Shown here piece by piece: positions 1-64,000 of a stretch of DNA of 64,000 nt. The stretch is taken from NCBI GenBank assembly GCA_938041325.1, contig CALIAG010000184.1:1-64000 (forward strand). The letters are read 5' to 3'. The notes under the pieces were generated by a model. The model had not been told where the DNA came from, made no database searches, and saw only the letters and a program-made list of their open reading frames with translations. A program made the translations under genes and the position numbers. How positions within the stretch are numbered: position 1 is the first letter of the stretch; every line of letters starts with the position of its first letter. The stretch comes from an uncultured Saprospiraceae bacterium. GTDB taxonomy: Bacteria > Bacteroidota > Bacteroidia > Chitinophagales > Saprospiraceae.

Positions 1-1553
1 CCACCATCGCCTTTGAAGCGAATCCCTTTTCCAAATTTTCCTTCTACAAATTCAGGTCGCTCATCTTCGTGGCCCCAAATGTTTGCATCTAATTTATTTT
101 TTTCATTATTAAAATAGGCAAAGGTTTTCTTGTCTGTTTTCTTTCTTTTTGGGATAGGTGGTTTGTCTAGATAAATATCATTGACGTTGATTTCTTTTTC
201 TGATTCAAAAGAGAAATCTGCTAGAAGTCTTTCGTTATTATTTAGGGTTTCTTTTTTAGCAATAAACGATCTCAAGTCTTGTTGAAAATTTTCCGGTATC
301 GCCAACTGATTTAAAGAGTCCACTTTTGTGTTCAAAACACGTAACTTTTTCTTTATATCCTCTTCTAAAAGCGTGATAGTCGGGGATGCCTCTCCATTAT
401 AAGGAACAATTCCTGTTTCATCATTATTATTAAAAAAAGCAAAAAACTGATAGTATTCTTTTTGTGAAATTGGATCGTATTTGTGATCATGACAACGGGC
501 ACAACGGAAAGTCAATCCCATGATTCCTTTTCCAATAGTATTGGTTCGGTCGGCTACATATTCTATTCTGTATTCTTCATCAACAACACCTCCCTCCTGG
601 CTTTGTGGATGATTGCGGTTGAAGCATGTTGCAATGAGTTGGTCTTGAGAAGGACTATCCAAAAGATCTCCGGCCAATTGCCAGGTAATGAATTGATCAT
701 AACTTAAGTTGTTGTTGAATGCATTAATGACCCATTGACGGTAAGGCCACGTGTTGCGCATGCCATCATCTTGGTAGCCATGAGAATCAGCATATCTAGC
801 TAAGTCTAGCCAATCCAAAGCCATACGTTCACCGTAATGTTTACTATTTAATAAGTCATTGATCGCTTTTTCAAAAGCGGAGTTGGTTTCGTTTTTAATA
901 AAATTATCAATCGCTTCAACGGAAGGAGGTAAGCCTGTGAGATCAAAATTTATACGACGGAATAATTGTTCCTTTTGAGTTGGATCGGATAAGGACAAGC
1001 CTTTTGCTTTAAGTTTTTCTTCTATAAAAAAGTCAATAGGATTGTCATAAGCTTCTGGTATTTTAGACTTCGTAGGAGGGATGAAAGACCAATGCGTTTT
1101 AAACTCAGCGCCCTGTTCAATCCACTTTGCTATTAAAGCTTTTTCGTATTCTGAGATATAGAGGTTGGATTCCTCTGGTGGCATGAGTAATTCGGCATCT
1201 TCGGTGATTATGCGTTGAAAAGCACCGCTTCTTTTTGTGCTTTTACTAACAAAAGCATGTCCACCGTTTTTTAATTGTTTTTTGATCGCACCTTCTTCAA
1301 GGTCTAAACGCAGATTGGCTTTTCGTGTTTTCTCATCAGGGCCATGGCATTTATAACAACGGTCAGAAAGTATGGGTTTGATATGGTAATTGTAATCAAT
1401 GCTTTCAGGAAGCTGCGCAGCAATATCATCCGATATTTTATAAGCCTCTCCACAACTGAAGAAAAGGAAAAGAATAGCTATAAAAAACAGAGAAAGCTTT
1501 GGCTGCACAATTGTAAATGTTGTTTTACTAAAGTTATTAAAAATGTGCAGCAT
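1..1553 (-). CDS. PSD1/DUF1549-DUF1553 haem-binding lipoprotein (3' end cut off)
   Basis: The reading frame opens at the ATG at 1553 and stays open to the left edge, so the C-terminal half is missing. Residues 20-34 are a hydrophobic stretch ending in a lipobox (FFSC, Cys34), so an envelope lipoprotein is expected. CYKCH at about residue 66-70, followed by HGPDEKTRKA-like residues, is typical of the planctomycete-type cytochrome c domain (PSCyt1). A DUF1549 domain follows, with a second CxxCH (CARCH, about residue 351-355). This family is common in Planctomycetes and Bacteroidota that degrade glycans and usually sits beside a DUF1501 gene; that partner would lie outside the left edge. Covalent haem binding is inferred from the CxxCH motifs; the redox partner is unknown. 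Confidence 0.88.
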   Translation of the reverse strand, partial: MLHIFNNFSKTTFTIVQPKLSLFFIAILFLFFSCGEAYKISDDIAAQLPESIDYNYHIKPILSDRCYKCHGPDEKTRKANLRLDLEEGAIKKQLKNGGHAFVSKSTKRSGAFQRIITEDAELLMPPEESNLYISEYEKALIAKWIEQGAEFKTHWSFIPPTKSKIPEAYDNPIDFFIEEKLKAKGLSLSDPTQKEQLFRRINFDLTGLPPSVEAIDNFIKNETNSAFEKAINDLLNSKHYGERMALDWLDLARYADSHGYQDDGMRNTWPYRQWVINAFNNNLSYDQFITWQLAGDLLDSPSQDQLIATCFNRNHPQSQEGGVVDEEYRIEYVADRTNTIGKGIMGLTFRCARCHDHKYDPISQKEYYQFFAFFNNNDETGIVPYNGEASPTITLLEEDIKKKLRVLNTKVDSLNQLAIPENFQQDLRSFIAKKETLNNNERLLADFSFESEKEINVNDIYLDKPPIPKRKKTDKKTFAYFNNEKNKLDANIWGHEDERPEFVEGKFGKGIRFKGDG

Positions 1554-1572
1554 TGAAGAATAGAACAGAAAA

Positions 1573-2364
1573 TTACTTCTTGCTTTGCTCCATAATAGAC
1601 ATTACAATCACACCCAAAATTATTACTAAAAAGATCCAGAACAGGATACTGATCTCGCCTTTAAACATAGCCTTATAAAACAAACCACCAAATACGCCAC
1701 CGATAATTGGACCGAATAAAGGAATCGGAGCATATCCCCATTTTGAACTTCCTTTGTCAGCGATAGGCAATACAAAATGGGCCAAACGTGGTCCTAAGTC
1801 TCTTGCAGGATTGATTGCATAACCTGTACTACCTCCCAACGACATACCAATGGCCATAATCAATAATCCTACAACAATAGGATTTAAGCCCTCGGTAAAC
1901 TCATTCGCACCAATCCAAAGTAATCCTGCTATCAAAATGAAAGTACCAGAAATTTCACTAAACAAGTTTGACCAAAAAGATGGAATCGCTCCACCTGTTG
2001 AAAAAACGCCCAATTTGGTTCCGACATCTTCCGTGGCTTTCCAATGCGGCAAATAATGTAACCAAACAATTGTGGCACCTATAAATGCACCAATGAATTG
2101 CGCAAGTACATAAGGTCCGACTTTTTCCCAAGGAAATTCTCCTACCGCTGCTAAGCCAATAGAAACTGCTGGATTGATGTGAGCTCCACTTACTTCGCCA
2201 ACTGCAAAAACAGCCATACATACTGCAAATCCCCAGGCAATTGAAGTCACGATCCAACCACCATTCTGCCCATAAGTTTTGTTTAGAGACATGTTAGCAT
2301 TCACGCCACACCCAAGCACGATTAAAATCATCGTACCGATTATTTCTCCAAGGAATTCTGACAT
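1573..2364 (-). CDS. glpF: Aquaglyceroporin (GlpF/MIP family)
   Basis: A 263-residue membrane protein with six hydrophobic helices and two NPA half-helix motifs: NPA at residues 64-66 (AHINPAVS) and at 185-187 (NPARDLGPRL). The Asp directly after the second NPAR (D189) is the hallmark of glycerol facilitators rather than strict water channels, so transport of glycerol or other small polyols across the inner membrane is likely. The length is normal for the family. There is no glpK or glpD beside it; it stands 20 bp before the PSD1 lipoprotein gene on the same strand and could be cotranscribed with it. A water-only channel cannot be excluded. Confidence 0.9.
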   Translation of the reverse strand: MSEFLGEIIGTMILIVLGCGVNANMSLNKTYGQNGGWIVTSIAWGFAVCMAVFAVGEVSGAHINPAVSIGLAAVGEFPWEKVGPYVLAQFIGAFIGATIVWLHYLPHWKATEDVGTKLGVFSTGGAIPSFWSNLFSEISGTFILIAGLLWIGANEFTEGLNPIVVGLLIMAIGMSLGGSTGYAINPARDLGPRLAHFVLPIADKGSSKWGYAPIPLFGPIIGGVFGGLFYKAMFKGEISILFWIFLVIILGVIVMSIMEQSKK

Positions 2365-2463
2365 AGTAAGGTTGGTTTTACGTTAGGAATGCAATAAATA
2401 TAGCAAGAAGTTGTCTAAAGTCAAGACACTAATGGCTAAGAATTATGAAGCTATTGAGCGTGC

Positions 2464-5400
2464 TTAAAAGCGAAGGTTAAGTTTTCCATACCAGAATGCT
2501 CCTCGGATGCCGAATTGCTGGACACGACGGCTATATACGAAGATGCCATTTCCTACATTGGCAGAGTGGGTATGTTTATCTGGGTAAGTGTTGAATATGT
2601 TGTTGCCTCCTAATTTAAACGAGACATTATTATTGAGGTGGTATTGAAAGGACAGATCACAAATTGTCTTTGCGTCGAAGGTTTGATCTCTTGTTTCTTT
2701 ATTCCCAGTAAATTCATTGACAACCCAATTCTCCGGATTTCCGTCTTCGGGATGCTTGTAAATTACATTTCCGAAATGAGTCAAAGTAATTCCTGCGTCC
2801 CATTTTTTATTTTGGTAATAAGCGCCGAGTATTATTTTTTGGTTCGGTTGTGCAGTTTCAATTCTTGCGATCTCTTCCCTATTGAATAAAATATCTTTAA
2901 AGTCTGCTAATAACTCAGGTGCTTTTATCAATGGTTCTCCAGATGCCTCTTTTATTACTAAGGTTTCTGTGAAATTGGCAGCAGCACGTAGCTTAAGCGT
3001 TGAGTTTTGAAAGTTTATATGATAACTCATTCCAAGATCTATACCTTCTGTTTTTGTATCTATTGCATTGGTGAAAAATTGTGCATTATCAACTCCGATA
3101 GGATCAAGGATTTCTGCAAATCGTTGGTGAGTGCTTGCACCAAATTTACCTGTTATCACTATTCGATCCTCAATAAAAATGCGGTAATAATCCAAGGTAA
3201 ATGTAAAATTATTTAAAGGTTTTGTGGCAAGGCCAAAGCTGAGGTTTTTTGAACGTTCTGGTTTTAGATTGTCAAAACCAAATAGCCTTGTTGCGATATT
3301 TTCATTATTAAAATGTGCCACTTCTTTTCCTATTTGTTCAGTTCCTGTGGTTTCGAATTGTGTAGCGAGGCTGCTAAAATATACTTGATGTAGAGAAGGC
3401 GCTCTAAAACCAGTATTGTAAGATCCACGTAAAGTAACCTGGTCAATTACTTTCAGGCGACCATTTATTTTAAAATCAAAAGTGCTCCCGAAGTCTGAAT
3501 AAAATTCATATCGTGTGGCGGCACTTATTCGCAATGGTTCAAAAAGGTCCGCTTCAATGGAGCTATAAATTCCCATGTTGTATCGGTATTGGTGCACTTC
3601 ATTCTCTCTGGTAAATCCAGGAAACATTTGAATACCACTTTCTTTTAAAGTACCATCTGCCAAGGTATCTCCACCGTTGATCCAAGACGCTTCTTCGCCA
3701 GCATGTTGCTGAAATTTTTCAATCCGAAATTCAGACCCAAATCCTATATTGATTGGAATGTCACCATCGAAGTGTTTTTTGACATCGAGGTTTGTTACAT
3801 TTTGATTGTAACTGAATGCTCCCGCTCTAGCACGCGTAGGTGAAGCAAATCCAAGTGAAGCATTATTCGAATTTTTTACTGTAAAACCAAAGGTGTTTTC
3901 CCCAAAGGTATTGCTGAAATCGACTTGCCAAGGTTGGTTTCGCGTTCGCACTCCAATGCTAAAGGATTTGTCAAAAATATCAGAATGAAGTTGTGGTGAA
4001 AATCCATAAGGAGAAATTCCAGCTTGTCGGGACTCCTGATATGGAAAGCGATAAAAGCCTGAAGATTCCCCTTGTCTATAACTTGCTCCACCAAAGAAAT
4101 AGGTAACCAAATTATCGTTTAAAGGAAACTCTGCATTGACCATCAAACTAGTATTGATTAAAGAAGCTGCACCAACGTTTATTACTTTATTTTCTTTAAA
4201 GTTATTTTGATCAAAAAATAGAGTGAGTGAGTCTTGGTTATTGTCTCTTTGATCACCAAAAATAGGTCCTGTATAATCACCTGAGCGATTGAAGGAATTT
4301 CTTTTTGTAAAATCTAAAGTAAAATTAATCCAGCCTCCATTATTACCTATTTTGTTTCCAGAATTCGCACTAACTTTTGTCATCAAACCATCTCCTTCCT
4401 GCGTAAGGCCAACTTGTGAATTGATGTCTAGGAAGTTGGTGTTTTCTTTTAAAACGATATTTATCACTCCAGCGATTGCATCAGAGCCGTAATAAGAAGC
4501 TGCACCATCTCTTAAAACCTCGATCCTCTTTATGCTTGCAGTAGGAATTGCGTTAAGGTCTGTAGGTACAGTACCTCTTCCAACAGTACCGTTGATATTA
4601 ACCAAAGAGCTTGGGTGTCGGCGTTTGCCGTTGATTAGTACCAGTAATTGATCTGGGCCCAATCCTCTCAGAGAAGCCGGATCCATGTGGTCTGTGCCAT
4701 CTGCAATATTCTGGGTTGTACTATGGAAACTTGGTGCGGAATATTGTAGTAAATCAGAGAGGCCTGAATGCGTCGTAGAGGCAAGGTGTTCGTTATTAAA
4801 AACATCTACAGGATCTGTTTTATCCAGTAATGCAATTTCTTCAAAGCGAGAACCGACAATAACAACTTCATCTAAGCTCGAATAATCCACCAGCTTGAAA
4901 TCCATTTCGATGGATTCTTGTGGTTTTACAAATACTTTTTGGACCAATGTTTTATAGCCTACATAACTGATTTCCAAGATGTGGTTTCCAGGAGGAATTG
5001 CTAATTGGTATTCCCCGTTAAGGTTTGAGATTCTTCCAATATTTTTCTTGGCAACTTTAATGGTAGCCCCGACTAAAGGTTGGTTGTTTTTTTCGTGAAT
5101 GGTCCCTGAAACGATCCCTGTTTTTCGAGAGCGGATGATTACGAAGGTTGATTCAGTTACTTTGACATATTCGAGGTTGGTTTTTGCCAAGGCTTTTTTT
5201 AGACTATGCTCTGCACCTTTAAAAGTCTTTATCTTTAAAGGATTAATATCAATACCGTCGATTAAGCCAGTTTCATAGAGGAAATGGACATCAAACTCTT
5301 GTTCTATATCTGTAAGGAAAATTTTTAAAGTTTTAGGACTAGGCTCAGGATTGGATGATTCTGAAAAGGCAGAAGAATTTAGCATGCTCTGGCTAAACGC

Positions 5401-5466
5401 AGAGTAAGGGAAGTGGAAAAGAATAATCCAAAATAGGATTTTAATTACTGGCTTAACGGAGTTCAA
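2464..5466 (-). CDS. TonB-dependent receptor with STN and carboxypeptidase-like domains (FecA-type transducer)
   Basis: A 1000-residue outer-membrane receptor. Residues 1-25 are a signal peptide ending SAFSQ. An STN secretin/TonB short N-terminal domain spans about 43-110, the signalling module that contacts a FecR anti-sigma factor. A CarboxypepD_reg-like domain follows (about 117-195), then a TonB-box-like segment (LDEVVIVGSR, about 197-206), a plug (about 215-340, with DGAASYYGSDAIAGVINI) and a 22-strand-type beta barrel ending in aromatic GKLNLRF. It lies 47 bp downstream of the fecR-like gene on the same strand, the usual FecI-FecR-FecA order. No SusD lipoprotein gene is adjacent, so an import substrate cannot be guessed from context; siderophore, vitamin or peptide uptake are all possible. 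Confidence 0.92.
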   Translation of the reverse strand: MNSVKPVIKILFWIILFHFPYSAFSQSMLNSSAFSESSNPEPSPKTLKIFLTDIEQEFDVHFLYETGLIDGIDINPLKIKTFKGAEHSLKKALAKTNLEYVKVTESTFVIIRSRKTGIVSGTIHEKNNQPLVGATIKVAKKNIGRISNLNGEYQLAIPPGNHILEISYVGYKTLVQKVFVKPQESIEMDFKLVDYSSLDEVVIVGSRFEEIALLDKTDPVDVFNNEHLASTTHSGLSDLLQYSAPSFHSTTQNIADGTDHMDPASLRGLGPDQLLVLINGKRRHPSSLVNINGTVGRGTVPTDLNAIPTASIKRIEVLRDGAASYYGSDAIAGVINIVLKENTNFLDINSQVGLTQEGDGLMTKVSANSGNKIGNNGGWINFTLDFTKRNSFNRSGDYTGPIFGDQRDNNQDSLTLFFDQNNFKENKVINVGAASLINTSLMVNAEFPLNDNLVTYFFGGASYRQGESSGFYRFPYQESRQAGISPYGFSPQLHSDIFDKSFSIGVRTRNQPWQVDFSNTFGENTFGFTVKNSNNASLGFASPTRARAGAFSYNQNVTNLDVKKHFDGDIPINIGFGSEFRIEKFQQHAGEEASWINGGDTLADGTLKESGIQMFPGFTRENEVHQYRYNMGIYSSIEADLFEPLRISAATRYEFYSDFGSTFDFKINGRLKVIDQVTLRGSYNTGFRAPSLHQVYFSSLATQFETTGTEQIGKEVAHFNNENIATRLFGFDNLKPERSKNLSFGLATKPLNNFTFTLDYYRIFIEDRIVITGKFGASTHQRFAEILDPIGVDNAQFFTNAIDTKTEGIDLGMSYHINFQNSTLKLRAAANFTETLVIKEASGEPLIKAPELLADFKDILFNREEIARIETAQPNQKIILGAYYQNKKWDAGITLTHFGNVIYKHPEDGNPENWVVNEFTGNKETRDQTFDAKTICDLSFQYHLNNNVSFKLGGNNIFNTYPDKHTHSANVGNGIFVYSRRVQQFGIRGAFWYGKLNLRF

Positions 5467-5513
5467 AATGTTTTTTATAACTATCCTTGATTATAAATCA
5501 TTTTGGGTTTTGA

Positions 5514-6521
5514 TCATTTAACTCTTAACTCCAGGGTATTCTCTCTTTTTTCTAAAAAAGCTATTTCCTTGTCTGAAATAATAGCATTTAAGGCTTTAAT
5601 TAATGCATCGTTGGGTGCGGCACCACTGATAGAGACTGTGTCTAAAATAGTAGAATCGATTCCCTTCATTATTACATTGTAATCAAAACTGTTTTCAAGT
5701 ATTTCAATTACCTGGCGTAAAGGAGTATTATCAAAAACCAGAACATCTTTTTTCCAAGACGTAAAAATGTCTGTATTAATGTTTTGTGTTTTCGTGATTT
5801 TGTGTGTTTCAATAGCGACCATGTCTCCAGGCTTCATTGTTGTTTCAGCGTTTGGAGAATCTCCTATCTTTGTAACGCTTACTTTTCCTTCTTCCAAAAT
5901 CACAAAAGGCTTAATTTCTTGATCTGAAACTTGGAACTTTGTTCCTAAGACTTCAACATCAAAATCCGATGTATGTACGATAAACTGAGAAGTTCCTTTT
6001 AAGGGTTGAGAGGTAATATCAAAGAAAGCCTCTCCTTCCAGCCAAACCTCACGAATATCGTTGTTTTTCCAATTCTCTTGAAATTTAAGAGAACTAGATC
6101 CATTTAATACGACTTGAGATCCATCGCTTAGAGTTATACTTTCCTTTTCTGAACTATTAGTAAAAACTACTTTTGGTAAGTTATTTATATAAATATAACC
6201 AGCCACAACTACAATTCCTAATAAAACTGCAGCAGCATATTTATAAACGAACCTAAATAATGGCTTTTGTCTTCTTTCACCTATTTCTCCATGAATATTG
6301 CTCAAGAGAGAGGCAACATCTTTTTGGTCTAGCGTGTCTTTTTTGAAATTTAAGGATTGGATTAAAGTTTTGGCATTTTTAAACTCTTCTTTTCTATGAG
6401 GATTGTTCAAAACCCAAGATTCCCAAATTGATTTACTGGCTTCCGTTGGGTTTTTAACCCATGAAATAAACGACTCATTTTCAACAAGACAATCTTTGTC
6501 CTTATTATACTTTTCATCCAT
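5514..6521 (-). CDS. FecR-family anti-sigma / sigma-regulator
   Basis: A 335-residue single-pass inner-membrane protein. The N-terminal 85 residues are cytoplasmic and helical, with the W-rich pattern (SIWESWVLNNPHR) seen in Bacteroidota FecR proteins. A transmembrane helix covers about 90-111. The periplasmic FecR domain follows at about 130-230 and a DUF4974-type C-terminal domain at about 260-335, ending in LELRVK. FecR proteins hold an ECF sigma factor and receive the signal from the STN domain of the neighbouring receptor. The receptor gene is directly downstream; the sigma gene is 781 bp upstream, an unusually large separation. Confidence 0.9.
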   Translation of the reverse strand: MDEKYNKDKDCLVENESFISWVKNPTEASKSIWESWVLNNPHRKEEFKNAKTLIQSLNFKKDTLDQKDVASLLSNIHGEIGERRQKPLFRFVYKYAAAVLLGIVVVAGYIYINNLPKVVFTNSSEKESITLSDGSQVVLNGSSSLKFQENWKNNDIREVWLEGEAFFDITSQPLKGTSQFIVHTSDFDVEVLGTKFQVSDQEIKPFVILEEGKVSVTKIGDSPNAETTMKPGDMVAIETHKITKTQNINTDIFTSWKKDVLVFDNTPLRQVIEILENSFDYNVIMKGIDSTILDTVSISGAAPNDALIKALNAIISDKEIAFLEKRENTLELRVK

Positions 6522-7302
6522 TGTAATTAGGATATTTGTTTAGGTCTTATGCTAATAAAAAGTTTACTTAGAAAAATGATTCTAAGATATTGTCGTTTGT
6601 TTTGGAATTTTGTAAAGTTAGTTAAAATGCTGAAAATTTGGAATTTGTAAAGAGGAGGAAAGGAAAGGTTCCTTCCCCCACTCTTTCTCTGTCCCAAATT
6701 ATTCTTGATTGATTTACAAGCGTTCACCAAAATGAATTGGTAGGATGTAAATTTATAAGCTTGCCTTTTAGAATTGAGCCTAAAAGACGGAGTTTTGCTT
6801 TTTTGTAATGCAAATTTGGTTTTTTGGCATTACGTCAATTGAGGTCGTATTTTTAATAAAATGTAGCATCTTTTTAATAACCCAAACGCCAACTCCTAAA
6901 TATTAAAGTTTACTTTTTAATCTTTTTTATAAAAGGCATATTGCTGAATAAAGATGAACTTCCCCATAAATTTCACCTTAAAAACAAAATTTTTACTAAA
7001 AGAACAGTAAGTAAACCCATTTGATACAAGGAAATTGACGTTTCGTATGGATTATCATTTTTTTGATAAAGTAGTTTAACAATAGGATTCTTTAATCCCG
7101 TGTTAGTTTATTTGAGATCAAGACCCAAATTGTGTTTTCTTTTTTTAAGATAGATTCTTGAAGAGGTAATTAGAGAAGGCTGAATGGGTATAAAAACAGC
7201 GCTTAGCTATTTACTTCATGATAAAGAGTAAATAGGGCTTAATTTCTACCCAAAAAAAATCAACAATTTTTTAAAATACCCTAAAAAGGGTAGAAAAGTA
7301 GG
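6522..7302. other. 781-bp non-coding gap between fecI-like and fecR-like genes
   Basis: No reading frame here looks like a gene: the only frame of any length (minus strand, 6527-6730) has low-complexity composition and no recognisable domain. The stretch contains an inverted repeat GTAATGC (6805-6811) / GCATTAC (6827-6833) with a 15-nt loop, and a short hairpin next to the sigma stop codon. It probably holds the promoter of the fecR/fecA pair, but I could not find a convincing TAnnTTTG box on the minus strand. Confidence 0.4.
7277..7292 (-). terminator. Short hairpin after the ECF sigma gene
   Basis: TACCCT (7277-7282) pairs with AGGGTA (7287-7292) around a 4-nt loop, 11 bp past the sigma stop codon; on the minus strand TTTTAAAAAATT follows. 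A six-pair stem is weak, so termination is only possible. If real, it separates the sigma gene from fecR transcriptionally. Confidence 0.35.
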
Positions 7303-7878
7303 TTAATTGGTCTCTTGGATCTCCTTTCTGAGTCTCTTAATCCCTGTCGAGACTAATTTGTAAACTCCGTTGACATTTAGACCCATTATTTCGCTTATTT
7401 CTTCGTAGCTCATATCTTCAAAATATTTCAAGAATATAGCCTCTTTTTGCCTTTTAGAAAGCGATTTAAAAGCAAGGTCAATCTTATTTTTATTCTCTTT
7501 TAATGTGTTTTCTTGAAAGAAGGGTTCATCAGTAGATAACAAATTTGCATTTTGAAGATCAACTAATTCTAATGGTTGAGATTTTTGTCTACGCCCTAAC
7601 TTATTAGCTAGGCTTCTTTTTAAGGATAGGAAAAGATAATTCTTGACGGATTTTTCAATGGAGAGGCGAGATTTAGAGTTCCATAACGTTACAAAAAGTT
7701 CTTGGATACACTCTTTAGTTAGCTCTTGATCGTTGGAGATTTTCATCCCATAATTAAATATACTTTGGATATAAAAATGGTAAAGCTCATCAAAAGCATT
7801 TCGATTTCCATCCCGAATCTTGGACCATAAGGCTAGATCATAATTTTTACGCGCTTTAAAATCCATTCCAAGCATCAA
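7303..7878 (-). CDS. ECF sigma factor (FecI-like, RNA polymerase sigma-70 family)
   Basis: A 191-residue sigma factor. Region 2 is at about 25-90 (AFDELYHFYIQ, then ELFVTLWNS), and region 4 helix-turn-helix is at about 130-185 (LSKRQKEAIFLKYFEDMSYEEI). There is no extra domain, as in group IV/ECF factors. Another in-frame ATG at 7866 (MDFKARK) could be the true start. Together with the FecR-like and TonB receptor genes downstream it forms a three-component cell-surface signalling system: ligand binding at the receptor is relayed through FecR to release the sigma factor. A candidate Bacteroidota promoter lies 64 bp upstream. Confidence 0.92.
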   Translation of the reverse strand: MMLGMDFKARKNYDLALWSKIRDGNRNAFDELYHFYIQSIFNYGMKISNDQELTKECIQELFVTLWNSKSRLSIEKSVKNYLFLSLKRSLANKLGRRQKSQPLELVDLQNANLLSTDEPFFQENTLKENKNKIDLAFKSLSKRQKEAIFLKYFEDMSYEEISEIMGLNVNGVYKLVSTGIKRLRKEIQETN

Positions 7879-7941
7879 GTTTAAAAAATCTCACACTTTA
7901 AATTAATAAAATTCTGGTAAAAAAGGGTTTCTAAATTAAAT

Positions 7942-7974
7942 CAAACATAATTCATTTTAATCAAAGCGTTCAAA
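7942..7974 (-). promoter_or_regulatory. Candidate Bacteroidota promoter of the ECF sigma gene
   Basis: On the minus strand, TTTG (7974-7971) and TATGTTTG (7949-7942) are 21 nt apart, fitting the TTTG-N19-21-TAnnTTTG consensus. The start site would be about 60 nt before the sigma ATG. Such boxes arise by chance in AT-rich DNA, so this is a moderate call. The rest of the 7879-8259 gap shows nothing else clear; the kinase promoter on the other strand was not found. Confidence 0.4.
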
Positions 7975-8259
7975 ACCTTTTTGGATTTAGAACGGTCTAA
8001 TTCTGAGTTTTTGCTAGCTTAATTATAACAAGATTCAAAATACTTCAATTCTTATTTTTTAAGGGTAGAAATAACAATCAATGAACATTAAGCTTAATAA
8101 TCTTAAAGTGCCATTTTTTTGGGAATAAAAATACTTTGACCAACTGCTTTGAACTTAACGAAAGCATGTAGATGTGTCTCGTGATTTAACTAAAAACTTG
8201 TTTTGATAAAACAAAACGATCAAGTATCCGTAAAATTTTCAATAACACCTTTAAATATA

Positions 8260-10002
8260 ATGCCGATATCGAACTGGTTGTTACTTATTGTTGCTGTTGT
8301 TTCCATTTTCTTGGGGACAAAAATGCTGTATTTAGATACCAGTAATAAGATCAACCGTGTTACTTTTGTTTGTTTTGCATTAACGGCCTTCTATGCAATC
8401 GTAGAGTTTAGTCTGCAATTAATACAAGATATCGAACTTGCGAAAGTAATGGGCTGGTATCATGGATGTATCATTTCCCTGATTTTAATATTCTATTTAT
8501 TTAGTACTAAGTTTTATAGTGAAATAGAAAAGCCATTTCCTAAATGGTATAACAATATAATCATCCCTGGAATTGTCATCAGTTTTCTTTCTCAGTTTGT
8601 TCTACAAACAAATTATAACACCGCGTTTTCTCCTGCTCCGATCTTAGATGATGGGGTTTGGAAATATGTTTTTCATACAGATCGACTTTCCTATTATTTG
8701 TTTTGCTTCAATTGTGTATTTGGTATAATGCTTTCCATTTATCATTTTTATCATGGCTATCGTCATGCGACAAATAAAGGGGATAAAAAGGTGAGACGGA
8801 TCTTGCTGATCATTTATTTGATTATTCCAATGGGCCTGGTTTTTTATTTTATACTGACCGTTTCTGATCAACAAATGGGCGAGTTTAAGGTGTCTCCATT
8901 TACTTTCTTTTGTTTATATATCGTTAGCCTTTTTTATTCGAATTATCAAATGTGGGAATTCGACCCGTATAAATCTTTTGATGAAATCTTTAATTCTATT
9001 TCTAATGAGGTGGTAATTATGGATGAAAACCAAAGGGTTAAATATTTAAACGAATCGGCGAAAAGGAAATATGATGAGAAAGAATTGAAAAGTGATTTTA
9101 CTAAAAAATATTTTATTTCAAAGGAGAACTTAGAAGTGATCAATGAAAAAGGAGAATTCGAAAAAGAATTTACCAGTGAAAACGGAAATAGTTTTTTAAT
9201 TAATTTTTCTTCTATTTTTAATAAAAAAGGAAGGAGTGGGTATGCTGCAATTTCTTCGGATATTAGTAAGATTAAGGATTATGAACAGCAACTTCAGAAT
9301 TTGAACAATGAGCTAATCGAAAAAAATGTGGAGCTTGAGAGGTTTGCTTACATCGCTTCGCATGATTTGAAAACGCCTATCAGAAACATAGTTAGTTTTT
9401 TATCTTTAATCAATCGCGAACTCAAGCAATACGATAACGAATCATTAGAAGAATATATTGATTTTGCTAAAAAGAACGCAAAGCAAATGTACAACCTTGT
9501 GGAGGATGTTTTAGAGTTTTCAAGATTGACATCAAAGAAGCAAAACGTTTTTGAATTACAAGATATCCGGCAAATTATAAATACTGCTATTGCTAATATT
9601 GATATTCTGATTAAAGAAAAAAAGGCTAAAATTATCATTCCCGACCACATCCCAAAAATAAAATCAGATGCAGCAAAATTGATTCTTATTTTTCAAAATT
9701 TAATTGAAAATGGGCTTAAATACAACGAGTCTATTCTTCCTACTATCACTATAAGTTTTGAAGAAAATGATGAGTTTTATAAGTTTTCAATCGAAGACAA
9801 TGGAATAGGAATTCGAGATGAATTCCATGACGATATTTTTAAAATGTTTAAACGCTTACATACTCAAGAAAAATTTGAAGGAACAGGTATTGGTCTTGCT
9901 GTTTGTCAAAAGGTAACAACTCATCATAAAGGAAAAGTCTGGATAGAATCAAAGCCTACCTCGGGTTCTATTTTTTACTTTACCATTAGCAAGTCATTGT
10001 AG
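8260..10002 (+). CDS. 7TM-type PAS sensor histidine kinase
   Basis: A membrane histidine kinase of 580 residues from the ATG at 8260 (MPISNWLLLI). A TTG 57 bp upstream in frame would give 599 residues, but TTG starts are uncommon here and the first membrane helix begins right after the ATG. The N-terminal ~240 residues form seven hydrophobic segments, like the histidine-kinase N-terminal 7TM region. A PAS domain follows (NEVVIMDENQRVKYLNES), then a short coiled coil, a HisKA domain with phospho-acceptor His in IASHDLKTPIRN, and HATPase_c (N box LIENGLKYNES, G1 DNGIGI, G2 GTGIGLAV). No response regulator gene is adjacent, so it is an orphan kinase. Confidence 0.92.
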   Translation: MPISNWLLLIVAVVSIFLGTKMLYLDTSNKINRVTFVCFALTAFYAIVEFSLQLIQDIELAKVMGWYHGCIISLILIFYLFSTKFYSEIEKPFPKWYNNIIIPGIVISFLSQFVLQTNYNTAFSPAPILDDGVWKYVFHTDRLSYYLFCFNCVFGIMLSIYHFYHGYRHATNKGDKKVRRILLIIYLIIPMGLVFYFILTVSDQQMGEFKVSPFTFFCLYIVSLFYSNYQMWEFDPYKSFDEIFNSISNEVVIMDENQRVKYLNESAKRKYDEKELKSDFTKKYFISKENLEVINEKGEFEKEFTSENGNSFLINFSSIFNKKGRSGYAAISSDISKIKDYEQQLQNLNNELIEKNVELERFAYIASHDLKTPIRNIVSFLSLINRELKQYDNESLEEYIDFAKKNAKQMYNLVEDVLEFSRLTSKKQNVFELQDIRQIINTAIANIDILIKEKKAKIIIPDHIPKIKSDAAKLILIFQNLIENGLKYNESILPTITISFEENDEFYKFSIEDNGIGIRDEFHDDIFKMFKRLHTQEKFEGTGIGLAVCQKVTTHHKGKVWIESKPTSGSIFYFTISKSL

Positions 10003-10022
10003 TAATTTTTTTGCAGAAAAAA

Positions 10023-10050
10023 AAAGAAGGATTCTCAATGCTTCCCTTCT
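10023..10050 (-). terminator. Minus-strand Rho-independent terminator
   Basis: On the minus strand AGAAGG(G) (10050-10045) pairs with CCTTCT (10030-10025) and runs straight into a T tract, complementary to the A-run at 10016-10025. It faces away from the kinase gene, so it would end a minus-strand transcript carrying the small ORF at 10074-10202. Confidence 0.45.
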
Positions 10051-10073
10051 CTAATTCATGTCAACCTAGTTTT

Positions 10074-10202
10074 TTAGCTAAAAGTTGTTTCTTTTCGAAG
10101 TCCTTCAAAATCTTGATTGCCGGGCAATTCATTTCTTTTATACAAGAGTTGATAGCCTTCGTTGGAGAGAATAGTTCCATTGCCTTCCTTCCCTCTGATC
10201 AT
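10074..10202 (-). CDS. Possible 42-residue small protein, unknown
   Basis: A short ORF from the ATG at 10202 to TAA at 10074-10076. The encoded peptide is mixed and charged (MIRGKEGNGTILSNEGYQ..., ending KETTFS), with no membrane segment, Cys or known motif. A hairpin with T tract lies 24 bp beyond its stop on the same strand. The composition resembles real protein more than random AT-rich DNA, but this cannot be settled by eye. It could equally be the tail of a decayed gene or part of a small RNA. Confidence 0.3.
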   Translation of the reverse strand: MIRGKEGNGTILSNEGYQLLYKRNELPGNQDFEGLRKETTFS

Positions 10203-10313
10203 TTCCAATAAGTATTTTGCAAATTATCCTAAATTCAAGATTATCAATTTTTAACCTTATTCGCAGCGCTTCAAGTATATCCGATCAAATATTCATGCCT
10301 TTAGAAAGTAGAA

Positions 10314-10350
10314 TAAAAAAAGAGAAACACCGCATTGCGATATTTCTCTT
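10314..10350 (-). terminator. Strong terminator after the CAU tRNA
   Basis: On the minus strand AAGAGAAA (10350-10343), then a wobble pair and five more pairs around an AAT loop, returns as TTTCTCTT (10327-10320) followed by TTTTT. The stem is about 14 pairs. It begins 8 nt past the tRNA and clearly ends its transcript. Confidence 0.8.
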
Positions 10351-10357
10351 GAATTTG

Positions 10358-10431
10358 TGGTCCCACAAGGACTTGAACCTTGGACCACCTGATTATGAGT
10401 CAGGTGCTCTAACCAACTGAGCTATAGGACC
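10358..10431 (-). tRNA. tRNA with CAU anticodon, probably tRNA-Ile2
   Basis: A complete 74-nt cloverleaf on the minus strand: acceptor GGTCCTA/TGGGACC, D arm GCTC...GAGC, anticodon stem CCTGA/TCAGG with loop CTCATAA (anticodon CAT), T arm CAAGG/CCTTG with loop TTCAAGT, discriminator A. CCA is not encoded. The GACTCATAATC anticodon core and the TTCAAGT T loop match the pattern of the minor isoleucine tRNA, whose C34 is changed to lysidine by TilS, better than elongator Met (usually CACTCATAATG). Elongator tRNA-Met remains the alternative. Confidence 0.93.
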
Positions 10432-10575
10432 TATTTGTCACATTGAATTGTATTAAAAAGGCTGGAATTTCTTTAAATCTTAACCCATTTCTTCAATGCG
10501 AAGACAAAAATACAGATTTGTGGAACAATCCGCAAATCTGTATTTCACTTTTATTAAACTTTATTTTAATAAGTG

Positions 10576-11403
10576 CTAGTTTACGCTACTAGGTACGTTA
10601 GCATTATTCATATGCAAATCCATCTGAGGATAAGGGATTGAAATATTATTGGCATCCATAGACTTTTTAATTTCTTCATGCATGAAGAAAAACACATCCC
10701 AGTAATGCTCGCTCAAAGCCCAAGGTCGGACAGTAAAGTTAACAGAAGAGTCTGCAAGCTCTGCTACAAAAATATCGACTGCTTTACTTTTTATAATATG
10801 CGGGCAACGTTCTGCAACAGATTTAATCACCGCTCTTGCTTGATCTATATCATCATCATAGCCGATTCCAAAAGTCATATCAACTCTGATTTCACCTTGT
10901 CCAGAAATGTTGGTGATTATTCCGCTCGTGACCACACCGTTTGGAACGATGATTTTTTTATTGTCCGGAGTTAAAAGAACGGTATTAAAAATTTGAATTT
11001 CTTGAACAACACCGATACTTCCACCAAGATCTACTAAGTCTCCAACTCGGTAAGGTTTAAAGATTAATAACATTACTCCACTTGCAAAATGTCCAAGACT
11101 TCCTTGCAATGCCATTCCTATAGCAAATGCCATGGCACCGAATATGGCTACAAATGAAGTTGTTTCCACACCAAACATACCTGCAACAGCAAGTAGAAGC
11201 ATGACTTTCATTGCAACGTTGATTAAAGAAGCAAGAAAAGGTTTGATTGTTGGATCAAAATCTCGCTTCGTCATCATTCTTTCCACCATTTTTGTTATCC
11301 AACTGATAATCCAAAAACCAATTATTAGTGTTAATATAGCACCGATAACTTTTGGAGCATAGCCGACAACCATTGTAGAGATTTGATCAATGTATTTTTC
11401 CAT
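10576..11403 (-). CDS. mscS: Small-conductance mechanosensitive channel (MscS family)
   Basis: A 275-residue channel close in length to E. coli MscS (286). Three membrane helices lie at about 15-35, 60-80 and 85-110; the pore helix TM3 carries the expected Gly/Ala-rich pattern (GAMAFAIGMALQGSLGHFASG). A beta domain (about 115-175, KPYRVGDLVDLGG) and an alpha/beta C-terminal domain follow, so the cytoplasmic vestibule is intact. It should open under membrane tension to release osmolytes after osmotic downshock. It is a single gene: the neighbours are the tRNA and the divergent recX. Confidence 0.93.
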   Translation of the reverse strand: MEKYIDQISTMVVGYAPKVIGAILTLIIGFWIISWITKMVERMMTKRDFDPTIKPFLASLINVAMKVMLLLAVAGMFGVETTSFVAIFGAMAFAIGMALQGSLGHFASGVMLLIFKPYRVGDLVDLGGSIGVVQEIQIFNTVLLTPDNKKIIVPNGVVTSGIITNISGQGEIRVDMTFGIGYDDDIDQARAVIKSVAERCPHIIKSKAVDIFVAELADSSVNFTVRPWALSEHYWDVFFFMHEEIKKSMDANNISIPYPQMDLHMNNANVPSSVN

Positions 11404-11562
11404 CTTGTTTATTATTGTTTTTTATGTGAAAAATGAAGAGTTTAAATTTAAGTCAGAAGTAATTCTTTAGAAGAGTAGGAAGTGTTTAAATTTTCAAACC
11501 AATTGAATTACATAAACTTAGACGATATATTTTATAAATTGTAACTTAACTTTAGCCATTAA

Positions 11563-12054
11563 ATGTTTAAAAAAAAGAATATAAAATATATTTCATTCGA
11601 TGAAGCTTTATCAAAGCTTCAGAAATATTGCGTTTATCAGGACAGGTGTCATAAAGAAGTACGGTCGAAGTTATTGGATTTAGGAATCTATGGAGATGAT
11701 TTAGAAAAAATCATTGTAGAATTAATTCAAGATAATTTTTTGAATGAAGTTCGTTTTGCTCAATCTTATGCACGAGGAAAATTCCGAATTAAAAGATGGG
11801 GAAAAATGAGGATAAAGCGGGAAATGAAAATGAAAGGATTATCCGATTACTGTATAAAAAAAGGACTGGCAGAAATTGATGAGGAGGATTATGAAAAAAC
11901 CTTGGACGAACTTCTAACTAAAAAACGGAATTTAATAAGAGAGAAAAATGAATATCTAAAAAATAAAAAACTCGCCTCATTCGTCTATCAGAAAGGATAT
12001 GAACAACATATGATTTGGGATAGAATTAAGATCCTTTTCCCTATAAAAAGCTAA
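11563..12054 (+). CDS. recX: Regulatory protein RecX
   Basis: A 163-residue basic, all-helical protein with RecX three-helix repeats: residues 10-60 (ALSKLQKYCVYQDRCHKEVRSKL), 60-110 (FLNEVRFAQSYARGKFRIKRWG) and a more divergent third. RecX binds RecA filaments and limits recombinase activity. The length agrees with the family (about 150-160). Unlike in many bacteria, no recA gene is adjacent. An LKxxxY-type first repeat and the FA.SYARGK motif make the call secure. Confidence 0.9.
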   Translation: MFKKKNIKYISFDEALSKLQKYCVYQDRCHKEVRSKLLDLGIYGDDLEKIIVELIQDNFLNEVRFAQSYARGKFRIKRWGKMRIKREMKMKGLSDYCIKKGLAEIDEEDYEKTLDELLTKKRNLIREKNEYLKNKKLASFVYQKGYEQHMIWDRIKILFPIKS

Positions 12055-12167
12055 ACAAAGAAAAGTAGTGTTTTTTACAAAAATGACATCAACTTAATTT
12101 TGCCATTGCAAAAGCATTAAAAAATACTTATTTTTAAATAACTCATATCACAGAATTTTATTTTTCT

Positions 12168-12204
12168 AATCAGAAAGCTGACTTTTAGTATTTATTGGGA
12201 TTAT
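12168..12204 (+). promoter_or_regulatory. Composite upstream element, copy 1 (peptide gene)
   Basis: AATCAGAAAGCTGAC (12168-12182), 15 nt, then GGATTAT (12198-12204). The first box contains inverted arms TCAG/CTGA. The only other copy found lies before the LytTR gene at 14104-14140, with 14/15 identity, the same 15-nt spacing and 6/7 identity in the second box. TACCTTTG (12204-12211) overlaps the end and fits the TAnnTTTG -7 box. The element ends 58 bp before the peptide ATG. Function is inferred from conservation within the window. Confidence 0.5.
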
Positions 12205-12262
12205 ACCTTTGTTTAAAAAGGTGTATTTTAATAAAGCATTTTCTCACTAAATCATTTTAGTT

Positions 12263-12472
12263 ATGGCAAAAAAAATACAACTCAGTGAATTAAAGGTGAA
12301 AAGTTTTATAACCACCTTAAGTAAGGATGAACAGAATTCGGCCAAAGGAGGAAATAAAATTTCCGCCGGAGGATCTTTTAGTTTCAATTTTGTGAGAGGA
12401 GGTTCTTTTACAGTTCATAAGACGCAAGGTTCTCCAGATGTAGCAGATATTAACAGCCTGCTATTCGAATAG
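12263..12472 (+). CDS. Double-glycine leader peptide, pinensin-like leader without Cys
   Basis: A 69-residue peptide. Residues 3-30 have the leader form known from Bacteroidota ribosomal natural-product precursors such as pinensins: K-K-I-Q-L-S-E-L-K-V-K-S-F-I-T-T-L, an acidic patch KDEQ, then AKGG (Gly29-Gly30), a double-glycine site for a C39 peptidase/ABC exporter. The 39-residue core is rich in Gly, Ser, Phe and Thr (SAGGSFSF, RGGSFTV), so it has Ser/Thr to dehydrate but no Cys, and lanthionine rings cannot form. No LanB/LanC-type enzyme, exporter or peptidase gene is in the neighbourhood. It is convergent with the helical-repeat gene (11-bp gap) and shares an upstream element with the LytTR gene. 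Confidence 0.72.
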   Translation: MAKKIQLSELKVKSFITTLSKDEQNSAKGGNKISAGGSFSFNFVRGGSFTVHKTQGSPDVADINSLLFE

Positions 12473-12483
12473 GACCAAGTAAA

Positions 12484-14022
12484 TTATTTAGTATAATTAC
12501 TTTTTCTTCTTACAACCTCAGCAAACGACTCATTTTCGATTTTACTTTCTAACCAGGATATAAAATCGAAGTATTGGAACATTACTTTTTCTGAGGGAAT
12601 ATGTGTTAGCTTTTCAAATTCATCTTTTAAATTTGCAAACGCGTGCATGAGTTCCCTCAGAGAATGTATTTTATTCGATTCCTTTATAAATCCTAACACC
12701 TTCTTTTCAAATTCAAACATTCGATTTCTCTTCCGCAAGAAACGGTAAGTAGAACGGAATAGATATTCAAGCAACATCGTGTTGCCCATTTCATAATGAA
12801 TGATCAAGTTTAAAATTCGCGCAAGACTTTGTAAATCTTGTCGCTCGACTCGTCTTGGTAAATTCAACCACTCATTGAGGTATTCTAATGCTTTTGGATA
12901 ATCTCCTATCCCAAAATGAATATAGAAATATTGAAAATAGAACCGTCCACTTTCGAATACTTCACTGTCGAACTTTTCTTGTTCTTTCAAATGCTGTTTC
13001 AAGGCAAGTTCTCCTTCTTTAAAATCGCCAGTAAAGATGCACAGTGAGAACTTATTGGTATAATACTCATTGTAAACCCGCAACTCGTCATCTAAGGTTT
13101 TAGGTTTGATTACCAGGAACTTAGGCAGGCATTCCGCCACCTCTTCATAATATTCCAGAAGACCACAACTCGCCGTATAGTTGGTAAGAGCAGAAATGTA
13201 ATCGGCAATATCTTCTCTTAAAAAATGCGCTTGAGATTCCATTAACCTCATCAAGCGCTTACTCATTATGTGAAACTTTTCGTAATTGATAATGGAGTAA
13301 TAAAATAAGCTGTAAATCCTAAAATAGAATACCCGTGCTTTATGCGATTTCGCATTTCTTAAATCAGTCAACAACTTGTTTTCCATAATCAAATTCAAAT
13401 TAGCCACCTTCTCTTCACTCCTGAGTAAGGCGTCCTTTCTGATTCCAATCATGACGCGGTAGAATAAATTTTGGTATGCGGATAAATTACCTCTTTGTTC
13501 TAAACATTCATTTTCTTCATTGTTTATTCGATCCAACTCTTTGTCCAAGAAAACGATATCCGATTGCGCATAGGCGATTTGTTTTTCCCACTTCAAAACC
13601 TCTAGAATATGAATGAATGATTCATATTTATAAGCCACCTTCTTTGCTTTTACAAGCAACTCTTTACATTCTGAGTAATGAGATCTTTTGTACAATACGC
13701 GGACGCTATGAAGCATTCCTTTGAGCTTGTAATCAACAGAAGACTTTTCATCATAGCCCTGCAGGCTTTTTAGAATTAATTCGTAGAGGTAAGCTTTTAA
13801 TTCAGAATACTTACGACTTTGAATGGGTTCATCTTTATAAATAATCGCTTTTAAAGCCTCTTCATCATTCGCTTCTTGTTCATCTATACTATCGAAAAGC
13901 AAAGCGTATTTACTGGTCTTTTCATTTTTGTTTTCACGAATAAATAGTTTGAAATAGCGCTTTTCTGAGCCGGAAAGCGATTTTATGAGATTGAAGAGTT
14001 TTAATGATGGAGTTTTAGGCAT
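12484..14022 (-). CDS. Helical-repeat (TPR-like) protein of unknown function
   Basis: I do not recognise a named family. The 512-residue product is soluble, almost wholly helical, and rich in Lys, Glu, Leu and Tyr. Weak tetratricopeptide-like helix pairs recur: about 108-140 (RSHYSECKELLVKAKKVAYKYE), 340-365 (TGDFKEGELALKQHL) and 385-405 (GDYPKALEYLNEWL). The N terminus (LIKSLSGSEKRYFKLF) could form a compact helical bundle. No signal peptide or membrane segment is seen. The gene is convergent with the leader-peptide gene and divergent from the LytTR gene. By analogy with TPR peptide receptors (Rap, NprR, PlcR), a role in sensing a peptide is conceivable but is only inference. Confidence 0.75.
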   Translation of the reverse strand: MPKTPSLKLFNLIKSLSGSEKRYFKLFIRENKNEKTSKYALLFDSIDEQEANDEEALKAIIYKDEPIQSRKYSELKAYLYELILKSLQGYDEKSSVDYKLKGMLHSVRVLYKRSHYSECKELLVKAKKVAYKYESFIHILEVLKWEKQIAYAQSDIVFLDKELDRINNEENECLEQRGNLSAYQNLFYRVMIGIRKDALLRSEEKVANLNLIMENKLLTDLRNAKSHKARVFYFRIYSLFYYSIINYEKFHIMSKRLMRLMESQAHFLREDIADYISALTNYTASCGLLEYYEEVAECLPKFLVIKPKTLDDELRVYNEYYTNKFSLCIFTGDFKEGELALKQHLKEQEKFDSEVFESGRFYFQYFYIHFGIGDYPKALEYLNEWLNLPRRVERQDLQSLARILNLIIHYEMGNTMLLEYLFRSTYRFLRKRNRMFEFEKKVLGFIKESNKIHSLRELMHAFANLKDEFEKLTHIPSEKVMFQYFDFISWLESKIENESFAEVVRRKSNYTK

Positions 14023-14103
14023 AAGCTTGGGATTCAGTGAGGTCGGGACCTAATAATAAGAAAAAAGCATAGAAGAGACAAGCCTTATTAGATATGTTTT
14101 TGA

Positions 14104-14140
14104 AATCAGAAAACTGACATATGAATCGAAGATGGATTGT
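14104..14140 (+). promoter_or_regulatory. Composite upstream element, copy 2 (LytTR gene)
   Basis: AATCAGAAAACTGAC (14104-14118), 15 nt, then GGATTGT (14134-14140). It matches the element before the leader-peptide gene at 14/15 and 6/7 positions with identical internal spacing. It ends 63 bp before the LytTR ATG, against 58 bp in the peptide gene. It lies in the 181-bp space shared with the divergent helical-repeat gene. Confidence 0.5.
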
Positions 14141-14203
14141 TATTGCTTTTTTTGATAGCTAATATTACAGAAGAAATTGATTCGTAAATTAAAACTTAGA
14201 ACC

Positions 14204-14638
14204 ATGAGAGCTATTAAAAACATTCAATTAGAAGGTAATGTCGCCCGCATACCACTACGTTTAAAGGAGTCCGCTAGCTTCAATGCCCGCCCTTCAGGTA
14301 AATTCAGAAAAATTGCCTTGCCTACAATGGAAGGGATGAGTTTTGAAAAAATTCACAATATCATCTATCTCGAAGCAAAAGGAAATTATACCAATATTCA
14401 CTTTGTTGGTGGTAGAAAGACTTTGGTTTGCAAAACCTTATTGGAAATGGAATCAATGCTGGCAGATAATATTCAATTTGTTAGGATCCACAGATCTTAC
14501 ACCATCAACCTGAACTGTCTTCAGAAATATATTAAAGGCAAATCGGGTTATGTGATTATGGAAAGCGGAGAGAACATCAATATTTCGCTTGGTAAAAAAC
14601 AAGATTTTTTGAATCGTTTGGATTTATACTTCGCATAG
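14204..14638 (+). CDS. Stand-alone LytTR-domain DNA-binding regulator
   Basis: The ATG at 14204 gives 144 residues; a TTG 27 bp upstream is in frame but less likely. The LytTR domain covers about residues 45-144 (IIYLEAKGNYTNIHF, VRIHRSYTINL, YVIMESGENINISL), closely resembling the C-terminal half of the response regulator at 30661-31401. There is no receiver domain: the N-terminal 40 residues are short and basic, so activity is probably set by expression level or a partner rather than phosphorylation. LytTR proteins bind paired short repeats in promoters. A shared element before this gene and the leader-peptide gene makes autoregulation plus control of the peptide plausible. Confidence 0.85.
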   Translation: MRAIKNIQLEGNVARIPLRLKESASFNARPSGKFRKIALPTMEGMSFEKIHNIIYLEAKGNYTNIHFVGGRKTLVCKTLLEMESMLADNIQFVRIHRSYTINLNCLQKYIKGKSGYVIMESGENINISLGKKQDFLNRLDLYFA

Positions 14639-14679
14639 TAAAGTTATACTTCTATAAAAAGAACACAACACCACCAATA

Positions 14680-14731
14680 AATCCACTTACGGCATTAGTA
14701 CAATTTTATAAACCATGCTGTAAGTGGATTT
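14680..14731. terminator. Terminator between convergent LytTR and nadB genes
   Basis: AAATCCACTTAC plus GGCAT on the left (14680-14696) pairs with ATGC plus GTAAGTGGATTT on the right (to 14731) with one mismatch and a 17-nt loop. TCTTTTCC follows on the plus strand and TTATTGG on the minus. It can serve both convergent genes. Confidence 0.65.
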
Positions 14732-14778
14732 CTTTTCCTAAGTTTCTACCCAAGAAATATTTCTAATTAACGGTTTAT

Positions 14779-16380
14779 TTATAAAATTGAAACATCAATA
14801 AATTCTTGCTGCTCGGGATAGTCCGTCGTATAATGCAAGCCCCTGCTTTCGTGCCTCATAGAAGCAGACCGTGTTATGAGATAGGCGATGGTAATTAAAT
14901 TTCTTAATTCACAAATTTGAGGAGAGACATTCGTTGAGTTGTACAAACTTTCCGTTTCATGATGCAGTAAACCTAAACGATCCATGGCCCGTTTTAATCT
15001 TACATCTGACCGCACAATTCCTACATAGCTACTCATAATCTCTTTCAGCTCTTTCCAACTTTGAGTAAGCAATACCATTTCTTTGGGTTCTAAAGTTCCT
15101 TTGATATTCCAATCTGGAATGTTCTTTTGATAATTTATATTTGATATTTCCTTTCCAACATCTTTGTAGATACGATGAGCGAAAACCATTGCTTCCAACA
15201 AAGAATTGGAGGCCAAACGATTGGCTCCATGCAAACCTGTACAAGCACATTCACCACAAGCATACAGGTTTTGAATCGAAGTTCTCCCTTCTGCATCGAT
15301 CCGAATTCCCCCACACATATAATGGCAAGCAGGAACCACCGGAATCAAATCTTTCATAGGATCAATTCCAAGACTTTTGCACTTGTTGTAAATCGTCGGA
15401 AAGTGAGCGATAAAGCCTTCCTCATCCAAATGCCTACAATCCAAACAAACATAATCAGCACCTCTTTTTTTAATTTCGTTGTCAATAGCTCTCGCAACAA
15501 TATCTCTGGGGGCTAGTGAGCCTCGCTCATCATATAGGTGCATGAATTCTTCTCCATCTTGAGATTTTAAAATGCCTCCAAAACCACGAACCGCTTCAGA
15601 AATCAAAAAGTCAGGGTTTTCTCCTGCGGGATTGTAAAGAGCCGTTGGATGAAATTGAACAAATTCCATATTCTCTAACCTTCCTTTAGCACGGTAAACC
15701 ATCGCGATTCCATCTCCAGTCGCGATCACAGGGTTTGTTGTATTGCGGTAAACTTGCCCAGCCCCACCGGTGGCGACCACCGTTATTTTAGAAATGATCG
15801 TATCGATGGATTTAGTTTTTTTATTAAAAACATATGCTCCAAAACATTTGACATCAGGAGTGACTTTTGTAACCATATAACCCAGATGATGTTGGGTTAT
15901 TAAGTCAAGAGCAAAGTAATGTTCCAAGACTTGAATATTTTGGAAAGTTTTAACTTTATCGACGAGCGTTCTCTGAATTTCCCAACCTGTTAAGTCTTTG
16001 TAGTGCAATATCCGATCTTCTGAATGTCCGCCTTCCCGCCCTAAATCATACTCGTTCTTTTGGCCTTTGTCAAACCTTGCTCCCCATTCAATGATTTCCT
16101 TAACGCGCTCTGGTCCTTCTTCAATTACAAATTTTACAACTTCTTCATCACATAACCCATCACCTGCATCTAGGGTGTCTTCAACATGTTTGGTAAATGA
16201 ATCTTTCTGAAAATCCCAAACAGCGGCTACCCCACCTTGTGCATATGCGGTATTGCTTTCTGATTCATTCGTCTTTGTAAGAATGGTGATAGTGAGGTCC
16301 GGCCGATCTTCCGCCATTTTAATTGCAAAGGTGAGTCCTGCGATCCCAGAACCAATCACTAAAATATCTGAGTTTATCAT
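14779..16380 (-). CDS. nadB: L-aspartate oxidase
   Basis: A 533-residue FAD enzyme that oxidises L-aspartate to iminoaspartate, the first step of de novo NAD synthesis. The dinucleotide-binding motif GSGIAGL starts at residue 9; the conserved active-site block GREGGHSEDRILH is at about 118-130, and FHPTALYNP and HYMCGGIRID at about 240 and 355. The C-terminal helical domain is present (LKRAMDRLGLLHHE). Length is typical of NadB (530-540). The partners nadA and nadC are not in the window. Fumarate reductase is the paralogue, but the overall pattern and length favour NadB. Confidence 0.95.
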   Translation of the reverse strand: MINSDILVIGSGIAGLTFAIKMAEDRPDLTITILTKTNESESNTAYAQGGVAAVWDFQKDSFTKHVEDTLDAGDGLCDEEVVKFVIEEGPERVKEIIEWGARFDKGQKNEYDLGREGGHSEDRILHYKDLTGWEIQRTLVDKVKTFQNIQVLEHYFALDLITQHHLGYMVTKVTPDVKCFGAYVFNKKTKSIDTIISKITVVATGGAGQVYRNTTNPVIATGDGIAMVYRAKGRLENMEFVQFHPTALYNPAGENPDFLISEAVRGFGGILKSQDGEEFMHLYDERGSLAPRDIVARAIDNEIKKRGADYVCLDCRHLDEEGFIAHFPTIYNKCKSLGIDPMKDLIPVVPACHYMCGGIRIDAEGRTSIQNLYACGECACTGLHGANRLASNSLLEAMVFAHRIYKDVGKEISNINYQKNIPDWNIKGTLEPKEMVLLTQSWKELKEIMSSYVGIVRSDVRLKRAMDRLGLLHHETESLYNSTNVSPQICELRNLITIAYLITRSASMRHESRGLHYTTDYPEQQEFIDVSIL

Positions 16381-16593
16381 ACCATCGTTTATTTGTTCAA
16401 CTGCTTAAATGATGCTTTAGTTTTAATTGCAATAAAGGTAGAAACATTCACAGCAAAATGAAATCTGAAAATGCGCTTTTAAGGCAGGAAGTATTCTGAT
16501 AGGATAAGAAGTCAAGCTTTAAAATATTGGAAATGCTTAAAAGATGGATTCTATGTTCAGACTTATTGTAAAAATTCGCATCTTGTTGGAACG

Positions 16594-17712
16594 ATGATTA
16601 TTGCTGTAAATACTCGTTTTTTGATGAAAGACCGCTTGGAAGGAATCGGTAGGTTTACCTATGAGATAGTCAAAAGAATGGTTGTTGATCACCCTGAGGA
16701 TCAATTTTACTTCTTGTTTGACAGAGCTTTTGATGAATCCTTTATTTTTGCAGAAAATGTATTTCCAATAGTTGTAAACCCTCCTGCAAGACATCCGATA
16801 TTGTGGTATATGTGGTTTGAAATGGCTGTACCGAAAGTCTTGAAAAAAATCAAAGCAGATGTCTTTTTATCGCCCGACAGCTATTGTTCGCTCGCAACTG
16901 ATGTGAAAACAGCTATGGTTTTACACGATATTGGTTTTGAACATTTTCCTGAGCAAATTCCATTTATTGCCAGAAAGTATTACCGCTATTTTACTCCGAA
17001 ATATGCGAAGAAAGCGGATCACATTATTGCGGTCTCGGAGTTCACTAAAAACGATGTAGCATCTTATTATAAAATAAATTCGAAGAAAATATCTGTTGTT
17101 TATAATGCAGGAATAGATTTGTTTGTAAAAAGAACAACTGGGGAAATTTCGAAAATTAAAAACGAGCATTCGAAAGGAGTAGATTATTTTTTCTACCTAG
17201 GAGCGATACATGAACGGAAAAATGTCCACGGACTAATTAAGGCATTTTCGAAATTCAAAGAAAAAACAGATTCCAAAATTAAGTTGTTATTTGCTGGACG
17301 ATTTCTTTGGGAAGTTGGTGAAATAAAATCAGCTTTTGATGAATCTCATTATAAAAAAGACATCCAGTTTTTGGATTTTGTTTCGGATGAAAAAGCAGCA
17401 GAATTGATGAGCGGCGCGAAAGCATTTGTATTCCCTTCTTTCTACGAAGGCTTTGGAATTCCGATTGTCGAAGCCATGAAATGTGGAATTCCAATCATAA
17501 CATCTACGGCTTCTGCGCTTCCAGAAATAGCAGGAGATGCTGCGATTTTAATTGATCCAAATTCCGTGGATGAATTGGCTAGTGCAATGAAAAAAGTCGC
17601 AGAAGATAAATCACTTATTGAAGAGCTTTCGAAAAAATCTCAAGAGAGAGCCAAAGTCTTCAGTTGGGATAAATCAGCGAAACAAGTATATACGGTCTTG
17701 AAAAATCTTTAG
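16594..17712 (+). CDS. GT4-family glycosyltransferase (GT-B fold)
   Basis: A 372-residue cytoplasmic glycosyltransferase. The N-terminal domain begins MIIAVNTRFLMKDRLEGIGRFTYE, a pattern of group 1 enzymes with the acceptor-side Gly-Ile-Gly loop. The C-terminal donor-binding domain contains YLGAIHERKNV and FVFPSFYEGFGIPIVEAM, the E-x7-E signature of GT4. It would transfer a sugar from a nucleotide donor to a surface polysaccharide or glycolipid; neither substrate can be read from the sequence. It stands alone, with nadB divergent and lgt convergent (13 bp between stops), so no capsule cluster is implied. Confidence 0.9.
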   Translation: MIIAVNTRFLMKDRLEGIGRFTYEIVKRMVVDHPEDQFYFLFDRAFDESFIFAENVFPIVVNPPARHPILWYMWFEMAVPKVLKKIKADVFLSPDSYCSLATDVKTAMVLHDIGFEHFPEQIPFIARKYYRYFTPKYAKKADHIIAVSEFTKNDVASYYKINSKKISVVYNAGIDLFVKRTTGEISKIKNEHSKGVDYFFYLGAIHERKNVHGLIKAFSKFKEKTDSKIKLLFAGRFLWEVGEIKSAFDESHYKKDIQFLDFVSDEKAAELMSGAKAFVFPSFYEGFGIPIVEAMKCGIPIITSTASALPEIAGDAAILIDPNSVDELASAMKKVAEDKSLIEELSKKSQERAKVFSWDKSAKQVYTVLKNL

Positions 17713-17725
17713 CGATTAAACTAAG

Positions 17726-18934
17726 TTATTTATTTCGCCTCGACCAGAATATACCACAGCCGATTAATCCAACCAAGATCAGTACAACAGCGATTACCTC
17801 CGCTTGTGTAGATTGCATTCCAAAGATATCGTACTTCTCATTTACTCTGATTTTTTCAATACAAAATCTTTCAATACCATTGAGCAGAACATAGATAGAA
17901 AACAGTAAACCAGGAACCTTGATCTTTTTTCTAATTGACCATAAGAATCCACCTAAAATCATCGCCATCCAAAATTCGTATATAGAAGTAGGAAAAACCA
18001 GACTATCTAATTGTTGACAATAACGCCAAGTGCAATCCGCAATTCTTGATCCTTCATCAATGACATTATGTGGATAGTTAAATCCCCATAGCCAATCCGG
18101 CAAAATATTCATAAAGCCTGGCTTGTCAAATTTATAAACCAGCTCTCCGGCTTCATTGTATTTTTCAATAGGAATACCCCAGTCACCATCTCCTGAGAAA
18201 TGACAACCCAAGCGACCAAGACCATAAGTAAACATTAATGCAGGTGCAACCGCATCGAATGCATGGATTGGTGGAACTTTGATTCTTTTTAAATAAAAAT
18301 AGGAAAAGATAACACCAAAGATTAATCCGCCATAAATAGCCATTCCACTACCAGAAAAGAAGTTAGATAAAAATTGACCAGTGCTTAATTGGCCAGAAAA
18401 AACCAAATCCAAATCTTCTATCATTGCGAAGACCTTAGCTCCAATAATACCTGAAATAGCAGCAAAGATAGTAATGTCACCAATCCTATCATGCGGGTAG
18501 ATATCAACCATCGTCTCTTTCGGTTTGTCAAGAGCCAACCTTTTTTTATCCCAGTATTTTAATCCTCCAAATATCAAAGCTCCCAGAATTCCAGCCCACA
18601 ATGTACCATCCAATGACAAAATTACACTTGCTGGATCTTCCTTAAAAAACTCAAAATTTTGATATGCATAAACCGCCTTAAAGAATAAAAGAAATCCCAT
18701 AACGGCGTTACTTACTATCTCTCCAATTTGCGGTTGTTCCCCACTTATCATTTTCGCTTTAAGTGGCTTGAAGATCCCTTCTTTCTCTTTTCGTTTAAAT
18801 TCTAAATTAAGAAGCCATGCCGCTGTCAGTATTGATAGCACGAGAAAAAGACCAAAAGTTTTCACAATTGAAGTCCAATTATCGGGCTCAGTTCCGATTA
18901 AAGCATGTAGGATATAAGAAAGATCTGGATACAT
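17726..18934 (-). CDS. lgt: Prolipoprotein diacylglyceryl transferase, extended form
   Basis: Lgt moves diacylglycerol from phosphatidylglycerol to the lipobox Cys of prolipoproteins in the inner membrane. The core signature is GRLGCHFSGDGDWGIP at about residue 230-245, followed by an FPTSIYEF motif matching the C-terminal Lgt pattern. Seven or so membrane helices are visible. From the ATG at 18934 the protein has 402 residues (an upstream ATG at 18958 adds eight residues); most Lgt proteins have 260-300. The excess lies in the N-terminal ~100 residues and in a soluble loop after the signature (YNEAGELVYKFDKPG...). Many lipoproteins in this window need this enzyme. Confidence 0.9.
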   Translation of the reverse strand: MYPDLSYILHALIGTEPDNWTSIVKTFGLFLVLSILTAAWLLNLEFKRKEKEGIFKPLKAKMISGEQPQIGEIVSNAVMGFLLFFKAVYAYQNFEFFKEDPASVILSLDGTLWAGILGALIFGGLKYWDKKRLALDKPKETMVDIYPHDRIGDITIFAAISGIIGAKVFAMIEDLDLVFSGQLSTGQFLSNFFSGSGMAIYGGLIFGVIFSYFYLKRIKVPPIHAFDAVAPALMFTYGLGRLGCHFSGDGDWGIPIEKYNEAGELVYKFDKPGFMNILPDWLWGFNYPHNVIDEGSRIADCTWRYCQQLDSLVFPTSIYEFWMAMILGGFLWSIRKKIKVPGLLFSIYVLLNGIERFCIEKIRVNEKYDIFGMQSTQAEVIAVVLILVGLIGCGIFWSRRNK

Positions 18935-18958
18935 ATTTGGATTTTTTAAACAGAGCAA

Positions 18959-19239
18959 AAATACTTAGCTATACACAGAAAACAACTTTTATGGTGTTTT
19001 TTTATTAATGAATTGTTTGTGAATGTTCAGAAGAAGCAAAGTTGTTTTAGCTATAGTACCACAGTTATTTAATTCCAAAAACAATTTCTTATTGTTTTGT
19101 GAAAAAAAATAACGCTATACAACCTTTCTTATTTTTGCGAACTCATTATATCAAACCTTCGAAATAAGGATATCCCAATCCTTTTCAAGGTTTTAGAAAA
19201 CTAAAACAAATTTTATTTAAAAGGCTGGTATTTTTTAAA
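18959..19239. other. Non-coding space upstream of lgt
   Basis: AT-rich sequence between lgt and the divergent small secreted protein gene. TATTTTTG at 19130-19137 fits a plus-strand -7 box, but no TTG lies at the right distance, so no promoter is called. Nothing else is seen. Confidence 0.3.
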
Positions 19240-19253
19240 CTGCAGTACTGCAG
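19240..19253. promoter_or_regulatory. 14-bp perfect palindrome before a secreted-protein gene
   Basis: CTGCAGTACTGCAG is a perfect palindrome ending 28 bp before the ATG at 19282. The position and symmetry suit a dimeric repressor operator or an RNA hairpin in the leader. No matching copy was noticed elsewhere in the window. Confidence 0.35.
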
Positions 19254-19281
19254 ACTATTGCCCTATTGCGAAAACCAAAAA

Positions 19282-19701
19282 ATGAAAACGATAAATAATC
19301 TATTCAAAATACTGGGATTTTTAATCCTTACAAACCCTGCCTTTGGGCAAACTTTAGAAAGAACAACCTTAGTAACGAGCCTAAACCCTGGGTCATTCGA
19401 ACAGGCCGATATTCACCTGAGTGGCGATTTTGTTATTAATAAATGGGATGAGAACCATATTCGCATAGTGATCAATATAGATCATAATGCGAGCAAAAAA
19501 GTCATCAAAGCTTTGACAAGGGTAGGCCGTTACAAGGTACAAGCAGAAAAGAATATAAGTGGAATGGTAGTCTTTACAATGCCTGCGATGGCAAAGAAAG
19601 TCGTCCTCGATAATATTGAATTCAATGAAATTCTAAGTTATGAAATCTTTTTACCTAGCCATATCAAGATAGTCCAAAATCAGTCACTTGTAACAAATTA
19701 A
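19282..19701 (+). CDS. Small secreted beta-rich protein, unknown
   Basis: From the ATG at 19282 the product has 139 residues (a TTG 24 bp upstream is in frame). Residues 1-22 are a signal peptide ending NPAFGQ. The mature part alternates polar and hydrophobic residues (ADIHLSGDFVINKWDENHIRIVINI), as in the repeated short strands of DUF4097/GIN-type putative adhesin domains, but it is much shorter than those families. Probably periplasmic or surface located. Function unknown; a strong terminator lies 110 bp downstream. Confidence 0.72.
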   Translation: MKTINNLFKILGFLILTNPAFGQTLERTTLVTSLNPGSFEQADIHLSGDFVINKWDENHIRIVINIDHNASKKVIKALTRVGRYKVQAEKNISGMVVFTMPAMAKKVVLDNIEFNEILSYEIFLPSHIKIVQNQSLVTN

Positions 19702-19810
19702 GGATACCCACGAAACAGATATAAAGCTTTGAAAAAACTTTTCGGTTATACATTTTTTTAACCTCCTTTATTTACCCACGATAAAGGAAAAGTTCTGCAA
19801 ATTGTTATAC

Positions 19811-19850
19811 TTGTCATTGCACTCAAACGGAGTACAATGACAATTTTTTT
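19811..19850 (+). terminator. Strong Rho-independent terminator
   Basis: TTGTCATTG-C-ACTC (from 19811) pairs with GAGT-A-CAATGACAA (to 19843), followed by seven T. It ends the transcript of the small secreted protein gene. The remaining 19851-20036 space holds no other feature I can support. Confidence 0.8.
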
Positions 19851-20036
19851 GTCTAAAATTAAACGTAAATGATTTTTTTAAGTCCAAATTAAGTAACGGC
19901 ATGAATTTAGAAGATTATTATATATGTATCGGCATTCCATTGCCAATTAAATCTGCCAAGTACGCTATCTTTATAATTAATCTTTGACAAAAAACGTTTT
20001 ACGTTTTTACTTTTCTTCACCCGAAATATTTTATTT

Positions 20037-21776
20037 ATGGACAGAAGATCAACAATTGCTTCTCTTTTGGGGAGAAAGTCCCCTAAAAAGTCAAATAAGA
20101 ACCGACATACCCAAGCAGGGGAAAAAGTCAAAAATTCCACTAAAAAAGCTTTAATCGTCAACGGTTTGGAACCATATTCAGGCTCTTGGGGAACCGAGCA
20201 AGCCGCTCATCTTCTACGCAGAACCAGTTTTGGACCCAATTACAATCAGATTAAAGATGCAGTAAGTGATGGCCTTGAACTCACTTTAGCTCAAATATTG
20301 ACAAATGACCCAACAGCGGAATTACCAGTTTATTCTGATTATGAAGAGGATCCTTTAGTAGCCAATGGTGAAACATGGGTAGAGGCCATTTATCCCAATC
20401 CGATTTTAGAGCCAGAACTTCGTAATCAAGTTCGAAACAACAGGTCTTCGTCCTTGGTCTCATGGCAAATGGGATTAATGCTTGAGCAAACCATTTCTAT
20501 TCGTGAAAAGATGACCTTGTTTTGGCACAATCATTATCCGATCTCCAATATCAATGATCCTATATACGTCTACAAGTATTCAAAACTACTGCGAGATAAT
20601 TGCTTAGGTAACTTCAGAGATCTCACCAAAGAAATAACAATTAACGGCGCCATGTTGAGATATTTGAATGGAAGAGAAAACACAAAAGATGCACCCAATG
20701 AAAATTATGCTAGAGAGTTATTAGAATTGTTTTCAATTGGAAAAGGACCCATTGCGGGCCCAGGAGATTACACCAATTATACGGAAGATGATGTTCGAGA
20801 AATAGCAAGAGTATTGACGGGTTGGAAGGATAGAGGATATCTTAATTTTGATGAAAATGCTGAAGTCTTTACAGAATACACGAATTGGAATCATGATCTT
20901 GAACCCAAACAACTTTCTCATAGATTTGATAATATCGTAATAGAGAATGCTGCAGAAGAGGAATATTCAATTCTAATAGATATCATTTTTGCTAAAGAGG
21001 AATGTGCTCGCTTTATCAGCAGGAAGCTATACCGTTGGTTTGTTCACTATGATATTACAGAGGCCGTAGAAAATGATATTATCCAACCAATGGCACAACT
21101 TATCATTGACAACGATTATGAAATGAAGCCAGCCTTGGAAGCTTTACTAAGCTCTGCTCATTTTTTTGATTCTGATAGCATTGGCTGCATGATCAAAAAC
21201 CCGATAGATTATATGATGACTGTATTTAAACCAATGCAGATTCCTATTCCGGAGGTTTTAAAGAAAAGGTATGAAGCTTTCAGGTTGTTTTATTTTGGAA
21301 CGGCTTTGCTACAAATGCAATACTTCAATCCTCCTAATGTTGCGGGCTGGCATGCGTACTATCAAGGACCAAGTTATTATCAACTTTGGGTGAATTCAGT
21401 GTCACTCCCTTTGCGCCGAAATCTCAGCTTTACTGGAATTTTCCTTGGGTTTAAATTAGGTAATGCGATGGATGATGACTTCGAAGAATTATTTGTTGAT
21501 GCATTAGGCATTATTGATAGTCTCGATAACCCCGCTGAAATCAACCCGATGTTAGATGAACTAGCAACTTTATTATTACCAAGACCTTTGACAGACAATC
21601 AGAAACAAGTATTGAAGCAAGCTTTAATTCCTGGTCTACCCGATTTTGAATGGAATGTAGAATATTCAGAATATGCATCTGATCCTGGTAATGTACCCGT
21701 CGCAACAGCAGTAAGAGATAAAGTCAGGATTTTGTTGAACCTGATTACTAACATGCCAGAATTTCAATTAAGCTAA
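20037..21776 (+). CDS. DUF1800-family protein
   Basis: A 579-residue DUF1800 protein: AAHLLRRTSFGP at about residue 58-70 is the family's opening motif, FWHNHYP at about 160 and NYARELLELFSIG at about 220 are its core, and NPPNVAGWHAYYQGP at about 435 its late signature. Function is unknown biochemically; genes of this family nearly always pair with DUF1501, here 55 bp downstream on the same strand. The N terminus (MDRRSTIASLLGR, followed by a Lys-rich 30 residues) recalls a Tat n-region but has no hydrophobic stretch after it, so export would need another route or a partner. Confidence 0.92.
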   Translation: MDRRSTIASLLGRKSPKKSNKNRHTQAGEKVKNSTKKALIVNGLEPYSGSWGTEQAAHLLRRTSFGPNYNQIKDAVSDGLELTLAQILTNDPTAELPVYSDYEEDPLVANGETWVEAIYPNPILEPELRNQVRNNRSSSLVSWQMGLMLEQTISIREKMTLFWHNHYPISNINDPIYVYKYSKLLRDNCLGNFRDLTKEITINGAMLRYLNGRENTKDAPNENYARELLELFSIGKGPIAGPGDYTNYTEDDVREIARVLTGWKDRGYLNFDENAEVFTEYTNWNHDLEPKQLSHRFDNIVIENAAEEEYSILIDIIFAKEECARFISRKLYRWFVHYDITEAVENDIIQPMAQLIIDNDYEMKPALEALLSSAHFFDSDSIGCMIKNPIDYMMTVFKPMQIPIPEVLKKRYEAFRLFYFGTALLQMQYFNPPNVAGWHAYYQGPSYYQLWVNSVSLPLRRNLSFTGIFLGFKLGNAMDDDFEELFVDALGIIDSLDNPAEINPMLDELATLLLPRPLTDNQKQVLKQALIPGLPDFEWNVEYSEYASDPGNVPVATAVRDKVRILLNLITNMPEFQLS

Positions 21777-21831
21777 TTAAGAAACCATTTGATGATTCTT
21801 TGTAGAGTCAGTCATTATAAATTTTATACGC

Positions 21832-23394
21832 ATGAAACGTAGAAATTTTTTACAAACCGCATCAACGGCTTCACTTCCAGTCCTATTGAATGGCTTTAAT
21901 TTAGGAACAGTTGCTAAATCTTCTTTATTTAATTATATAAATAATGATTCAGATAGGGTCTTGGTTTTGATCCAAATGGATGGAGGCAATGATGGTCTGA
22001 ATACTGTAATTCCTATTGATCAATATGACAATCTTGCCAATGCAAGACCTAATTTAATTATTCCTCAAAATCAAATTTTAAATCTAACTCCAGAAGTAGG
22101 ACTCCACCCCGAAATGACGGGAATAAAATCCTTGTACGAAGATGCCCGAATAGCAATTGTTCAAGATGTAGGTTATCCCAATCAAAATAGATCTCACTTC
22201 CGATCACTTGATATTTGGAACACAGCTTCTGATGCAGATGAGTTTTTGAAAACGGGATGGTTAGGAAGATACTTAGACACGGAATATCCAGATTATCCAG
22301 ATAATTACCCGAATGAAACTTGTCCGGATCCATTTGCTTTGACTGTAGGTCATATTGTATCAGAAACCTGTCAGGGAATTGCTTCTAATTTTAGTGGTGC
22401 TGTAATGGACCCATTCTCGCCTGCGAATTTGATCGAAGCTGGGGAAAATGAGGTTGGTTTTGGAACATGTTATGCGAATGAAATCAATTTTTTAAAAGAA
22501 GAAATCGCAAAAACAAATGCTTATTCTGAGCGGATTGTAGCCGCTGCTGAAAATGGAACAAATCTCGCCGAATATCCTCAATCAGAGTCATTAGCACAAC
22601 AACTAAAAACGGTTGCACTTTTGATAGCTGGTGGGCTCCAAACAAAAGTATATATTGTCAATATAGGTGGTTTTGATACCCATGCAAATCAAGTAGAAGA
22701 AGACGATACGACATCAGGGAATCATGCAAATTTATTAAGAAGATTGTCGAATGCAATTAAAGCATTTCAAGACGATTTAGGAATGCTGGGCATCGAAGAA
22801 CGTGTACTAGGTATGACGTTTTCAGAATTTGGAAGACAAATACGATCAAACTTCGGTTTGGGAACTGATCACGGAAATGCAGCACCTCTCATGGTGTTTG
22901 GAGCTTGTGTAAATCCATCTATTTTAGGTGATAACCCAGAAATTCCGGAGGAGGTAGAAATTCAAGAAGGTGTACCCATGCAATATGATTTTAGATCTGT
23001 TTATGGTTCAGTGTTGATGGATTGGTTTGAAGTACCTGAGGCGCAAGTTAGAGAATTGTTGTACGAAGATTTTCAGCACATTCCTATTATTCAAGGCTGT
23101 GATCTAGTTGATACAAAAGATATTTCTGAAGCGCAGTCTGGGCTTGATACCTATCATTATCCGAATCCTTTTAGAGATTGGTTAACAATAGGTTTTACAG
23201 TAAAAACAAGTCGAGTTCGAGTAAGCATTTATGATACAATAGGCCATGAAGTAAAGGTTATTGCAGACCAGCAATTCTTGGAAGGAACGCATGAATTGAA
23301 AATAGAAACGCGCGACTTAACATCAGGCAATTATTATTACAGAATCGAATCCGGAAACCAGGTTAAAACAAAACCTTTAGTAAAAGTGAAATAG
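21832..23394 (+). CDS. DUF1501 protein with Tat signal and T9SS sorting domain
   Basis: A 520-residue sulfatase-like-fold DUF1501 protein. The N terminus MKRRNFLQTASTASLP is a twin-arginine signal (RRNFLQ), implying folded export. The core shows MDGGNDGLNTVIP at about 45, RSHFRSLDIW at about 122, GGFDTHANQ at about 280, and FSEFGRQIRSN with GTDHG at about 330, the usual signature. The last ~80 residues are a type A T9SS sorting domain (YPNPFRDWLTIGF, DLTSGNYYYRI, final KVK), so the protein should be carried to the cell surface. It probably forms an operon with the DUF1800 gene. Substrate and reaction are unknown. Confidence 0.93.
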   Translation: MKRRNFLQTASTASLPVLLNGFNLGTVAKSSLFNYINNDSDRVLVLIQMDGGNDGLNTVIPIDQYDNLANARPNLIIPQNQILNLTPEVGLHPEMTGIKSLYEDARIAIVQDVGYPNQNRSHFRSLDIWNTASDADEFLKTGWLGRYLDTEYPDYPDNYPNETCPDPFALTVGHIVSETCQGIASNFSGAVMDPFSPANLIEAGENEVGFGTCYANEINFLKEEIAKTNAYSERIVAAAENGTNLAEYPQSESLAQQLKTVALLIAGGLQTKVYIVNIGGFDTHANQVEEDDTTSGNHANLLRRLSNAIKAFQDDLGMLGIEERVLGMTFSEFGRQIRSNFGLGTDHGNAAPLMVFGACVNPSILGDNPEIPEEVEIQEGVPMQYDFRSVYGSVLMDWFEVPEAQVRELLYEDFQHIPIIQGCDLVDTKDISEAQSGLDTYHYPNPFRDWLTIGFTVKTSRVRVSIYDTIGHEVKVIADQQFLEGTHELKIETRDLTSGNYYYRIESGNQVKTKPLVKVK

Positions 23395-23448
23395 AAGGGT
23401 GTTTTAAAATTAATTTTTTTCAAAGGTTATCAGATCATAAATTCCCAT

Positions 23449-23486
23449 AGAAAAGGCCTCACCAATTATTTGGCGAGGCCTTTTCT
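23449..23486. terminator. Bidirectional terminator
   Basis: AGAAAAGGCCTCACC (23449-23463) pairs with GGCGAGGCCTTTTCT (to 23486), 14 of 15 positions, with an 8-nt loop and T-rich flanks on both strands. It lies between the convergent DUF1501 and mtaB genes and can end both. Confidence 0.85.
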
Positions 23487-23514
23487 ATTTTATAACTTTT
23501 GACTGTAAGTGAAT

Positions 23515-24876
23515 TTAACAAAGATCAAATATCTCCTCAGGGATATCAATGACCGTTGATTCAACATTCCCAGCATCATTTATATTCATCAACTGCACAA
23601 CTCCGACTGTATTTAATGTAGCCTCATCAGCAGGAACTTCTACTTTTAAATAATTATCAGTGAAGCCAGTAAGCAAATTTTTATCCTTATGTGCTTCAAA
23701 AAGAACTTCTCTTCTTTGACCTAAGAAAAGATTATAAAAAGCTCGTTTCTTCTTCTCCGATAAAATTCTAAGCATTTCATTTCTGCGGCGTCGCTCGTTC
23801 ATCGGAACTTGATTTTCCATCTCAGCCGCTAAAGTATCTTTTCTCTCAGAATAAGTAAATACATGCAAATAAGAAACGTCTAGTTCGTTTATGAAATTAT
23901 AAGTTTCCATAAAATCCTCCTCAGTCTCACCCGGAAAACCAACAATCACATCGACTCCAATACAACAATGAGGCATCAAGTTTTTAATAGTTTTAACTCT
24001 ATCGGCATAAAGTTCACTGTTGTATCTACGACGCATTAATTTCAGAATCTTATCACTTCCTGATTGCAAAGGCATATGGAAGTGAGGCACAAAGCGATTA
24101 GACTGAGAAACGAATTTTATAACTTCGTCCGAATTCAAATTTGGTTCAATAGAAGATATTCGAAACCGTTCGATTCCTTCAACCTTATCCAATGATTGTA
24201 TCAAATCAATGAACTTGGATTTTCGAACATATTCTTGAGAATTTTCTTCCTCATTCTGTAAACCAAAGTCGCCAATATTAACTCCTGTCAATACAATTTC
24301 CTTCACACCCATTTCTGCGATCTTATTCGCATTTTCAACAATACTATCAATTTTATCACTTCTACTTTTCCCGCGAGCCAAAGGAATCGTACAAAAGGTA
24401 CATTTGTAATCACATCCATTTTGCACTTTTAAAAAAGAACGCGTTCTATCTCCAAAAGAAAATGCATTCACAAAGTCTTTTGCTTCTGTTACCTCACCTG
24501 CGACAACCATCCCTTTCGAAGGAGCTTTTGACAAATCATCTATGAAATCTAGTATTCTAAATTTTTCTGCAGCTCCTAAAACCAAATCTACCCCATCTAT
24601 CTCCGCAATCTCTTGAGGTTTGAGCTGTGCATAGCATCCAACGACCACTATGAAGGCATTTGGAGAATGTTTTAAGGCTTTTCGGACGGTCTTTCTACAC
24701 TTTTTATCTGCAAAATCGGTAACAGAACAAGTATTTATGACATAAATATTCGCCCCATCTTCAAACTTTACTACAGAGTAGCCTTTTTGCTCAAAAGTTC
24801 GGCTAATCGCAGAGGTTTCCGAGTAGTTAAGCTTGCAGCCTAAGGTGTAAAATGCAACTGATTTTGGCGTAGCCAT
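23515..24876 (-). CDS. mtaB: tRNA t6A37 methylthiotransferase MtaB
   Basis: A 453-residue radical-SAM methylthiotransferase. The N-terminal UPF0004 domain carries FYTLGCKLNYSET and further Cys residues (NTCSVT, VVGCYAQ) for the second iron-sulfur cluster. The radical-SAM CxxxCxxC is at about residue 155 (GCDYKCTFC). A C-terminal TRAM-like segment is present. The LGCKLN opening and length place it in the MtaB branch, which converts t6A37 to ms2t6A37 in ANN-decoding tRNAs, rather than MiaB or RimO. It is a single gene with its own terminator. Confidence 0.93.
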   Translation of the reverse strand: MATPKSVAFYTLGCKLNYSETSAISRTFEQKGYSVVKFEDGANIYVINTCSVTDFADKKCRKTVRKALKHSPNAFIVVVGCYAQLKPQEIAEIDGVDLVLGAAEKFRILDFIDDLSKAPSKGMVVAGEVTEAKDFVNAFSFGDRTRSFLKVQNGCDYKCTFCTIPLARGKSRSDKIDSIVENANKIAEMGVKEIVLTGVNIGDFGLQNEEENSQEYVRKSKFIDLIQSLDKVEGIERFRISSIEPNLNSDEVIKFVSQSNRFVPHFHMPLQSGSDKILKLMRRRYNSELYADRVKTIKNLMPHCCIGVDVIVGFPGETEEDFMETYNFINELDVSYLHVFTYSERKDTLAAEMENQVPMNERRRRNEMLRILSEKKKRAFYNLFLGQRREVLFEAHKDKNLLTGFTDNYLKVEVPADEATLNTVGVVQLMNINDAGNVESTVIDIPEEIFDLC

Positions 24877-25050
24877 AAGTTAAATATTGAATTTGATAGA
24901 CAAAATTACAAAATGACTCTATCAAAAGCTATGGCTTTCTATGTTTTAAATGTTTAATTTTGCGTTATAGTAATAATGGAAAAGAGAATTGATAGCATTT
25001 TCAGAAAAAAAATATCAATAGAGGGATCTTGAATAACCAAAATTTTAAAA

Positions 25051-25980
25051 ATGTATTCAAAAGGATTGTTTCTTTTTAGCTTCCTCCTTTTATCATTCGG
25101 ATTAATTGCCCAAGGCGATTCCCCTCAATTCGAAATTAACTCTCAGACAACTTTCAAAGACAAGGAAGGAAACTTGCTTTCCTTTGAGACCTTTTTGGAA
25201 TGGACCTCCGGCTCTTCTTATGAGATGACTCCTGTATTCGAAGAGGATGGTTCATTGAAGGAAATAGTTGTGATAACATCAGATATCGCTGAGCCTATAA
25301 GAAGTTCCAACGATTTTGGAACGACGGAAGAGCTGATCGGGAGGCGCCCACCTGAATTTGAGGTGACCGATTTAAATGGAAATTTTTTAACCCTAAGCAA
25401 TTTCAAGGATAAAGTTATTGTTTTGAAATTCTGGTTCAGAGCTTGTATGCCTTGCATAAAGGAAATGCCTGAATTAAATAGACTTGTCGCAGACTACGGA
25501 GAAGAAGTGGCTTTTATTGGAGCCTCTTTAGATTCAAAAGAAGACTGCGAACGTTTTCTACAGGCGAAAAGATTTGATTACGATATTGTTCCAGATGCTT
25601 TGCAATTCGCAAGATCTTACAACGTTCCGGGTTATCCGACCCACGTCATTATTAATCGGCAAGGAAAGGTAGAAGCGGTTTATAAAGGAGTGAACAATAA
25701 CATTTATGGAAAATTAAAATCTGCTATAGATAGAGCTTTGTCACGAACAGCATCAGATACTCCTCCTGCACCTGAGGCCGTTTCTTCATTGGATGAAACC
25801 GATGAATCTGATGTAGAAGTATTTGTAACGCCACAATCTATTATCAAAAATAAAGAAGGAAAATTGGTACCCTTCTCAGAGTTTGTTGCCTTAATGAATA
25901 CCGCACGTTTTGAATTACTACCTCAAAAAGAAGAAGATGGAAGTTCTTTTCTTTTAATGAAAGAAGTTGTAATTGAATAA
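25051..25980 (+). CDS. TlpA-like thioredoxin-fold protein with duplicated flanking domain
   Basis: A 309-residue exported protein with a signal peptide to about residue 21 (GLIAQG). The thioredoxin/TlpA fold spans about 98-245, with redox site CMPC at 132-135 (FWFRACMPCIKE) and the cis-Pro segment NVPGYPTHV. The fold is flanked by two related ~50-residue segments: residues 27-73 and 257-309 share KEGxLxxFxxF and a terminal EEDGS-xx-E(I/V)V pattern. A Pro/Ser/Glu linker (about 232-256) precedes the second copy. It probably reduces or isomerises disulfides in the periplasm; the role of the flanks is unknown. It stands alone upstream of the AspA-like gene. Confidence 0.9.
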   Translation: MYSKGLFLFSFLLLSFGLIAQGDSPQFEINSQTTFKDKEGNLLSFETFLEWTSGSSYEMTPVFEEDGSLKEIVVITSDIAEPIRSSNDFGTTEELIGRRPPEFEVTDLNGNFLTLSNFKDKVIVLKFWFRACMPCIKEMPELNRLVADYGEEVAFIGASLDSKEDCERFLQAKRFDYDIVPDALQFARSYNVPGYPTHVIINRQGKVEAVYKGVNNNIYGKLKSAIDRALSRTASDTPPAPEAVSSLDETDESDVEVFVTPQSIIKNKEGKLVPFSEFVALMNTARFELLPQKEEDGSSFLLMKEVVIE

Positions 25981-26012
25981 TACTAAAACTGGTGTTCTAG
26001 AGGGAATAATCG

Positions 26013-26059
26013 CCTCAATTTTGTATATTTAGCAATCCAGTTACAGTGCTAAATTGAGG
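26013..26059 (+). promoter_or_regulatory. Inverted repeat directly before a start codon
   Basis: CCTCAATTT (26013-26021) is complementary to AAATTGAGG (26051-26059), which ends one base before the ATG at 26061; TTTAGCA...TGCTAAA inside the loop adds a second, overlapping possible stem. If transcribed, the leader could fold over the ribosome-binding zone. The two folds compete for the same bases. Confidence 0.35.
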
Positions 26060-26060
26060 A

Positions 26061-27008
26061 ATGAGAATGCTAGACAAACGGATTATAGGTAGACACGACA
26101 ATGGAGTAAAAGGACCACTTTTGATTTGTTTTGGAGGAATGCATGGCAATGAGCCAGCAGGTATTCTCGCATTGGAGAAAATGTTCCAAATGCTTGAAGA
26201 AGAACCCTCTAATAATCCTCAGTTTTCATTCCACGGCCGCTTATTGGGTTTAAGAGGCAACTTAAGAGCAATCGCTCAAAATAAAAGATTCATAGTAAAA
26301 GATTTAAACCGGCAATGGACTGATGAGAATGTCAGCCGAATTCGTAGTGCAAACCTCGACGAATTGGATTCTGAAGATCTTGAAATCTTAGAGTTGCTTG
26401 ATCTAATTGAAAAAGAAGTAGCGGAGTACCAACCAGATAAAATCGTTTTTTTGGACCTGCATACAACCACAGCGTTTGGCGGTATCTTTTCAATTCCAAC
26501 AACGGATCCTGAAAGTTTAAGAATAGCAGTTGAGTTACATGCGCCTGTTATTAAAGGGTTGTTGAAAGGTGTAAAAGGAACTTCTTTGCATTATTTTAAT
26601 AATGATCGATTTACGGCAGATACTGTGGCCGTTTGCTTTGAGTCAGGACAGCACAACGAGCAATTGTCAGTAAATAGAGCGATAGCAGCATTGACCAATT
26701 GTATGCGTACTTTGGGAATTGTAAATGCAGAAGATGTAGAAAATCGACATGACAGTTTACTTATCCAACACTCAACAGGCCTTCCGCAAATTGCTAACCT
26801 AATCACGACACATCCAATCAAGCCAGGAGATAACTTTAAGATGGCTCCTAACTATAAAAATTTTACTAGAGTCAAAAAAGGAGATGTTTTAGCATACGAC
26901 AAATCCGGCGAGATCATTGCTCCCGAAGATGCTTTATTGCTAATGCCTCTTTATCAGAAACAGGGAGATGATGGGTTTTTTCTTATAAAAACAATAGTTG
27001 CGTTTTGA
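26061..27008 (+). CDS. AspA/AstE-like zinc deacylase (M14 family)
   Basis: A 315-residue cytoplasmic hydrolase of the succinylglutamate desuccinylase/aspartoacylase family. Zinc ligands are visible as H28 and E31 in GGMHGNEPAG and H134 in LDLHTTTAFGG; DLNR at 81-84 is the family substrate-binding block. The C-terminal beta domain has THPIKPGDNFKM and KGDVLAYD. These enzymes hydrolyse N-acyl amino acids; which acyl and amino acid cannot be told. The ATG at 26067 (MLDKR) is an alternative start. No arginine catabolism genes flank it, so AstE itself is unlikely. Confidence 0.87.
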   Translation: MRMLDKRIIGRHDNGVKGPLLICFGGMHGNEPAGILALEKMFQMLEEEPSNNPQFSFHGRLLGLRGNLRAIAQNKRFIVKDLNRQWTDENVSRIRSANLDELDSEDLEILELLDLIEKEVAEYQPDKIVFLDLHTTTAFGGIFSIPTTDPESLRIAVELHAPVIKGLLKGVKGTSLHYFNNDRFTADTVAVCFESGQHNEQLSVNRAIAALTNCMRTLGIVNAEDVENRHDSLLIQHSTGLPQIANLITTHPIKPGDNFKMAPNYKNFTRVKKGDVLAYDKSGEIIAPEDALLLMPLYQKQGDDGFFLIKTIVAF

Positions 27009-27015
27009 GTTTGAG

Positions 27016-27489
27016 TTAACTCAAAACGTCTATAATAGTTTTTGCAGCAACAAAAATATATTCTCTTGCTTCTGTAGCCATACTGTCTTCTTCTTCAGGA
27101 GTGAGACTGTCTTCTAGAAAGGCAAGCAAATCTTCTTGCGAACTCTTTTCGAAAAAGGGATCTAGCTTTTTTCTAAAATCTTTTGTTTTTATACTTTGAA
27201 TCTTTTCCCAGTTGGCCTCTTCGGCTTCGCCAATCTCTTCCTCGGATACCTCTTGAGGACTTGAATTGTTTTCAGAAATAGATTTAAATATAACGATCAC
27301 AATAAAGAAAAATATATTTTTTTCTTCTTCGGATAAGAACTTCAAATCCTCGCCAATTATATAAGCCCCTATGTGAGGCTGTGTACTCATTAGTGATTGG
27401 AGGATATCATTGAAAGTAGATTCATTCTCACTTAATGATTCAATAGCAGCTTCGATGCTTTGCTCAGAAATAAAATTAGATGTAGACAT
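27016..27489 (-). CDS. Acidic helical protein, unknown
   Basis: A 157-residue soluble, very acidic protein without signal peptide or known motif. One hydrophobic stretch (NIFFFIVIVIFKSI, about 58-71) could be a buried helix or a short membrane anchor, followed by a Glu-rich loop (EVSEEEIGEAEEANWE). The gene begins 24 bp after the PD40-OmpA gene on the same strand, so it is probably last in that transcription unit. I do not recognise it. Confidence 0.65.
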   Translation of the reverse strand: MSTSNFISEQSIEAAIESLSENESTFNDILQSLMSTQPHIGAYIIGEDLKFLSEEEKNIFFFIVIVIFKSISENNSSPQEVSEEEIGEAEEANWEKIQSIKTKDFRKKLDPFFEKSSQEDLLAFLEDSLTPEEEDSMATEAREYIFVAAKTIIDVLS

Positions 27490-27513
27490 AAGAGGACTTT
27501 GCTTTTCACAAAG

Positions 27514-30500
27514 TTAACGGAGTATTTCTAAAATCTTAAGTTCAACGCGTTGATTTTCTTTTCGACCTTTTATAGTATCGTTGCTGGCAATAGGATTTGT
27601 CTTACCGTACCCTTTATAAAGTACTTTGTTTTCTGAAATCCCTTGCTCGTAAAAATACTCTGCAACTACTTTTGACCGATCCGTTGAAAGGTCGTTGGCG
27701 AAGGTATGACTGCACCAACCGTTGGTGTGGCCTCCTACTTCAACAACAAGATTAGGATTGTTGCGAAGGAATTTAGTAATGCGCGCTAACTCAGTAATGG
27801 ACTCCCCTTTTAAAGAGGATTTGTTAGAATCAAAAAAGAGGTTATTCATCGGAATGGTCTGTCCAACTTTTATTGGGACCATCAATATATCTTTTTCTAG
27901 TTCTTTGTATTCAGGGGTCAGTTCAATTGGCTCTTCTTTTTGCCTTACTCTTGGACGGGAAGGTTGAGTGGTCTGAGTTTGTTGATCATCAATCTTTTCT
28001 TCCAATTCTTTTCTAATTTCCTTTTCTTGTATGCTTTTTAGTGTGAAAGCCATTTCTGATTCTATATCCAAAAGAACATCTTCCATGTATAAGTTGCGCA
28101 TGCTTTCCTCTATCCTTGGTTTGATCGTCCGTCGGATATTTTTTTCTAATGCAGCAACATCCCGGTCTTTATATTCTTGTTTCATTTTGCGCAATTCAAG
28201 ACTTGGGCTATAAGTAGAGGCATTTTCGTAATTCTCCAATAATTGTCGTTTCACTCTGTTTTTTAAGAGATTGGTGATAGCAGGTGCGTTTTTGTAAGAA
28301 GAAGAACGTTCCATATCTCTGATGACGCCGTCATAGTTTTCATCGAGCAATTCTAATTTGGTCATTGTTTCAAGCTCACCTTCCATTTCCTCATGGACTA
28401 AGCTGCTAAATAATTCAAAATCAAAATCATCATCCACACCTTCAAATTCGGGAACTTCATTGCTGTTGGTATTTTGTTGCTGCACTGGTTTTTCCTCCTC
28501 CTCTGTTTTTACCCCAAAAGCTTTGTTGTATCGCCGTCTCATCTCTGCTAATTCATCATCGTCTTTTTGCTTTTTCTCTGGACTAGTTTGACGCTGTTGA
28601 GGAATATCTTTATTATCGGTTTTTTGATTGTGTTTATTGAACCGCTCTTTCATTGCTTGCAGCTCTCTGTCTTCACTAGAAGTACTGCTACTTGTCACAG
28701 GTCTATTGCTTTTTTCTTTTGTATCAGCTTTATCTCTTTGAGCAGAGTTGAATTTATGTTTGAGTGCCTCTAATTCTGGATCAGAGGTTCTAATTCCAGT
28801 TCTTTTTTGCTGGGTTTTGTTTTTTTGACTGGCTCTTTGTCGTTTGACATCTAGGTATTCTAAATCTTTATTTACATCCTCCAATCGAAGTCTTAATTCT
28901 TCGATTTCAGGGTTAATACTATTTTGTGAATCAGCCAATAGGTCGGTATCTTCGTAGTCCAATTCTTCAGGATCTTTTCCTGCCAAAGCCATACTTTCAC
29001 TTACAGAAATATAACCTTCTGTCTCGGCATAGATTCCCACATTTTCACCATAAGGCAAAACAATTTGAAAGCTGCCATCCGACTGGGCTACCTTCCCGTT
29101 TTTCGAAGAATTTAGGTTTTGGTATTTTAAATTTGCTGAAATCGGACGCTTTGTTTCTGCATTTATAATTCTACCACTAAACAACATCACCGGGTCTGGT
29201 CGCACTTCTTCTGGAAGTCTAATTCTATAAAGCGCAGACATACTATTGGCTTCGTCCACGGCAAAGTAAGCATAGTCACCAGAAGCAGGAATAGTATAAT
29301 TGTATTCGTTGCCTTCCGTATTTATTTTTGGTCCAAGGTTTTTCGGAGGCGACCAATTTCTCCATGTGTCATCAAGTCTTTTAGACATGAACATATCCAA
29401 GCCACCATAACCTTCGTGACCATTGCTTGAAAAATAAATTGTTTTTCCATCAGCAGCAAGAAATACACTGCTTTCAACACCGACAGTATTTATTTTTCCA
29501 CCAAGATTTTGAGGTTTAGAATAACTATTATTGCTGGTTTTGAAAGATACGTAAAGGTCTCTGTCTCCAAATCCAGATTTCCTTTCTACTGACATCAAAA
29601 TGATTTCTCCATCCGGGCTTACATGATAACTTACAAACTTGTTTTCATTATAATGATCTTCAATTTTCAAAGTTTTAGGTCTAGACCAAAGACGTCCTTC
29701 TTTCTTTGTAACCGATAAACCATCTTTATTTCTACTTCTATAATCATTTGCTAAATAAAGGATATTCCCTGCGGGGTTCATTGCTACTACAAAATTATGA
29801 TCAGTATTATTGAGTGGTGCGCCGATATTCGAAGCCCTGCTCCAGGACCGGTCCAACTCTCTATAAGACACCCATATGTCATCATTGTTTTCTTCACCCA
29901 TGTTTTGTGGATGGTATTTTCGCGCAAAATACAAGGTGTGGCCATCTGGAGAAATAATAGGCAAGCGTTCCGCAAAATTGGAATTGACATTGTTGCTCAG
30001 TCTTTCTGGCTTAGCGACGAGGCCGTTGTATTCAACTTTATTAATCTTCAACTTGATCGGAGCTCGACTAGATGAAATGGCGATCGCATCTATTTGATTG
30101 CTCCCAGGAACAGCCTTGGTTTTTAATTCTATTTTGACACTTTTAACTTTGTAGTTTGTTTTTGGAAAAGTGTATTTGAAAAGGCGATATGGGTTCACAG
30201 CTTTTCTTGGAAGCTTGTTCTCGTATATTTTATGCTTGTTGCCTTTAGTATCATAAAGAGTAATTCTGTAAATAGACCCAGGGTTTTTACTTTCTGCGAC
30301 AGCAACTTGTTGGATTTGGGCTGCGTTTCTGAAACTAACTTTTATAAACTCTGGAACAGCATTATTTTCTTTCTTAGGAACCCAAGCCATATGACTGAGG
30401 TTTTTACCCGTCATTGCATTCGGAACACCCAAAACTTGCTTGGCGGAATAATCTGAGGTACCATATTGGCTTGAAAAATCATCAACATCTGAGGCCCATT

Positions 30501-30573
30501 GCACTTCCTGTCCATTTGAAGTCCAAATAGAAAAAATTAAGAAACACAACAAAGTGAGTAATTTCAGCCTCAT
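27514..30573 (-). CDS. PD40 beta-propeller / OmpA-family envelope protein
   Basis: A 1019-residue envelope protein. Signal peptide to about residue 21 (TSNGQ); a discoidin-like beta domain (about 25-170); a PD40/WD40-like propeller (about 195-460, with RLPIISPDGHTLYFA and repeated YFSSNGHEG-type blades); a carboxypeptidase regulatory-like domain (about 463-535); a long charged helical linker (about 540-890); and a C-terminal OmpA peptidoglycan-binding domain (about 905-1019, GHTNGWCSHTFAND, STDRSKVVAEYF). The order resembles T9SS PorE, which has TPRs in place of the discoidin-like part. The linker holds a repeated DxELxxMKxxFN-like motif. It probably ties an outer-membrane complex to the cell wall. 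Confidence 0.88.
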   Translation of the reverse strand: MRLKLLTLLCFLIFSIWTSNGQEVQWASDVDDFSSQYGTSDYSAKQVLGVPNAMTGKNLSHMAWVPKKENNAVPEFIKVSFRNAAQIQQVAVAESKNPGSIYRITLYDTKGNKHKIYENKLPRKAVNPYRLFKYTFPKTNYKVKSVKIELKTKAVPGSNQIDAIAISSSRAPIKLKINKVEYNGLVAKPERLSNNVNSNFAERLPIISPDGHTLYFARKYHPQNMGEENNDDIWVSYRELDRSWSRASNIGAPLNNTDHNFVVAMNPAGNILYLANDYRSRNKDGLSVTKKEGRLWSRPKTLKIEDHYNENKFVSYHVSPDGEIILMSVERKSGFGDRDLYVSFKTSNNSYSKPQNLGGKINTVGVESSVFLAADGKTIYFSSNGHEGYGGLDMFMSKRLDDTWRNWSPPKNLGPKINTEGNEYNYTIPASGDYAYFAVDEANSMSALYRIRLPEEVRPDPVMLFSGRIINAETKRPISANLKYQNLNSSKNGKVAQSDGSFQIVLPYGENVGIYAETEGYISVSESMALAGKDPEELDYEDTDLLADSQNSINPEIEELRLRLEDVNKDLEYLDVKRQRASQKNKTQQKRTGIRTSDPELEALKHKFNSAQRDKADTKEKSNRPVTSSSTSSEDRELQAMKERFNKHNQKTDNKDIPQQRQTSPEKKQKDDDELAEMRRRYNKAFGVKTEEEEKPVQQQNTNSNEVPEFEGVDDDFDFELFSSLVHEEMEGELETMTKLELLDENYDGVIRDMERSSSYKNAPAITNLLKNRVKRQLLENYENASTYSPSLELRKMKQEYKDRDVAALEKNIRRTIKPRIEESMRNLYMEDVLLDIESEMAFTLKSIQEKEIRKELEEKIDDQQTQTTQPSRPRVRQKEEPIELTPEYKELEKDILMVPIKVGQTIPMNNLFFDSNKSSLKGESITELARITKFLRNNPNLVVEVGGHTNGWCSHTFANDLSTDRSKVVAEYFYEQGISENKVLYKGYGKTNPIASNDTIKGRKENQRVELKILEILR

Positions 30574-30660
30574 GTTTAATTATAAAGAGGGTTCTTATTT
30601 ATATTAACTCAGGGTATATTTATAACAAATCAGTTTAGTCTTAAGTTTTTATTGCTCTCC

Positions 30661-31401
30661 TTAGTTTGCTAAAATTTTAAGCAAACTTTCCCTTTTTCTC
30701 AAGGAAACTTCTATTAATTTACCATCCGTCATCTCCACCATTCCTTGCTTTCCTTTTATAAACCTGCGCACAAAATTCAAATTTATAAGATGTGATTTAT
30801 GTGCTCTGAAAAAATCGTCCATAGGGAGGACTTCCTCGTAGTGTTTTAACGTTTTGGTGATTAGAAAGGAAGAATTATCAGCTAAAAAAACATAAGTATA
30901 GTTTCCGTGAGCTTCGCATCTGATTATCTCTTTAAACTTTACAAAAGTAAAGCCATCGGTTGTCGCGAGCGCAATTTTATTCATTTGCTCACCAGAGAAA
31001 GGTTCTTTAAGTATTTTTGAGTCTTCTGATCCTTGTCCCTTATTTATTTTCTTTCTTACTTTTTCAACTGCATTGACCAATTCATCAATCTCAATGGGCT
31101 TGAGCAAATATCCAGTTGCATGGATTTGAAATGCCTTTAAAGCGTATTCGTCATATGCTGTTGTGAAAATCACTTCAAAAGGAATGTCTTCACCGTAGTG
31201 TTCCACCAACACAAAACCACTTTTTACAGGCATTCTGATATCCAGAAAAACCAAATCAGGCTTGATGGAATCAATGAGCTCTATAGCTTCATTTACTGAA
31301 GCAGCCATACCGACAATATCAAGATCATTGCAGTATTCCTTGCAAAGTTGCTCCAGTAGAAGCCTACTTTTAGACTCATCATCTACAATTATGACTCTCA
31401 T
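30661..31401 (-). CDS. LytTR-family response regulator
   Basis: A 246-residue two-domain regulator. The receiver domain (1-120) has acidic pocket D8-D9 and phospho-acceptor D54 in LVFLDIRMPVKSG, with the conserved Lys in LLKPIE at about 101-106. The LytTR DNA-binding domain (about 145-246) has IIRCEAHGNYTYVFL and FRAHKSHLINL. It is the C-terminal relative of the stand-alone LytTR protein at 14204-14638. Its own histidine kinase of the LytS/His_kinase type is not in the window; the kinase at 34209-35366 is two genes upstream but of a different (NtrB-like) type. Confidence 0.93.
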   Translation of the reverse strand: MRVIIVDDESKSRLLLEQLCKEYCNDLDIVGMAASVNEAIELIDSIKPDLVFLDIRMPVKSGFVLVEHYGEDIPFEVIFTTAYDEYALKAFQIHATGYLLKPIEIDELVNAVEKVRKKINKGQGSEDSKILKEPFSGEQMNKIALATTDGFTFVKFKEIIRCEAHGNYTYVFLADNSSFLITKTLKHYEEVLPMDDFFRAHKSHLINLNFVRRFIKGKQGMVEMTDGKLIEVSLRKRESLLKILAN

Positions 31402-31513
31402 TGTAAAATTTTAACCAAGGAGATATTTACGATAATTACTTATCGTCCACAAGATACGGAATTTGATTAAAGGAGATATTTAAGAGAAAGTTAAGGTAAG
31501 GATTGATTGGAGA

Positions 31514-34207
31514 TTAAAATTTGCCTCTCAGAGAAAAGACAAAATTGCGACCCGAGGCACTGACGCCTGAAGCAAATGGACGATAATGTAAATCAAGGAT
31601 GTTTTCTACAGCAAAATTAAACGTTAGTTGCTTATTCAGTTTATAACTTGAATAAAAATTCAAGGTGGTCCAGGATAAGGAACCCTCACATTCTATTGAT
31701 TTTACAGCACCCTCTAAGTGATTAACACAAGTTCCTGATTCTTCAAGATTGTCAGAAGTGTCGAATCTGTCGATACTTTCGATATCACCTCTCTCATTGA
31801 TATTTATATTATTAACCGAATAATCTTGTAAAAGCTTAGGGCCATTGTATCTGACTACTGCTTCAAGAGTAAGCTTTTTAGTTGAATAGCTAATGCTAGC
31901 TTGTCCATATACTGGTGGAATGTGTGCTAAAGGAGTTATGGTGTCGAGGGCCAACTCTCCGTTATCTGAGAAAGTTTTGAACGATGTGGTTCCTTTTGTA
32001 AAATTCATTCCAGCACTGAATTTCCATTTTTTATCAATATTCAAAAGCATATTTGCGGATACGCCATAGATGGTGGCTTTATCTACATTGAAGTTTTGCT
32101 GAATTCCAAATAACTCATCATCTACCAAAATAGTACTATCTGAGCTGCCCGGGACTGTTCCTGGTAAACGTATAATTGCATCATCAAGCAGAGAATAGAA
32201 ACCTGTTCCACTTAATTTGAACGTAGTCCCTTTAGAGCGTCTTGTTTTGCCAAATTCTTTGGCTAAAGTAATCTCAGCGTTCGTGGCTTTTTCTGGTCTT
32301 AAATCAGGATTAGGCATGAGCGCTATGTTGCCTTTCATACGCACTTTTGCGAGGTCATCAATGTTCGGAGCTCTAAAAGCTGTTCCCGCTAATACCCTAA
32401 ATTGCCAATTGTCTTTCGAATGCCAAGTAATTCCAGCAGCATAACTCAAGTCCGTATTTTCTACTGACAAGCCTTCAGTCATGCTAGTTGGCCATTCGAT
32501 GAGGTTTTGATTATCGTTGGAGTATTTTGCAAACAATTTGACGTAAGAATACCTTGCTCCTAAATTGAAATTAATTGTAGAATCTCTGCTCTTCCATCGA
32601 TAGTTTGCATAAGCTGCACCAGTAGTCATGGTAGAAAAATCATTAGGATAACGTGTAAAAACCCCACCACTAATTGCACCATTACTGACTCTTTCTTTTC
32701 CTGCTACAGAGAAAACCTGATTAAAATTTCCTTCAAGACCATATGCAAATACATTATGACCAGACTTGTCTAAATTTTTATCCATATCTGCTGTAAAAGA
32801 ATAAACGTAAACATCTTCTAGGTTGAATTCTCTTCTGGCTTTCGTAAACCTTCGACTGACTCTATCTTCATCAATTTTTTGAAATGCTCCTATGAAAGTT
32901 GCTTTATCATAAATCCCTGCGGGTTTAAATGTTCTTGTTTTAAAAGAAGCCAACATTCTTTGTTGAGGTCCATAGAACCATTCTGACCATTTGGGTTCGT
33001 CTGCAGCAGCGAGCGTATCCGTCAGTGCATCATATCTTGGGACATTATTAGTGGTAGAATATTGAAGGTTAACCACAAAGTATAGGCTGTCAGAAGGTTG
33101 AAAACGCAGTTTTTGCATGAAGTCGATTTGGCTATAACCTGTAGCCGTTTGAATATTCGGATCTCTTTGTCGAACTTCATCAATGTCCTCATTTCTAAAA
33201 GGAAAAAATTCTCTCTTTCCAATATTTGGATAAGCTTCTGGACGATTGTCTCCTGCTCTTAAATCTCCAAAACTAGAATAAGTTAAACTGGTAATTGAGC
33301 CCCATTTCCTTGCTCCATAATCAACATCTACATGCGTTGTGGTTTGGGTGCTAAAGGAACTGTTTTTTGCAATTGGAGTACCGAATCTAAAAAAAGCATT
33401 GGTCTCCATTTTACCGTAATCCAATCCGTCGTCAAAGACAATTCGAGGTTCTCTTGTTCGAAAGTGAATTACACCTCCCAAAGCATCCGATCCGTACATC
33501 AGCGATCCCGGACCATATATAACTTCCATCTGACTCAATAATTCATTATCAACAGTAATTGCATTTTGCAAATGCCCGTTTCTATATATTGCATTATTCA
33601 TTCTTACACCATCAACAACTAAGAGCACGCGGTTAGCTTCAAAACCTCTAAGGATTGGACTTCCTCCACCGTATTGAGATTTTTGAACATAAGCCCCTCC
33701 TGTATTCATCAAGGCATCTGCTGATGTTTGACTATTGATTAATTCTATATCTTTTTTAGTAATTCTATTTATCTGGTAAGGGATTTCCTCTTCAGGAGCA
33801 TCAGTTCTTCCAACAATTATTAATGTATCGAGACCAGTACTTCCAGGAAAGAGTTTAATAACGCCTCCTTTTTTACGCAATTCGAAAAAGGGGATTTTAA
33901 GCGTTTGATAGCCGATATAAGAGAAGTTGATGATGTCTCTATGACCTAAATCCTTGATGGATATTTTACCGTCATAATCAGTTGCTCCGGTAAAGGTCGA
34001 CATATCGTCTGTATAGACACTTACGCCTATTAAAGGTTCTGATGTTGTACCGTCGATAACTTTTATGGAAAGATCAATGTTTGAAATAAAAGAAGGGTTA
34101 CTGAACGCTAAGAATGGGCAAGCCAGGACCAAGAAAAGCATAATGCAAATTGATCGTGTCGCTATAGTGCAGTTATAATATTTGAATAACGGTTTTCTTT
34201 CTTCCAC
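31514..34207 (-). CDS. TonB-dependent receptor with carboxypeptidase-like domain
   Basis: An 897-residue outer-membrane receptor. The N terminus has a long n-region then a hydrophobic signal (MLFLVLACPFLAFS, about 23-36). A CarboxypepD_reg-like domain covers about 46-125, the plug about 145-250 (GGSPILRGFEANRVLLVVDG, MYGSDALGGVIHF) and the barrel the rest, ending VFSLRGKF. No STN domain, so no FecR signalling. The GGSPILRGFEANRVLLVVDGVR block is typical of the haem/vitamin B12/copper-type receptor branch; the ligand is unknown. It starts 1 bp after the histidine kinase stop, implying translational coupling. Confidence 0.92.
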   Translation of the reverse strand: MEERKPLFKYYNCTIATRSICIMLFLVLACPFLAFSNPSFISNIDLSIKVIDGTTSEPLIGVSVYTDDMSTFTGATDYDGKISIKDLGHRDIINFSYIGYQTLKIPFFELRKKGGVIKLFPGSTGLDTLIIVGRTDAPEEEIPYQINRITKKDIELINSQTSADALMNTGGAYVQKSQYGGGSPILRGFEANRVLLVVDGVRMNNAIYRNGHLQNAITVDNELLSQMEVIYGPGSLMYGSDALGGVIHFRTREPRIVFDDGLDYGKMETNAFFRFGTPIAKNSSFSTQTTTHVDVDYGARKWGSITSLTYSSFGDLRAGDNRPEAYPNIGKREFFPFRNEDIDEVRQRDPNIQTATGYSQIDFMQKLRFQPSDSLYFVVNLQYSTTNNVPRYDALTDTLAAADEPKWSEWFYGPQQRMLASFKTRTFKPAGIYDKATFIGAFQKIDEDRVSRRFTKARREFNLEDVYVYSFTADMDKNLDKSGHNVFAYGLEGNFNQVFSVAGKERVSNGAISGGVFTRYPNDFSTMTTGAAYANYRWKSRDSTINFNLGARYSYVKLFAKYSNDNQNLIEWPTSMTEGLSVENTDLSYAAGITWHSKDNWQFRVLAGTAFRAPNIDDLAKVRMKGNIALMPNPDLRPEKATNAEITLAKEFGKTRRSKGTTFKLSGTGFYSLLDDAIIRLPGTVPGSSDSTILVDDELFGIQQNFNVDKATIYGVSANMLLNIDKKWKFSAGMNFTKGTTSFKTFSDNGELALDTITPLAHIPPVYGQASISYSTKKLTLEAVVRYNGPKLLQDYSVNNININERGDIESIDRFDTSDNLEESGTCVNHLEGAVKSIECEGSLSWTTLNFYSSYKLNKQLTFNFAVENILDLHYRPFASGVSASGRNFVFSLRGKF

Positions 34208-34208
34208 T

Positions 34209-35366
34209 TTATTGTCCTTTGGGGAGTTTAATCGTAAAAGTAGTACCCTCCACTTCTGATGACTTTTTTACAAAAATCCTGCCAGAGTGGTAGTCTTCTA
34301 TGATTCTTTTGGCTAGTGAAAGACCTAATCCCCATCCTCTTTTTTTAGTAGAATATCCTGGTTGAAAAACAGTTTTAAATTTGGAAGCAGGGATACCAGA
34401 TCCTGTGTCCGATATTTCAATATTTACATAGTTGGCTTCATCCGTTACAACGGCTTTAATTTTACCGGTACTACCCATGGCATCTAGTGCATTACGGAGT
34501 AAGTTTTCGACTACCCATGCGAAAAGAGGGGGATTTATATTAACCATCCTTTCCACCGAATTTGGATCAGGGAATTCGAAAGCCACTTTTCTAGGCGCTC
34601 TACGTTGCATGTAGACTCTGCATTCTTCTAATTCATGCATAATATTGACCGCTTCTAAATCTGGTGATGAACCTATTTTTGAAAATCGATCTGCAATAAG
34701 GTCTAATCGGTCAACATCATTTCCCAATTCTTTAACGACCTCATGAATATTAGGATCATCAGTCATTATCTTCAAGTGTTCTATCCAAGCGACTATTGCT
34801 GAAATAGGTGTTCCTAACTGATGCGCAGTTTCTTTTGCCATCCCTACCCAAACCCGATTTTGTTCTGATCGGCGTGCGGAACTAAATAAGAAATACCCAA
34901 TGGTCATAAATGTGCCAAAAAGTAAAACCTGCAATAAAGGAAAATAAGTAAGCAGGGTAAGTAGTTGCGATTTTTTATAATAAATCGTGTAATTGTCAGG
35001 AATGATAATAGGTTCGGGACCACTAATTTTGATCTTATCTAGTTCCTTTTCAAGGAATTCCAGGTCCTCATCTTTGTCACCAAAATTTTTTGCGTAATCA
35101 ATTTTACCAGCGGTATTGACTACAATCGCTGGAATATCAGTATTGGATTTTATTATTTCTAATTGAAAGGTAAGGTCAGCATTATCACCGGCATCACCTG
35201 TATTTAAGGATTCCCAAGCTTGCGCAAGGAGTCTTGCTTTATCTCTTTCTCCATCGGCCAAGCGTTGAGCGAGATAGTTGGTGTAAAACATAGAGATGGT
35301 AAGAATAATAACACCTGCAATGGCGAGATAAATTTTCCATCTTGATTTCTGTTCGTAAATATCCAT
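34209..35366 (-). CDS. Membrane sensor histidine kinase
   Basis: A 385-residue kinase. Membrane helices at about 12-30 and 132-153 bracket a ~100-residue periplasmic sensor (ADGERDKARLL...). The dimerisation/phospho-acceptor helix is MAKETAHQLGTPISAIVAW (His at about 186), an NtrB-like HisKA variant; HATPase_c follows with N box LLRNALDAMG, G1 DTGSGIP, F box PGYSTKKRGWGLGLSLA. It precedes the TonB receptor in the same transcription unit. No cognate receiver protein is directly adjacent; the LytTR regulator two genes on is a possible but atypical partner. Confidence 0.9.
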   Translation of the reverse strand: MDIYEQKSRWKIYLAIAGVIILTISMFYTNYLAQRLADGERDKARLLAQAWESLNTGDAGDNADLTFQLEIIKSNTDIPAIVVNTAGKIDYAKNFGDKDEDLEFLEKELDKIKISGPEPIIIPDNYTIYYKKSQLLTLLTYFPLLQVLLFGTFMTIGYFLFSSARRSEQNRVWVGMAKETAHQLGTPISAIVAWIEHLKIMTDDPNIHEVVKELGNDVDRLDLIADRFSKIGSSPDLEAVNIMHELEECRVYMQRRAPRKVAFEFPDPNSVERMVNINPPLFAWVVENLLRNALDAMGSTGKIKAVVTDEANYVNIEISDTGSGIPASKFKTVFQPGYSTKKRGWGLGLSLAKRIIEDYHSGRIFVKKSSEVEGTTFTIKLPKGQ

Positions 35367-35667
35367 TCCTAAAGAAGGTTTTTCAAATGATCTTTGAATA
35401 GTTCAATACATCAATACAAATCCTCCAATCTATTAACGTCAATATTGCTTGCTTTGTGTTTCAGCAGAGAAGTAAATAAAGTTTTGAGTTAAATTTTGAC
35501 ATTTATAGTCAAGAAAAAGGCGAAAAGTATTTCGTGGATAGGTTCAATAGAATTAATATTTTATTGCATTCCTAGCTGCAATTTAAGAATAGGATCTATA
35601 TTATTTATTTTTTATATCAAAACATAACGTTTTTTATAAGAGTTTGGGAAAAGCTATGATTTTAGAT
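35367..35667. other. Non-coding space between divergent kinase and rlmN genes
   Basis: AT-rich, without hairpins or reading frames of note. I see nothing beyond the rlmN promoter boxes at its right end. Confidence 0.3.
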
Positions 35668-35700
35668 TTTGGCTAAATGGCTGCAAAAGAAGTATCTTTG
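35668..35700 (+). promoter_or_regulatory. rlmN promoter giving a leaderless mRNA
   Basis: TTTG (35668-35671), 21 nt, then TATCTTTG (35693-35700) match the Bacteroidota TTTG-N19-21-TAnnTTTG consensus exactly. The start site expected about 4 nt later falls on the ATG at 35705, so the message should have no leader. This also excludes the in-frame TTG at 35669 as a start. Confidence 0.6.
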
Positions 35701-35704
35701 TGCA

Positions 35705-36745
35705 ATGGAAAAGATTGATATCCGAAAATTCGGGAAGAAGGAATTAGAAGATATTTTTGTTGAACTAGGAGAACAAAAATTTCGTGCTAGACAAGTCTAT
35801 GAGTGGCTGTGGCAAAAAGGAGCGCAATCTTTTGATAGCATGAGTAACTTAAGTAAGAGTCTCAGAGAAAGTTTGAAAGAAAAGTTTGTCATTAATGGAA
35901 TAGAAACGGACAAAGTCCAGGTCAGCAATGACGGCACAATAAAAAGCCGATTTAAACTTTTTGATGGTCATTTAATAGAATCCGTTTTAATTCCAGTACC
36001 CTCGGATAAAAGGTTTACTGTTTGTGTTTCATCGCAGGTTGGTTGTAGTTTAACCTGTACTTTTTGTGCCACAGGAAGAATGAAGCGAGTTAGAAATTTG
36101 GATGCTGGAGAGATTTATGATCAAGTGGTTGAAGTGAATAAACAATCTTTGGAAAAATTCGATCGACCGCTGACCAATATTGTATATATGGGAATGGGAG
36201 AGCCTTTGTTGGCGTATAGAAGTCTGATTGAAAGTATAGAACATATTTGTTCGGAAGAGGGACTTCATATGTCACCACGTAGGATAACCGTTAGTACAGC
36301 AGGGATTGCTAAAATGATAAAAAAATTAGCGGATGATGAGGTGAGATTTAATTTGGCGCTGTCTTTACATGCTGCAGATGATCAAAAGCGGAATCAGATT
36401 ATGCCAATCAATGAACAGAATAATCTTGCAAACTTAATGGAGTCCTTAATTTATTTTTACGAAAAAACTAAAAATAAAATTAGCTATGAGTACATCGCTT
36501 TTCAGGATTTTAATGACTCCATTGAAGATGCTAAAAATCTTGTAAAGCTTTGCCACAACTTTCCAGTAAAAGTGAATATCATCGAATATAACCCAATCGA
36601 TGGAGCCCCGTTTTTAAAATCTTCTGAAAAGAACATCGACGAGTTTGCGAATTACCTGCGCCGACATAAAATAATGGTAACCGTAAGAAGGAGTAGAGGT
36701 AGAGATATTGATGCTGCTTGCGGGCAATTGGCGAATAAGGAATAA
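35705..36745 (+). CDS. rlmN: 23S rRNA A2503 / tRNA A37 C2-methyltransferase
   Basis: A 346-residue radical-SAM methyltransferase (start at ATG 35705). CSLTCTFCATG at about residues 110-120 holds the CxxxCxxC cluster ligands; the GMGEPL motif at about 160 and RRITVSTAGI at about 200 bind SAM. The catalytic Cys near the C terminus is in AACGQL (about 340), with the earlier methyl-carrying Cys region conserved. It methylates C2 of A2503 in 23S rRNA and A37 in some tRNAs. Cfr is the paralogue, but RlmN length and motifs fit. A terminator hairpin follows 20 bp after the stop. Confidence 0.95.
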   Translation: MEKIDIRKFGKKELEDIFVELGEQKFRARQVYEWLWQKGAQSFDSMSNLSKSLRESLKEKFVINGIETDKVQVSNDGTIKSRFKLFDGHLIESVLIPVPSDKRFTVCVSSQVGCSLTCTFCATGRMKRVRNLDAGEIYDQVVEVNKQSLEKFDRPLTNIVYMGMGEPLLAYRSLIESIEHICSEEGLHMSPRRITVSTAGIAKMIKKLADDEVRFNLALSLHAADDQKRNQIMPINEQNNLANLMESLIYFYEKTKNKISYEYIAFQDFNDSIEDAKNLVKLCHNFPVKVNIIEYNPIDGAPFLKSSEKNIDEFANYLRRHKIMVTVRRSRGRDIDAACGQLANKE

Positions 36746-36764
36746 TATAATCTTTAAGTTTAAA

Positions 36765-36790
36765 AGCTCCTCTCCGTTAGGAAAGGAGCT
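36765..36790 (+). terminator. Hairpin after rlmN
   Basis: AGCTCCTCTCC (36765-36775) pairs with GGAAAGGAGCT (to 36790) in 10 of 11 positions around GTTA. The following GGTTCTTT is a poor T tract, so termination is likely but not certain. Confidence 0.55.
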
Positions 36791-37359
36791 GGTTCTTTAG
36801 GAATGATTCATTACATTGTTTCAATGTGATAGGTTAATTTTTCCTTGAAACAAATATTGAATCTAATTGCAAACGACTTGATTCGCAGGACTTCATCCTA
36901 AGAATTGACAAGGATGAACTCCAAAAAGGATTAGACATATTTTTACAGATGTCCGAAATTTGGCAGCCTTTCTGAGATTGGTGCCAAAAAAATTCATAGG
37001 ATTAGTGAAAACCAAGCTCCATCAAATATCACTATCAATGATGGACAGATAATTATCTTACCTAATTGTGTTTTTTCATAGCAAATGTAAGGGAGTCTTT
37101 GCTGCTGGGCAGCAATAATACTAATCGGTATTGTCCAAGCTAGCAAGCAAGTGGACGATTAAAAGTGTGTCGGTTAAAGGGAACTTCTTAGAAAGGGTTT
37201 TAGGAAGAAGCTTGAGCAATTGCCTAAATTGTTTCAAACCTTAAAACAAATATAGATTGAAATTTCTGAAATAGAATGGTGAAGGGGACGTCGTTTTTAA
37301 AACGGTGCTTTTTGAGAAGGGTACGGTGGAAAAGATTGAGTAAAAGGAAAAACGACCAA
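36791..37359. other. Gene-free stretch with possible decayed coding remnants
   Basis: About 570 bp without an intact gene. Between about 36850 and 37080 two plus-strand frames read protein-like without a start codon: one ends in ELQKGLDIFLQMSEIWQPF and stop, the next frame continues to ISENQAPSNITINDGQIIIL and stop. This could be a frameshifted gene tail, but no family is recognisable. The rest shows nothing. Confidence 0.25.
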
Positions 37360-37364
37360 ATAAA

Positions 37365-37394
37365 AAAGCTCCCTTTTTTGAAAAAGGAAGCTTT
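37365..37394 (-). terminator. Terminator after tRNA-Gln
   Basis: On the minus strand AAAGCTTCCTTTTT, loop CAAA, then AAGGGAGCTTT followed by TTTATTTGG. The stem begins 3 nt after the tRNA and includes one bulge. Confidence 0.75.
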
Positions 37395-37396
37395 AG

Positions 37397-37467
37397 TTGA
37401 CCCACAAGGACTCGAACCTTGAATAACGGTACCAAAAACCGTAGTGTTACCATTACACCATGGGTCA
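37397..37467 (-). tRNA. tRNA-Gln (UUG anticodon)
   Basis: A complete 71-nt cloverleaf on the minus strand: acceptor TGACCCA/TGGGTCA, D arm GTGT...ACAC, anticodon stem ACGGT/ACCGT with loop TTTTGGT (anticodon TTG), T arm CAAGG/CCTTG with TTCGAGT loop, discriminator A. The U1-A72 pair is characteristic of bacterial tRNA-Gln. CCA is not encoded. Confidence 0.95.
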
Positions 37468-37552
37468 ATCCGTGCTTTTAAGAAGCGATTGCAAATTTAT
37501 AACAAATAAAGGAATATGTAAAGTTCCTTTTCAGGTTTTTTTAAAGAAAGTT

Positions 37553-38398
37553 TTATGCTCGAAGGTCTTTTGATGCAATTAATGACACTATTTTGTTGAA
37601 TAACTGCTCATCATTCAGAATATCATACAGGATTTCGTGGTATTCTGCAAAGCTCGGTAAGTTATTGTGCCCGCCATCTTCGATATTAAAAAGTTGACTT
37701 TTATGGCCCGCGACCTCTTTTAACTTCAAACTATCTTTAAATGGGATGAGCCGATCCTTGTTTCCATGAATAAAAAATATTGGACAGGTTACTTTTTTGA
37801 TAAACAAATCTGTTCGAATTTGATATTTTAAAAGCCATTTGATAGGAAGAATGAATCCGTATCTTTTTATTTGATTAAGAAAACTGAAATAAGGAGAGTC
37901 TAAAATCAGCATTTTAGGACTGTTCCATGAAGCAATTCGAGTAGCTATACCACTTCCCAGTGAGCGACCATAAATAATAATTCTATCCTCTGTATATTTT
38001 TCGGAAAGCCATTTATAGACATGTTGTGTATCGTTATACAAAATGGATTCCGTTCTTTTGCCACGACTCTTTCCAAATCCACGATAATCAATCATGAAAA
38101 AATCATAGCCCTTGCTCACGAAATCTCGAGCGAATTTACCCCATCCTTTAATTGATCTGGAATTTCCTTTGAAATAATAAACGACTCCTTTTGAGTTAGG
38201 TACTTTAAAATGTAATCCATTTATTGTCCCTCCATCTTCCATTTCGAAATTCACTTCATCAAAAGGGAAAGGGTAATCGTATTTAAAATGCTGAGGGAGA
38301 ATTTCGGGGCGGAAAAAAAAGTAATCTTGGATAAAATAGAACAATAGGCACAGCACTACATATACTATTGCTATTGTTATGAAAATATTGATATCCAT
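37553..38398 (-). CDS. Membrane-anchored alpha/beta hydrolase
   Basis: A 281-residue alpha/beta-hydrolase of the BEM46/FrsA-like group. Residues 5-25 are a membrane anchor. The oxyanion segment is YYFKGNSRSIKGW, the nucleophile Ser sits in YGRSLGSGIA (about residue 145), Asp in HGNKDRLIPF (about 220) and His in EDGGHNNLPSF (about 250), so the triad is complete. Substrate unknown: esterase or peptidase activity on small molecules is likely. It follows hpt on the same strand after 85 bp. Confidence 0.85.
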   Translation of the reverse strand: MDINIFITIAIVYVVLCLLFYFIQDYFFFRPEILPQHFKYDYPFPFDEVNFEMEDGGTINGLHFKVPNSKGVVYYFKGNSRSIKGWGKFARDFVSKGYDFFMIDYRGFGKSRGKRTESILYNDTQHVYKWLSEKYTEDRIIIYGRSLGSGIATRIASWNSPKMLILDSPYFSFLNQIKRYGFILPIKWLLKYQIRTDLFIKKVTCPIFFIHGNKDRLIPFKDSLKLKEVAGHKSQLFNIEDGGHNNLPSFAEYHEILYDILNDEQLFNKIVSLIASKDLRA

Positions 38399-38483
38399 AC
38401 TTTTTTAATCCTGTTTGGAAAGATTGACCATTACGATCAGCTACAAGATTTAAATTACCTTTTTTTACTGAGATATAAAAGCA

Positions 38484-39053
38484 TCAAGCAGGAGGATCGG
38501 TAAGCTGATAAATGTCTGCTAGATTTCTACCTAGTTCATTATAGTCCAGTCCATATCCAATGACGAATTTGTTTTCTATTTCGAAACCAAGGTATTTTAT
38601 ATCCAATGGAAATTGTAAGGCATCAGGTTTTAATAAAAGAGAGGTCAATTCAACGGAAGCGGGGCCTAGTTTTTCAAGCGTTCCTAAAAACTGTGATAAG
38701 GTATTTCCGGTATCAATGATGTCTTCAATAATGATAAGGTGTCTACCTTTTACATCAACATCCAAACCGATTAATTCTTGAACCTTTCCAGTTGAGTTTA
38801 ATCCTGAATAAGAAGATAATTTTACAAAACATATTTCACAGTCTCCTTCAAAAGCACGTGTAACATCTGCTGCGAAAATGTAAGCACCATTTAGGACACT
38901 AATAAAAATGGGCGTTTTATCCTTATAGTCCTCACTAAGTGTGAGCCCTAACTGTTTGACACGATCTTGAATTTTTTCTTTTGTAATAAAAGGAGTAAAG
39001 TAAAGGTCATGTGCTTTTACAATTTTGTCCATGTTGTTGATTGTAACTTCCAT
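38484..39053 (-). CDS. hpt: Hypoxanthine phosphoribosyltransferase
   Basis: A 189-residue purine-salvage enzyme that joins hypoxanthine (and usually guanine) to PRPP. The PRPP-binding loop is HLIIIEDIIDTGNTLSQF (about 104-121); VLNGAYIFAADV near residue 55 is the conserved loop I. KFVIGYGLDYNELGRN matches the base-binding C-terminal motif. The ATG at 39032 (MDKIVK) is an alternative start. Only 1 bp separates it from the M28 peptidase stop, so both are likely translated from one mRNA. Confidence 0.93.
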   Translation of the reverse strand: MEVTINNMDKIVKAHDLYFTPFITKEKIQDRVKQLGLTLSEDYKDKTPIFISVLNGAYIFAADVTRAFEGDCEICFVKLSSYSGLNSTGKVQELIGLDVDVKGRHLIIIEDIIDTGNTLSQFLGTLEKLGPASVELTSLLLKPDALQFPLDIKYLGFEIENKFVIGYGLDYNELGRNLADIYQLTDPPA

Positions 39054-39054
39054 T

Positions 39055-40467
39055 TTATTCTTTATTATCTAGTCCATATTTATCCAACAAATATACTAAA
39101 CTCGTGATTGATGCAGCACCTAATTCTAATTCTCGTTTATTTACTGCTTCAATTCGGTCTATTTTGGTATGATGATAGTCAAAATATCTTTGCGAATCGG
39201 GTCTAAAACCAATTAGAATTCCATTTTGAGATTTAAGTGGCGTTATATCTGCTCCCCCTCCACCCTTTTCAAAAGCAAGGCGATAAGGCTCAAGTAAAGG
39301 TAGCCATTGGGTTAGCTGCTTATATTTATCTTTGAATATTTCATCCACGGCATCACAACTAAATCCTCTAGGGGTAAATCCACCTGCATCAGATTCTATA
39401 GCTGCCATATGAAATTCTTTGTTTTCATTAGACACTTTAGCATATTCTGTAGCTCCGGCAAGTCCGTTTTCTTCATTCATAAAAAGAACACAACGGATTG
39501 TTCTTTTTGGTTTGTAGTTTAGGTTTTTAAGAATATTGAAAACTTCCATTGAATGGACGCAGCCCGCACCATCATCGTGTGCACCTCCTCCAATATCCCA
39601 GGAATCCAAATGACCACCGACTAAGATGATTTCTTCTGGTTTTTCTGATCCTTTAATTTCACCAATTACATTATAAGATATGGCATCGGGCATTTTCTTT
39701 GGGTTTGCCCTAATAAATACTTTTACGGTTTTGTTTTGTTTAATTTGATCACTTAAAAATTCTGCATCATTGGTGCTAATGGCAAGAGCTGCTATCGGTT
39801 CTATTCCTTCTTCGAAAATAGTAACTCCAGTATGAGGAACGTCATCGAGCCTCCCCGTCATAGATCTGACCAAAGTTCCCACCGCCCCATATTTCGCAGC
39901 TTTTGCAGGACCGAATACTCTTTGATCAACGGCACCACCGTAGGCATAAAATGTTCTAATATACTTTTGATTAAAAGGGCGGTTAAAAAAAACGATTTTA
40001 CCTTCGATGTTTTCTCTTCCTAATTTATCAAGATCTGCTAATTCCATAACTTCGATGACATCTGCTGTAATGCCTTGTGCGCCTGTGCCACCAGAGTTTC
40101 CTAAAGCCGCAGCCTGCATGGTTTTCTTTTCTACACTTCCAAAAGGCATTATTTGGGCAATTTCCATATCTCCTCTTACCCAATGTGGAACGGTACATTC
40201 CTGAAGCCAAACTTTATCCAATGCCAAGGTATCCATAATCTTTTTAGTGTATTCCACTGCTTCTTGAGCTTCATCAGAGCCACTTATTCTTCCTCCTATA
40301 TTTTCAGATAGGTGGAATAGCCAATCATACGCAGAACCGTTGACCAAGGCTTGGTCATAGATACTCCGAATGAAAAAAGCATCTTCATCTTTTTCTGCTT
40401 CTTGAGCGAATACAGAGTTTGTTTGCAGAAGAAAAAGGAAAAAAGGAAGTAGGAAAATTTTATTCAT
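39055..40467 (-). CDS. M28-family metallopeptidase (exported)
   Basis: From the ATG at 40467 the product has 470 residues, beginning with a clean signal peptide (MNKIFLLPFFLFLLQTNSVFAQ). The longer frame from 40545 would bury that signal. A PA-domain insert lies at about 120-250. The di-zinc M28 site is visible: HLDSWDIGGGAHDDGAG (about 290-306), then NEENGLAG (about 335), ESDAGGFTPRGF and HHTKIDRIEAV (about 445). It should be a periplasmic or surface aminopeptidase/carboxypeptidase similar to the PGCP/Q type. Followed directly by hpt. Confidence 0.92.
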   Translation of the reverse strand: MNKIFLLPFFLFLLQTNSVFAQEAEKDEDAFFIRSIYDQALVNGSAYDWLFHLSENIGGRISGSDEAQEAVEYTKKIMDTLALDKVWLQECTVPHWVRGDMEIAQIMPFGSVEKKTMQAAALGNSGGTGAQGITADVIEVMELADLDKLGRENIEGKIVFFNRPFNQKYIRTFYAYGGAVDQRVFGPAKAAKYGAVGTLVRSMTGRLDDVPHTGVTIFEEGIEPIAALAISTNDAEFLSDQIKQNKTVKVFIRANPKKMPDAISYNVIGEIKGSEKPEEIILVGGHLDSWDIGGGAHDDGAGCVHSMEVFNILKNLNYKPKRTIRCVLFMNEENGLAGATEYAKVSNENKEFHMAAIESDAGGFTPRGFSCDAVDEIFKDKYKQLTQWLPLLEPYRLAFEKGGGGADITPLKSQNGILIGFRPDSQRYFDYHHTKIDRIEAVNKRELELGAASITSLVYLLDKYGLDNKE

Positions 40468-40690
40468 AATGAAAGGAATTATTAAAAAGAGAAAATATAG
40501 AAGTATAAATGTATCGTTTTTCGAGTTTAAAAAATATTTTTTCAAAAAATCTCAAAAAAAACATTCTAGCGAAAAATTCTGTTTAATCGGAGTTTACAAT
40601 ATAAAATTTTTTAATCCTATGTCTTTACTTTTAAAAAATGTATTATTTTCTGTATTTAATTGAATATCAGGGCTTTATATTTTAATGTCG

Positions 40691-40722
40691 TTGTAAAAAA
40701 AGAAGGAAATGCTTTATATTTG
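40691..40722 (+). promoter_or_regulatory. Promoter of a candidate small RNA
   Basis: TTG (40691-40693), 21 nt, then TATATTTG (40715-40722) fit the Bacteroidota consensus. No reading frame of note follows; a strong terminator comes 111 nt later. Confidence 0.5.
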
Positions 40723-40725
40723 TAT

Positions 40726-40865
40726 TACACAAGCTTAGATATTAAGCTTAATTCAATGAAAATCGTTTGCTGTTCTTTTGAGAACATTCAAATATATAAG
40801 AACTAATAATTTGGTTTTATTTGGTTAGGGCTGAGGTAGTACACACGTGCTACCTCTACTTTTTT
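40726..40865 (+). ncRNA. Candidate structured small RNA (about 140 nt)
   Basis: Bounded by a consensus promoter and an intrinsic terminator, with no coding frame of note. Predicted stems: AAGCTTA/TAAGCTT (40731-40749), GTTCT/AGAAC around TTTG (40772-40785) and the terminator stem. The remainder is AT-rich. The expected length is about 140 nt. It does not show the long single hairpin of 6S RNA nor the GGAA-tetraloop form of SRP RNA, so no known family is assigned. It might instead be an attenuated leader of the sigma gene 270 bp on. Confidence 0.4.
40833..40865 (+). terminator. Terminator of the candidate small RNA
   Basis: GAGGTAGTA (40833-40841) pairs with TGCTACCTC (40848-40856), nine pairs with one wobble, loop CACACG, followed by TACTTTTTT. 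Confidence 0.8.
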
Positions 40866-41135
40866 ATATACCAGTGTGAAACTCCAACCTGTTATTCCTC
40901 TCTTTTGAAAATTTAACTTATCAATAGTAGTGTCTTTTTCAAAAACTTACGTCTTAAGAAAAGTATCCTCAAAATAGCTTTGGGGAGTTAAAGTTAAGGA
41001 GTAGGATAAATTTTTATTTACCTGTTTTCAACATATTATAGATTATTGTTTTATTTAGCTTATTTTTGCACCTACTTGTAAGAATTTTTTTAGAGAAATA
41101 GAACATTAACAAAAACATTTGTGAAAACCCCATCG

Positions 41136-41720
41136 ATGCAAAATAGCCCTCGTGGCAAAGTCGGTAGCTCAAAGAAGACGGACAGTGAGATAGTTAGATT
41201 GTATTTGCAAACTAGAAATTCGGATTACTTCCAAATACTATATAAGAGGTATTCTAGTAAAATCTACAGCAAATGCATCTCCTTATTGAAAGATGAGTCT
41301 TTGGCGCAAGATGCTACACAGGATGTATTCACAAAGATATATCTGAATATAGCTAAGTTTAGTGAACGTTCGAAGTTCTCGACTTGGGTGTACTCTATTA
41401 CCTATAACTATTGTATCGATTTTATTCGAAAAAAGAAAAAAGAGAAAAACCTTTTTTCTGATGACTTAGAAAACAGCCCTGATATAGTAGAAGAAGTACC
41501 AGACCAAGAGCTTCTGCAAATGGAAGTCCATCGCTTGAAAAGAGTTTTGGAAAATATTCCAACTGGAGACAAGGCAATCCTTTTGATGAAATATCAAGAT
41601 GAAATGTCTATCAAAGAGATTGCACATAACTTGGAAAAGTCTGAAAGTGCTATAAAAATGAAGATTAAACGCGCAAAACATAAGGCGCAAAAGACTTATA
41701 AAGAAATTTTTCAATCATAA
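41136..41720 (+). CDS. ECF sigma factor (SigW/SigX-like)
   Basis: From the ATG at 41136 the product has 194 residues (a GTG 15 bp upstream is in frame). Region 2 (about 27-100) contains QILYKRYSSKIYSKC, LAQDATQDVFTKIY and FSTWVYSITYNYCIDFIRK; region 4 (about 135-185) contains GDKAILLMKYQDEMSIKEIA and SESAIKMKIKRAKHK. No anti-sigma gene of FecR or RsiW type is adjacent. Twelve bp downstream begins a small acidic protein, then a CmpX-like channel, which suggests an envelope-stress role. Confidence 0.9.
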   Translation: MQNSPRGKVGSSKKTDSEIVRLYLQTRNSDYFQILYKRYSSKIYSKCISLLKDESLAQDATQDVFTKIYLNIAKFSERSKFSTWVYSITYNYCIDFIRKKKKEKNLFSDDLENSPDIVEEVPDQELLQMEVHRLKRVLENIPTGDKAILLMKYQDEMSIKEIAHNLEKSESAIKMKIKRAKHKAQKTYKEIFQS

Positions 41721-41732
41721 TTGCGATAATTC

Positions 41733-42032
41733 ATGGCAGCAACAGAAGAAAATAGTTTTAAGCGCTTACAAGAAGAGCAAGAAAATCAACATGCTTCTCC
41801 GCCCCCTGAAATTGAAAATAATATAATGGGAAGTATGAGAGTCGCTCATTTTATGGGAAATATAGTAGAACTATATTTACCAAGAGTATTCGATTTGATC
41901 TTAGCATTATTTGGAAGCAAAAAGGAAGAAGAGGAAAAAAAAACTGAAGAAGAGATAGATACTAAAAATTCAGATTCAGATAATGCACCTGAAGGGAATG
42001 CTATTTCAGATGAACTTTCCGATTTGGACTAA
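41733..42032 (+). CDS. Small acidic protein in the sigma-channel operon
   Basis: A 99-residue protein, 12 bp after the sigma gene. One hydrophobic amphipathic stretch lies at about 34-68 (MGNIVELYLPRVFDLILALFG), between a Glu/Gln-rich start and a highly acidic tail (KKEEEEKKTEEEIDT..., ending DELSDLD). Unrecognised. Position between a sigma factor and a channel would fit a regulator or membrane-proximal partner, but no known anti-sigma motif is seen. Confidence 0.7.
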   Translation: MAATEENSFKRLQEEQENQHASPPPEIENNIMGSMRVAHFMGNIVELYLPRVFDLILALFGSKKEEEEKKTEEEIDTKNSDSDNAPEGNAISDELSDLD

Positions 42033-42116
42033 TATATAAAGATAAATAATACACAACACTTTTAGATTTTCTTGAAGTTTGAAGAAAATCAGAACCAAAA
42101 AACGAACACTATTGTT

Positions 42117-42926
42117 ATGGAAAGAATATTAGGAATTCTGGTAAATCTGTATGACAATTTTATAGAAGTCTTGCCTAATATTTTAGGTGCCATAATCTTA
42201 TTTATTGTTGGCTGGATTGTAGCAAAAATAGCGGCTCGTATAATCAAAAAAGTATGCAAAGCTATTGGTCTAGATACCTTAGCAGAGCATCTAAACAAGA
42301 TTGATATAGTAAGTCAATCGAATATTAAAGTAGTACCAAGTAAAATACTTTCTAAGGTATTCTACTATATAATACTTTTAATTTTCACGATTGCAGCCAC
42401 AGAGGTACTCGGAATGGAGGAGGTGTCAGCGCTAGTTTCAAGCTTGCTTTCATATATACCCCGAATTATAGCAGCTCTATTATTGATGGTTATAGGAATT
42501 GTAATTGCAGATTTTCTTAAGAATATAATTATTACAACGACAGAATCCTTAGGAATTCCATCAGCTAAAATCATAGGTCTATTTGTTTTCTATTTTGTGT
42601 TATTGATGACCGTAGTGACTGCATTGAAGCAGTTGGGTATCGATACAGAATTTATTCAAAGTAACCTTACAGTAATAATAGGTGGTCTTGTTTTTGCTTT
42701 CGCTTTGGGATATGGTTTGGCTTCACGTGAAATGATGGCCAACTTTTTAGCCTCCTTTTATAGTAAAGAGAGATTCAAAATTGGAGATATTATTTCCGTT
42801 GAAGGTAAAAAAGGTGAAGTTATTGACATGGACAGCTCGTCACTGACAATAGCAGCTTCTGACAAAATAATCATAGTTCCATTGAGTAAATTAACCTCAG
42901 GAACAGTAGAAATTTTCAATCAATGA
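42117..42926 (+). CDS. CmpX-like mechanosensitive-channel protein
   Basis: From the ATG at 42117 the product has 269 residues; an in-frame TTG at 42072 is unlikely. It has two TM-helix repeats (FIEVLPNILGAIILFIVGW, about 15-35; LLSYIPRIIAALLLMVIG, about 104-124), a further membrane pair, then an MscS-like pore helix (VFAFALGYGLASREMMANFLASF, about 205-228) and a short beta domain (KIGDIISVEGKKGEVI). The C-terminal alpha/beta vestibule of MscS is absent. This layout is that of CmpX proteins. It is the third gene of the sigma operon. Confidence 0.85.
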   Translation: MERILGILVNLYDNFIEVLPNILGAIILFIVGWIVAKIAARIIKKVCKAIGLDTLAEHLNKIDIVSQSNIKVVPSKILSKVFYYIILLIFTIAATEVLGMEEVSALVSSLLSYIPRIIAALLLMVIGIVIADFLKNIIITTTESLGIPSAKIIGLFVFYFVLLMTVVTALKQLGIDTEFIQSNLTVIIGGLVFAFALGYGLASREMMANFLASFYSKERFKIGDIISVEGKKGEVIDMDSSSLTIAASDKIIIVPLSKLTSGTVEIFNQ

Positions 42927-43104
42927 TTTATTTAAGACCTGAGTTCAGCCCTGAACGTATCAATTAATCCGATACAAAACCAATATTAAAATTTAAAAGA
43001 AAACAATTTTTTTTCTTTGCACAATTTATTTCAAAAGTGAAATTTATTGCATAAAATTTATTTTAATTTATCAACCTAGATTTAATCACTAAAACTAAAG
43101 TACG

Positions 43105-44130
43105 ATGATTAGGAAAGCCTTATTATTCACGATGGCATTGGTTTTCACCCAGTTTGTAAGTGCACAAACAATAGAGGAGTTGAAAACACAAAAAGGAGAA
43201 AAAGACGCTGCAATTGCTGCTTTACAAGCAGAATCAGATGCTCTTAAAACAAAAATTGACGAATTTCCAGGATGGAAAATCGGAGGTGTAGGAACAGTTG
43301 GATTTAACATTAATACCAACAACAACTGGTTTGCTTTAGGTAATCCAAATTCTGCATCTAATGGTATTGGATTGGGATTTGTTGGATATGCAAACAATGA
43401 TCAGCCAAAATACTTTTGGAGAAACGGATTGAATATTAACTTGAACCGTTTATCTACAAAATCTGATAAAGACAATGATGCAACAAGATCTGTAGCACTT
43501 TCTGATTTATTGGATTTCTCATCTTTATATGGTTACAAACTTAGCGACAACTTAGCAATATCTGCAGAGGTAAAATGGTTGTCTTCTTTGGTAGAGTTTG
43601 AGGCAAATGGAGATGGTGTAATTGATGATAAGTACCCATTAAGTTTGAACAACCCTGGACAGTTAGTAGCTTCTGCGGGTATTACTTGGACTCCAATTAC
43701 TGATCTTGTTGTTTTGATTCACCCTCTTGGGTATCAGAAAAACTGGCCAGGAGAATTTATTTCTTCTCCAGGAGCAAAAATTGGTGCAACTTATACGAAA
43801 GAGATCGTTCCTGGTGTAAAATGGAATTCAAGCTTAAGTGCATTTATTCCTTATACAAGTGGAGCTGATGTTAATCACGTAGATGCTGATGATGTAGCTT
43901 TGAGAACAGTAAGTTATGGAGGTGGAGACCTTGTTAACTGGGTTTGGAATAACGGTTTTTCTTTCACAGTATGGAAAGGAATTGGCGTTGGAGTTAACCT
44001 TGGTTTAAGAGGTGACCAACAGATCGCAGATAAAGGAAGATTAATTTCTGCTGCAGATCCTGCAACAGCTGACCTTAGCGATAATCCATTGCAATCTTTC
44101 TTCAACTTAGGATTGTCTTACGGATTCTAG
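43105..44130 (+). CDS. DUF3078 outer-membrane protein
   Basis: A 341-residue exported protein with signal peptide to about residue 20 (TQFVSAQ). A short coiled coil (about 22-50: TIEELKTQKGEKDAAIAALQ) precedes the DUF3078 barrel-like domain (GWKIGGVGTVGFNINTNNNW, ..., ending FFNLGLSYGF with terminal aromatic). DUF3078 is a Bacteroidota outer-membrane family of unknown function. It has its own strong terminator. It is in the place that oprF takes in the Pseudomonas sigX locus. Confidence 0.87.
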   Translation: MIRKALLFTMALVFTQFVSAQTIEELKTQKGEKDAAIAALQAESDALKTKIDEFPGWKIGGVGTVGFNINTNNNWFALGNPNSASNGIGLGFVGYANNDQPKYFWRNGLNINLNRLSTKSDKDNDATRSVALSDLLDFSSLYGYKLSDNLAISAEVKWLSSLVEFEANGDGVIDDKYPLSLNNPGQLVASAGITWTPITDLVVLIHPLGYQKNWPGEFISSPGAKIGATYTKEIVPGVKWNSSLSAFIPYTSGADVNHVDADDVALRTVSYGGGDLVNWVWNNGFSFTVWKGIGVGVNLGLRGDQQIADKGRLISAADPATADLSDNPLQSFFNLGLSYGF

Positions 44131-44153
44131 ATTATATAAAATAATAAAACATA

Positions 44154-44183
44154 AAGCCTGTTTCTTTTCGAAGAAACAGGCTT
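44154..44183 (+). terminator. Terminator after the DUF3078 gene
   Basis: AAGCCTGTTTCTT, TTCG tetraloop, AAGAAACAGGCTT, then TTGTTTTTT: a perfect 13-pair stem with T tract. Confidence 0.93.
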
Positions 44184-44328
44184 TTGTTTTTTAATTCTGC
44201 ACCCTTTCTCTTTCTGTAGTATTTGAATTTCTTATCTTTCGGCTACCAACTTAAATTCTTTTCCTTGCCGGAACCTTTTTATAAATCCTGAATATTTTTA
44301 AATTGGATTCTACCAAATAATCATCAGA

Positions 44329-47124
44329 ATGTCTGAGAAAAAACTGTTCCTTTTAGATGGCCACGCTTTAGTATATCGAGCACATTATGCATTTATCACC
44401 AGACCTTTAATCAATAGTAAAGGAATGAATGTTTCTGCAGTGACCGGTTTTACCCGTGCATTATGGGATGTCTTGCGCAATCAAAAGCCTACACATATTG
44501 CGGTGTCATTTGATCTCAAAGGACCAACGTTTCGACACGAAATGTATAAAGAATACAAAGCCAATCGAGATGCTCAACCAGAGGATATTACTGCAGCGTT
44601 ACCTTATATTCAAAGGGTTATAGAAGGATTTAATATTCCTGTTGTTACCAAACAAGGTTTTGAAGCAGATGATGTGATTGGGACTTTGGCAAAGCAAGCA
44701 GAAAAAGAAGGATTTAAAGTGTACATGATGACCCCGGATAAAGACTATGCGCAGTTGGTGTCAAACAATATTTTTATGTATAAACCAGGAAGAAAAGGGG
44801 GAGACGTAGAAATATTAGGCGAAACGGAAGTTTTAGAAAAGTGGGGAATTAGTCGAGTGGATCAAGTGATTGATGTTTTGGGTTTGCAAGGAGACGCTGT
44901 AGATAATATCCCAGGAATTCCAGGAATTGGGCCTAAAACGGCTGTTAAATTACTTGCTTTATACGGGGACTTGGAAGGAATCTTGGCAAATACCGATAAA
45001 CTTAAGGGTAAGCAAAAAGAAAAGGTTGAACAGTTTGCAGAACAGGGCAGGCTTTCCAAAATACTAGCAACCATTGATATCAATGTCCCAGTTCAGTTTA
45101 ATGCCAATGAATATAAAGTAGACGCGATAGACAAAGAAAAATTGTCAGAAGTGTTCAAAGAGTTAGAGTTTAGAAGCTTAGCAACTCAAATATTGGGGGC
45201 AGAAGCAGTAGAGGCTAAACCCGGAGAACAAGGCTCATTGTTTGGAGATGTCCCTGCGCGGGCGTCTCAATCAAAAGCAAGCCCTTTGGCAGCGCACTCT
45301 GTTGCTGATAAGTCGGCAGAATCTGTAGAACATACTTATACCCTTGTTGAAACGCCTGCTGATCGTAAAAAGCTTATAGCTAAGTTGGTCAAAGCAAAAG
45401 AGGTTTGTTTCGATACGGAGACAACAGGCATTGATGCCAATGAAGCAGAGATCGTTGGAATGTCATTTTCCATCAAAGCACATGAGGCGTATTATGTCCC
45501 AGTTTCAAGTGATCAGGAGGAAGCCAAAGCATTGGTTGCAGAATTTAAAGAGGTATTTGAAAACGAAAAAATTGCTCTTATCGGGCAAAACCTAAAATAT
45601 GATATCACCATTTTAAAATGGTACGGAGTAGAAGCAAAAGGTGCACTTTCTGATACGATGCTTATCCATTATCTATTGGAGCCAGAGCTTAGGCACAACA
45701 TGAATTATTTATCAGAGACCTATTTAAAATACGCTCCGATTTCTATTGAAACACTTATAGGTAAGAGAGGTAAAAATCAGCTGAACATGCGGGATATTCC
45801 TGTAGAAAAGGTGGTGGATTATGCTTCTGAAGATGCGGATGTAACGCTACAGCTTTATGAAGTATTAAGTAAAGAACTCAAAGAGGAAAAGCTGGAGAAA
45901 TTATATTGGGAAATGGAAGCTCCACTAATAGAAGTGTTGGTAGATCTTGAAATGGCAGGAATAAGGATTGATTCAGATTATTTGGCGAAATATTCAGTTG
46001 AATTAGAAAAGGATATAGCCAAGTTTGAAAAACAAATTCATAAAGATGCAGGTGTTGTCTTTAATATTGCTTCCCCAAAACAAGTGGGTCAGGTACTTTT
46101 CGATAAGCTTAAAATTCCCTATAGATGGAGAAAGACAAGTACTGGTCAGTATTCAACGAATGAAGAGAAATTGAGGGAAATGGCTGCGGATAATCCGATC
46201 GTAGCGTCCATTCTTCAGTATAGAGGAATGGCAAAATTAAAATCAACCTATGTGGACTCATTGCCTAGAATGGTGAACCCGCGAACAGGCCGTATTCACA
46301 GTTCTTTTAATCAGGCACTTGCAGCAAGTGGGCGCTTAAGTTCTAACAACCCAAATCTTCAAAATATTCCGATAAAAACGGAAGCGGGTAGGAAGGTAAG
46401 AGAGGCATTTATTCCTCGGGATAAAGATCACATTTTATTAGCAGCGGATTATTCGCAAATAGAGCTAAGGTTGATTGCAGAGATGAGTGGTGATGAAGCG
46501 ATGATTGAAGCTTTTCAAAAAGGGCAAGATATACATAAAGCCACTGCAGCTAAAGTATATGGAGTTTCATTTGATGAAGTCACCAGTGATCAACGAAGAA
46601 ATGCCAAGACCGTTAACTTTAGCATAATTTATGGAGCAGGTTCTACGAATCTTTCCAAACAATTAGGGATAAAACGAGGCGAAGCAAAAGAATTGATTAC
46701 TCAATATTTTGCTCAATACAATGGCCTCAAAACCTATATGGATAAGTCCGTGGAGACGGCCAGAGAACATGGATATGTAACAACCTTGATGGGTAGACGT
46801 AGGATTTTAAGGGACATTGATTCCCGAAATGGGCTTTTGAGAAGTACAGCAGAGAGGATCGCGATTAACTCGCCAATACAAGGAACCGCCGCAGATATGA
46901 TTAAAATGGCCATGATCAAGATTCATAAAATATTTAAAGAGGAAAAGTTTAAATCAAAAATGATTCTTCAAGTACATGATGAATTGGTTTTTGACGTTTA
47001 TAAACCAGAGTTAGAAAAGATTAAACCGATCATCGAACAAAATATGATGCATGCTATCCCAGGTCTGAAAGTGCCAATGATAGTTGGTATGGGTATAGGT
47101 GAAAACTGGCTTGAAGCGCATTAA
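44329..47124 (+). CDS. polA: DNA polymerase I
   Basis: A 931-residue three-domain enzyme for lagging-strand processing and repair. The 5' nuclease domain (about 1-290) starts LFLLDGHALVYRAHYAF and has EADDVIGTLA and GIPGIGPKTA. The 3'-5' exonuclease (about 335-520) keeps its acidic residues (FDTETTG, QNLKYDITIL, YASEDADV), so proofreading should be intact. The polymerase domain has motif A DYSQIELR, motif B RRNAKTVNFSIIYG and motif C VHDE. Normal length, normal chromosomal copy; the downstream ParA and lpxD genes are on the same strand. Confidence 0.97.
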   Translation: MSEKKLFLLDGHALVYRAHYAFITRPLINSKGMNVSAVTGFTRALWDVLRNQKPTHIAVSFDLKGPTFRHEMYKEYKANRDAQPEDITAALPYIQRVIEGFNIPVVTKQGFEADDVIGTLAKQAEKEGFKVYMMTPDKDYAQLVSNNIFMYKPGRKGGDVEILGETEVLEKWGISRVDQVIDVLGLQGDAVDNIPGIPGIGPKTAVKLLALYGDLEGILANTDKLKGKQKEKVEQFAEQGRLSKILATIDINVPVQFNANEYKVDAIDKEKLSEVFKELEFRSLATQILGAEAVEAKPGEQGSLFGDVPARASQSKASPLAAHSVADKSAESVEHTYTLVETPADRKKLIAKLVKAKEVCFDTETTGIDANEAEIVGMSFSIKAHEAYYVPVSSDQEEAKALVAEFKEVFENEKIALIGQNLKYDITILKWYGVEAKGALSDTMLIHYLLEPELRHNMNYLSETYLKYAPISIETLIGKRGKNQLNMRDIPVEKVVDYASEDADVTLQLYEVLSKELKEEKLEKLYWEMEAPLIEVLVDLEMAGIRIDSDYLAKYSVELEKDIAKFEKQIHKDAGVVFNIASPKQVGQVLFDKLKIPYRWRKTSTGQYSTNEEKLREMAADNPIVASILQYRGMAKLKSTYVDSLPRMVNPRTGRIHSSFNQALAASGRLSSNNPNLQNIPIKTEAGRKVREAFIPRDKDHILLAADYSQIELRLIAEMSGDEAMIEAFQKGQDIHKATAAKVYGVSFDEVTSDQRRNAKTVNFSIIYGAGSTNLSKQLGIKRGEAKELITQYFAQYNGLKTYMDKSVETAREHGYVTTLMGRRRILRDIDSRNGLLRSTAERIAINSPIQGTAADMIKMAMIKIHKIFKEEKFKSKMILQVHDELVFDVYKPELEKIKPIIEQNMMHAIPGLKVPMIVGMGIGENWLEAH

Positions 47125-47285
47125 TATTTAAATAAATTTGAAGACAAAAGAGAATTAATTTTTCAAGGAAATATTTTATCAAACCTTAAGGATAATACTT
47201 AAAATTGCACTCGCTTTTAGAATACAATAAAAGTAGATTTACAAATTAATATTCTGAACATAACAAATAATAAAAAGAGAATGAT

Positions 47286-47957
47286 ATGGCAAAAAAACCG
47301 ACCATAATTAGTGTAGCAAATAGCAAAGGAGGCGTAGGAAAATCATTGGTTTCAATTATGCTTTCAGTAGCTCTTGCAAAAGATAAGAAGAAAAAAGTGT
47401 TGATTATAGATTGTGATAATCAAGGCTCTGTAAGGGACATGTACGAATCAGAAAAAGAAAATTATGAGCAGGATCCAGCAATAGAGGTGGAAGAACTGAC
47501 TCCGCGGAAAGTACAGACCTTTTTGAAAAGATTTGGAGGAGACTATGACTATGTTTTTATTGATGTACCTCGGATGACGGATGCAAAAAAAGACAATGCA
47601 ACCATTATGTTGTTGTACAATTGTGATTGCATATTGATTCCTGTAATAGGTAGTGAAGTAGACGTATTGTCAACACTAGATTTCTTGACTATCGTCCAGG
47701 AGGCAGCAGTTGATAAAAAAGAAATGGGTGAAGACTTAAAATATTTTGGTTTTATAAATAGACGAAACCAACGTAAATCGAATGAAGAGTTTTCAAATTT
47801 TATGAGCAAACAAAAGTTGAAAATGTTCAACAATTCTCTATACGATTTACGAATATTTACCGAACCTTCTTTTCATAAATCTTTATTAGAAAGTGCGGAA
47901 GGAAAGAGGAGATTCGGAGAATTCTATAAAGAGTTTTTACAAAAATTTAAATTGTAA
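47286..47957 (+). CDS. Orphan ParA-family ATPase
   Basis: A 223-residue deviant-Walker P-loop ATPase: SKGGVGKS at residues 13-20, IIDCDNQGS at about 40, switch YVFIDVPR at about 87. This is the ParA/MinD superfamily that positions plasmids, chromosomes or protein complexes. There is no ParB gene or parS-like repeat nearby, so the cargo is probably a protein cluster or DNA element elsewhere. Followed after 19 bp by lpxD-like. Confidence 0.85.
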   Translation: MAKKPTIISVANSKGGVGKSLVSIMLSVALAKDKKKKVLIIDCDNQGSVRDMYESEKENYEQDPAIEVEELTPRKVQTFLKRFGGDYDYVFIDVPRMTDAKKDNATIMLLYNCDCILIPVIGSEVDVLSTLDFLTIVQEAAVDKKEMGEDLKYFGFINRRNQRKSNEEFSNFMSKQKLKMFNNSLYDLRIFTEPSFHKSLLESAEGKRRFGEFYKEFLQKFKL

Positions 47958-47976
47958 TTTTTAATAAATCCGATCA

Positions 47977-48909
47977 ATGAAATTCCCTCAATCAATTCCT
48001 GTTTCTGAAATTGCTGAAAAATATAAAGCAAAGATAATTGGAAACCCGGAGACCTTGGTTGAGGGAATTAATGAAATACACAAAGTTCAAAACGGAGATA
48101 TTACTTTTTGTGATGTAGCAAAGTATTTCAAGAAGTCACTAGAATCACCAGCCACCATTATCATTCTCAATGAAGAGACAGAATGCCCTCCCGGCAAAGT
48201 TCTATTGATCGTGGATCAACCCTTTGAAGTTTACAACAACATCGTTTTATCCTATCGTCCGAAAAGCCATATTTCTAAAACACTATCTGATAGTGCCCAA
48301 ATAGATGAAAGTACTATTATCGAACCCAATGTTGTAATTGGAGACCATGTGAAGATTGGTAAGAACTGCCACATTCAGGCAAATGTTACCATTGCAGAAC
48401 ATACAATTATTGGCGATTTTGTAAAAATTCAATCGGGTTCGGTCATAGGTACAGATGCATTCTATTTTAAAAAAACAAATGAAACGTATAAGAAGTGGCA
48501 ATCAGGTGGCAGGGTGATCATCGGTGATCATGTGGATATTGGTGCTGCTTGTACCATTAACAAAGGAGTTTCCGGAGATACAATAATCGGAGCTGGGACA
48601 AAGATTGATTGTCAAGTCCATATTGGTCATGGAGTAGAGGTTGGAAAGAATTGTTTGTTTGCTGCACAAGTAGGAATAGGAGGAAAGGCAATCATTGAAG
48701 ATGGCGTTACTTTATACGGGCAAGTAGGTGTAATTAATGGAATCAGAATAGGAGCCAATGCTGTTGTGTTAAGTGGCTCTGGAGTGTCAAAGGATTTGGA
48801 AGGAGGTAAAACTTATTTTGGAGCCCCAGTTGTAGAAGCACGAGAGCGAATGAAAGAATTGGTAGCTTTAAAGAAGCTACCAGCCCTTTTGAAAAAGTTA
48901 GATCGCTAA
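47977..48909 (+). CDS. lpxD: LpxD-like acyltransferase
   Basis: A 310-residue left-handed beta-helix acyltransferase. The N-terminal LpxD uridine-binding domain (about 1-95) has GDITFCDVAKY, and hexapeptide repeats run from about 100 to 270 (IGDHVKIGKNCHIQAN...). The catalytic His is in HIGHGVEVGKN (about 210). It transfers a 3-hydroxyacyl chain to UDP-3-O-acyl-glucosamine for lipid A. Many Bacteroidota carry two such genes, so the substrate here may be another nucleotide sugar. Its stop overlaps that of the convergent tag gene by four bases. Confidence 0.88.
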   Translation: MKFPQSIPVSEIAEKYKAKIIGNPETLVEGINEIHKVQNGDITFCDVAKYFKKSLESPATIIILNEETECPPGKVLLIVDQPFEVYNNIVLSYRPKSHISKTLSDSAQIDESTIIEPNVVIGDHVKIGKNCHIQANVTIAEHTIIGDFVKIQSGSVIGTDAFYFKKTNETYKKWQSGGRVIIGDHVDIGAACTINKGVSGDTIIGAGTKIDCQVHIGHGVEVGKNCLFAAQVGIGGKAIIEDGVTLYGQVGVINGIRIGANAVVLSGSGVSKDLEGGKTYFGAPVVEARERMKELVALKKLPALLKKLDR

Positions 48910-49475
48910 CAACAATCCTTGTATCTAAAACAATCAGTAGTATGGTCGTTTACCATTCCAACGGCTTGCATATATGCGTAGCAAATTGTTGTACCAACGA
49001 ATTTGAATCCTCGTTTTTTTAAATCCTTGCTCATAGCATCACTTTCGGCGGTACTAGCTGGAACTTGTTCCATTTTTTTCCATTTATTGATTATCGGTTT
49101 TCCATTTACAAACTGCCAAATGTATTTGTCAAAACTTCCGAACTCTTTCTGAATGGCTATAAAAGCTTTGGCATTAGATACAGTCGATCTCACCTTCAAT
49201 TTGTTTCGAACGATTCCAGGGTTCAATAAATTCTTTTCTATTTTCTTTTCGGTGTACCGACTAATCTTCTTTACATCAAAATTGTCAAATGCTTTTCGAT
49301 AACCTTCTCTCTTTTTCAAAATAGTAATCCAATTCAAACCAGCTTGAGCTCCTTCAAGTGTAATCATTTCAAAAAGCATTTGGTCATCATGAACCGGGAC
49401 ACCCCATTCTTCATCATGGTAATCTTGATAAATGTCTAGATTGCCTGCCCAAACGCATCTGTGTTTTTCACTCAT
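48906..49475 (-). CDS. tag: DNA-3-methyladenine glycosylase I
   Basis: A 189-residue helix-hairpin-helix glycosylase that removes 3-methyladenine from DNA. Zinc-site residues are visible: C7 (RCVWAG), H19 region (DYHDEEWG), and the C-terminal H-x3-C (NDHTTDCF). The catalytic pocket block QAGLNWITILKKREGYRKAF is conserved, with FVGTTICYAYMQAVGMVNDH at about 155-175. Length is normal. It overlaps the lpxD stop by 4 bp tail to tail. Confidence 0.95.
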   Translation of the reverse strand: MSEKHRCVWAGNLDIYQDYHDEEWGVPVHDDQMLFEMITLEGAQAGLNWITILKKREGYRKAFDNFDVKKISRYTEKKIEKNLLNPGIVRNKLKVRSTVSNAKAFIAIQKEFGSFDKYIWQFVNGKPIINKWKKMEQVPASTAESDAMSKDLKKRGFKFVGTTICYAYMQAVGMVNDHTTDCFRYKDCC

Positions 49476-49525
49476 AATTGTTTATTTTATTGGTTTTCAA
49501 ACCTTTTAATTTTTGACGTGTTAAA

Positions 49526-49548
49526 ATATTGCAATACACTAGCAATAT
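49526..49548. promoter_or_regulatory. Inverted repeat upstream of yaaA
   Basis: ATATTGC (49526-49532), 9 nt, GCAATAT (49542-49548); TATTGCAATA at the left is itself a 10-bp palindrome. It lies 66 bp before the yaaA ATG and 50 bp upstream of tag, with TACTTTTG (49565-49572) just downstream. It could be an operator serving one or both divergent genes. Confidence 0.35.
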
Positions 49549-49614
49549 AGTTTATTGCTTTTTATACTTTTGAACTTCAGTGTTTACTATTGAGATCACA
49601 AAATAAATATATTT

Positions 49615-50376
49615 ATGATTCTGCTACTATCTCCTGCGAAAACTTTAGACTTTAGTCCAAGTGATTTGAGTATCCATACTACTCCTCGTTTGTTGGAGCA
49701 CAGTGAAAAATTAGTAGGTGTCTTGAAAAAGAAATCGGCTAGAAGTTTGACGAAGTTGATGAAAGTGTCAGATAAGATAGCAGAACTAAATGTTGATCGA
49801 TTTCAAAAATACGGGACTCCATTTACCTTGGATAACTCAAAACAAGCCATTCTAGCATTCAAAGGTGATGTATATACAGGGCTAGAAGCCGAGACTTTTT
49901 CTAAAAAAGATTTTGATTTTGCTCAAAAGCATTTGAGAATCCTTTCTGGTTTATATGGACTTCTCACTCCTCTTGATTTGATGCAGGCTTATCGATTAGA
50001 GATGGGGACGAGGTTGAAAAATGGAAAAAATAAAAACTTATACGAATTTTGGGATGATAAAATTACCACATTGGTAAATGATGACTTAGTAGCTAATAAA
50101 GGCAAAACGATTTTAAACCTTGCTTCAAAAGAATATTTTCATTCGATCAAGATAGATCAGTTGAAAGGAAATCTGGTAAATGTTCATTTCCACGAAAATA
50201 GAAATGGAATATATAAGGTGATTTCGTTCAATGCGAAAAAGGCACGTGGTGCGATGGCAAATCAAATTATCAAAAGCAAAATTACAAAAGTAGAAAAGAT
50301 TAAAGCGCTTGAAATAGATGGCTACATCTATAGCGAGGAAAGGTCAGATTCTTCGAATTATTCCTTTATAAAATAA
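49615..50376 (+). CDS. yaaA: Peroxide-stress protein YaaA (DUF328)
   Basis: A 253-residue member of the YaaA/DUF328 family. MILLLSPAKTLDF is the family start, with YTGLEAETFSKKDFDFAQKHLRILSGLYGLL (about 80-115) in the core and INLASKEYF-like NLASKEYFHSI at about 165. YaaA limits free iron and protects DNA under peroxide stress in E. coli, where OxyR controls it. It is next to the DNA-repair gene tag, fitting a damage-protection theme. Iron/DNA binding itself is inferred from family data. Confidence 0.94.
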   Translation: MILLLSPAKTLDFSPSDLSIHTTPRLLEHSEKLVGVLKKKSARSLTKLMKVSDKIAELNVDRFQKYGTPFTLDNSKQAILAFKGDVYTGLEAETFSKKDFDFAQKHLRILSGLYGLLTPLDLMQAYRLEMGTRLKNGKNKNLYEFWDDKITTLVNDDLVANKGKTILNLASKEYFHSIKIDQLKGNLVNVHFHENRNGIYKVISFNAKKARGAMANQIIKSKITKVEKIKALEIDGYIYSEERSDSSNYSFIK

Positions 50377-50475
50377 AGACGACCTGAGATCAGGCTTTGT
50401 AAGGAAAGTTTGAATTATAAAAAATAAGCCTTAACTTCTCATAGAAGATGTTTTTTTTGAATAAACCATCTACTG

Positions 50476-51006
50476 ATGACGCATCAGGATGCCTTACATT
50501 TTATAAAAGACGGGGTTATAATTAAAGGAGGGGTTTGGGCTGATTTAGGTTCTGGAAAAGGAACTTTCACAAAAGCCCTAAGTAATCTCATTGGACCCAA
50601 CGGTCTGATATATGCTATTGATTTGGATCCGGGAGTAGAGGACCTTGAAAGAATTTCTGACCAAGAAGATCAAGCAAAAGTTATAGGTTTAAATTTAGAC
50701 TTCACAAAAGAATTAGAGTTGCCTCAGCTTGATGGCATTTTAATGGCGAACTCACTTCACTACGTAAAAAATCAGATAGAATTTTTAGAACAAACCATCC
50801 CATTATTGCGTCTTGGAGGCGTTTTGGTTTTAATTGAATATGATATTTCTGTTGGAAATCCTTGGGTGCCTTATCCGGTTTCGTTAAAGAAGTTCACTCA
50901 AATGGCAGCGAATCTACCAATTACAAAACCGATGGAAATAAACAGACGTACCTCAATATACGGGCAAGGTCAAATGTATTTGTCGATTGCTTTAGCAGAT
51001 TTTTAA
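50476..51006 (+). CDS. Class I SAM-dependent methyltransferase
   Basis: A 176-residue methyltransferase: glycine-rich motif I WADLGSGKGTFTKAL (about 23-37), acidic motif II AIDLDPGVE (about 52-60), DGILMANSLHY motif IV (about 84-94), and a C-terminal GGVLVLIEYD strand. A predicted partner or substrate cannot be named; methyltransferases of this size act on small molecules or lipids. It follows yaaA after 99 bp and ends at a bidirectional terminator. Confidence 0.82.
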   Translation: MTHQDALHFIKDGVIIKGGVWADLGSGKGTFTKALSNLIGPNGLIYAIDLDPGVEDLERISDQEDQAKVIGLNLDFTKELELPQLDGILMANSLHYVKNQIEFLEQTIPLLRLGGVLVLIEYDISVGNPWVPYPVSLKKFTQMAANLPITKPMEINRRTSIYGQGQMYLSIALADF

Positions 51007-51028
51007 ACAAATGATTGCTCATTAAAAA

Positions 51029-51060
51029 AAAAGACTTTGTGCTGATGCACAAAGTCTTTT
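51029..51060. terminator. Bidirectional terminator
   Basis: AAAAGACTTTGTGC (51029-51042), loop TGAT, GCACAAAGTCTTTT: a perfect 14-pair stem between the convergent methyltransferase gene and the T9SS repeat protein gene. Confidence 0.93.
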
Positions 51061-51088
51061 TGATCAAATATAAATTTGAATTGTCGAT

Positions 51089-52759
51089 TTAGTTTTTGAA
51101 AAACTTCACCGTCTGTCTTTCTGTAGCAGACTTGATTTCCATAAAGTAAAGACCTTCTGTTAATTTACCTAAGTCTAACTCTACAGTGTTTTCACCCTGA
51201 TTTAGATTCAACAGAGGAACAGCTAAACTACGCTGACCTAGTGTGTTGTAAACTTCTACAACTACCTCTTTTGACTCCTCCAAAGTAAATTGAAGATTAG
51301 CAATATCGGTAACAGGATTCGGGAAAAATTTCAAATCTTCTGCAACTGGTAATTCTGCAATACCAACAGTATTGTTTGTCTCAGCTACTAGTTGAAAGAA
51401 ATAGTTACCAGGAAGATCACTTGTCAAACGAGTAGAAATTCTGATTAAATAATCTTGTGCGACAGCAGGTAAGTTAGTCAGTGTATCATACTGAACTGTA
51501 TTATCTGGAGTAACGCCAAAACAAGTGCCACCTACTGTGGTGAAATCTACTTGTTCGCCACAAGTGTTAAAGAAATCAATGAAGTAAGATGCTTCAGGAG
51601 TTTGAGAAAAGAATCTCATTTCAACAGTTGTATTTCCTAAAGAATTGAAAGCGTACCAAACGTCAGAGAATTCTCCACCATTTGTATTTCCTAAACAAGG
51701 AGGAAATTGGTAATCATCAAAAACAAAGCTACCACCAATCGTTGTACCTTCTACTGTTCCGTCAAACATGTCAGCAGCTTCTGCACTTACAATTTCAGCT
51801 AAAACAGGAGCCAAACATTCATCATTTGCTGGCACAGGAGGAGGAGTTGTATTGGTCAATGTAAACGTTCCACTTCCTTGGTCACCACCAAATCCTCCTA
51901 ATCTCAAGTAATAAGTCGTTCCAGCAACTGCATCAAAAAACAATAAAGAACTAAAAGCCATGCAGCCAGCTCCGTCATCATTACAAGACACTAAATCCGC
52001 ATCTTCAAAAGGACAACCAGCTCCGCCAGTATAAACGCCCATTCTCGTATCAAAGGTCACCATATCACAAGCTGACCATTCAATCGTTCCATCCATAGTT
52101 GGTGTAAATGAATACCAGATATCTGCTTGAACGTTGTCGTCACCAAACCCAAAACAAGGATTGTTAGGGTGAGCAGGACCATCTGTAGTGGCGTTGGTAG
52201 TCTCAAATGTAGTAGTACCTAATTGAGCTTCAATAGCACCGGCACAGAAATTGTTTTCTGGACCTTCAGACTGTGTAAGAAGAACAGTTCCCATTCCAGA
52301 AGTTGCAGGAATGGTATCCGCAGCAAATCCTCCTAATCGCAGTAAATAAGTTTCTCCAGTCGTTACTGGCCAAATTACTTCTGAAGTAAAAGCAGCAGCA
52401 CTACAAGCAGTAGGACCATCGTCATTACAGAAAAAAGCGTTGCCAGCCAAATCAGCGCAAGTTACACCTGCTTGGTAAACGACTATTCTTGAATCGTAAT
52501 CTGCAGTTCCACAGTTTGACCATTTAGCTTCACCATCAAAAGTGGCAGTATAAGTAAACCAAATATCATTAGGAATAGAATCGTTGTCTCCAAAACAGTT
52601 GTGAGTAGGACCATCAGTAGAAGAACCAATTGTAGAAAAATCAACCACTACGTCTTGAAGGACCTCTATCGCATTTGCACAAGCATCATTTGCAGGTTGT
52701 GCAAAGCTGGATGTACTGCATACAAATAGCATTAACGCAAAAATGTAAAATCTTATCAT
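51089..52759 (-). CDS. Secreted Cys-rich triple-repeat protein with T9SS sorting domain
   Basis: A 556-residue surface protein. Signal peptide to about residue 20 (SSFAQ). Three tandem ~135-residue beta domains: about 22-160, 172-305 and 312-460, each beginning PxNxxCxxA and holding a DIWxxF or DVWYAF strand; domains 1 and 2 share WSxC...DxRxxVYxxG and a CNDDG loop and YxLRLGGF. The conserved Cys probably form disulfides. The C terminus (about 475-556) is a type A sorting domain (FFPNPVTDIANLQF, LTEGLYFMEI, FFKN). Probably a surface adhesin or binding protein; ligand unknown. Confidence 0.87.
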   Translation of the reverse strand: MIRFYIFALMLFVCSTSSFAQPANDACANAIEVLQDVVVDFSTIGSSTDGPTHNCFGDNDSIPNDIWFTYTATFDGEAKWSNCGTADYDSRIVVYQAGVTCADLAGNAFFCNDDGPTACSAAAFTSEVIWPVTTGETYLLRLGGFAADTIPATSGMGTVLLTQSEGPENNFCAGAIEAQLGTTTFETTNATTDGPAHPNNPCFGFGDDNVQADIWYSFTPTMDGTIEWSACDMVTFDTRMGVYTGGAGCPFEDADLVSCNDDGAGCMAFSSLLFFDAVAGTTYYLRLGGFGGDQGSGTFTLTNTTPPPVPANDECLAPVLAEIVSAEAADMFDGTVEGTTIGGSFVFDDYQFPPCLGNTNGGEFSDVWYAFNSLGNTTVEMRFFSQTPEASYFIDFFNTCGEQVDFTTVGGTCFGVTPDNTVQYDTLTNLPAVAQDYLIRISTRLTSDLPGNYFFQLVAETNNTVGIAELPVAEDLKFFPNPVTDIANLQFTLEESKEVVVEVYNTLGQRSLAVPLLNLNQGENTVELDLGKLTEGLYFMEIKSATERQTVKFFKN

Positions 52760-53094
52760 AAGTCATATTTTTTTTACTAGAGAAATGTACTCTCTATGAA
52801 ATGAGTGAAAATGTACACAGCTTTATATACTCGAAATTAGTAATTATTTATCTGTTTTGAAATTTTTAGAACAAGGCATACTGTCATTAAATGCTAATCT
52901 TAGACATTTTACATTGTTTAGACATATAAAAAACAAATTCTACCACAAGAAAAAGGGTGTAAACATCAATTGTGGCTAATTTTTAAAAATTTCAGCAAAT
53001 GTTATCAATATCATCCTAAAGGATGAGAGAACAAGTTTTATGTGCCCTTATATTTGGAACATAATATTTATTCCAAACCCTAAATTTTAGTAAA
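52760..53094. other. Non-coding space with a possible promoter box
   Basis: AT-rich. CATCC/GGATG hairpin near 53013-53026 and TATATTTG at 53049-53056 lie upstream of the small membrane protein gene. No TTG at the right distance was found, so no promoter is called. Confidence 0.3.
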
Positions 53095-53304
53095 ATGAAA
53101 AAGATATTTCTCACTGCAGTTACAACCTTTTTAGTTACAAGTTTCGTTTTGGGCCAGTCTGCTTTATTAACAGCACAAGGAGTTGAGGTGTCAAAATTTA
53201 CCTTAGCGGCATCAAGTGTTCTGTTGCTTTCCGTTGGTGTAAAGGACCTTTATTCTTGGATTAACTTAGGATTTGACATCGATTTGAAGGGCATTAATTT
53301 ATAG
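53095..53304 (+). CDS. Small exported or membrane protein, unknown
   Basis: A 69-residue protein. MKKIFLTAVTTFLVTSFVLGQS is a signal peptide; a second hydrophobic segment (TLAASSVLLLSVGV, about 36-50) may span the membrane, with a short tail (INLGFDIDLKGINL). Clear K-rich start and signal support a real gene. Function unknown. A preceding TATATTTG box could be part of its promoter. Confidence 0.6.
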   Translation: MKKIFLTAVTTFLVTSFVLGQSALLTAQGVEVSKFTLAASSVLLLSVGVKDLYSWINLGFDIDLKGINL

Positions 53305-53428
53305 AAAGAATATAATTTAAGGAATTTTTGCTCTCTTTCGACTAAAATCTCCCCCATATAGAATTCGATCTTTGGTGAATTAAACCGGCACATTTTTATT
53401 AAATTTGGTAAACTCAAGTTTAATAAAA

Positions 53429-55111
53429 ATGGCAAATCGAATTTTTAGTTTCCTCTTTCTAGTATGCTTTCTTTCTTGCTCTCAGATAGAAACAACTACT
53501 ACAAATTCTAAAGAAAATAACCTGACTCTTCCCAACCGACCCAATATTCTGTGGTTGGTTGCGGAAGATTTAAGTCCTGTAATACCATCTTTTGGAGACA
53601 GTACTATACAAACGCCTAGCTTAAGCCGTTTGGCTGCTGAAGGGGTGTGTTTTGATAACTTTTATTCTCCTTCTGGTGTCTGCGCTCCAAGTCGCTCTGC
53701 CATTGCTACAGGAATGTATCCTACCCGTATTGGAACCAATCATATGCGAACCGGTCCTTGGTATATAGGAAAACTCAGCGATGAGCAATTAAAAACAGCC
53801 GCTGCATGGTGGCCCAAAAGCATTCCGATGCACGAAGCTGTACCCCCACCATCTGTAAAAATGATGAGCGAATATTTGAGAGCGGAAGGGTATTATTGCT
53901 CCAACAATTCTAAAGAAGATTATCAATTTATCAAAAGCATTACGGCCTGGGATGAGTCCAATAATGAGGCGCATTGGAGAAACCGGAAAAAAGGACAACC
54001 TTTCTTTTCTATCTTTAATTTTAATGTTTGCCATGAATCTCAAATTTGGGGAAAGACCAATGACTCTTTATGGGTTGATGAAAACTTAGAAGTTCCTGTA
54101 CCACCGTATTTACCAGATACAGAAATTGGCCGCAAGGACGTTAGAAGAATGTATTCGAACGTAAAAGAGATGGATTTTCAAGTTGGTGAAATTCTTTCCC
54201 AATTGGAAGAAGATGGGTTATTGGATAGTACAATTATATTTTGGTATACAGACCACGGTGGACCATTGCCACGGCAAAAACGTTTACTCTATGATTCAGG
54301 AATCAAAGTGCCTATGATAGTACGTTTTCCACGGGCACAAAAAGCAAAAGAGAGAAGAGATGAGATGTTGAGTTTTATTGATTTAGCTCCAACCGTTTTG
54401 TCATTGGCAGGGATAAAGCCTGGAGACCATTTTGATGGCAAGGCTTTTTTAGGCGAACATACTTTTAAAGGTGAGCGCAAATATATTCATGCAGCAGGTG
54501 ATCGTTTTGATGCTTTGTATGATACCAACAGAGCTACTCGAGATAAAAGGTATAAATACATTCGCTATTTTCAACCAGAAAAACCAATGTTGTTACCTGT
54601 AAAATATAGAGAAAGCATGGCCATTATGCAGGAATTGAATAGCTTGAATGAAAAAGGGAAACTAACCCCTGAGCAAGCGCAATGGTATCGAAAAACGAAA
54701 CCGGATGAAGAACTTTTTGATACCCAAAATGACCCTCATGAGTTAAAAAATCTAGCAACGGATCCGGCACACAAAGATAAGTTAGAGGAATTGAGAAACG
54801 AAACACTCTCGTGGATAGAGCGAGTTGATGATAAGAACATGAAACCTGAATTAGAATTGATAGAAGACTTTTGGCCTGGGCAAGTTCAACCAAAAACCTC
54901 AAGGCCTGTTTTAGAAGAAGATGCAGGTCTGGTAAGTTTAAAATGTGATACTCCAGGAGCGTCGATTGGTTATAAGATTTTTGCAAAAGAAGAACCTGTT
55001 TCCTGGCAGGTTTATACAAAACCTTTCTCTATTGAAAAAGGGGAAACGTTGGTTTGTTCAGCGCACAGAATTGGTTATTTGCCGAGTGAATTGGTAAAGA
55101 AGGAAAATTAA
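53429..55111 (+). CDS. Lipoprotein sulfatase (type I, formylglycine)
   Basis: From the ATG at 53429 the product has 560 residues (TTG at 53405 is in frame). A lipobox (LSC) ends the signal at Cys17. The sulfatase signature is CAPSRSAIATG with modifiable Cys85; LWLVAEDLSP carries metal-binding Asp, and WYTDHGG the later metal/His site. An anaerobic SME or FGE-type maturase must exist elsewhere. The family resembles the heparan/chondroitin N-sulfatase group; the substrate is a sulfated polysaccharide or glycan, unconfirmed. The metallophosphoesterase gene follows after 43 bp. Confidence 0.92.
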   Translation: MANRIFSFLFLVCFLSCSQIETTTTNSKENNLTLPNRPNILWLVAEDLSPVIPSFGDSTIQTPSLSRLAAEGVCFDNFYSPSGVCAPSRSAIATGMYPTRIGTNHMRTGPWYIGKLSDEQLKTAAAWWPKSIPMHEAVPPPSVKMMSEYLRAEGYYCSNNSKEDYQFIKSITAWDESNNEAHWRNRKKGQPFFSIFNFNVCHESQIWGKTNDSLWVDENLEVPVPPYLPDTEIGRKDVRRMYSNVKEMDFQVGEILSQLEEDGLLDSTIIFWYTDHGGPLPRQKRLLYDSGIKVPMIVRFPRAQKAKERRDEMLSFIDLAPTVLSLAGIKPGDHFDGKAFLGEHTFKGERKYIHAAGDRFDALYDTNRATRDKRYKYIRYFQPEKPMLLPVKYRESMAIMQELNSLNEKGKLTPEQAQWYRKTKPDEELFDTQNDPHELKNLATDPAHKDKLEELRNETLSWIERVDDKNMKPELELIEDFWPGQVQPKTSRPVLEEDAGLVSLKCDTPGASIGYKIFAKEEPVSWQVYTKPFSIEKGETLVCSAHRIGYLPSELVKKEN

Positions 55112-55154
55112 ATGGTAACCTTTTTTAGATTTAAAAAATAGAATAATTGTGAAA

Positions 55155-56246
55155 ATGGAAATAGTGAAAAAGTGTTTTGTAATAGGTCTTTTGACTTTGC
55201 TTTGCTCGAATTTTGCCACTGGACAAAAAACGGAAAGCTTTGTTGATGGACCCTATGTGTTTATAAAAAAGGATTCATTGGTTTACAAATGGATTAGAAA
55301 TAAAGAGGTTATTACAAAGGAATTTAAAACGGAAGGCATTAGTGAAATGTCTTTACCGGATTCTTTGCCGTTTCCAAATGACCATTCTTTTTTATTTGAT
55401 AAAAAAAGAAAGCAAGAATATCACTTCACAGAGGTTGACCGTTTTGTTGCTATAAGTGACGTTCATGGTCAATATGAAACCATGATTAAATTGCTGGAAG
55501 CCAATAAAGTAATTAATGAATCAGGGGAATGGGTTTATGGAAATGGACATCTTGTTTTGGTCGGAGATATTTTTGATCGTGGAAACAAGGTGAATGAAAT
55601 CTGTTGGTTTCTGTATAATCTGGAAAAAAAGGCAGAAGCAAAAGGAGGGAAGCTACATGTTTTGCTTGGAAACCATGAGGCAATGATCTTTGGAGCAGAT
55701 TTGCGTTACGTACATAAGAATTATCGTTATTCAATGGCTTTGTTGAAAAAGCCGTACAATGAATTATACGATAACAATACCATCATAGGACGTTGGCTGC
55801 GCACAAAACCAATTGCTATTTCGATCAATGATATTGCTTTTGTACATGCAGGAATTTCTGAGGAAGTAGTAGAGCTTAATTTTTCTTTTAAAAGAATCAA
55901 TAAACTTTTCCGAGATAAAATATTTGACCAAAAAAAGCCGTCGATTGAAGTAAGTCCAAGTTTGTTTTTACTGGACGAAGGAGATGGTCCACTTTGGTAT
56001 CGAGGATATTTTATGGATCCCGATTTTACAGAAGAGAATGCGCAACGTATTCTAGATAAACTTGGATACAAGCACATAGTCGTAGGGCATACTTCCATGA
56101 AAAACATCAAATCGTATTTCAATAATAAAATTATCTGCGTCGACTCAAGTATTAAAGAAGGCAATAAAGGAGAAGTGTTGATTTATGAAAAAGGTCAATT
56201 TTCTAGAGGAATGTTAGATGGGTCACGAAAAGAAATGCTTGAATAA
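55155..56246 (+). CDS. Exported metallophosphoesterase (calcineurin-like)
   Basis: From the ATG at 55155 the product has 363 residues; a GTG 6 bp earlier is possible. Signal peptide to about residue 25 (SNFATGQ). Calcineurin-like metal sites: AISDVHGQYE (about 97), LVGDIFDRGNKVNE (about 136), LLGNHEAMIFG (about 172) and FVHAGIS (about 230), then VVGHTSMKNI (about 310). The layout is that of bacterial PPP-type phosphatases (Shewanella-like), which can act on phosphoproteins. It probably works in the periplasm; its partner may be the kinase-fold protein next door. Confidence 0.9.
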   Translation: MEIVKKCFVIGLLTLLCSNFATGQKTESFVDGPYVFIKKDSLVYKWIRNKEVITKEFKTEGISEMSLPDSLPFPNDHSFLFDKKRKQEYHFTEVDRFVAISDVHGQYETMIKLLEANKVINESGEWVYGNGHLVLVGDIFDRGNKVNEICWFLYNLEKKAEAKGGKLHVLLGNHEAMIFGADLRYVHKNYRYSMALLKKPYNELYDNNTIIGRWLRTKPIAISINDIAFVHAGISEEVVELNFSFKRINKLFRDKIFDQKKPSIEVSPSLFLLDEGDGPLWYRGYFMDPDFTEENAQRILDKLGYKHIVVGHTSMKNIKSYFNNKIICVDSSIKEGNKGEVLIYEKGQFSRGMLDGSRKEMLE

Positions 56247-56281
56247 AACCCCGAAAATTTATTAATAACTCCACGAAATCA

Positions 56282-57307
56282 ATGACAATGTTGAGAAAAA
56301 TTTTGATTCCACTTTTTCTGTTTACGACTTCCATTGCCTTCTCTCAAGAAGAACCAGATGTAGAAAAAAGCCTATTCAATTATTTTTATGCAATGGGAGA
56401 CTTTATTCCTACCATAAAAATAGAAACCGACCTCAAGGAATTAATTAAACAGAAAGAAAAGGAAGAATACCAACCCGGGACCTTTACTTTTTTAATGGGA
56501 GAGAAAGAGATTGTAATTCCCGTAGAAGTTAGAGCTCGAGGCAATGTCAGAAAGAAAGTTTGTTATTTTCCGCCGTTGAAAATAGACTTTAAAAAAGGAG
56601 AGCTAAAAGCGCTGGGTTTTACTAATATGGACAAACTTAAAACAGTTATTCAATGCAAAAGTGGAAAAGCCGCGGAATCACATGTGTTCAAAGAAAACCT
56701 TCTCTATGAAATTTATAATGTTTTAGACACCAACGGAATCAGAACTAAACTGGTGAATTTTGAATTATGGAGCAATGGAACATTAGAAAAAAGCCTTTCC
56801 GGATTTTTAATCGAACACGAAAAAGAATATACCGCTCGCATAAAAGGTAAGATTGTTAAAGCGAATAAATTACAAGAAGCCGCGATGGAAAGAGCTCCCT
56901 ACTTAAAGATGGTTTTCTTTCAATATATGATTGCAAATACAGATTGGGCCATTGGAAATAAACACAATATTGAAATGGTTGCAGTTCCAAATGCAAAGCT
57001 GGTCACGCCAATTCCTTATGATTTTGATTATTCAGGATTCGTCGGTACTGGCTATGCTGTAGTCAGTGAATCGTTTCCTATTAAAAAAGTCTCTGAACGG
57101 TATTTTCGTGGAAAAAAAGTCACCGAAGCGGAGGCCACACAAACGGCTGAATTCTATTTAGCTCACAAAGAAAAAATCCAAAATGTTTGTGAAGCGGCAA
57201 CTTATTTGGATGAAAAAACTGTAAAAAATGTCAACTTCTATATCGATAGTTTTTATAAAGAAATAGAAAAGCCCCGATTTGTGAAATCAAAGTTTGTGAC
57301 CAATTAA
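56282..57307 (+). CDS. Exported CotH-like kinase-fold protein
   Basis: A 341-residue secreted protein (signal peptide to about residue 21, TSIAFSQ; ATG at 56288 also possible). The motifs recall the CotH/HipA atypical kinases: RARGNVRKKVCYFPPLKIDF (about 82-101) like the Arg-Gly plus Lys nucleotide-binding strands, MIANTDWAIGNKHNIEMV (about 218-235) like the catalytic N-x-D-x3-N loop, and PIPYDFDYSG (about 244-253) like the metal-binding DFD. The resemblance is at motif level only. It lies 35 bp after the phosphoesterase gene and may form a kinase/phosphatase pair acting outside the cytoplasm. Confidence 0.72.
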   Translation: MTMLRKILIPLFLFTTSIAFSQEEPDVEKSLFNYFYAMGDFIPTIKIETDLKELIKQKEKEEYQPGTFTFLMGEKEIVIPVEVRARGNVRKKVCYFPPLKIDFKKGELKALGFTNMDKLKTVIQCKSGKAAESHVFKENLLYEIYNVLDTNGIRTKLVNFELWSNGTLEKSLSGFLIEHEKEYTARIKGKIVKANKLQEAAMERAPYLKMVFFQYMIANTDWAIGNKHNIEMVAVPNAKLVTPIPYDFDYSGFVGTGYAVVSESFPIKKVSERYFRGKKVTEAEATQTAEFYLAHKEKIQNVCEAATYLDEKTVKNVNFYIDSFYKEIEKPRFVKSKFVTN

Positions 57308-57313
57308 TCACAA

Positions 57314-57339
57314 GCTTTATAATAGCAACGGTATAAAGC
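57314..57339. terminator. Terminator between convergent genes
   Basis: GCTTTATA (57314-57321) pairs with TATAAAGC (57332-57339) around a 10-nt loop; GTTTTAATTTTTT follows on the plus strand. It ends the CotH-like gene. Confidence 0.65.
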
Positions 57340-57350
57340 GTTTTAATTTT

Positions 57351-57983
57351 TTACGAACTAGGTGAAGAATCTATCGGTTTTACAATAAGACTATTAGAGA
57401 AAGGATTGGATTGCATATTGACTACTTTGACAATAGCATCTTCTCCCTGAAAATAATCTTGAATAGATTGCTCTATAGTTTGGATAGTTTTTTTGATTTC
57501 CTTCGCGGAAAAATTTTCATATTCAGTTTCAGTTTCCATCCAAAGTAGAATCCATACTTTATGCTCTAATGAATTGTTCAAGTACTGAACCCGTGGCCAA
57601 AAACCCGCGGCCTGTTTATGGAAATATTTATTAGAGAAAAAAGAGTAAAGAGTTTGAGCTAAATTATACCACCACTTTTTTTTGTAATATCTCGAAATTG
57701 CATTTATTCCACTCAAGCTATCTTCTATTTTCTTTATAAACGCGTCGGATATGCGCTGTGGATTATTCAAGGTGATAAGTATGCTTTCTTCTGGTATTCT
57801 AACTTGATAATTTTTGACCTCCATTAAAACCAATTCGTTCTCCCCTTTTAATCCGATGAAATCAACACCTTTGTATCCATGGCCACTAAAAGCTCTAAAA
57901 AAGGGATGGTCATCGTATTTTTTAATGAGCCACTGGTCATTGAATTCGAATAATAGATCACTTTCTTTGAAAGTATTTTCCAA
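57351..57983 (-). CDS. Possible PD-(D/E)XK nuclease-fold protein
   Basis: A 210-residue soluble protein. GVDFIGLKGENELVLMEVKNYQ (about 39-60) has the Asp plus ExK arrangement of a PD-(D/E)XK active site, preceded by FSGHGYKGVDF. The rest is helical and aromatic-rich (YYKKKWWYNLAQTLYSFF). No methyltransferase or helicase is adjacent, so it is not part of an obvious restriction system. It begins 2 bp after the HAD gene and is probably cotranscribed with it. Nuclease function is inferred from the motif alone. Confidence 0.65.
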   Translation of the reverse strand: MENTFKESDLLFEFNDQWLIKKYDDHPFFRAFSGHGYKGVDFIGLKGENELVLMEVKNYQVRIPEESILITLNNPQRISDAFIKKIEDSLSGINAISRYYKKKWWYNLAQTLYSFFSNKYFHKQAAGFWPRVQYLNNSLEHKVWILLWMETETEYENFSAKEIKKTIQTIEQSIQDYFQGEDAIVKVVNMQSNPFSNSLIVKPIDSSPSS

Positions 57984-57985
57984 GA

Positions 57986-58669
57986 TTATTGATTTAAGTT
58001 ACTAACCAATTGAGCCAGTTCAGACAATTTTTGGATAGTTTTAAAAGGAGGAGGCCCAAGTACTTCAGGCTCTTGATTATATTGGTTTACCCAAACTGCT
58101 CGCAAACCAAATGCACCCGCACCTGCTACATCCCACCGATTAGAAGATAGGAATAAAATTTCAGACTTGTCAAGTGCAAAACGATCACATGCAAGTTGAT
58201 AAACCAGTGGATTTGGTTTAAATGTTTTTAGACTATCAACTGAAATAATCTCATCCAATAAATTATTGAGATTGGTTTTGTCAACCCCAGATTGAAGCAT
58301 TTCTGGAGTTCCATTGGATAAAATTGCCGTTTTAATATCCCTCTTTTTTAATTGTGATAATAATTTCGGGACTTCTTCAAAGCAAGAAGGATTGAGGTAG
58401 ATTGGCATCAACAAATCAAAAAGTTTTTGATTCGCAAGACCCGTTTCTCTCATTGCAAGTTGCAACGCTTGATGAGTAACTACATTAAAGGGAACATATT
58501 TATTCATGGAGGCGCGCAACCAAGTGTATTCCAACTGTTTTCTTCTCCAAATAGTCATAAGTTGATCCGTTTGGTTCCCTGCGATTTCACGGATTTCTTC
58601 AACTGGAGTAGAAAGATTAAACAAAGTACCAAAAGCATCAAATACGCAAGCCTTTACATCAATCGTCAT
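57986..58669 (-). CDS. Haloacid dehalogenase type II (HAD family)
   Basis: A 227-residue HAD enzyme. Motif I is VFDAFGTLFN with nucleophile Asp11; motif II is LSNGTPEML (about 118), motif III K in FKPNPLVYQLA (about 152) and motif IV FLSSNRWDVAGAGAFGL (about 176). The SSNRWDVAGA pattern is typical of L-2-haloacid dehalogenases, which hydrolyse the carbon-halogen bond of short haloacids; a general phosphatase role is less likely. Gene order with the downstream PD-(D/E)XK-like gene suggests a small operon. Confidence 0.88.
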   Translation of the reverse strand: MTIDVKACVFDAFGTLFNLSTPVEEIREIAGNQTDQLMTIWRRKQLEYTWLRASMNKYVPFNVVTHQALQLAMRETGLANQKLFDLLMPIYLNPSCFEEVPKLLSQLKKRDIKTAILSNGTPEMLQSGVDKTNLNNLLDEIISVDSLKTFKPNPLVYQLACDRFALDKSEILFLSSNRWDVAGAGAFGLRAVWVNQYNQEPEVLGPPPFKTIQKLSELAQLVSNLNQ

Positions 58670-58806
58670 TGTTCTATGTTTTGTGTTAATATAAAAATAC
58701 TCAAAACTCTTTCAAGAATTGTCTTTGTTTTTTCTTTGGCCATTAAAAATTAATCTTAATTTAAGCAAACGAAAATTTTTCCTTTCTTTCAATTTTTTAA
58801 GAGACT

Positions 58807-59700
58807 ATGCCAAATAATTCTATTCAAAATATCGAATCGTTGTTGAATGGTCAAGGTTACATTACAGATCAATCCATTGTAATGTCAGTGCATTTAGCAA
58901 AGGTGTTGAAAAAGCCACTATTGATCGAAGGTCCGGCAGGCGTTGGCAAAACCGAAATCGCAAAGGTAATGGCTAGAGCTTTGGATACGGATTTAATACG
59001 CTTGCAATGTTATGAAGGCTTGGATGCCAACCATGCACTCTACGAATGGAACTATCAACACCAGCTCCTGCAATTAAAAATGGAAGAGTCTGGATCCAAA
59101 ACAATAGAGGAGAAGAAGAAAACCATATTTGGCGAAGAGTTTTTACTAAAAAGACCATTACTACAGGCAATTACCCACCACAAACATCCCGTCTTGTTGA
59201 TTGATGAAATTGACAGAGCGGATGAAGAGTTTGAAAGCTTCTTGTTAGAGGTATTGTCCGACTGGCAAATAAGTATTCCAGAAATCGGTACAATAAAAGC
59301 CACTCACATTCCTCAGGTTATTGTGACGAGCAATAGAGTCAGAGAGCTTTCAGAAGCATTGCGGAGACGATGTCTTTATTTGTGGATTGATTACCCTGAA
59401 TTTGATAAAGAACTAAGCATTGTCAAACAAAAAGTACCAGATATCGACGAAGTATTGGCAGAAGAGATTTGTAAGTTTATGAGAGAACTTCGCCAGAAAC
59501 GCCTTGAAAAAATTCCAGGCATTGCGGAGACACTAGACTGGGCTTTGGCTTTGTCGGGAATGCATATCGATCATTTGGACAAAGAATTGGTACAAAGTAC
59601 ACTTGGTATTATCCTAAAGGACTGGCAGGATATCAGAACTGCTCAGGATTCTCTTTCAGAACTCTTTGAAAAAGTAGGAATTCAATCTAAATTAGATTAA
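58807..59700 (+). CDS. MoxR-family AAA+ ATPase
   Basis: A 297-residue AAA+ ATPase. Walker A GPAGVGKTE at about residues 42-50, Walker B LLIDEIDRADEEFESFLLEVL (about 131-151), sensor 1 VIVTSNRVRELSEALRRRC (about 174-192), arginine finger RRR region. MoxR ATPases act as chaperones with VWA partners; the VWA gene begins 6 bp later. The relative lengths fit the CoxD-type branch that supports cofactor insertion. The substrate protein is not identifiable. Confidence 0.93.
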   Translation: MPNNSIQNIESLLNGQGYITDQSIVMSVHLAKVLKKPLLIEGPAGVGKTEIAKVMARALDTDLIRLQCYEGLDANHALYEWNYQHQLLQLKMEESGSKTIEEKKKTIFGEEFLLKRPLLQAITHHKHPVLLIDEIDRADEEFESFLLEVLSDWQISIPEIGTIKATHIPQVIVTSNRVRELSEALRRRCLYLWIDYPEFDKELSIVKQKVPDIDEVLAEEICKFMRELRQKRLEKIPGIAETLDWALALSGMHIDHLDKELVQSTLGIILKDWQDIRTAQDSLSELFEKVGIQSKLD

Positions 59701-59706
59701 TCGATT

Positions 59707-60906
59707 ATGGCTTCTGAAAATTTAATAGAACGGCAAACTGCACTTTCTTCCCACGTCGTTTCTTTTTGCAGATACCTGCGCAAGCATAAGTTCAAACTAG
59801 GGGCTTCGGATGAAGCCCTTGCTCTTCAAGCACTTTCTAAAGTCGTGTTATCTGATTCAGAAGTTTTTAGACTCACTCTTCGTTCTACATTAGTTAAAAA
59901 CCTTCCCCAGTTAATTTTGTTTGATCAACATTTTGAAAAATATTGGGAAGAATTAGCCAAAGCAATAAACTCTAAAAAGAAAACAGTCGAAGAAGAAACG
60001 CTAAAGAAAAAGACCCTTGCTGATGAAGCTCAAAAAAGAGGACAAGCCTCTTTGCAAGCACTGAAAAGTTGGTTGTATGGAAATCAATCTTCAGAAGAGA
60101 AAGAAGTTCCCGGTTACAGTTTTGGAAAAACAATTCAGCAAAAGGATTTTAGCCTGTTCAATTCGGAAGAGATGTCAGAGGTGAATAATTTGGTTAAGTC
60201 AATTGGTAAAATATTGGCCAACAGACATAACCGCAGGTATCAACGAGGCAAATCAGGAGATCTTTTCGATCTTAAGTCGAGTATCCAAAAGAATATGCGT
60301 AAAGGCGGGGATATCGTAGAAATGGCATTTAAGAAAAAGCAAAAACGCAAGTTGCGAATCGTCTTACTTTGTGATATTAGTAAGTCTATGGATTTGTACA
60401 GTCGGTTTTTAATTCAATTCATTTATGCTTTCCAAAATACCTATACTAAAATAGAAACCTTTATTTTCGGCACAGAACTAAATAGAGTTACAGAACAGCT
60501 AAGAAGACAAGAATATACAGAAGCGTTAGAAGCGCTTCGAGAAAACTTTTATGATTGGTCTGGAGGAACTAGAATAGGAGAATGCTTAGCGGATTTTAAT
60601 AAAAATTATACTTCAAAAATAATCAACCAAAACACCATCTTCCTCATAATGAGTGATGGATTGGATACTGGAGATTCCAACTTAATAGCCCCGAATTTAA
60701 AACGCATCCAGCGAAAAGCAAATAAGGTAATTTGGCTCAATCCCATAGCAGGGAATCCAGATTACAAACCATCTACAAAAGGGATGAAAGAAGCATTGCC
60801 ATTTATTGATGTTTTTACTTCCGGACACAACCTGGAAAGCTTAAGAAAAGTTGTATCCGTTTTCGGAAAAAGCAACCAAAATCATTTTAGAAAATTGCAA
60901 GACTAG
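59707..60906 (+). CDS. CoxE-like VWA-domain protein
   Basis: A 399-residue protein with a CoxE-like VWA domain (about 218-390). The MIDAS motif is D223-I-S225-K-S227, with T in WSGGTRIGE (about 291) and D in IMSDGLDTGD (about 318), so metal coordination is intact. The N-terminal ~200 residues are helical and highly charged (KKKTVEEETLKKKTLADEAQK). It pairs with the MoxR ATPase directly upstream. In carboxydotrophs the pair matures CO dehydrogenase, but no CO dehydrogenase gene is nearby. Confidence 0.92.
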   Translation: MASENLIERQTALSSHVVSFCRYLRKHKFKLGASDEALALQALSKVVLSDSEVFRLTLRSTLVKNLPQLILFDQHFEKYWEELAKAINSKKKTVEEETLKKKTLADEAQKRGQASLQALKSWLYGNQSSEEKEVPGYSFGKTIQQKDFSLFNSEEMSEVNNLVKSIGKILANRHNRRYQRGKSGDLFDLKSSIQKNMRKGGDIVEMAFKKKQKRKLRIVLLCDISKSMDLYSRFLIQFIYAFQNTYTKIETFIFGTELNRVTEQLRRQEYTEALEALRENFYDWSGGTRIGECLADFNKNYTSKIINQNTIFLIMSDGLDTGDSNLIAPNLKRIQRKANKVIWLNPIAGNPDYKPSTKGMKEALPFIDVFTSGHNLESLRKVVSVFGKSNQNHFRKLQD

Positions 60907-60982
60907 AGGTTCATACTAAGTAGAAAGAATCACTAAATGCCTTAAGAGATTTGGCTATTTTATACAGATAAATTTTAAACAC

Positions 60983-63616
60983 ATGAAACGTCATTTATTT
61001 TTTATACTTACTGTTCTATTTTTATTTTCAGCTTGTTTGAATGACTCGGCGGAAAAGAATTCAGATAAAGTGAATAGAGAAATAGCTCAATTAGAAGTGA
61101 CTTGGGAAGTCGTAGCAAATGGAGTAAATAAGCAAAGTCAATTCCTGTCTGTCTTTGAATTAATTAACCAAGGCAATTCTCTAATGACGAACAAAGGATG
61201 GACGATTTATTTTAGCCAAATAATGGGAGGTGGGCCACCTCTTGAAGTAAGAGGCCCCGTAACAGTAGAGCACATCTCGGGAGATTTTTTTTCTATGAAA
61301 CCGACAGAAGAATTCGAAGATCTCAAAAAGGATGAATCGGTAAAAATAGAAACGCTTTGGAATACTTGGGCGATTAAAAAAACAGATGGACCGTCAGGTA
61401 TGTATATCGTTTATGAAAACGAAGAAGGTGTAAAATCAGATCCTTTTTTTATTAAGAATTTAAAAATTAAAGACTTTAAAGACCCAATACAAATCAATAG
61501 GAATGATACAGACACTTATCCAATTCCCACGCCAGAGTATGTGTATAAGGAAAACGAAAAAGTATCCAAGTTAAACGAGAAAGAATTTCAGGCAATCCTT
61601 CCAAAACCCCTCCGTTACACAGCGCTTGCTGGGAAAATGAATATAGATGCAAATACTATTATTTCTTTTCCAAAAGAACTAGAAAAGGAAGCCAATTTTC
61701 TGCAATCAGCTATTGAAAAATCTTTAGGTAAAAAAGTACCCGTTTCCAACGAAATAGAAAAAGGAGAAGGAACGATAAGGCTAGCTATAAGTCCTGAAAA
61801 ATTTGGAGGTTCTTCAGGAGAAGGATACCAGTTAAATATTAGTTCAAGCAATGGAATCCTCCTTGAAGGAGCTTCTGCTGCGGGTGTTTTTTATGGGATT
61901 CAAAGTTTAAAAGCATTGTTGCCTGTTGTAAAAGACAGTGAATTTCCTTCTGCACTTTCTGTTCAGGAAGCTACAGTATTTGATGCTCCACGATTCGAAT
62001 ACAGAGGAATGCATTTAGATGTTGCGCGGAATTTTCAATCAAAAAAATCGGTACTTAAGTTGCTGGATTTAATGGCTTTTTACAAAATGAATAAATTTCA
62101 TTTTCACTTAACGGATGATGAAGGATGGCGTCTTGAAATAAAAGATTTACCTGAGTTAACAGAAGTAGGGGCAAGAAGAGGCCATACCTTAGATGAATCA
62201 GATCGCTTGAGGCCTGCATGGGGATCAGGTCCGTATATGGAGTATCCAGGAACTGGGCATTATACAAAAGAAGATTTTATTGAAATTCTAAAATTTGCCA
62301 ATGATCGACACATTGAAGTGATTCCTGAAATTGATATGCCGGGTCATGCACGAGCTGCAATTAAATCAATGGATGCGCGCTACAAAAAATACATGGAGGA
62401 TGGCAATGAAGCAGCAGCAGTCAAATATTTATTGCGTGATCTTAACGATAAATCGGAATACCTTTCTGTTCAATCCTACAATGACAATGTAATCAGTGTT
62501 TGTCAGGAATCAACCTATGCTTTTTTAGAAAAAGTAGTGGATGAAATCATCGCACTTTTTGCAGAAGCAAATGCTCCACTTACGACTATCCATATTGGAG
62601 CAGACGAAGTTCCACATGGAGCTTGGATGGGATCTGCTGAATGTACCAAATTGGCAGAGAGCACTTCAATAAACTTAACAACAGAAGTTGATCGCTTTCA
62701 ATATTTTTTAAAACGTTTCAGTGATATTTTGCAAAAGAAAAAATTGATTACTGGTGGTTGGGAGGAAATAGCGATGCTCAAAGAAAGTAGCCAAGGCAAT
62801 ACCGTTTTGAAAGCAAATCCGACTTTCGTTAACTCTAATTTCTTACCCTATGTTTGGAATGCAGTTTTCGGTTGGGGCGGAGAAGACCTTGCCTATAAAT
62901 TAGCCAACGCGGGCTATCCAATCGTTATGTGCAATGCGTCAAACTTGTATTTTGATTTTGCATACAACAAAGACCCTGATGAACGTGGTTTATACTGGGC
63001 TGGTTTTACGGATACCCGAAAACCTTTTGAATTGGCTCCATTCGATTTATTTAAGTCCGCAAATATCGGCCGTTACGGAGCGCAATTGGATCCGGATAAA
63101 TTAGCCGAAGGGAAAACGAAGTTGACGCAAGAAGGCCGAAACAATATTTTAGGAATCCAGGGACAATTATGGAGTGAAACCGTAAAAGCACCAGAGCATT
63201 TAGAATATTATATTTTCCCAAAGATTTTAGGTCTTGCAGAAAGAGCTTGGGCCACACCGGCACAATGGGAAACAGAAGAGAATAAATCCTCTCGGGAGAA
63301 AAGCCTTGCAGCGGATTGGAATAAATTCGCAAATGCAGTTGGGCAAAAAGAAATGCCCCGACTTGATGTAATGAATGATGGAGTCAATTACAGGGTTCCA
63401 CAACCCGGCGCGATAATCAAAAACGGGCTCTTATATGCCAATACGGCTTACCCTGGACTAGAAATTCGATATTCTACTGACGATGGTCAAATTGGAAAAG
63501 TATATGATCCGAATAAACCCGTCCCTGTAAAAGATAAAGTCCACCTAATCGCAACAAGTAAAAATGGACATTCTAGTCGAATATTGACTATTTCAGCAGA
63601 AGATTTTAAAAAGTAA
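60983..63616 (+). CDS. GH20 beta-N-acetylhexosaminidase lipoprotein
   Basis: An 877-residue envelope enzyme. Lipobox LFSAC ends the signal at Cys18. A CHB_HEX-type N-terminal carbohydrate domain covers about 30-175, a GH20b domain about 200-330, and the GH20 barrel about 335-760. The catalytic Asp541-Glu542 pair is in HIGADEVPHGAW; the substrate-site residues WGWGGE and DLYWAGF-like YWAGFTD are present. A C-terminal chitobiase-like domain completes it. It removes terminal GlcNAc/GalNAc from chitooligosaccharides or glycans. The asparaginase-type gene follows tail to tail after 4 bp. Confidence 0.94.
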   Translation: MKRHLFFILTVLFLFSACLNDSAEKNSDKVNREIAQLEVTWEVVANGVNKQSQFLSVFELINQGNSLMTNKGWTIYFSQIMGGGPPLEVRGPVTVEHISGDFFSMKPTEEFEDLKKDESVKIETLWNTWAIKKTDGPSGMYIVYENEEGVKSDPFFIKNLKIKDFKDPIQINRNDTDTYPIPTPEYVYKENEKVSKLNEKEFQAILPKPLRYTALAGKMNIDANTIISFPKELEKEANFLQSAIEKSLGKKVPVSNEIEKGEGTIRLAISPEKFGGSSGEGYQLNISSSNGILLEGASAAGVFYGIQSLKALLPVVKDSEFPSALSVQEATVFDAPRFEYRGMHLDVARNFQSKKSVLKLLDLMAFYKMNKFHFHLTDDEGWRLEIKDLPELTEVGARRGHTLDESDRLRPAWGSGPYMEYPGTGHYTKEDFIEILKFANDRHIEVIPEIDMPGHARAAIKSMDARYKKYMEDGNEAAAVKYLLRDLNDKSEYLSVQSYNDNVISVCQESTYAFLEKVVDEIIALFAEANAPLTTIHIGADEVPHGAWMGSAECTKLAESTSINLTTEVDRFQYFLKRFSDILQKKKLITGGWEEIAMLKESSQGNTVLKANPTFVNSNFLPYVWNAVFGWGGEDLAYKLANAGYPIVMCNASNLYFDFAYNKDPDERGLYWAGFTDTRKPFELAPFDLFKSANIGRYGAQLDPDKLAEGKTKLTQEGRNNILGIQGQLWSETVKAPEHLEYYIFPKILGLAERAWATPAQWETEENKSSREKSLAADWNKFANAVGQKEMPRLDVMNDGVNYRVPQPGAIIKNGLLYANTAYPGLEIRYSTDDGQIGKVYDPNKPVPVKDKVHLIATSKNGHSSRILTISAEDFKK

Positions 63617-63620
63617 ATAC

Positions 63621-64000
63621 TTAAGGAGTTATTTTGATTTTTGAAATGACTTGTCCTGAAGACGTTACATAAGCAAAAGCCATGCGCGGTGTATTATGCG
63701 CATAGGCATATTCCCCGTTACTGTTGATCCCGATAACTCCGCCTAAACCACCTACTTTTTGCTGAAGTTTGGCTATTCCTATTCTAGCCGCGTCACCCGC
63801 TGAATTATGTTCGAATAGATCACAAACTGTTTTTGCCAAGAGAACCTTCATTATTGATTCTCCCCAGCCTGTAGTCGATGCGGCACCAATGCTATTATCT
63901 GCATAAGCGCCTGCTCCAATAATCGGAGAATCTCCAACGCGTCCGGGAAGTTTGCGGGGCGTTCCGCCTGTCGAAGTAGCCACGGCTAAATTTCCATTGA
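63621..64000 (-). CDS. Isoaspartyl peptidase / glycosylasparaginase (Ntn family, 5' part cut off)
   Basis: The frame runs past the right edge; only the last ~126 residues are here. They hold NGNLAVATSTGGTPRK, LPGRVGDSPIIGAGAYAD, a GWGES loop and GGLGGVIGINSNGEYAY, the beta-subunit signature of plant-type asparaginase/isoaspartyl peptidase. The autocatalytic Thr nucleophile would lie just outside the window. Whether it acts on isoaspartyl peptides, Asn or GlcNAc-Asn cannot be told. Its position beside a GH20 hexosaminidase makes GlcNAc-Asn breakdown plausible but unproven. Confidence 0.9.
   Translation of the reverse strand, partial: NGNLAVATSTGGTPRKLPGRVGDSPIIGAGAYADNSIGAASTTGWGESIMKVLLAKTVCDLFEHNSAGDAARIGIAKLQQKVGGLGGVIGINSNGEYAYAHNTPRMAFAYVTSSGQVISKIKITP

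Follow-up and report, generated by a model that had tools for sequence, protein, structure and literature searches.

In many Saprospiraceae, a single conserved DNA signal appears to let a helical-repeat protein switch on a peptide gene and genes for the cell surface

The published criteria for RRNPP systems comprise a propeptide of 10–100 amino acids that is exported by Sec (by PptAB in the case of SHP and PrgQ), a receptor of 250–500 amino acids with TPR repeats whose gene is a direct neighbour of the propeptide gene, and a mature peptide that binds this receptor and alters its activity (PMC10075063). In the 64,000-nucleotide stretch of DNA from an uncultured Saprospiraceae bacterium that we analyzed as a whole (hereafter the window), the propeptide has 69 amino acids (62–93 among the relatives listed) and thus falls within this length range, and its gene is a direct neighbour of that of a TPR-like protein, from which it is separated by 11 nt in convergent orientation; 73 of 78 loci show the same neighbourhood. 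However, judged by its sequence the leader is of the GG type (NF038180) and not one for Sec/PptAB export, and the putative receptor, with 512 amino acids, lies marginally outside the published size range. Since the module departs from two of the published criteria (PMC10075063), we have not filed it under RRNPP.

The original prediction had described a GG-leader peptide gene, a 512-residue TPR-like protein, a receiver-less LytTR regulator and a shared upstream element, and all four proved to be real when open reading frames, profile searches and a genome scan were consulted. The peptide gene (positions 12263–12472, plus strand) follows recX (11563–12054, plus strand). Its leader, MAKKIQLSELKVKSFITTLSKDEQNSAKGG (12263–12352, plus strand), scored 37.7 bits with the pinensin leader model NF038180 (cut-off 24; E 1.4e-9) and hence qualifies as a leader of this type, while the predicted mature region, recognized in an alignment of 72 peptides, occupies positions 12353–12472 of the same strand. 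The gene for the 512-residue helical-repeat protein (12484–14022, minus strand) is followed on the plus strand by the LytTR gene (14204–14638), which encodes 144 amino acids when read from the ATG at 14204; the TTG at 14177 is a less likely start. The LytTR domain is recognized by PF04397 (E 5.5e-15, residues 56–148), and no receiver domain was matched in this protein of 153 amino acids or less. nadB (14779–16380, minus strand), identified by reading its sequence, comes next, and no histidine kinase gene is present between recX and nadB. Across loci, the flanks of the peptide locus consist of such housekeeping genes or of variable ones. Elsewhere in the window, positions 30661–31401 and 34209–35366 encode a LytTR-domain response regulator of full length together with, upstream, a likely histidine kinase; the LytTR part of this response regulator is distantly related (41%) to the receiver-less protein. 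A FecI/FecR-like set, judged as such by position and named from reading alone, occupies 2464–7878 on the minus strand and comprises a sigma-70-like protein (7303–7878), a 335-residue anti-sigma-like protein (5514–6521) and a likely TonB-dependent receptor of 1000 amino acids (2464–5466).

A close orthologue of the 512-residue protein (43–60% identity) was present in 16 of 100 related genomes. The best LytTR matches in these 100 genomes are divergent to, and adjoin, the gene for the orthologue, and a GG-leader peptide lies directly downstream in convergent orientation in 15 of the 16 orthologue loci fetched. When 84,980 species genomes were scanned, at least 80 named loci emerged, mostly from Saprospiraceae. 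Among the 78 with enough sequence, the peptide adjoins the helical gene in 73 (71 found by script and two, L212 and L256, by eye) and was not found in the remaining five, while 49 have a LytTR gene divergent to the helical one and about one third lack it. The expectation that the helical family would recur with both the peptide and the LytTR gene was therefore borne out in the orthologous clade. It did not extend to the wider family, which has up to 15 matches per genome and, in the loci that we read, mostly lacks such a peptide; the trio is hence a property of one clade. Within that clade, these comparisons support the view that the peptide, helical and LytTR genes belong together.

The 512-residue protein is matched over residues 8–503 by NF058569 (BT2802, ribose utilisation) with 157.1 bits (E 7.5e-46); because this is below the curated cut-off of 550 bits, we regard it as a homologue and not as a member of that family. 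No Pfam model, including those for TPR, matches the protein, and TPR profile matches are weak. Its AlphaFold2 model is all helical (pLDDT 88.9). When residues 130–498 (12529–13635, minus strand) were compared with known structures by VIA-align, RapI (Z 18.5, rmsd 4.9, 299 residues), NprR (Z 17.4) and phage Rap proteins came out on top, with Rpn6 and LGN at about Z 16; Foldseek alone ranked LGN first. The comparison with Rap and NprR that the original prediction had drawn holds at the level of the predicted fold.

The 17-mer TCAGAAARCTGAC has exact matches at only two positions of the 6.3 Mb genome, 12170 and 14106, which are 1.9 kb apart. The first copy, operator A (TCAGAAAGCTGACTTTT, 12170–12186, plus strand), lies upstream of the peptide gene and the second, operator B (TCAGAAAACTGACATAT, 14106–14122, plus strand), between the helical and LytTR genes. 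In both promoters a −7-like box begins 37 nt past the 17-mer: TATTTTAA (12224–12231, plus strand) for the peptide gene and TAATATTA (14160–14167, plus strand) for the LytTR gene, the latter being found as the same box in several orthologous loci. An alternative −7 box of the peptide promoter at TACCTTTG was dropped for TATTTTAA in view of the fixed spacing. Across loci, the element takes the form TCAGAAACCTGACTTWT. A matrix built from 33 sites (consensus TCAGAAACCTGACTTAT), with which typical sites score 18–27 against a control 99% threshold of 6.0 bits, detected the element before 67 of 71 peptide genes and before every one of the 78 testable helical genes, whether or not a LytTR gene was there; genomes that had also trained the matrix account for about a dozen of the 80 named loci. 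Furthermore, 58 of 65 peptide promoters have a TAnnTT box whose distance from the element is exactly 36/37 nt; the mean for other offsets is 1.2. Conservation of the shared element upstream of both peptide and helical genes in related genomes argues against its being fortuitous, and together with the fixed spacing it excludes a chance repeat. A scan of the window's genome for the element with one mismatch gave no enrichment above the control. At locus L091 of genome G009, which has no LytTR gene, the 250 nt that precede the helical gene contain three element-like copies.

The element is not confined to the locus. In its 16-mer form it occurs outside the locus at 16 sites in the 17 genomes that carry the orthologue and at six sites in the 83 genomes that do not, that is, in 10 of 17 versus 6 of 83 genomes (p 6e-6); a reversed-pattern control gave nine matches in the 100 genomes, and none of the six sites in genomes without the orthologue has a box at the correct position. 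The sites in genomes with the orthologue mostly precede genes that are orthologous across many genera and code for a TonB-dependent receptor, a GWxTD protein and cargo of the T9SS type. The receptor (1200 amino acids, CarboxypepD_reg domain, about 48–78% identity across genera) has a gene in all genomes tested. An operator precedes it in 12 of the 17 genomes with the helical gene (it was not found in the other five) and in none of eight without (Fisher p 0.0016). The presence of the peptide and that of the helical gene are statistically inseparable. The window's genome contains two copies of the receptor gene, in each of which an operator precedes the start by about 348 nt; these sites, which differ in their first bases (TTAGAAACC, TTTGAAACC), were located via the receptor gene.

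Some paralogues of the helical protein show an equivalent arrangement with a different sequence. In one clade (L096–L099), seen in four genomes and without an adjacent LytTR gene, the neighbours of the helical gene encode very large secreted proteins of the T9SS type with SprB repeats; three of the four loci have such genes on each side. Its element, GGACTYCTACGTTTT, is present at the helical gene itself and at a second SprB gene 3–4 kb off. Of nine matches to GGACTYCTACGTTTT in 100 genomes, seven fall within the four SprB-linked loci and all seven have a box at 36/37 nt, while the two stray matches have none. Compared in register, the elements of the two clades are identical at 9 of 15 bases. 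For further paralogues, matches to the generic layout are enriched in the divergent 400-nt region (this region makes up 3.6% of the sequence and received 3 of 10 matches; p 0.005); one such paralogue in the window's own genome (L093, G000:C293) has the site AGAAACCTACGTTTT near position 1445, 81 nt upstream, and this site faces a divergent small VOC/glyoxalase-like gene. In the commonest paralogous clade (MPKQKTDDL...; L273–L287), there is no clear sign of the generic layout (2 matches versus 0.26 in shuffles). In most genomes a leuA-like gene is the divergent neighbour of the gene of this clade, whose upstream region has a different conserved stretch, AAATTAG...ATTAATACAAG. BT2802-like relatives from the window's family and order (L271, L272) are divergent to ribokinase and ribose-type transporter genes; L272 has three consecutive nucleoside-hydrolase-like genes as well.

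The genomes themselves reveal the genes, their linkage, the operators and their spacing, the distant sites and the dependence on the presence of a helical orthologue. We consider it probable that the 512-residue protein is a local transcription regulator that acts at a clade-specific operator and thereby controls its own gene, the exported peptide, the LytTR gene and distant surface genes; direct binding to DNA, and activation as the outcome, are what we infer. Such a regulator, made up of an N-terminal helical domain and a Rap/NprR-like TPR domain, would occupy an operator that precedes the −33 region by about 10 nt and the −7 box by 36/37 nt, and would activate the gene of the GG-leader peptide, that of LytTR in loci that have one, and the distant genes for the TonB-dependent receptor, the GWxTD protein and the T9SS cargo. 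The helical gene, whose start follows such an operator at about 80 nt, would probably be autoregulated, and the LytTR protein would serve as an accessory, second-tier output regulator. GG-type leaders are of the kind used by C39-peptidase ABC exporters, and such exporters are encoded in all 17 genomes with the orthologue; the peptide would accordingly be expected to leave the cell via an exporter of this type that is not linked to the locus and cuts it at the GG site. Collectively, this amounts to an apparent gene-control circuit, perhaps one of peptide signalling, for which we found no description in the literature within the reach of our search (most subscription papers lay outside it).

What the regulator senses is a separate matter. 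The peptide, or a similar small ligand, may be read by the TPR domain of the 512-residue protein, a suggestion that we put forward tentatively. Nearly even chances attach to an alternative that bears on this ligand step alone and is compatible with the regulator and its operator, namely that the peptide is merely an exported product of the regulon (a bacteriocin, a matrix or a surface peptide) and that the helical protein responds to a sugar, the state of the cell or something else. The genes linked to the SprB-associated paralogues encode large secreted proteins, i.e., outputs, the distant genes likewise encode surface proteins, and the ribose genes next to the BT2802-like relatives hint at a sugar cue. 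Three observations speak against a mere product. The TPR part most closely resembles peptide receptors; the peptide gene adjoins that of the regulator in nearly all loci, which the distant genes of the regulon do not; and the core of the peptide keeps a short motif, W-x-x-[VI]-[DE]-[IVT]-R, across genera (W in 66 and R in 60 of the 72 aligned peptides). In the window the corresponding stretch reads F-T-V-H-K-T-Q, an unusual variant with F for W. Carried one step further, sensing of the peptide by the regulator would make the module a Gram-negative counterpart of RRNPP, in which the GG peptide goes out via C39, comes back via the co-regulated TonB-dependent receptor and is read by the cytoplasmic TPR regulator, each member of the family having its own operator in a common layout; this extended scheme is speculative, and we hold it to be rather unlikely.

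An unlinked transcription or sigma factor might bind the element instead, with the helical protein acting on that factor in the manner of Rap. Many Rap proteins act on other regulators, e.g., response regulators, and Rap proteins are the closest matches to the TPR part. The N-terminal 114 residues (13681–14022, minus strand; separate AlphaFold2 model, pLDDT 83.9), which we regard as the candidate DNA-binding domain, gave no confident DNA-binding fold and nothing above noise in the fold search, the match to the C-terminal part of SigW being weak (Z 5.0, rmsd 2.4, 61 residues). Nonetheless, we judge this alternative to be unlikely: two helical clades have different elements in one layout, each concentrated where its clade occurs, so that an unlinked partner would need to co-diverge with each clade, and the element is present at the helical gene itself in every testable locus.

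The original prediction had pointed to the LytTR protein as the binder of the shared element, which would leave the helical protein to modulate LytTR or to be simply co-regulated. Binding sites of LytTR proteins lie upstream of −35 regions, and in 49 of 78 loci a LytTR gene with the element at its promoter is divergent to the helical gene. However, loci without a LytTR gene keep the element at 29 of 29 helical genes and at 25 of 26 peptide genes, so that this assignment is probably wrong; in the LytTR-less genomes G001, G009, G027 and G029 it is found at distant genes as well, and the SprB-linked clade, with no adjacent LytTR gene, has an equivalent element of the same layout. In the LytTR-less loci the box in the LytTR direction persists in just 1 of 27 cases although the element is retained, and it is hence more likely that the element at this position acts on the helical gene, at a distance of about 80 nt. 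Taken together, binding by LytTR is a decidedly improbable explanation.

Lanthionines require Cys. A pinensin-type lanthipeptide locus, or that of another modified natural product, which had been entertained as well and to which the NF038180 match of the leader would lend itself, can be dismissed as highly improbable, since the core has no Cys in the window and nearly none in the 72 aligned relatives, PMC7268733 discarding precursors without Cys, and since the open reading frames listed for the loci include no modifying enzyme, dehydratase/cyclase included, beside the peptide gene and between flanks that are housekeeping or variable.

A local regulator with a clade-specific operator would have consequences beyond this locus. 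The operator layout (a CCTnnnTTTT-like frame whose sequence is specific to the clade, at a fixed 36/37 nt from the −7 box) allows targets to be predicted from nothing but sequence and opens the function of the helical family, which is large in Bacteroidota, to direct testing. Should the linked peptide be the ligand, this would be, to our knowledge, the first RRNPP-like peptide signalling outside Gram-positives.

Compared with described systems, the locus shares with pinensin-type class I lanthipeptide precursors the leader sequence and the GG site, but differs from them in a core without Cys and in that no biosynthetic enzymes were seen in the locus. As with the LytTR outputs AgrA and ComE, a LytTR DNA-binding domain is encoded near a peptide gene; unlike these, it comes without a receiver domain and without a linked histidine kinase, and is missing in about one third of the loci. 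The 512-residue protein resembles the BT2802 family (NF058569) over its full length and in a gene that is divergent to its presumed targets, whereas the genes associated with it are those of a peptide and of a surface regulon instead of ribose genes. The likeness to RRNPP (Rap, NprR, PlcR, Rgg) consists in a small propeptide gene that adjoins the gene for a putative cytoplasmic regulator of TPR-like fold, in RapI and NprR as the closest structures, and in a common control element of the peptide and regulator genes. The module departs from RRNPP in its occurrence in Bacteroidota and not in Firmicutes, in the GG leader in place of Sec/PptAB export, in the 512-residue putative receptor with no recognized HTH, in the convergent order of the genes, and in a distant regulon that includes outer-membrane receptors.
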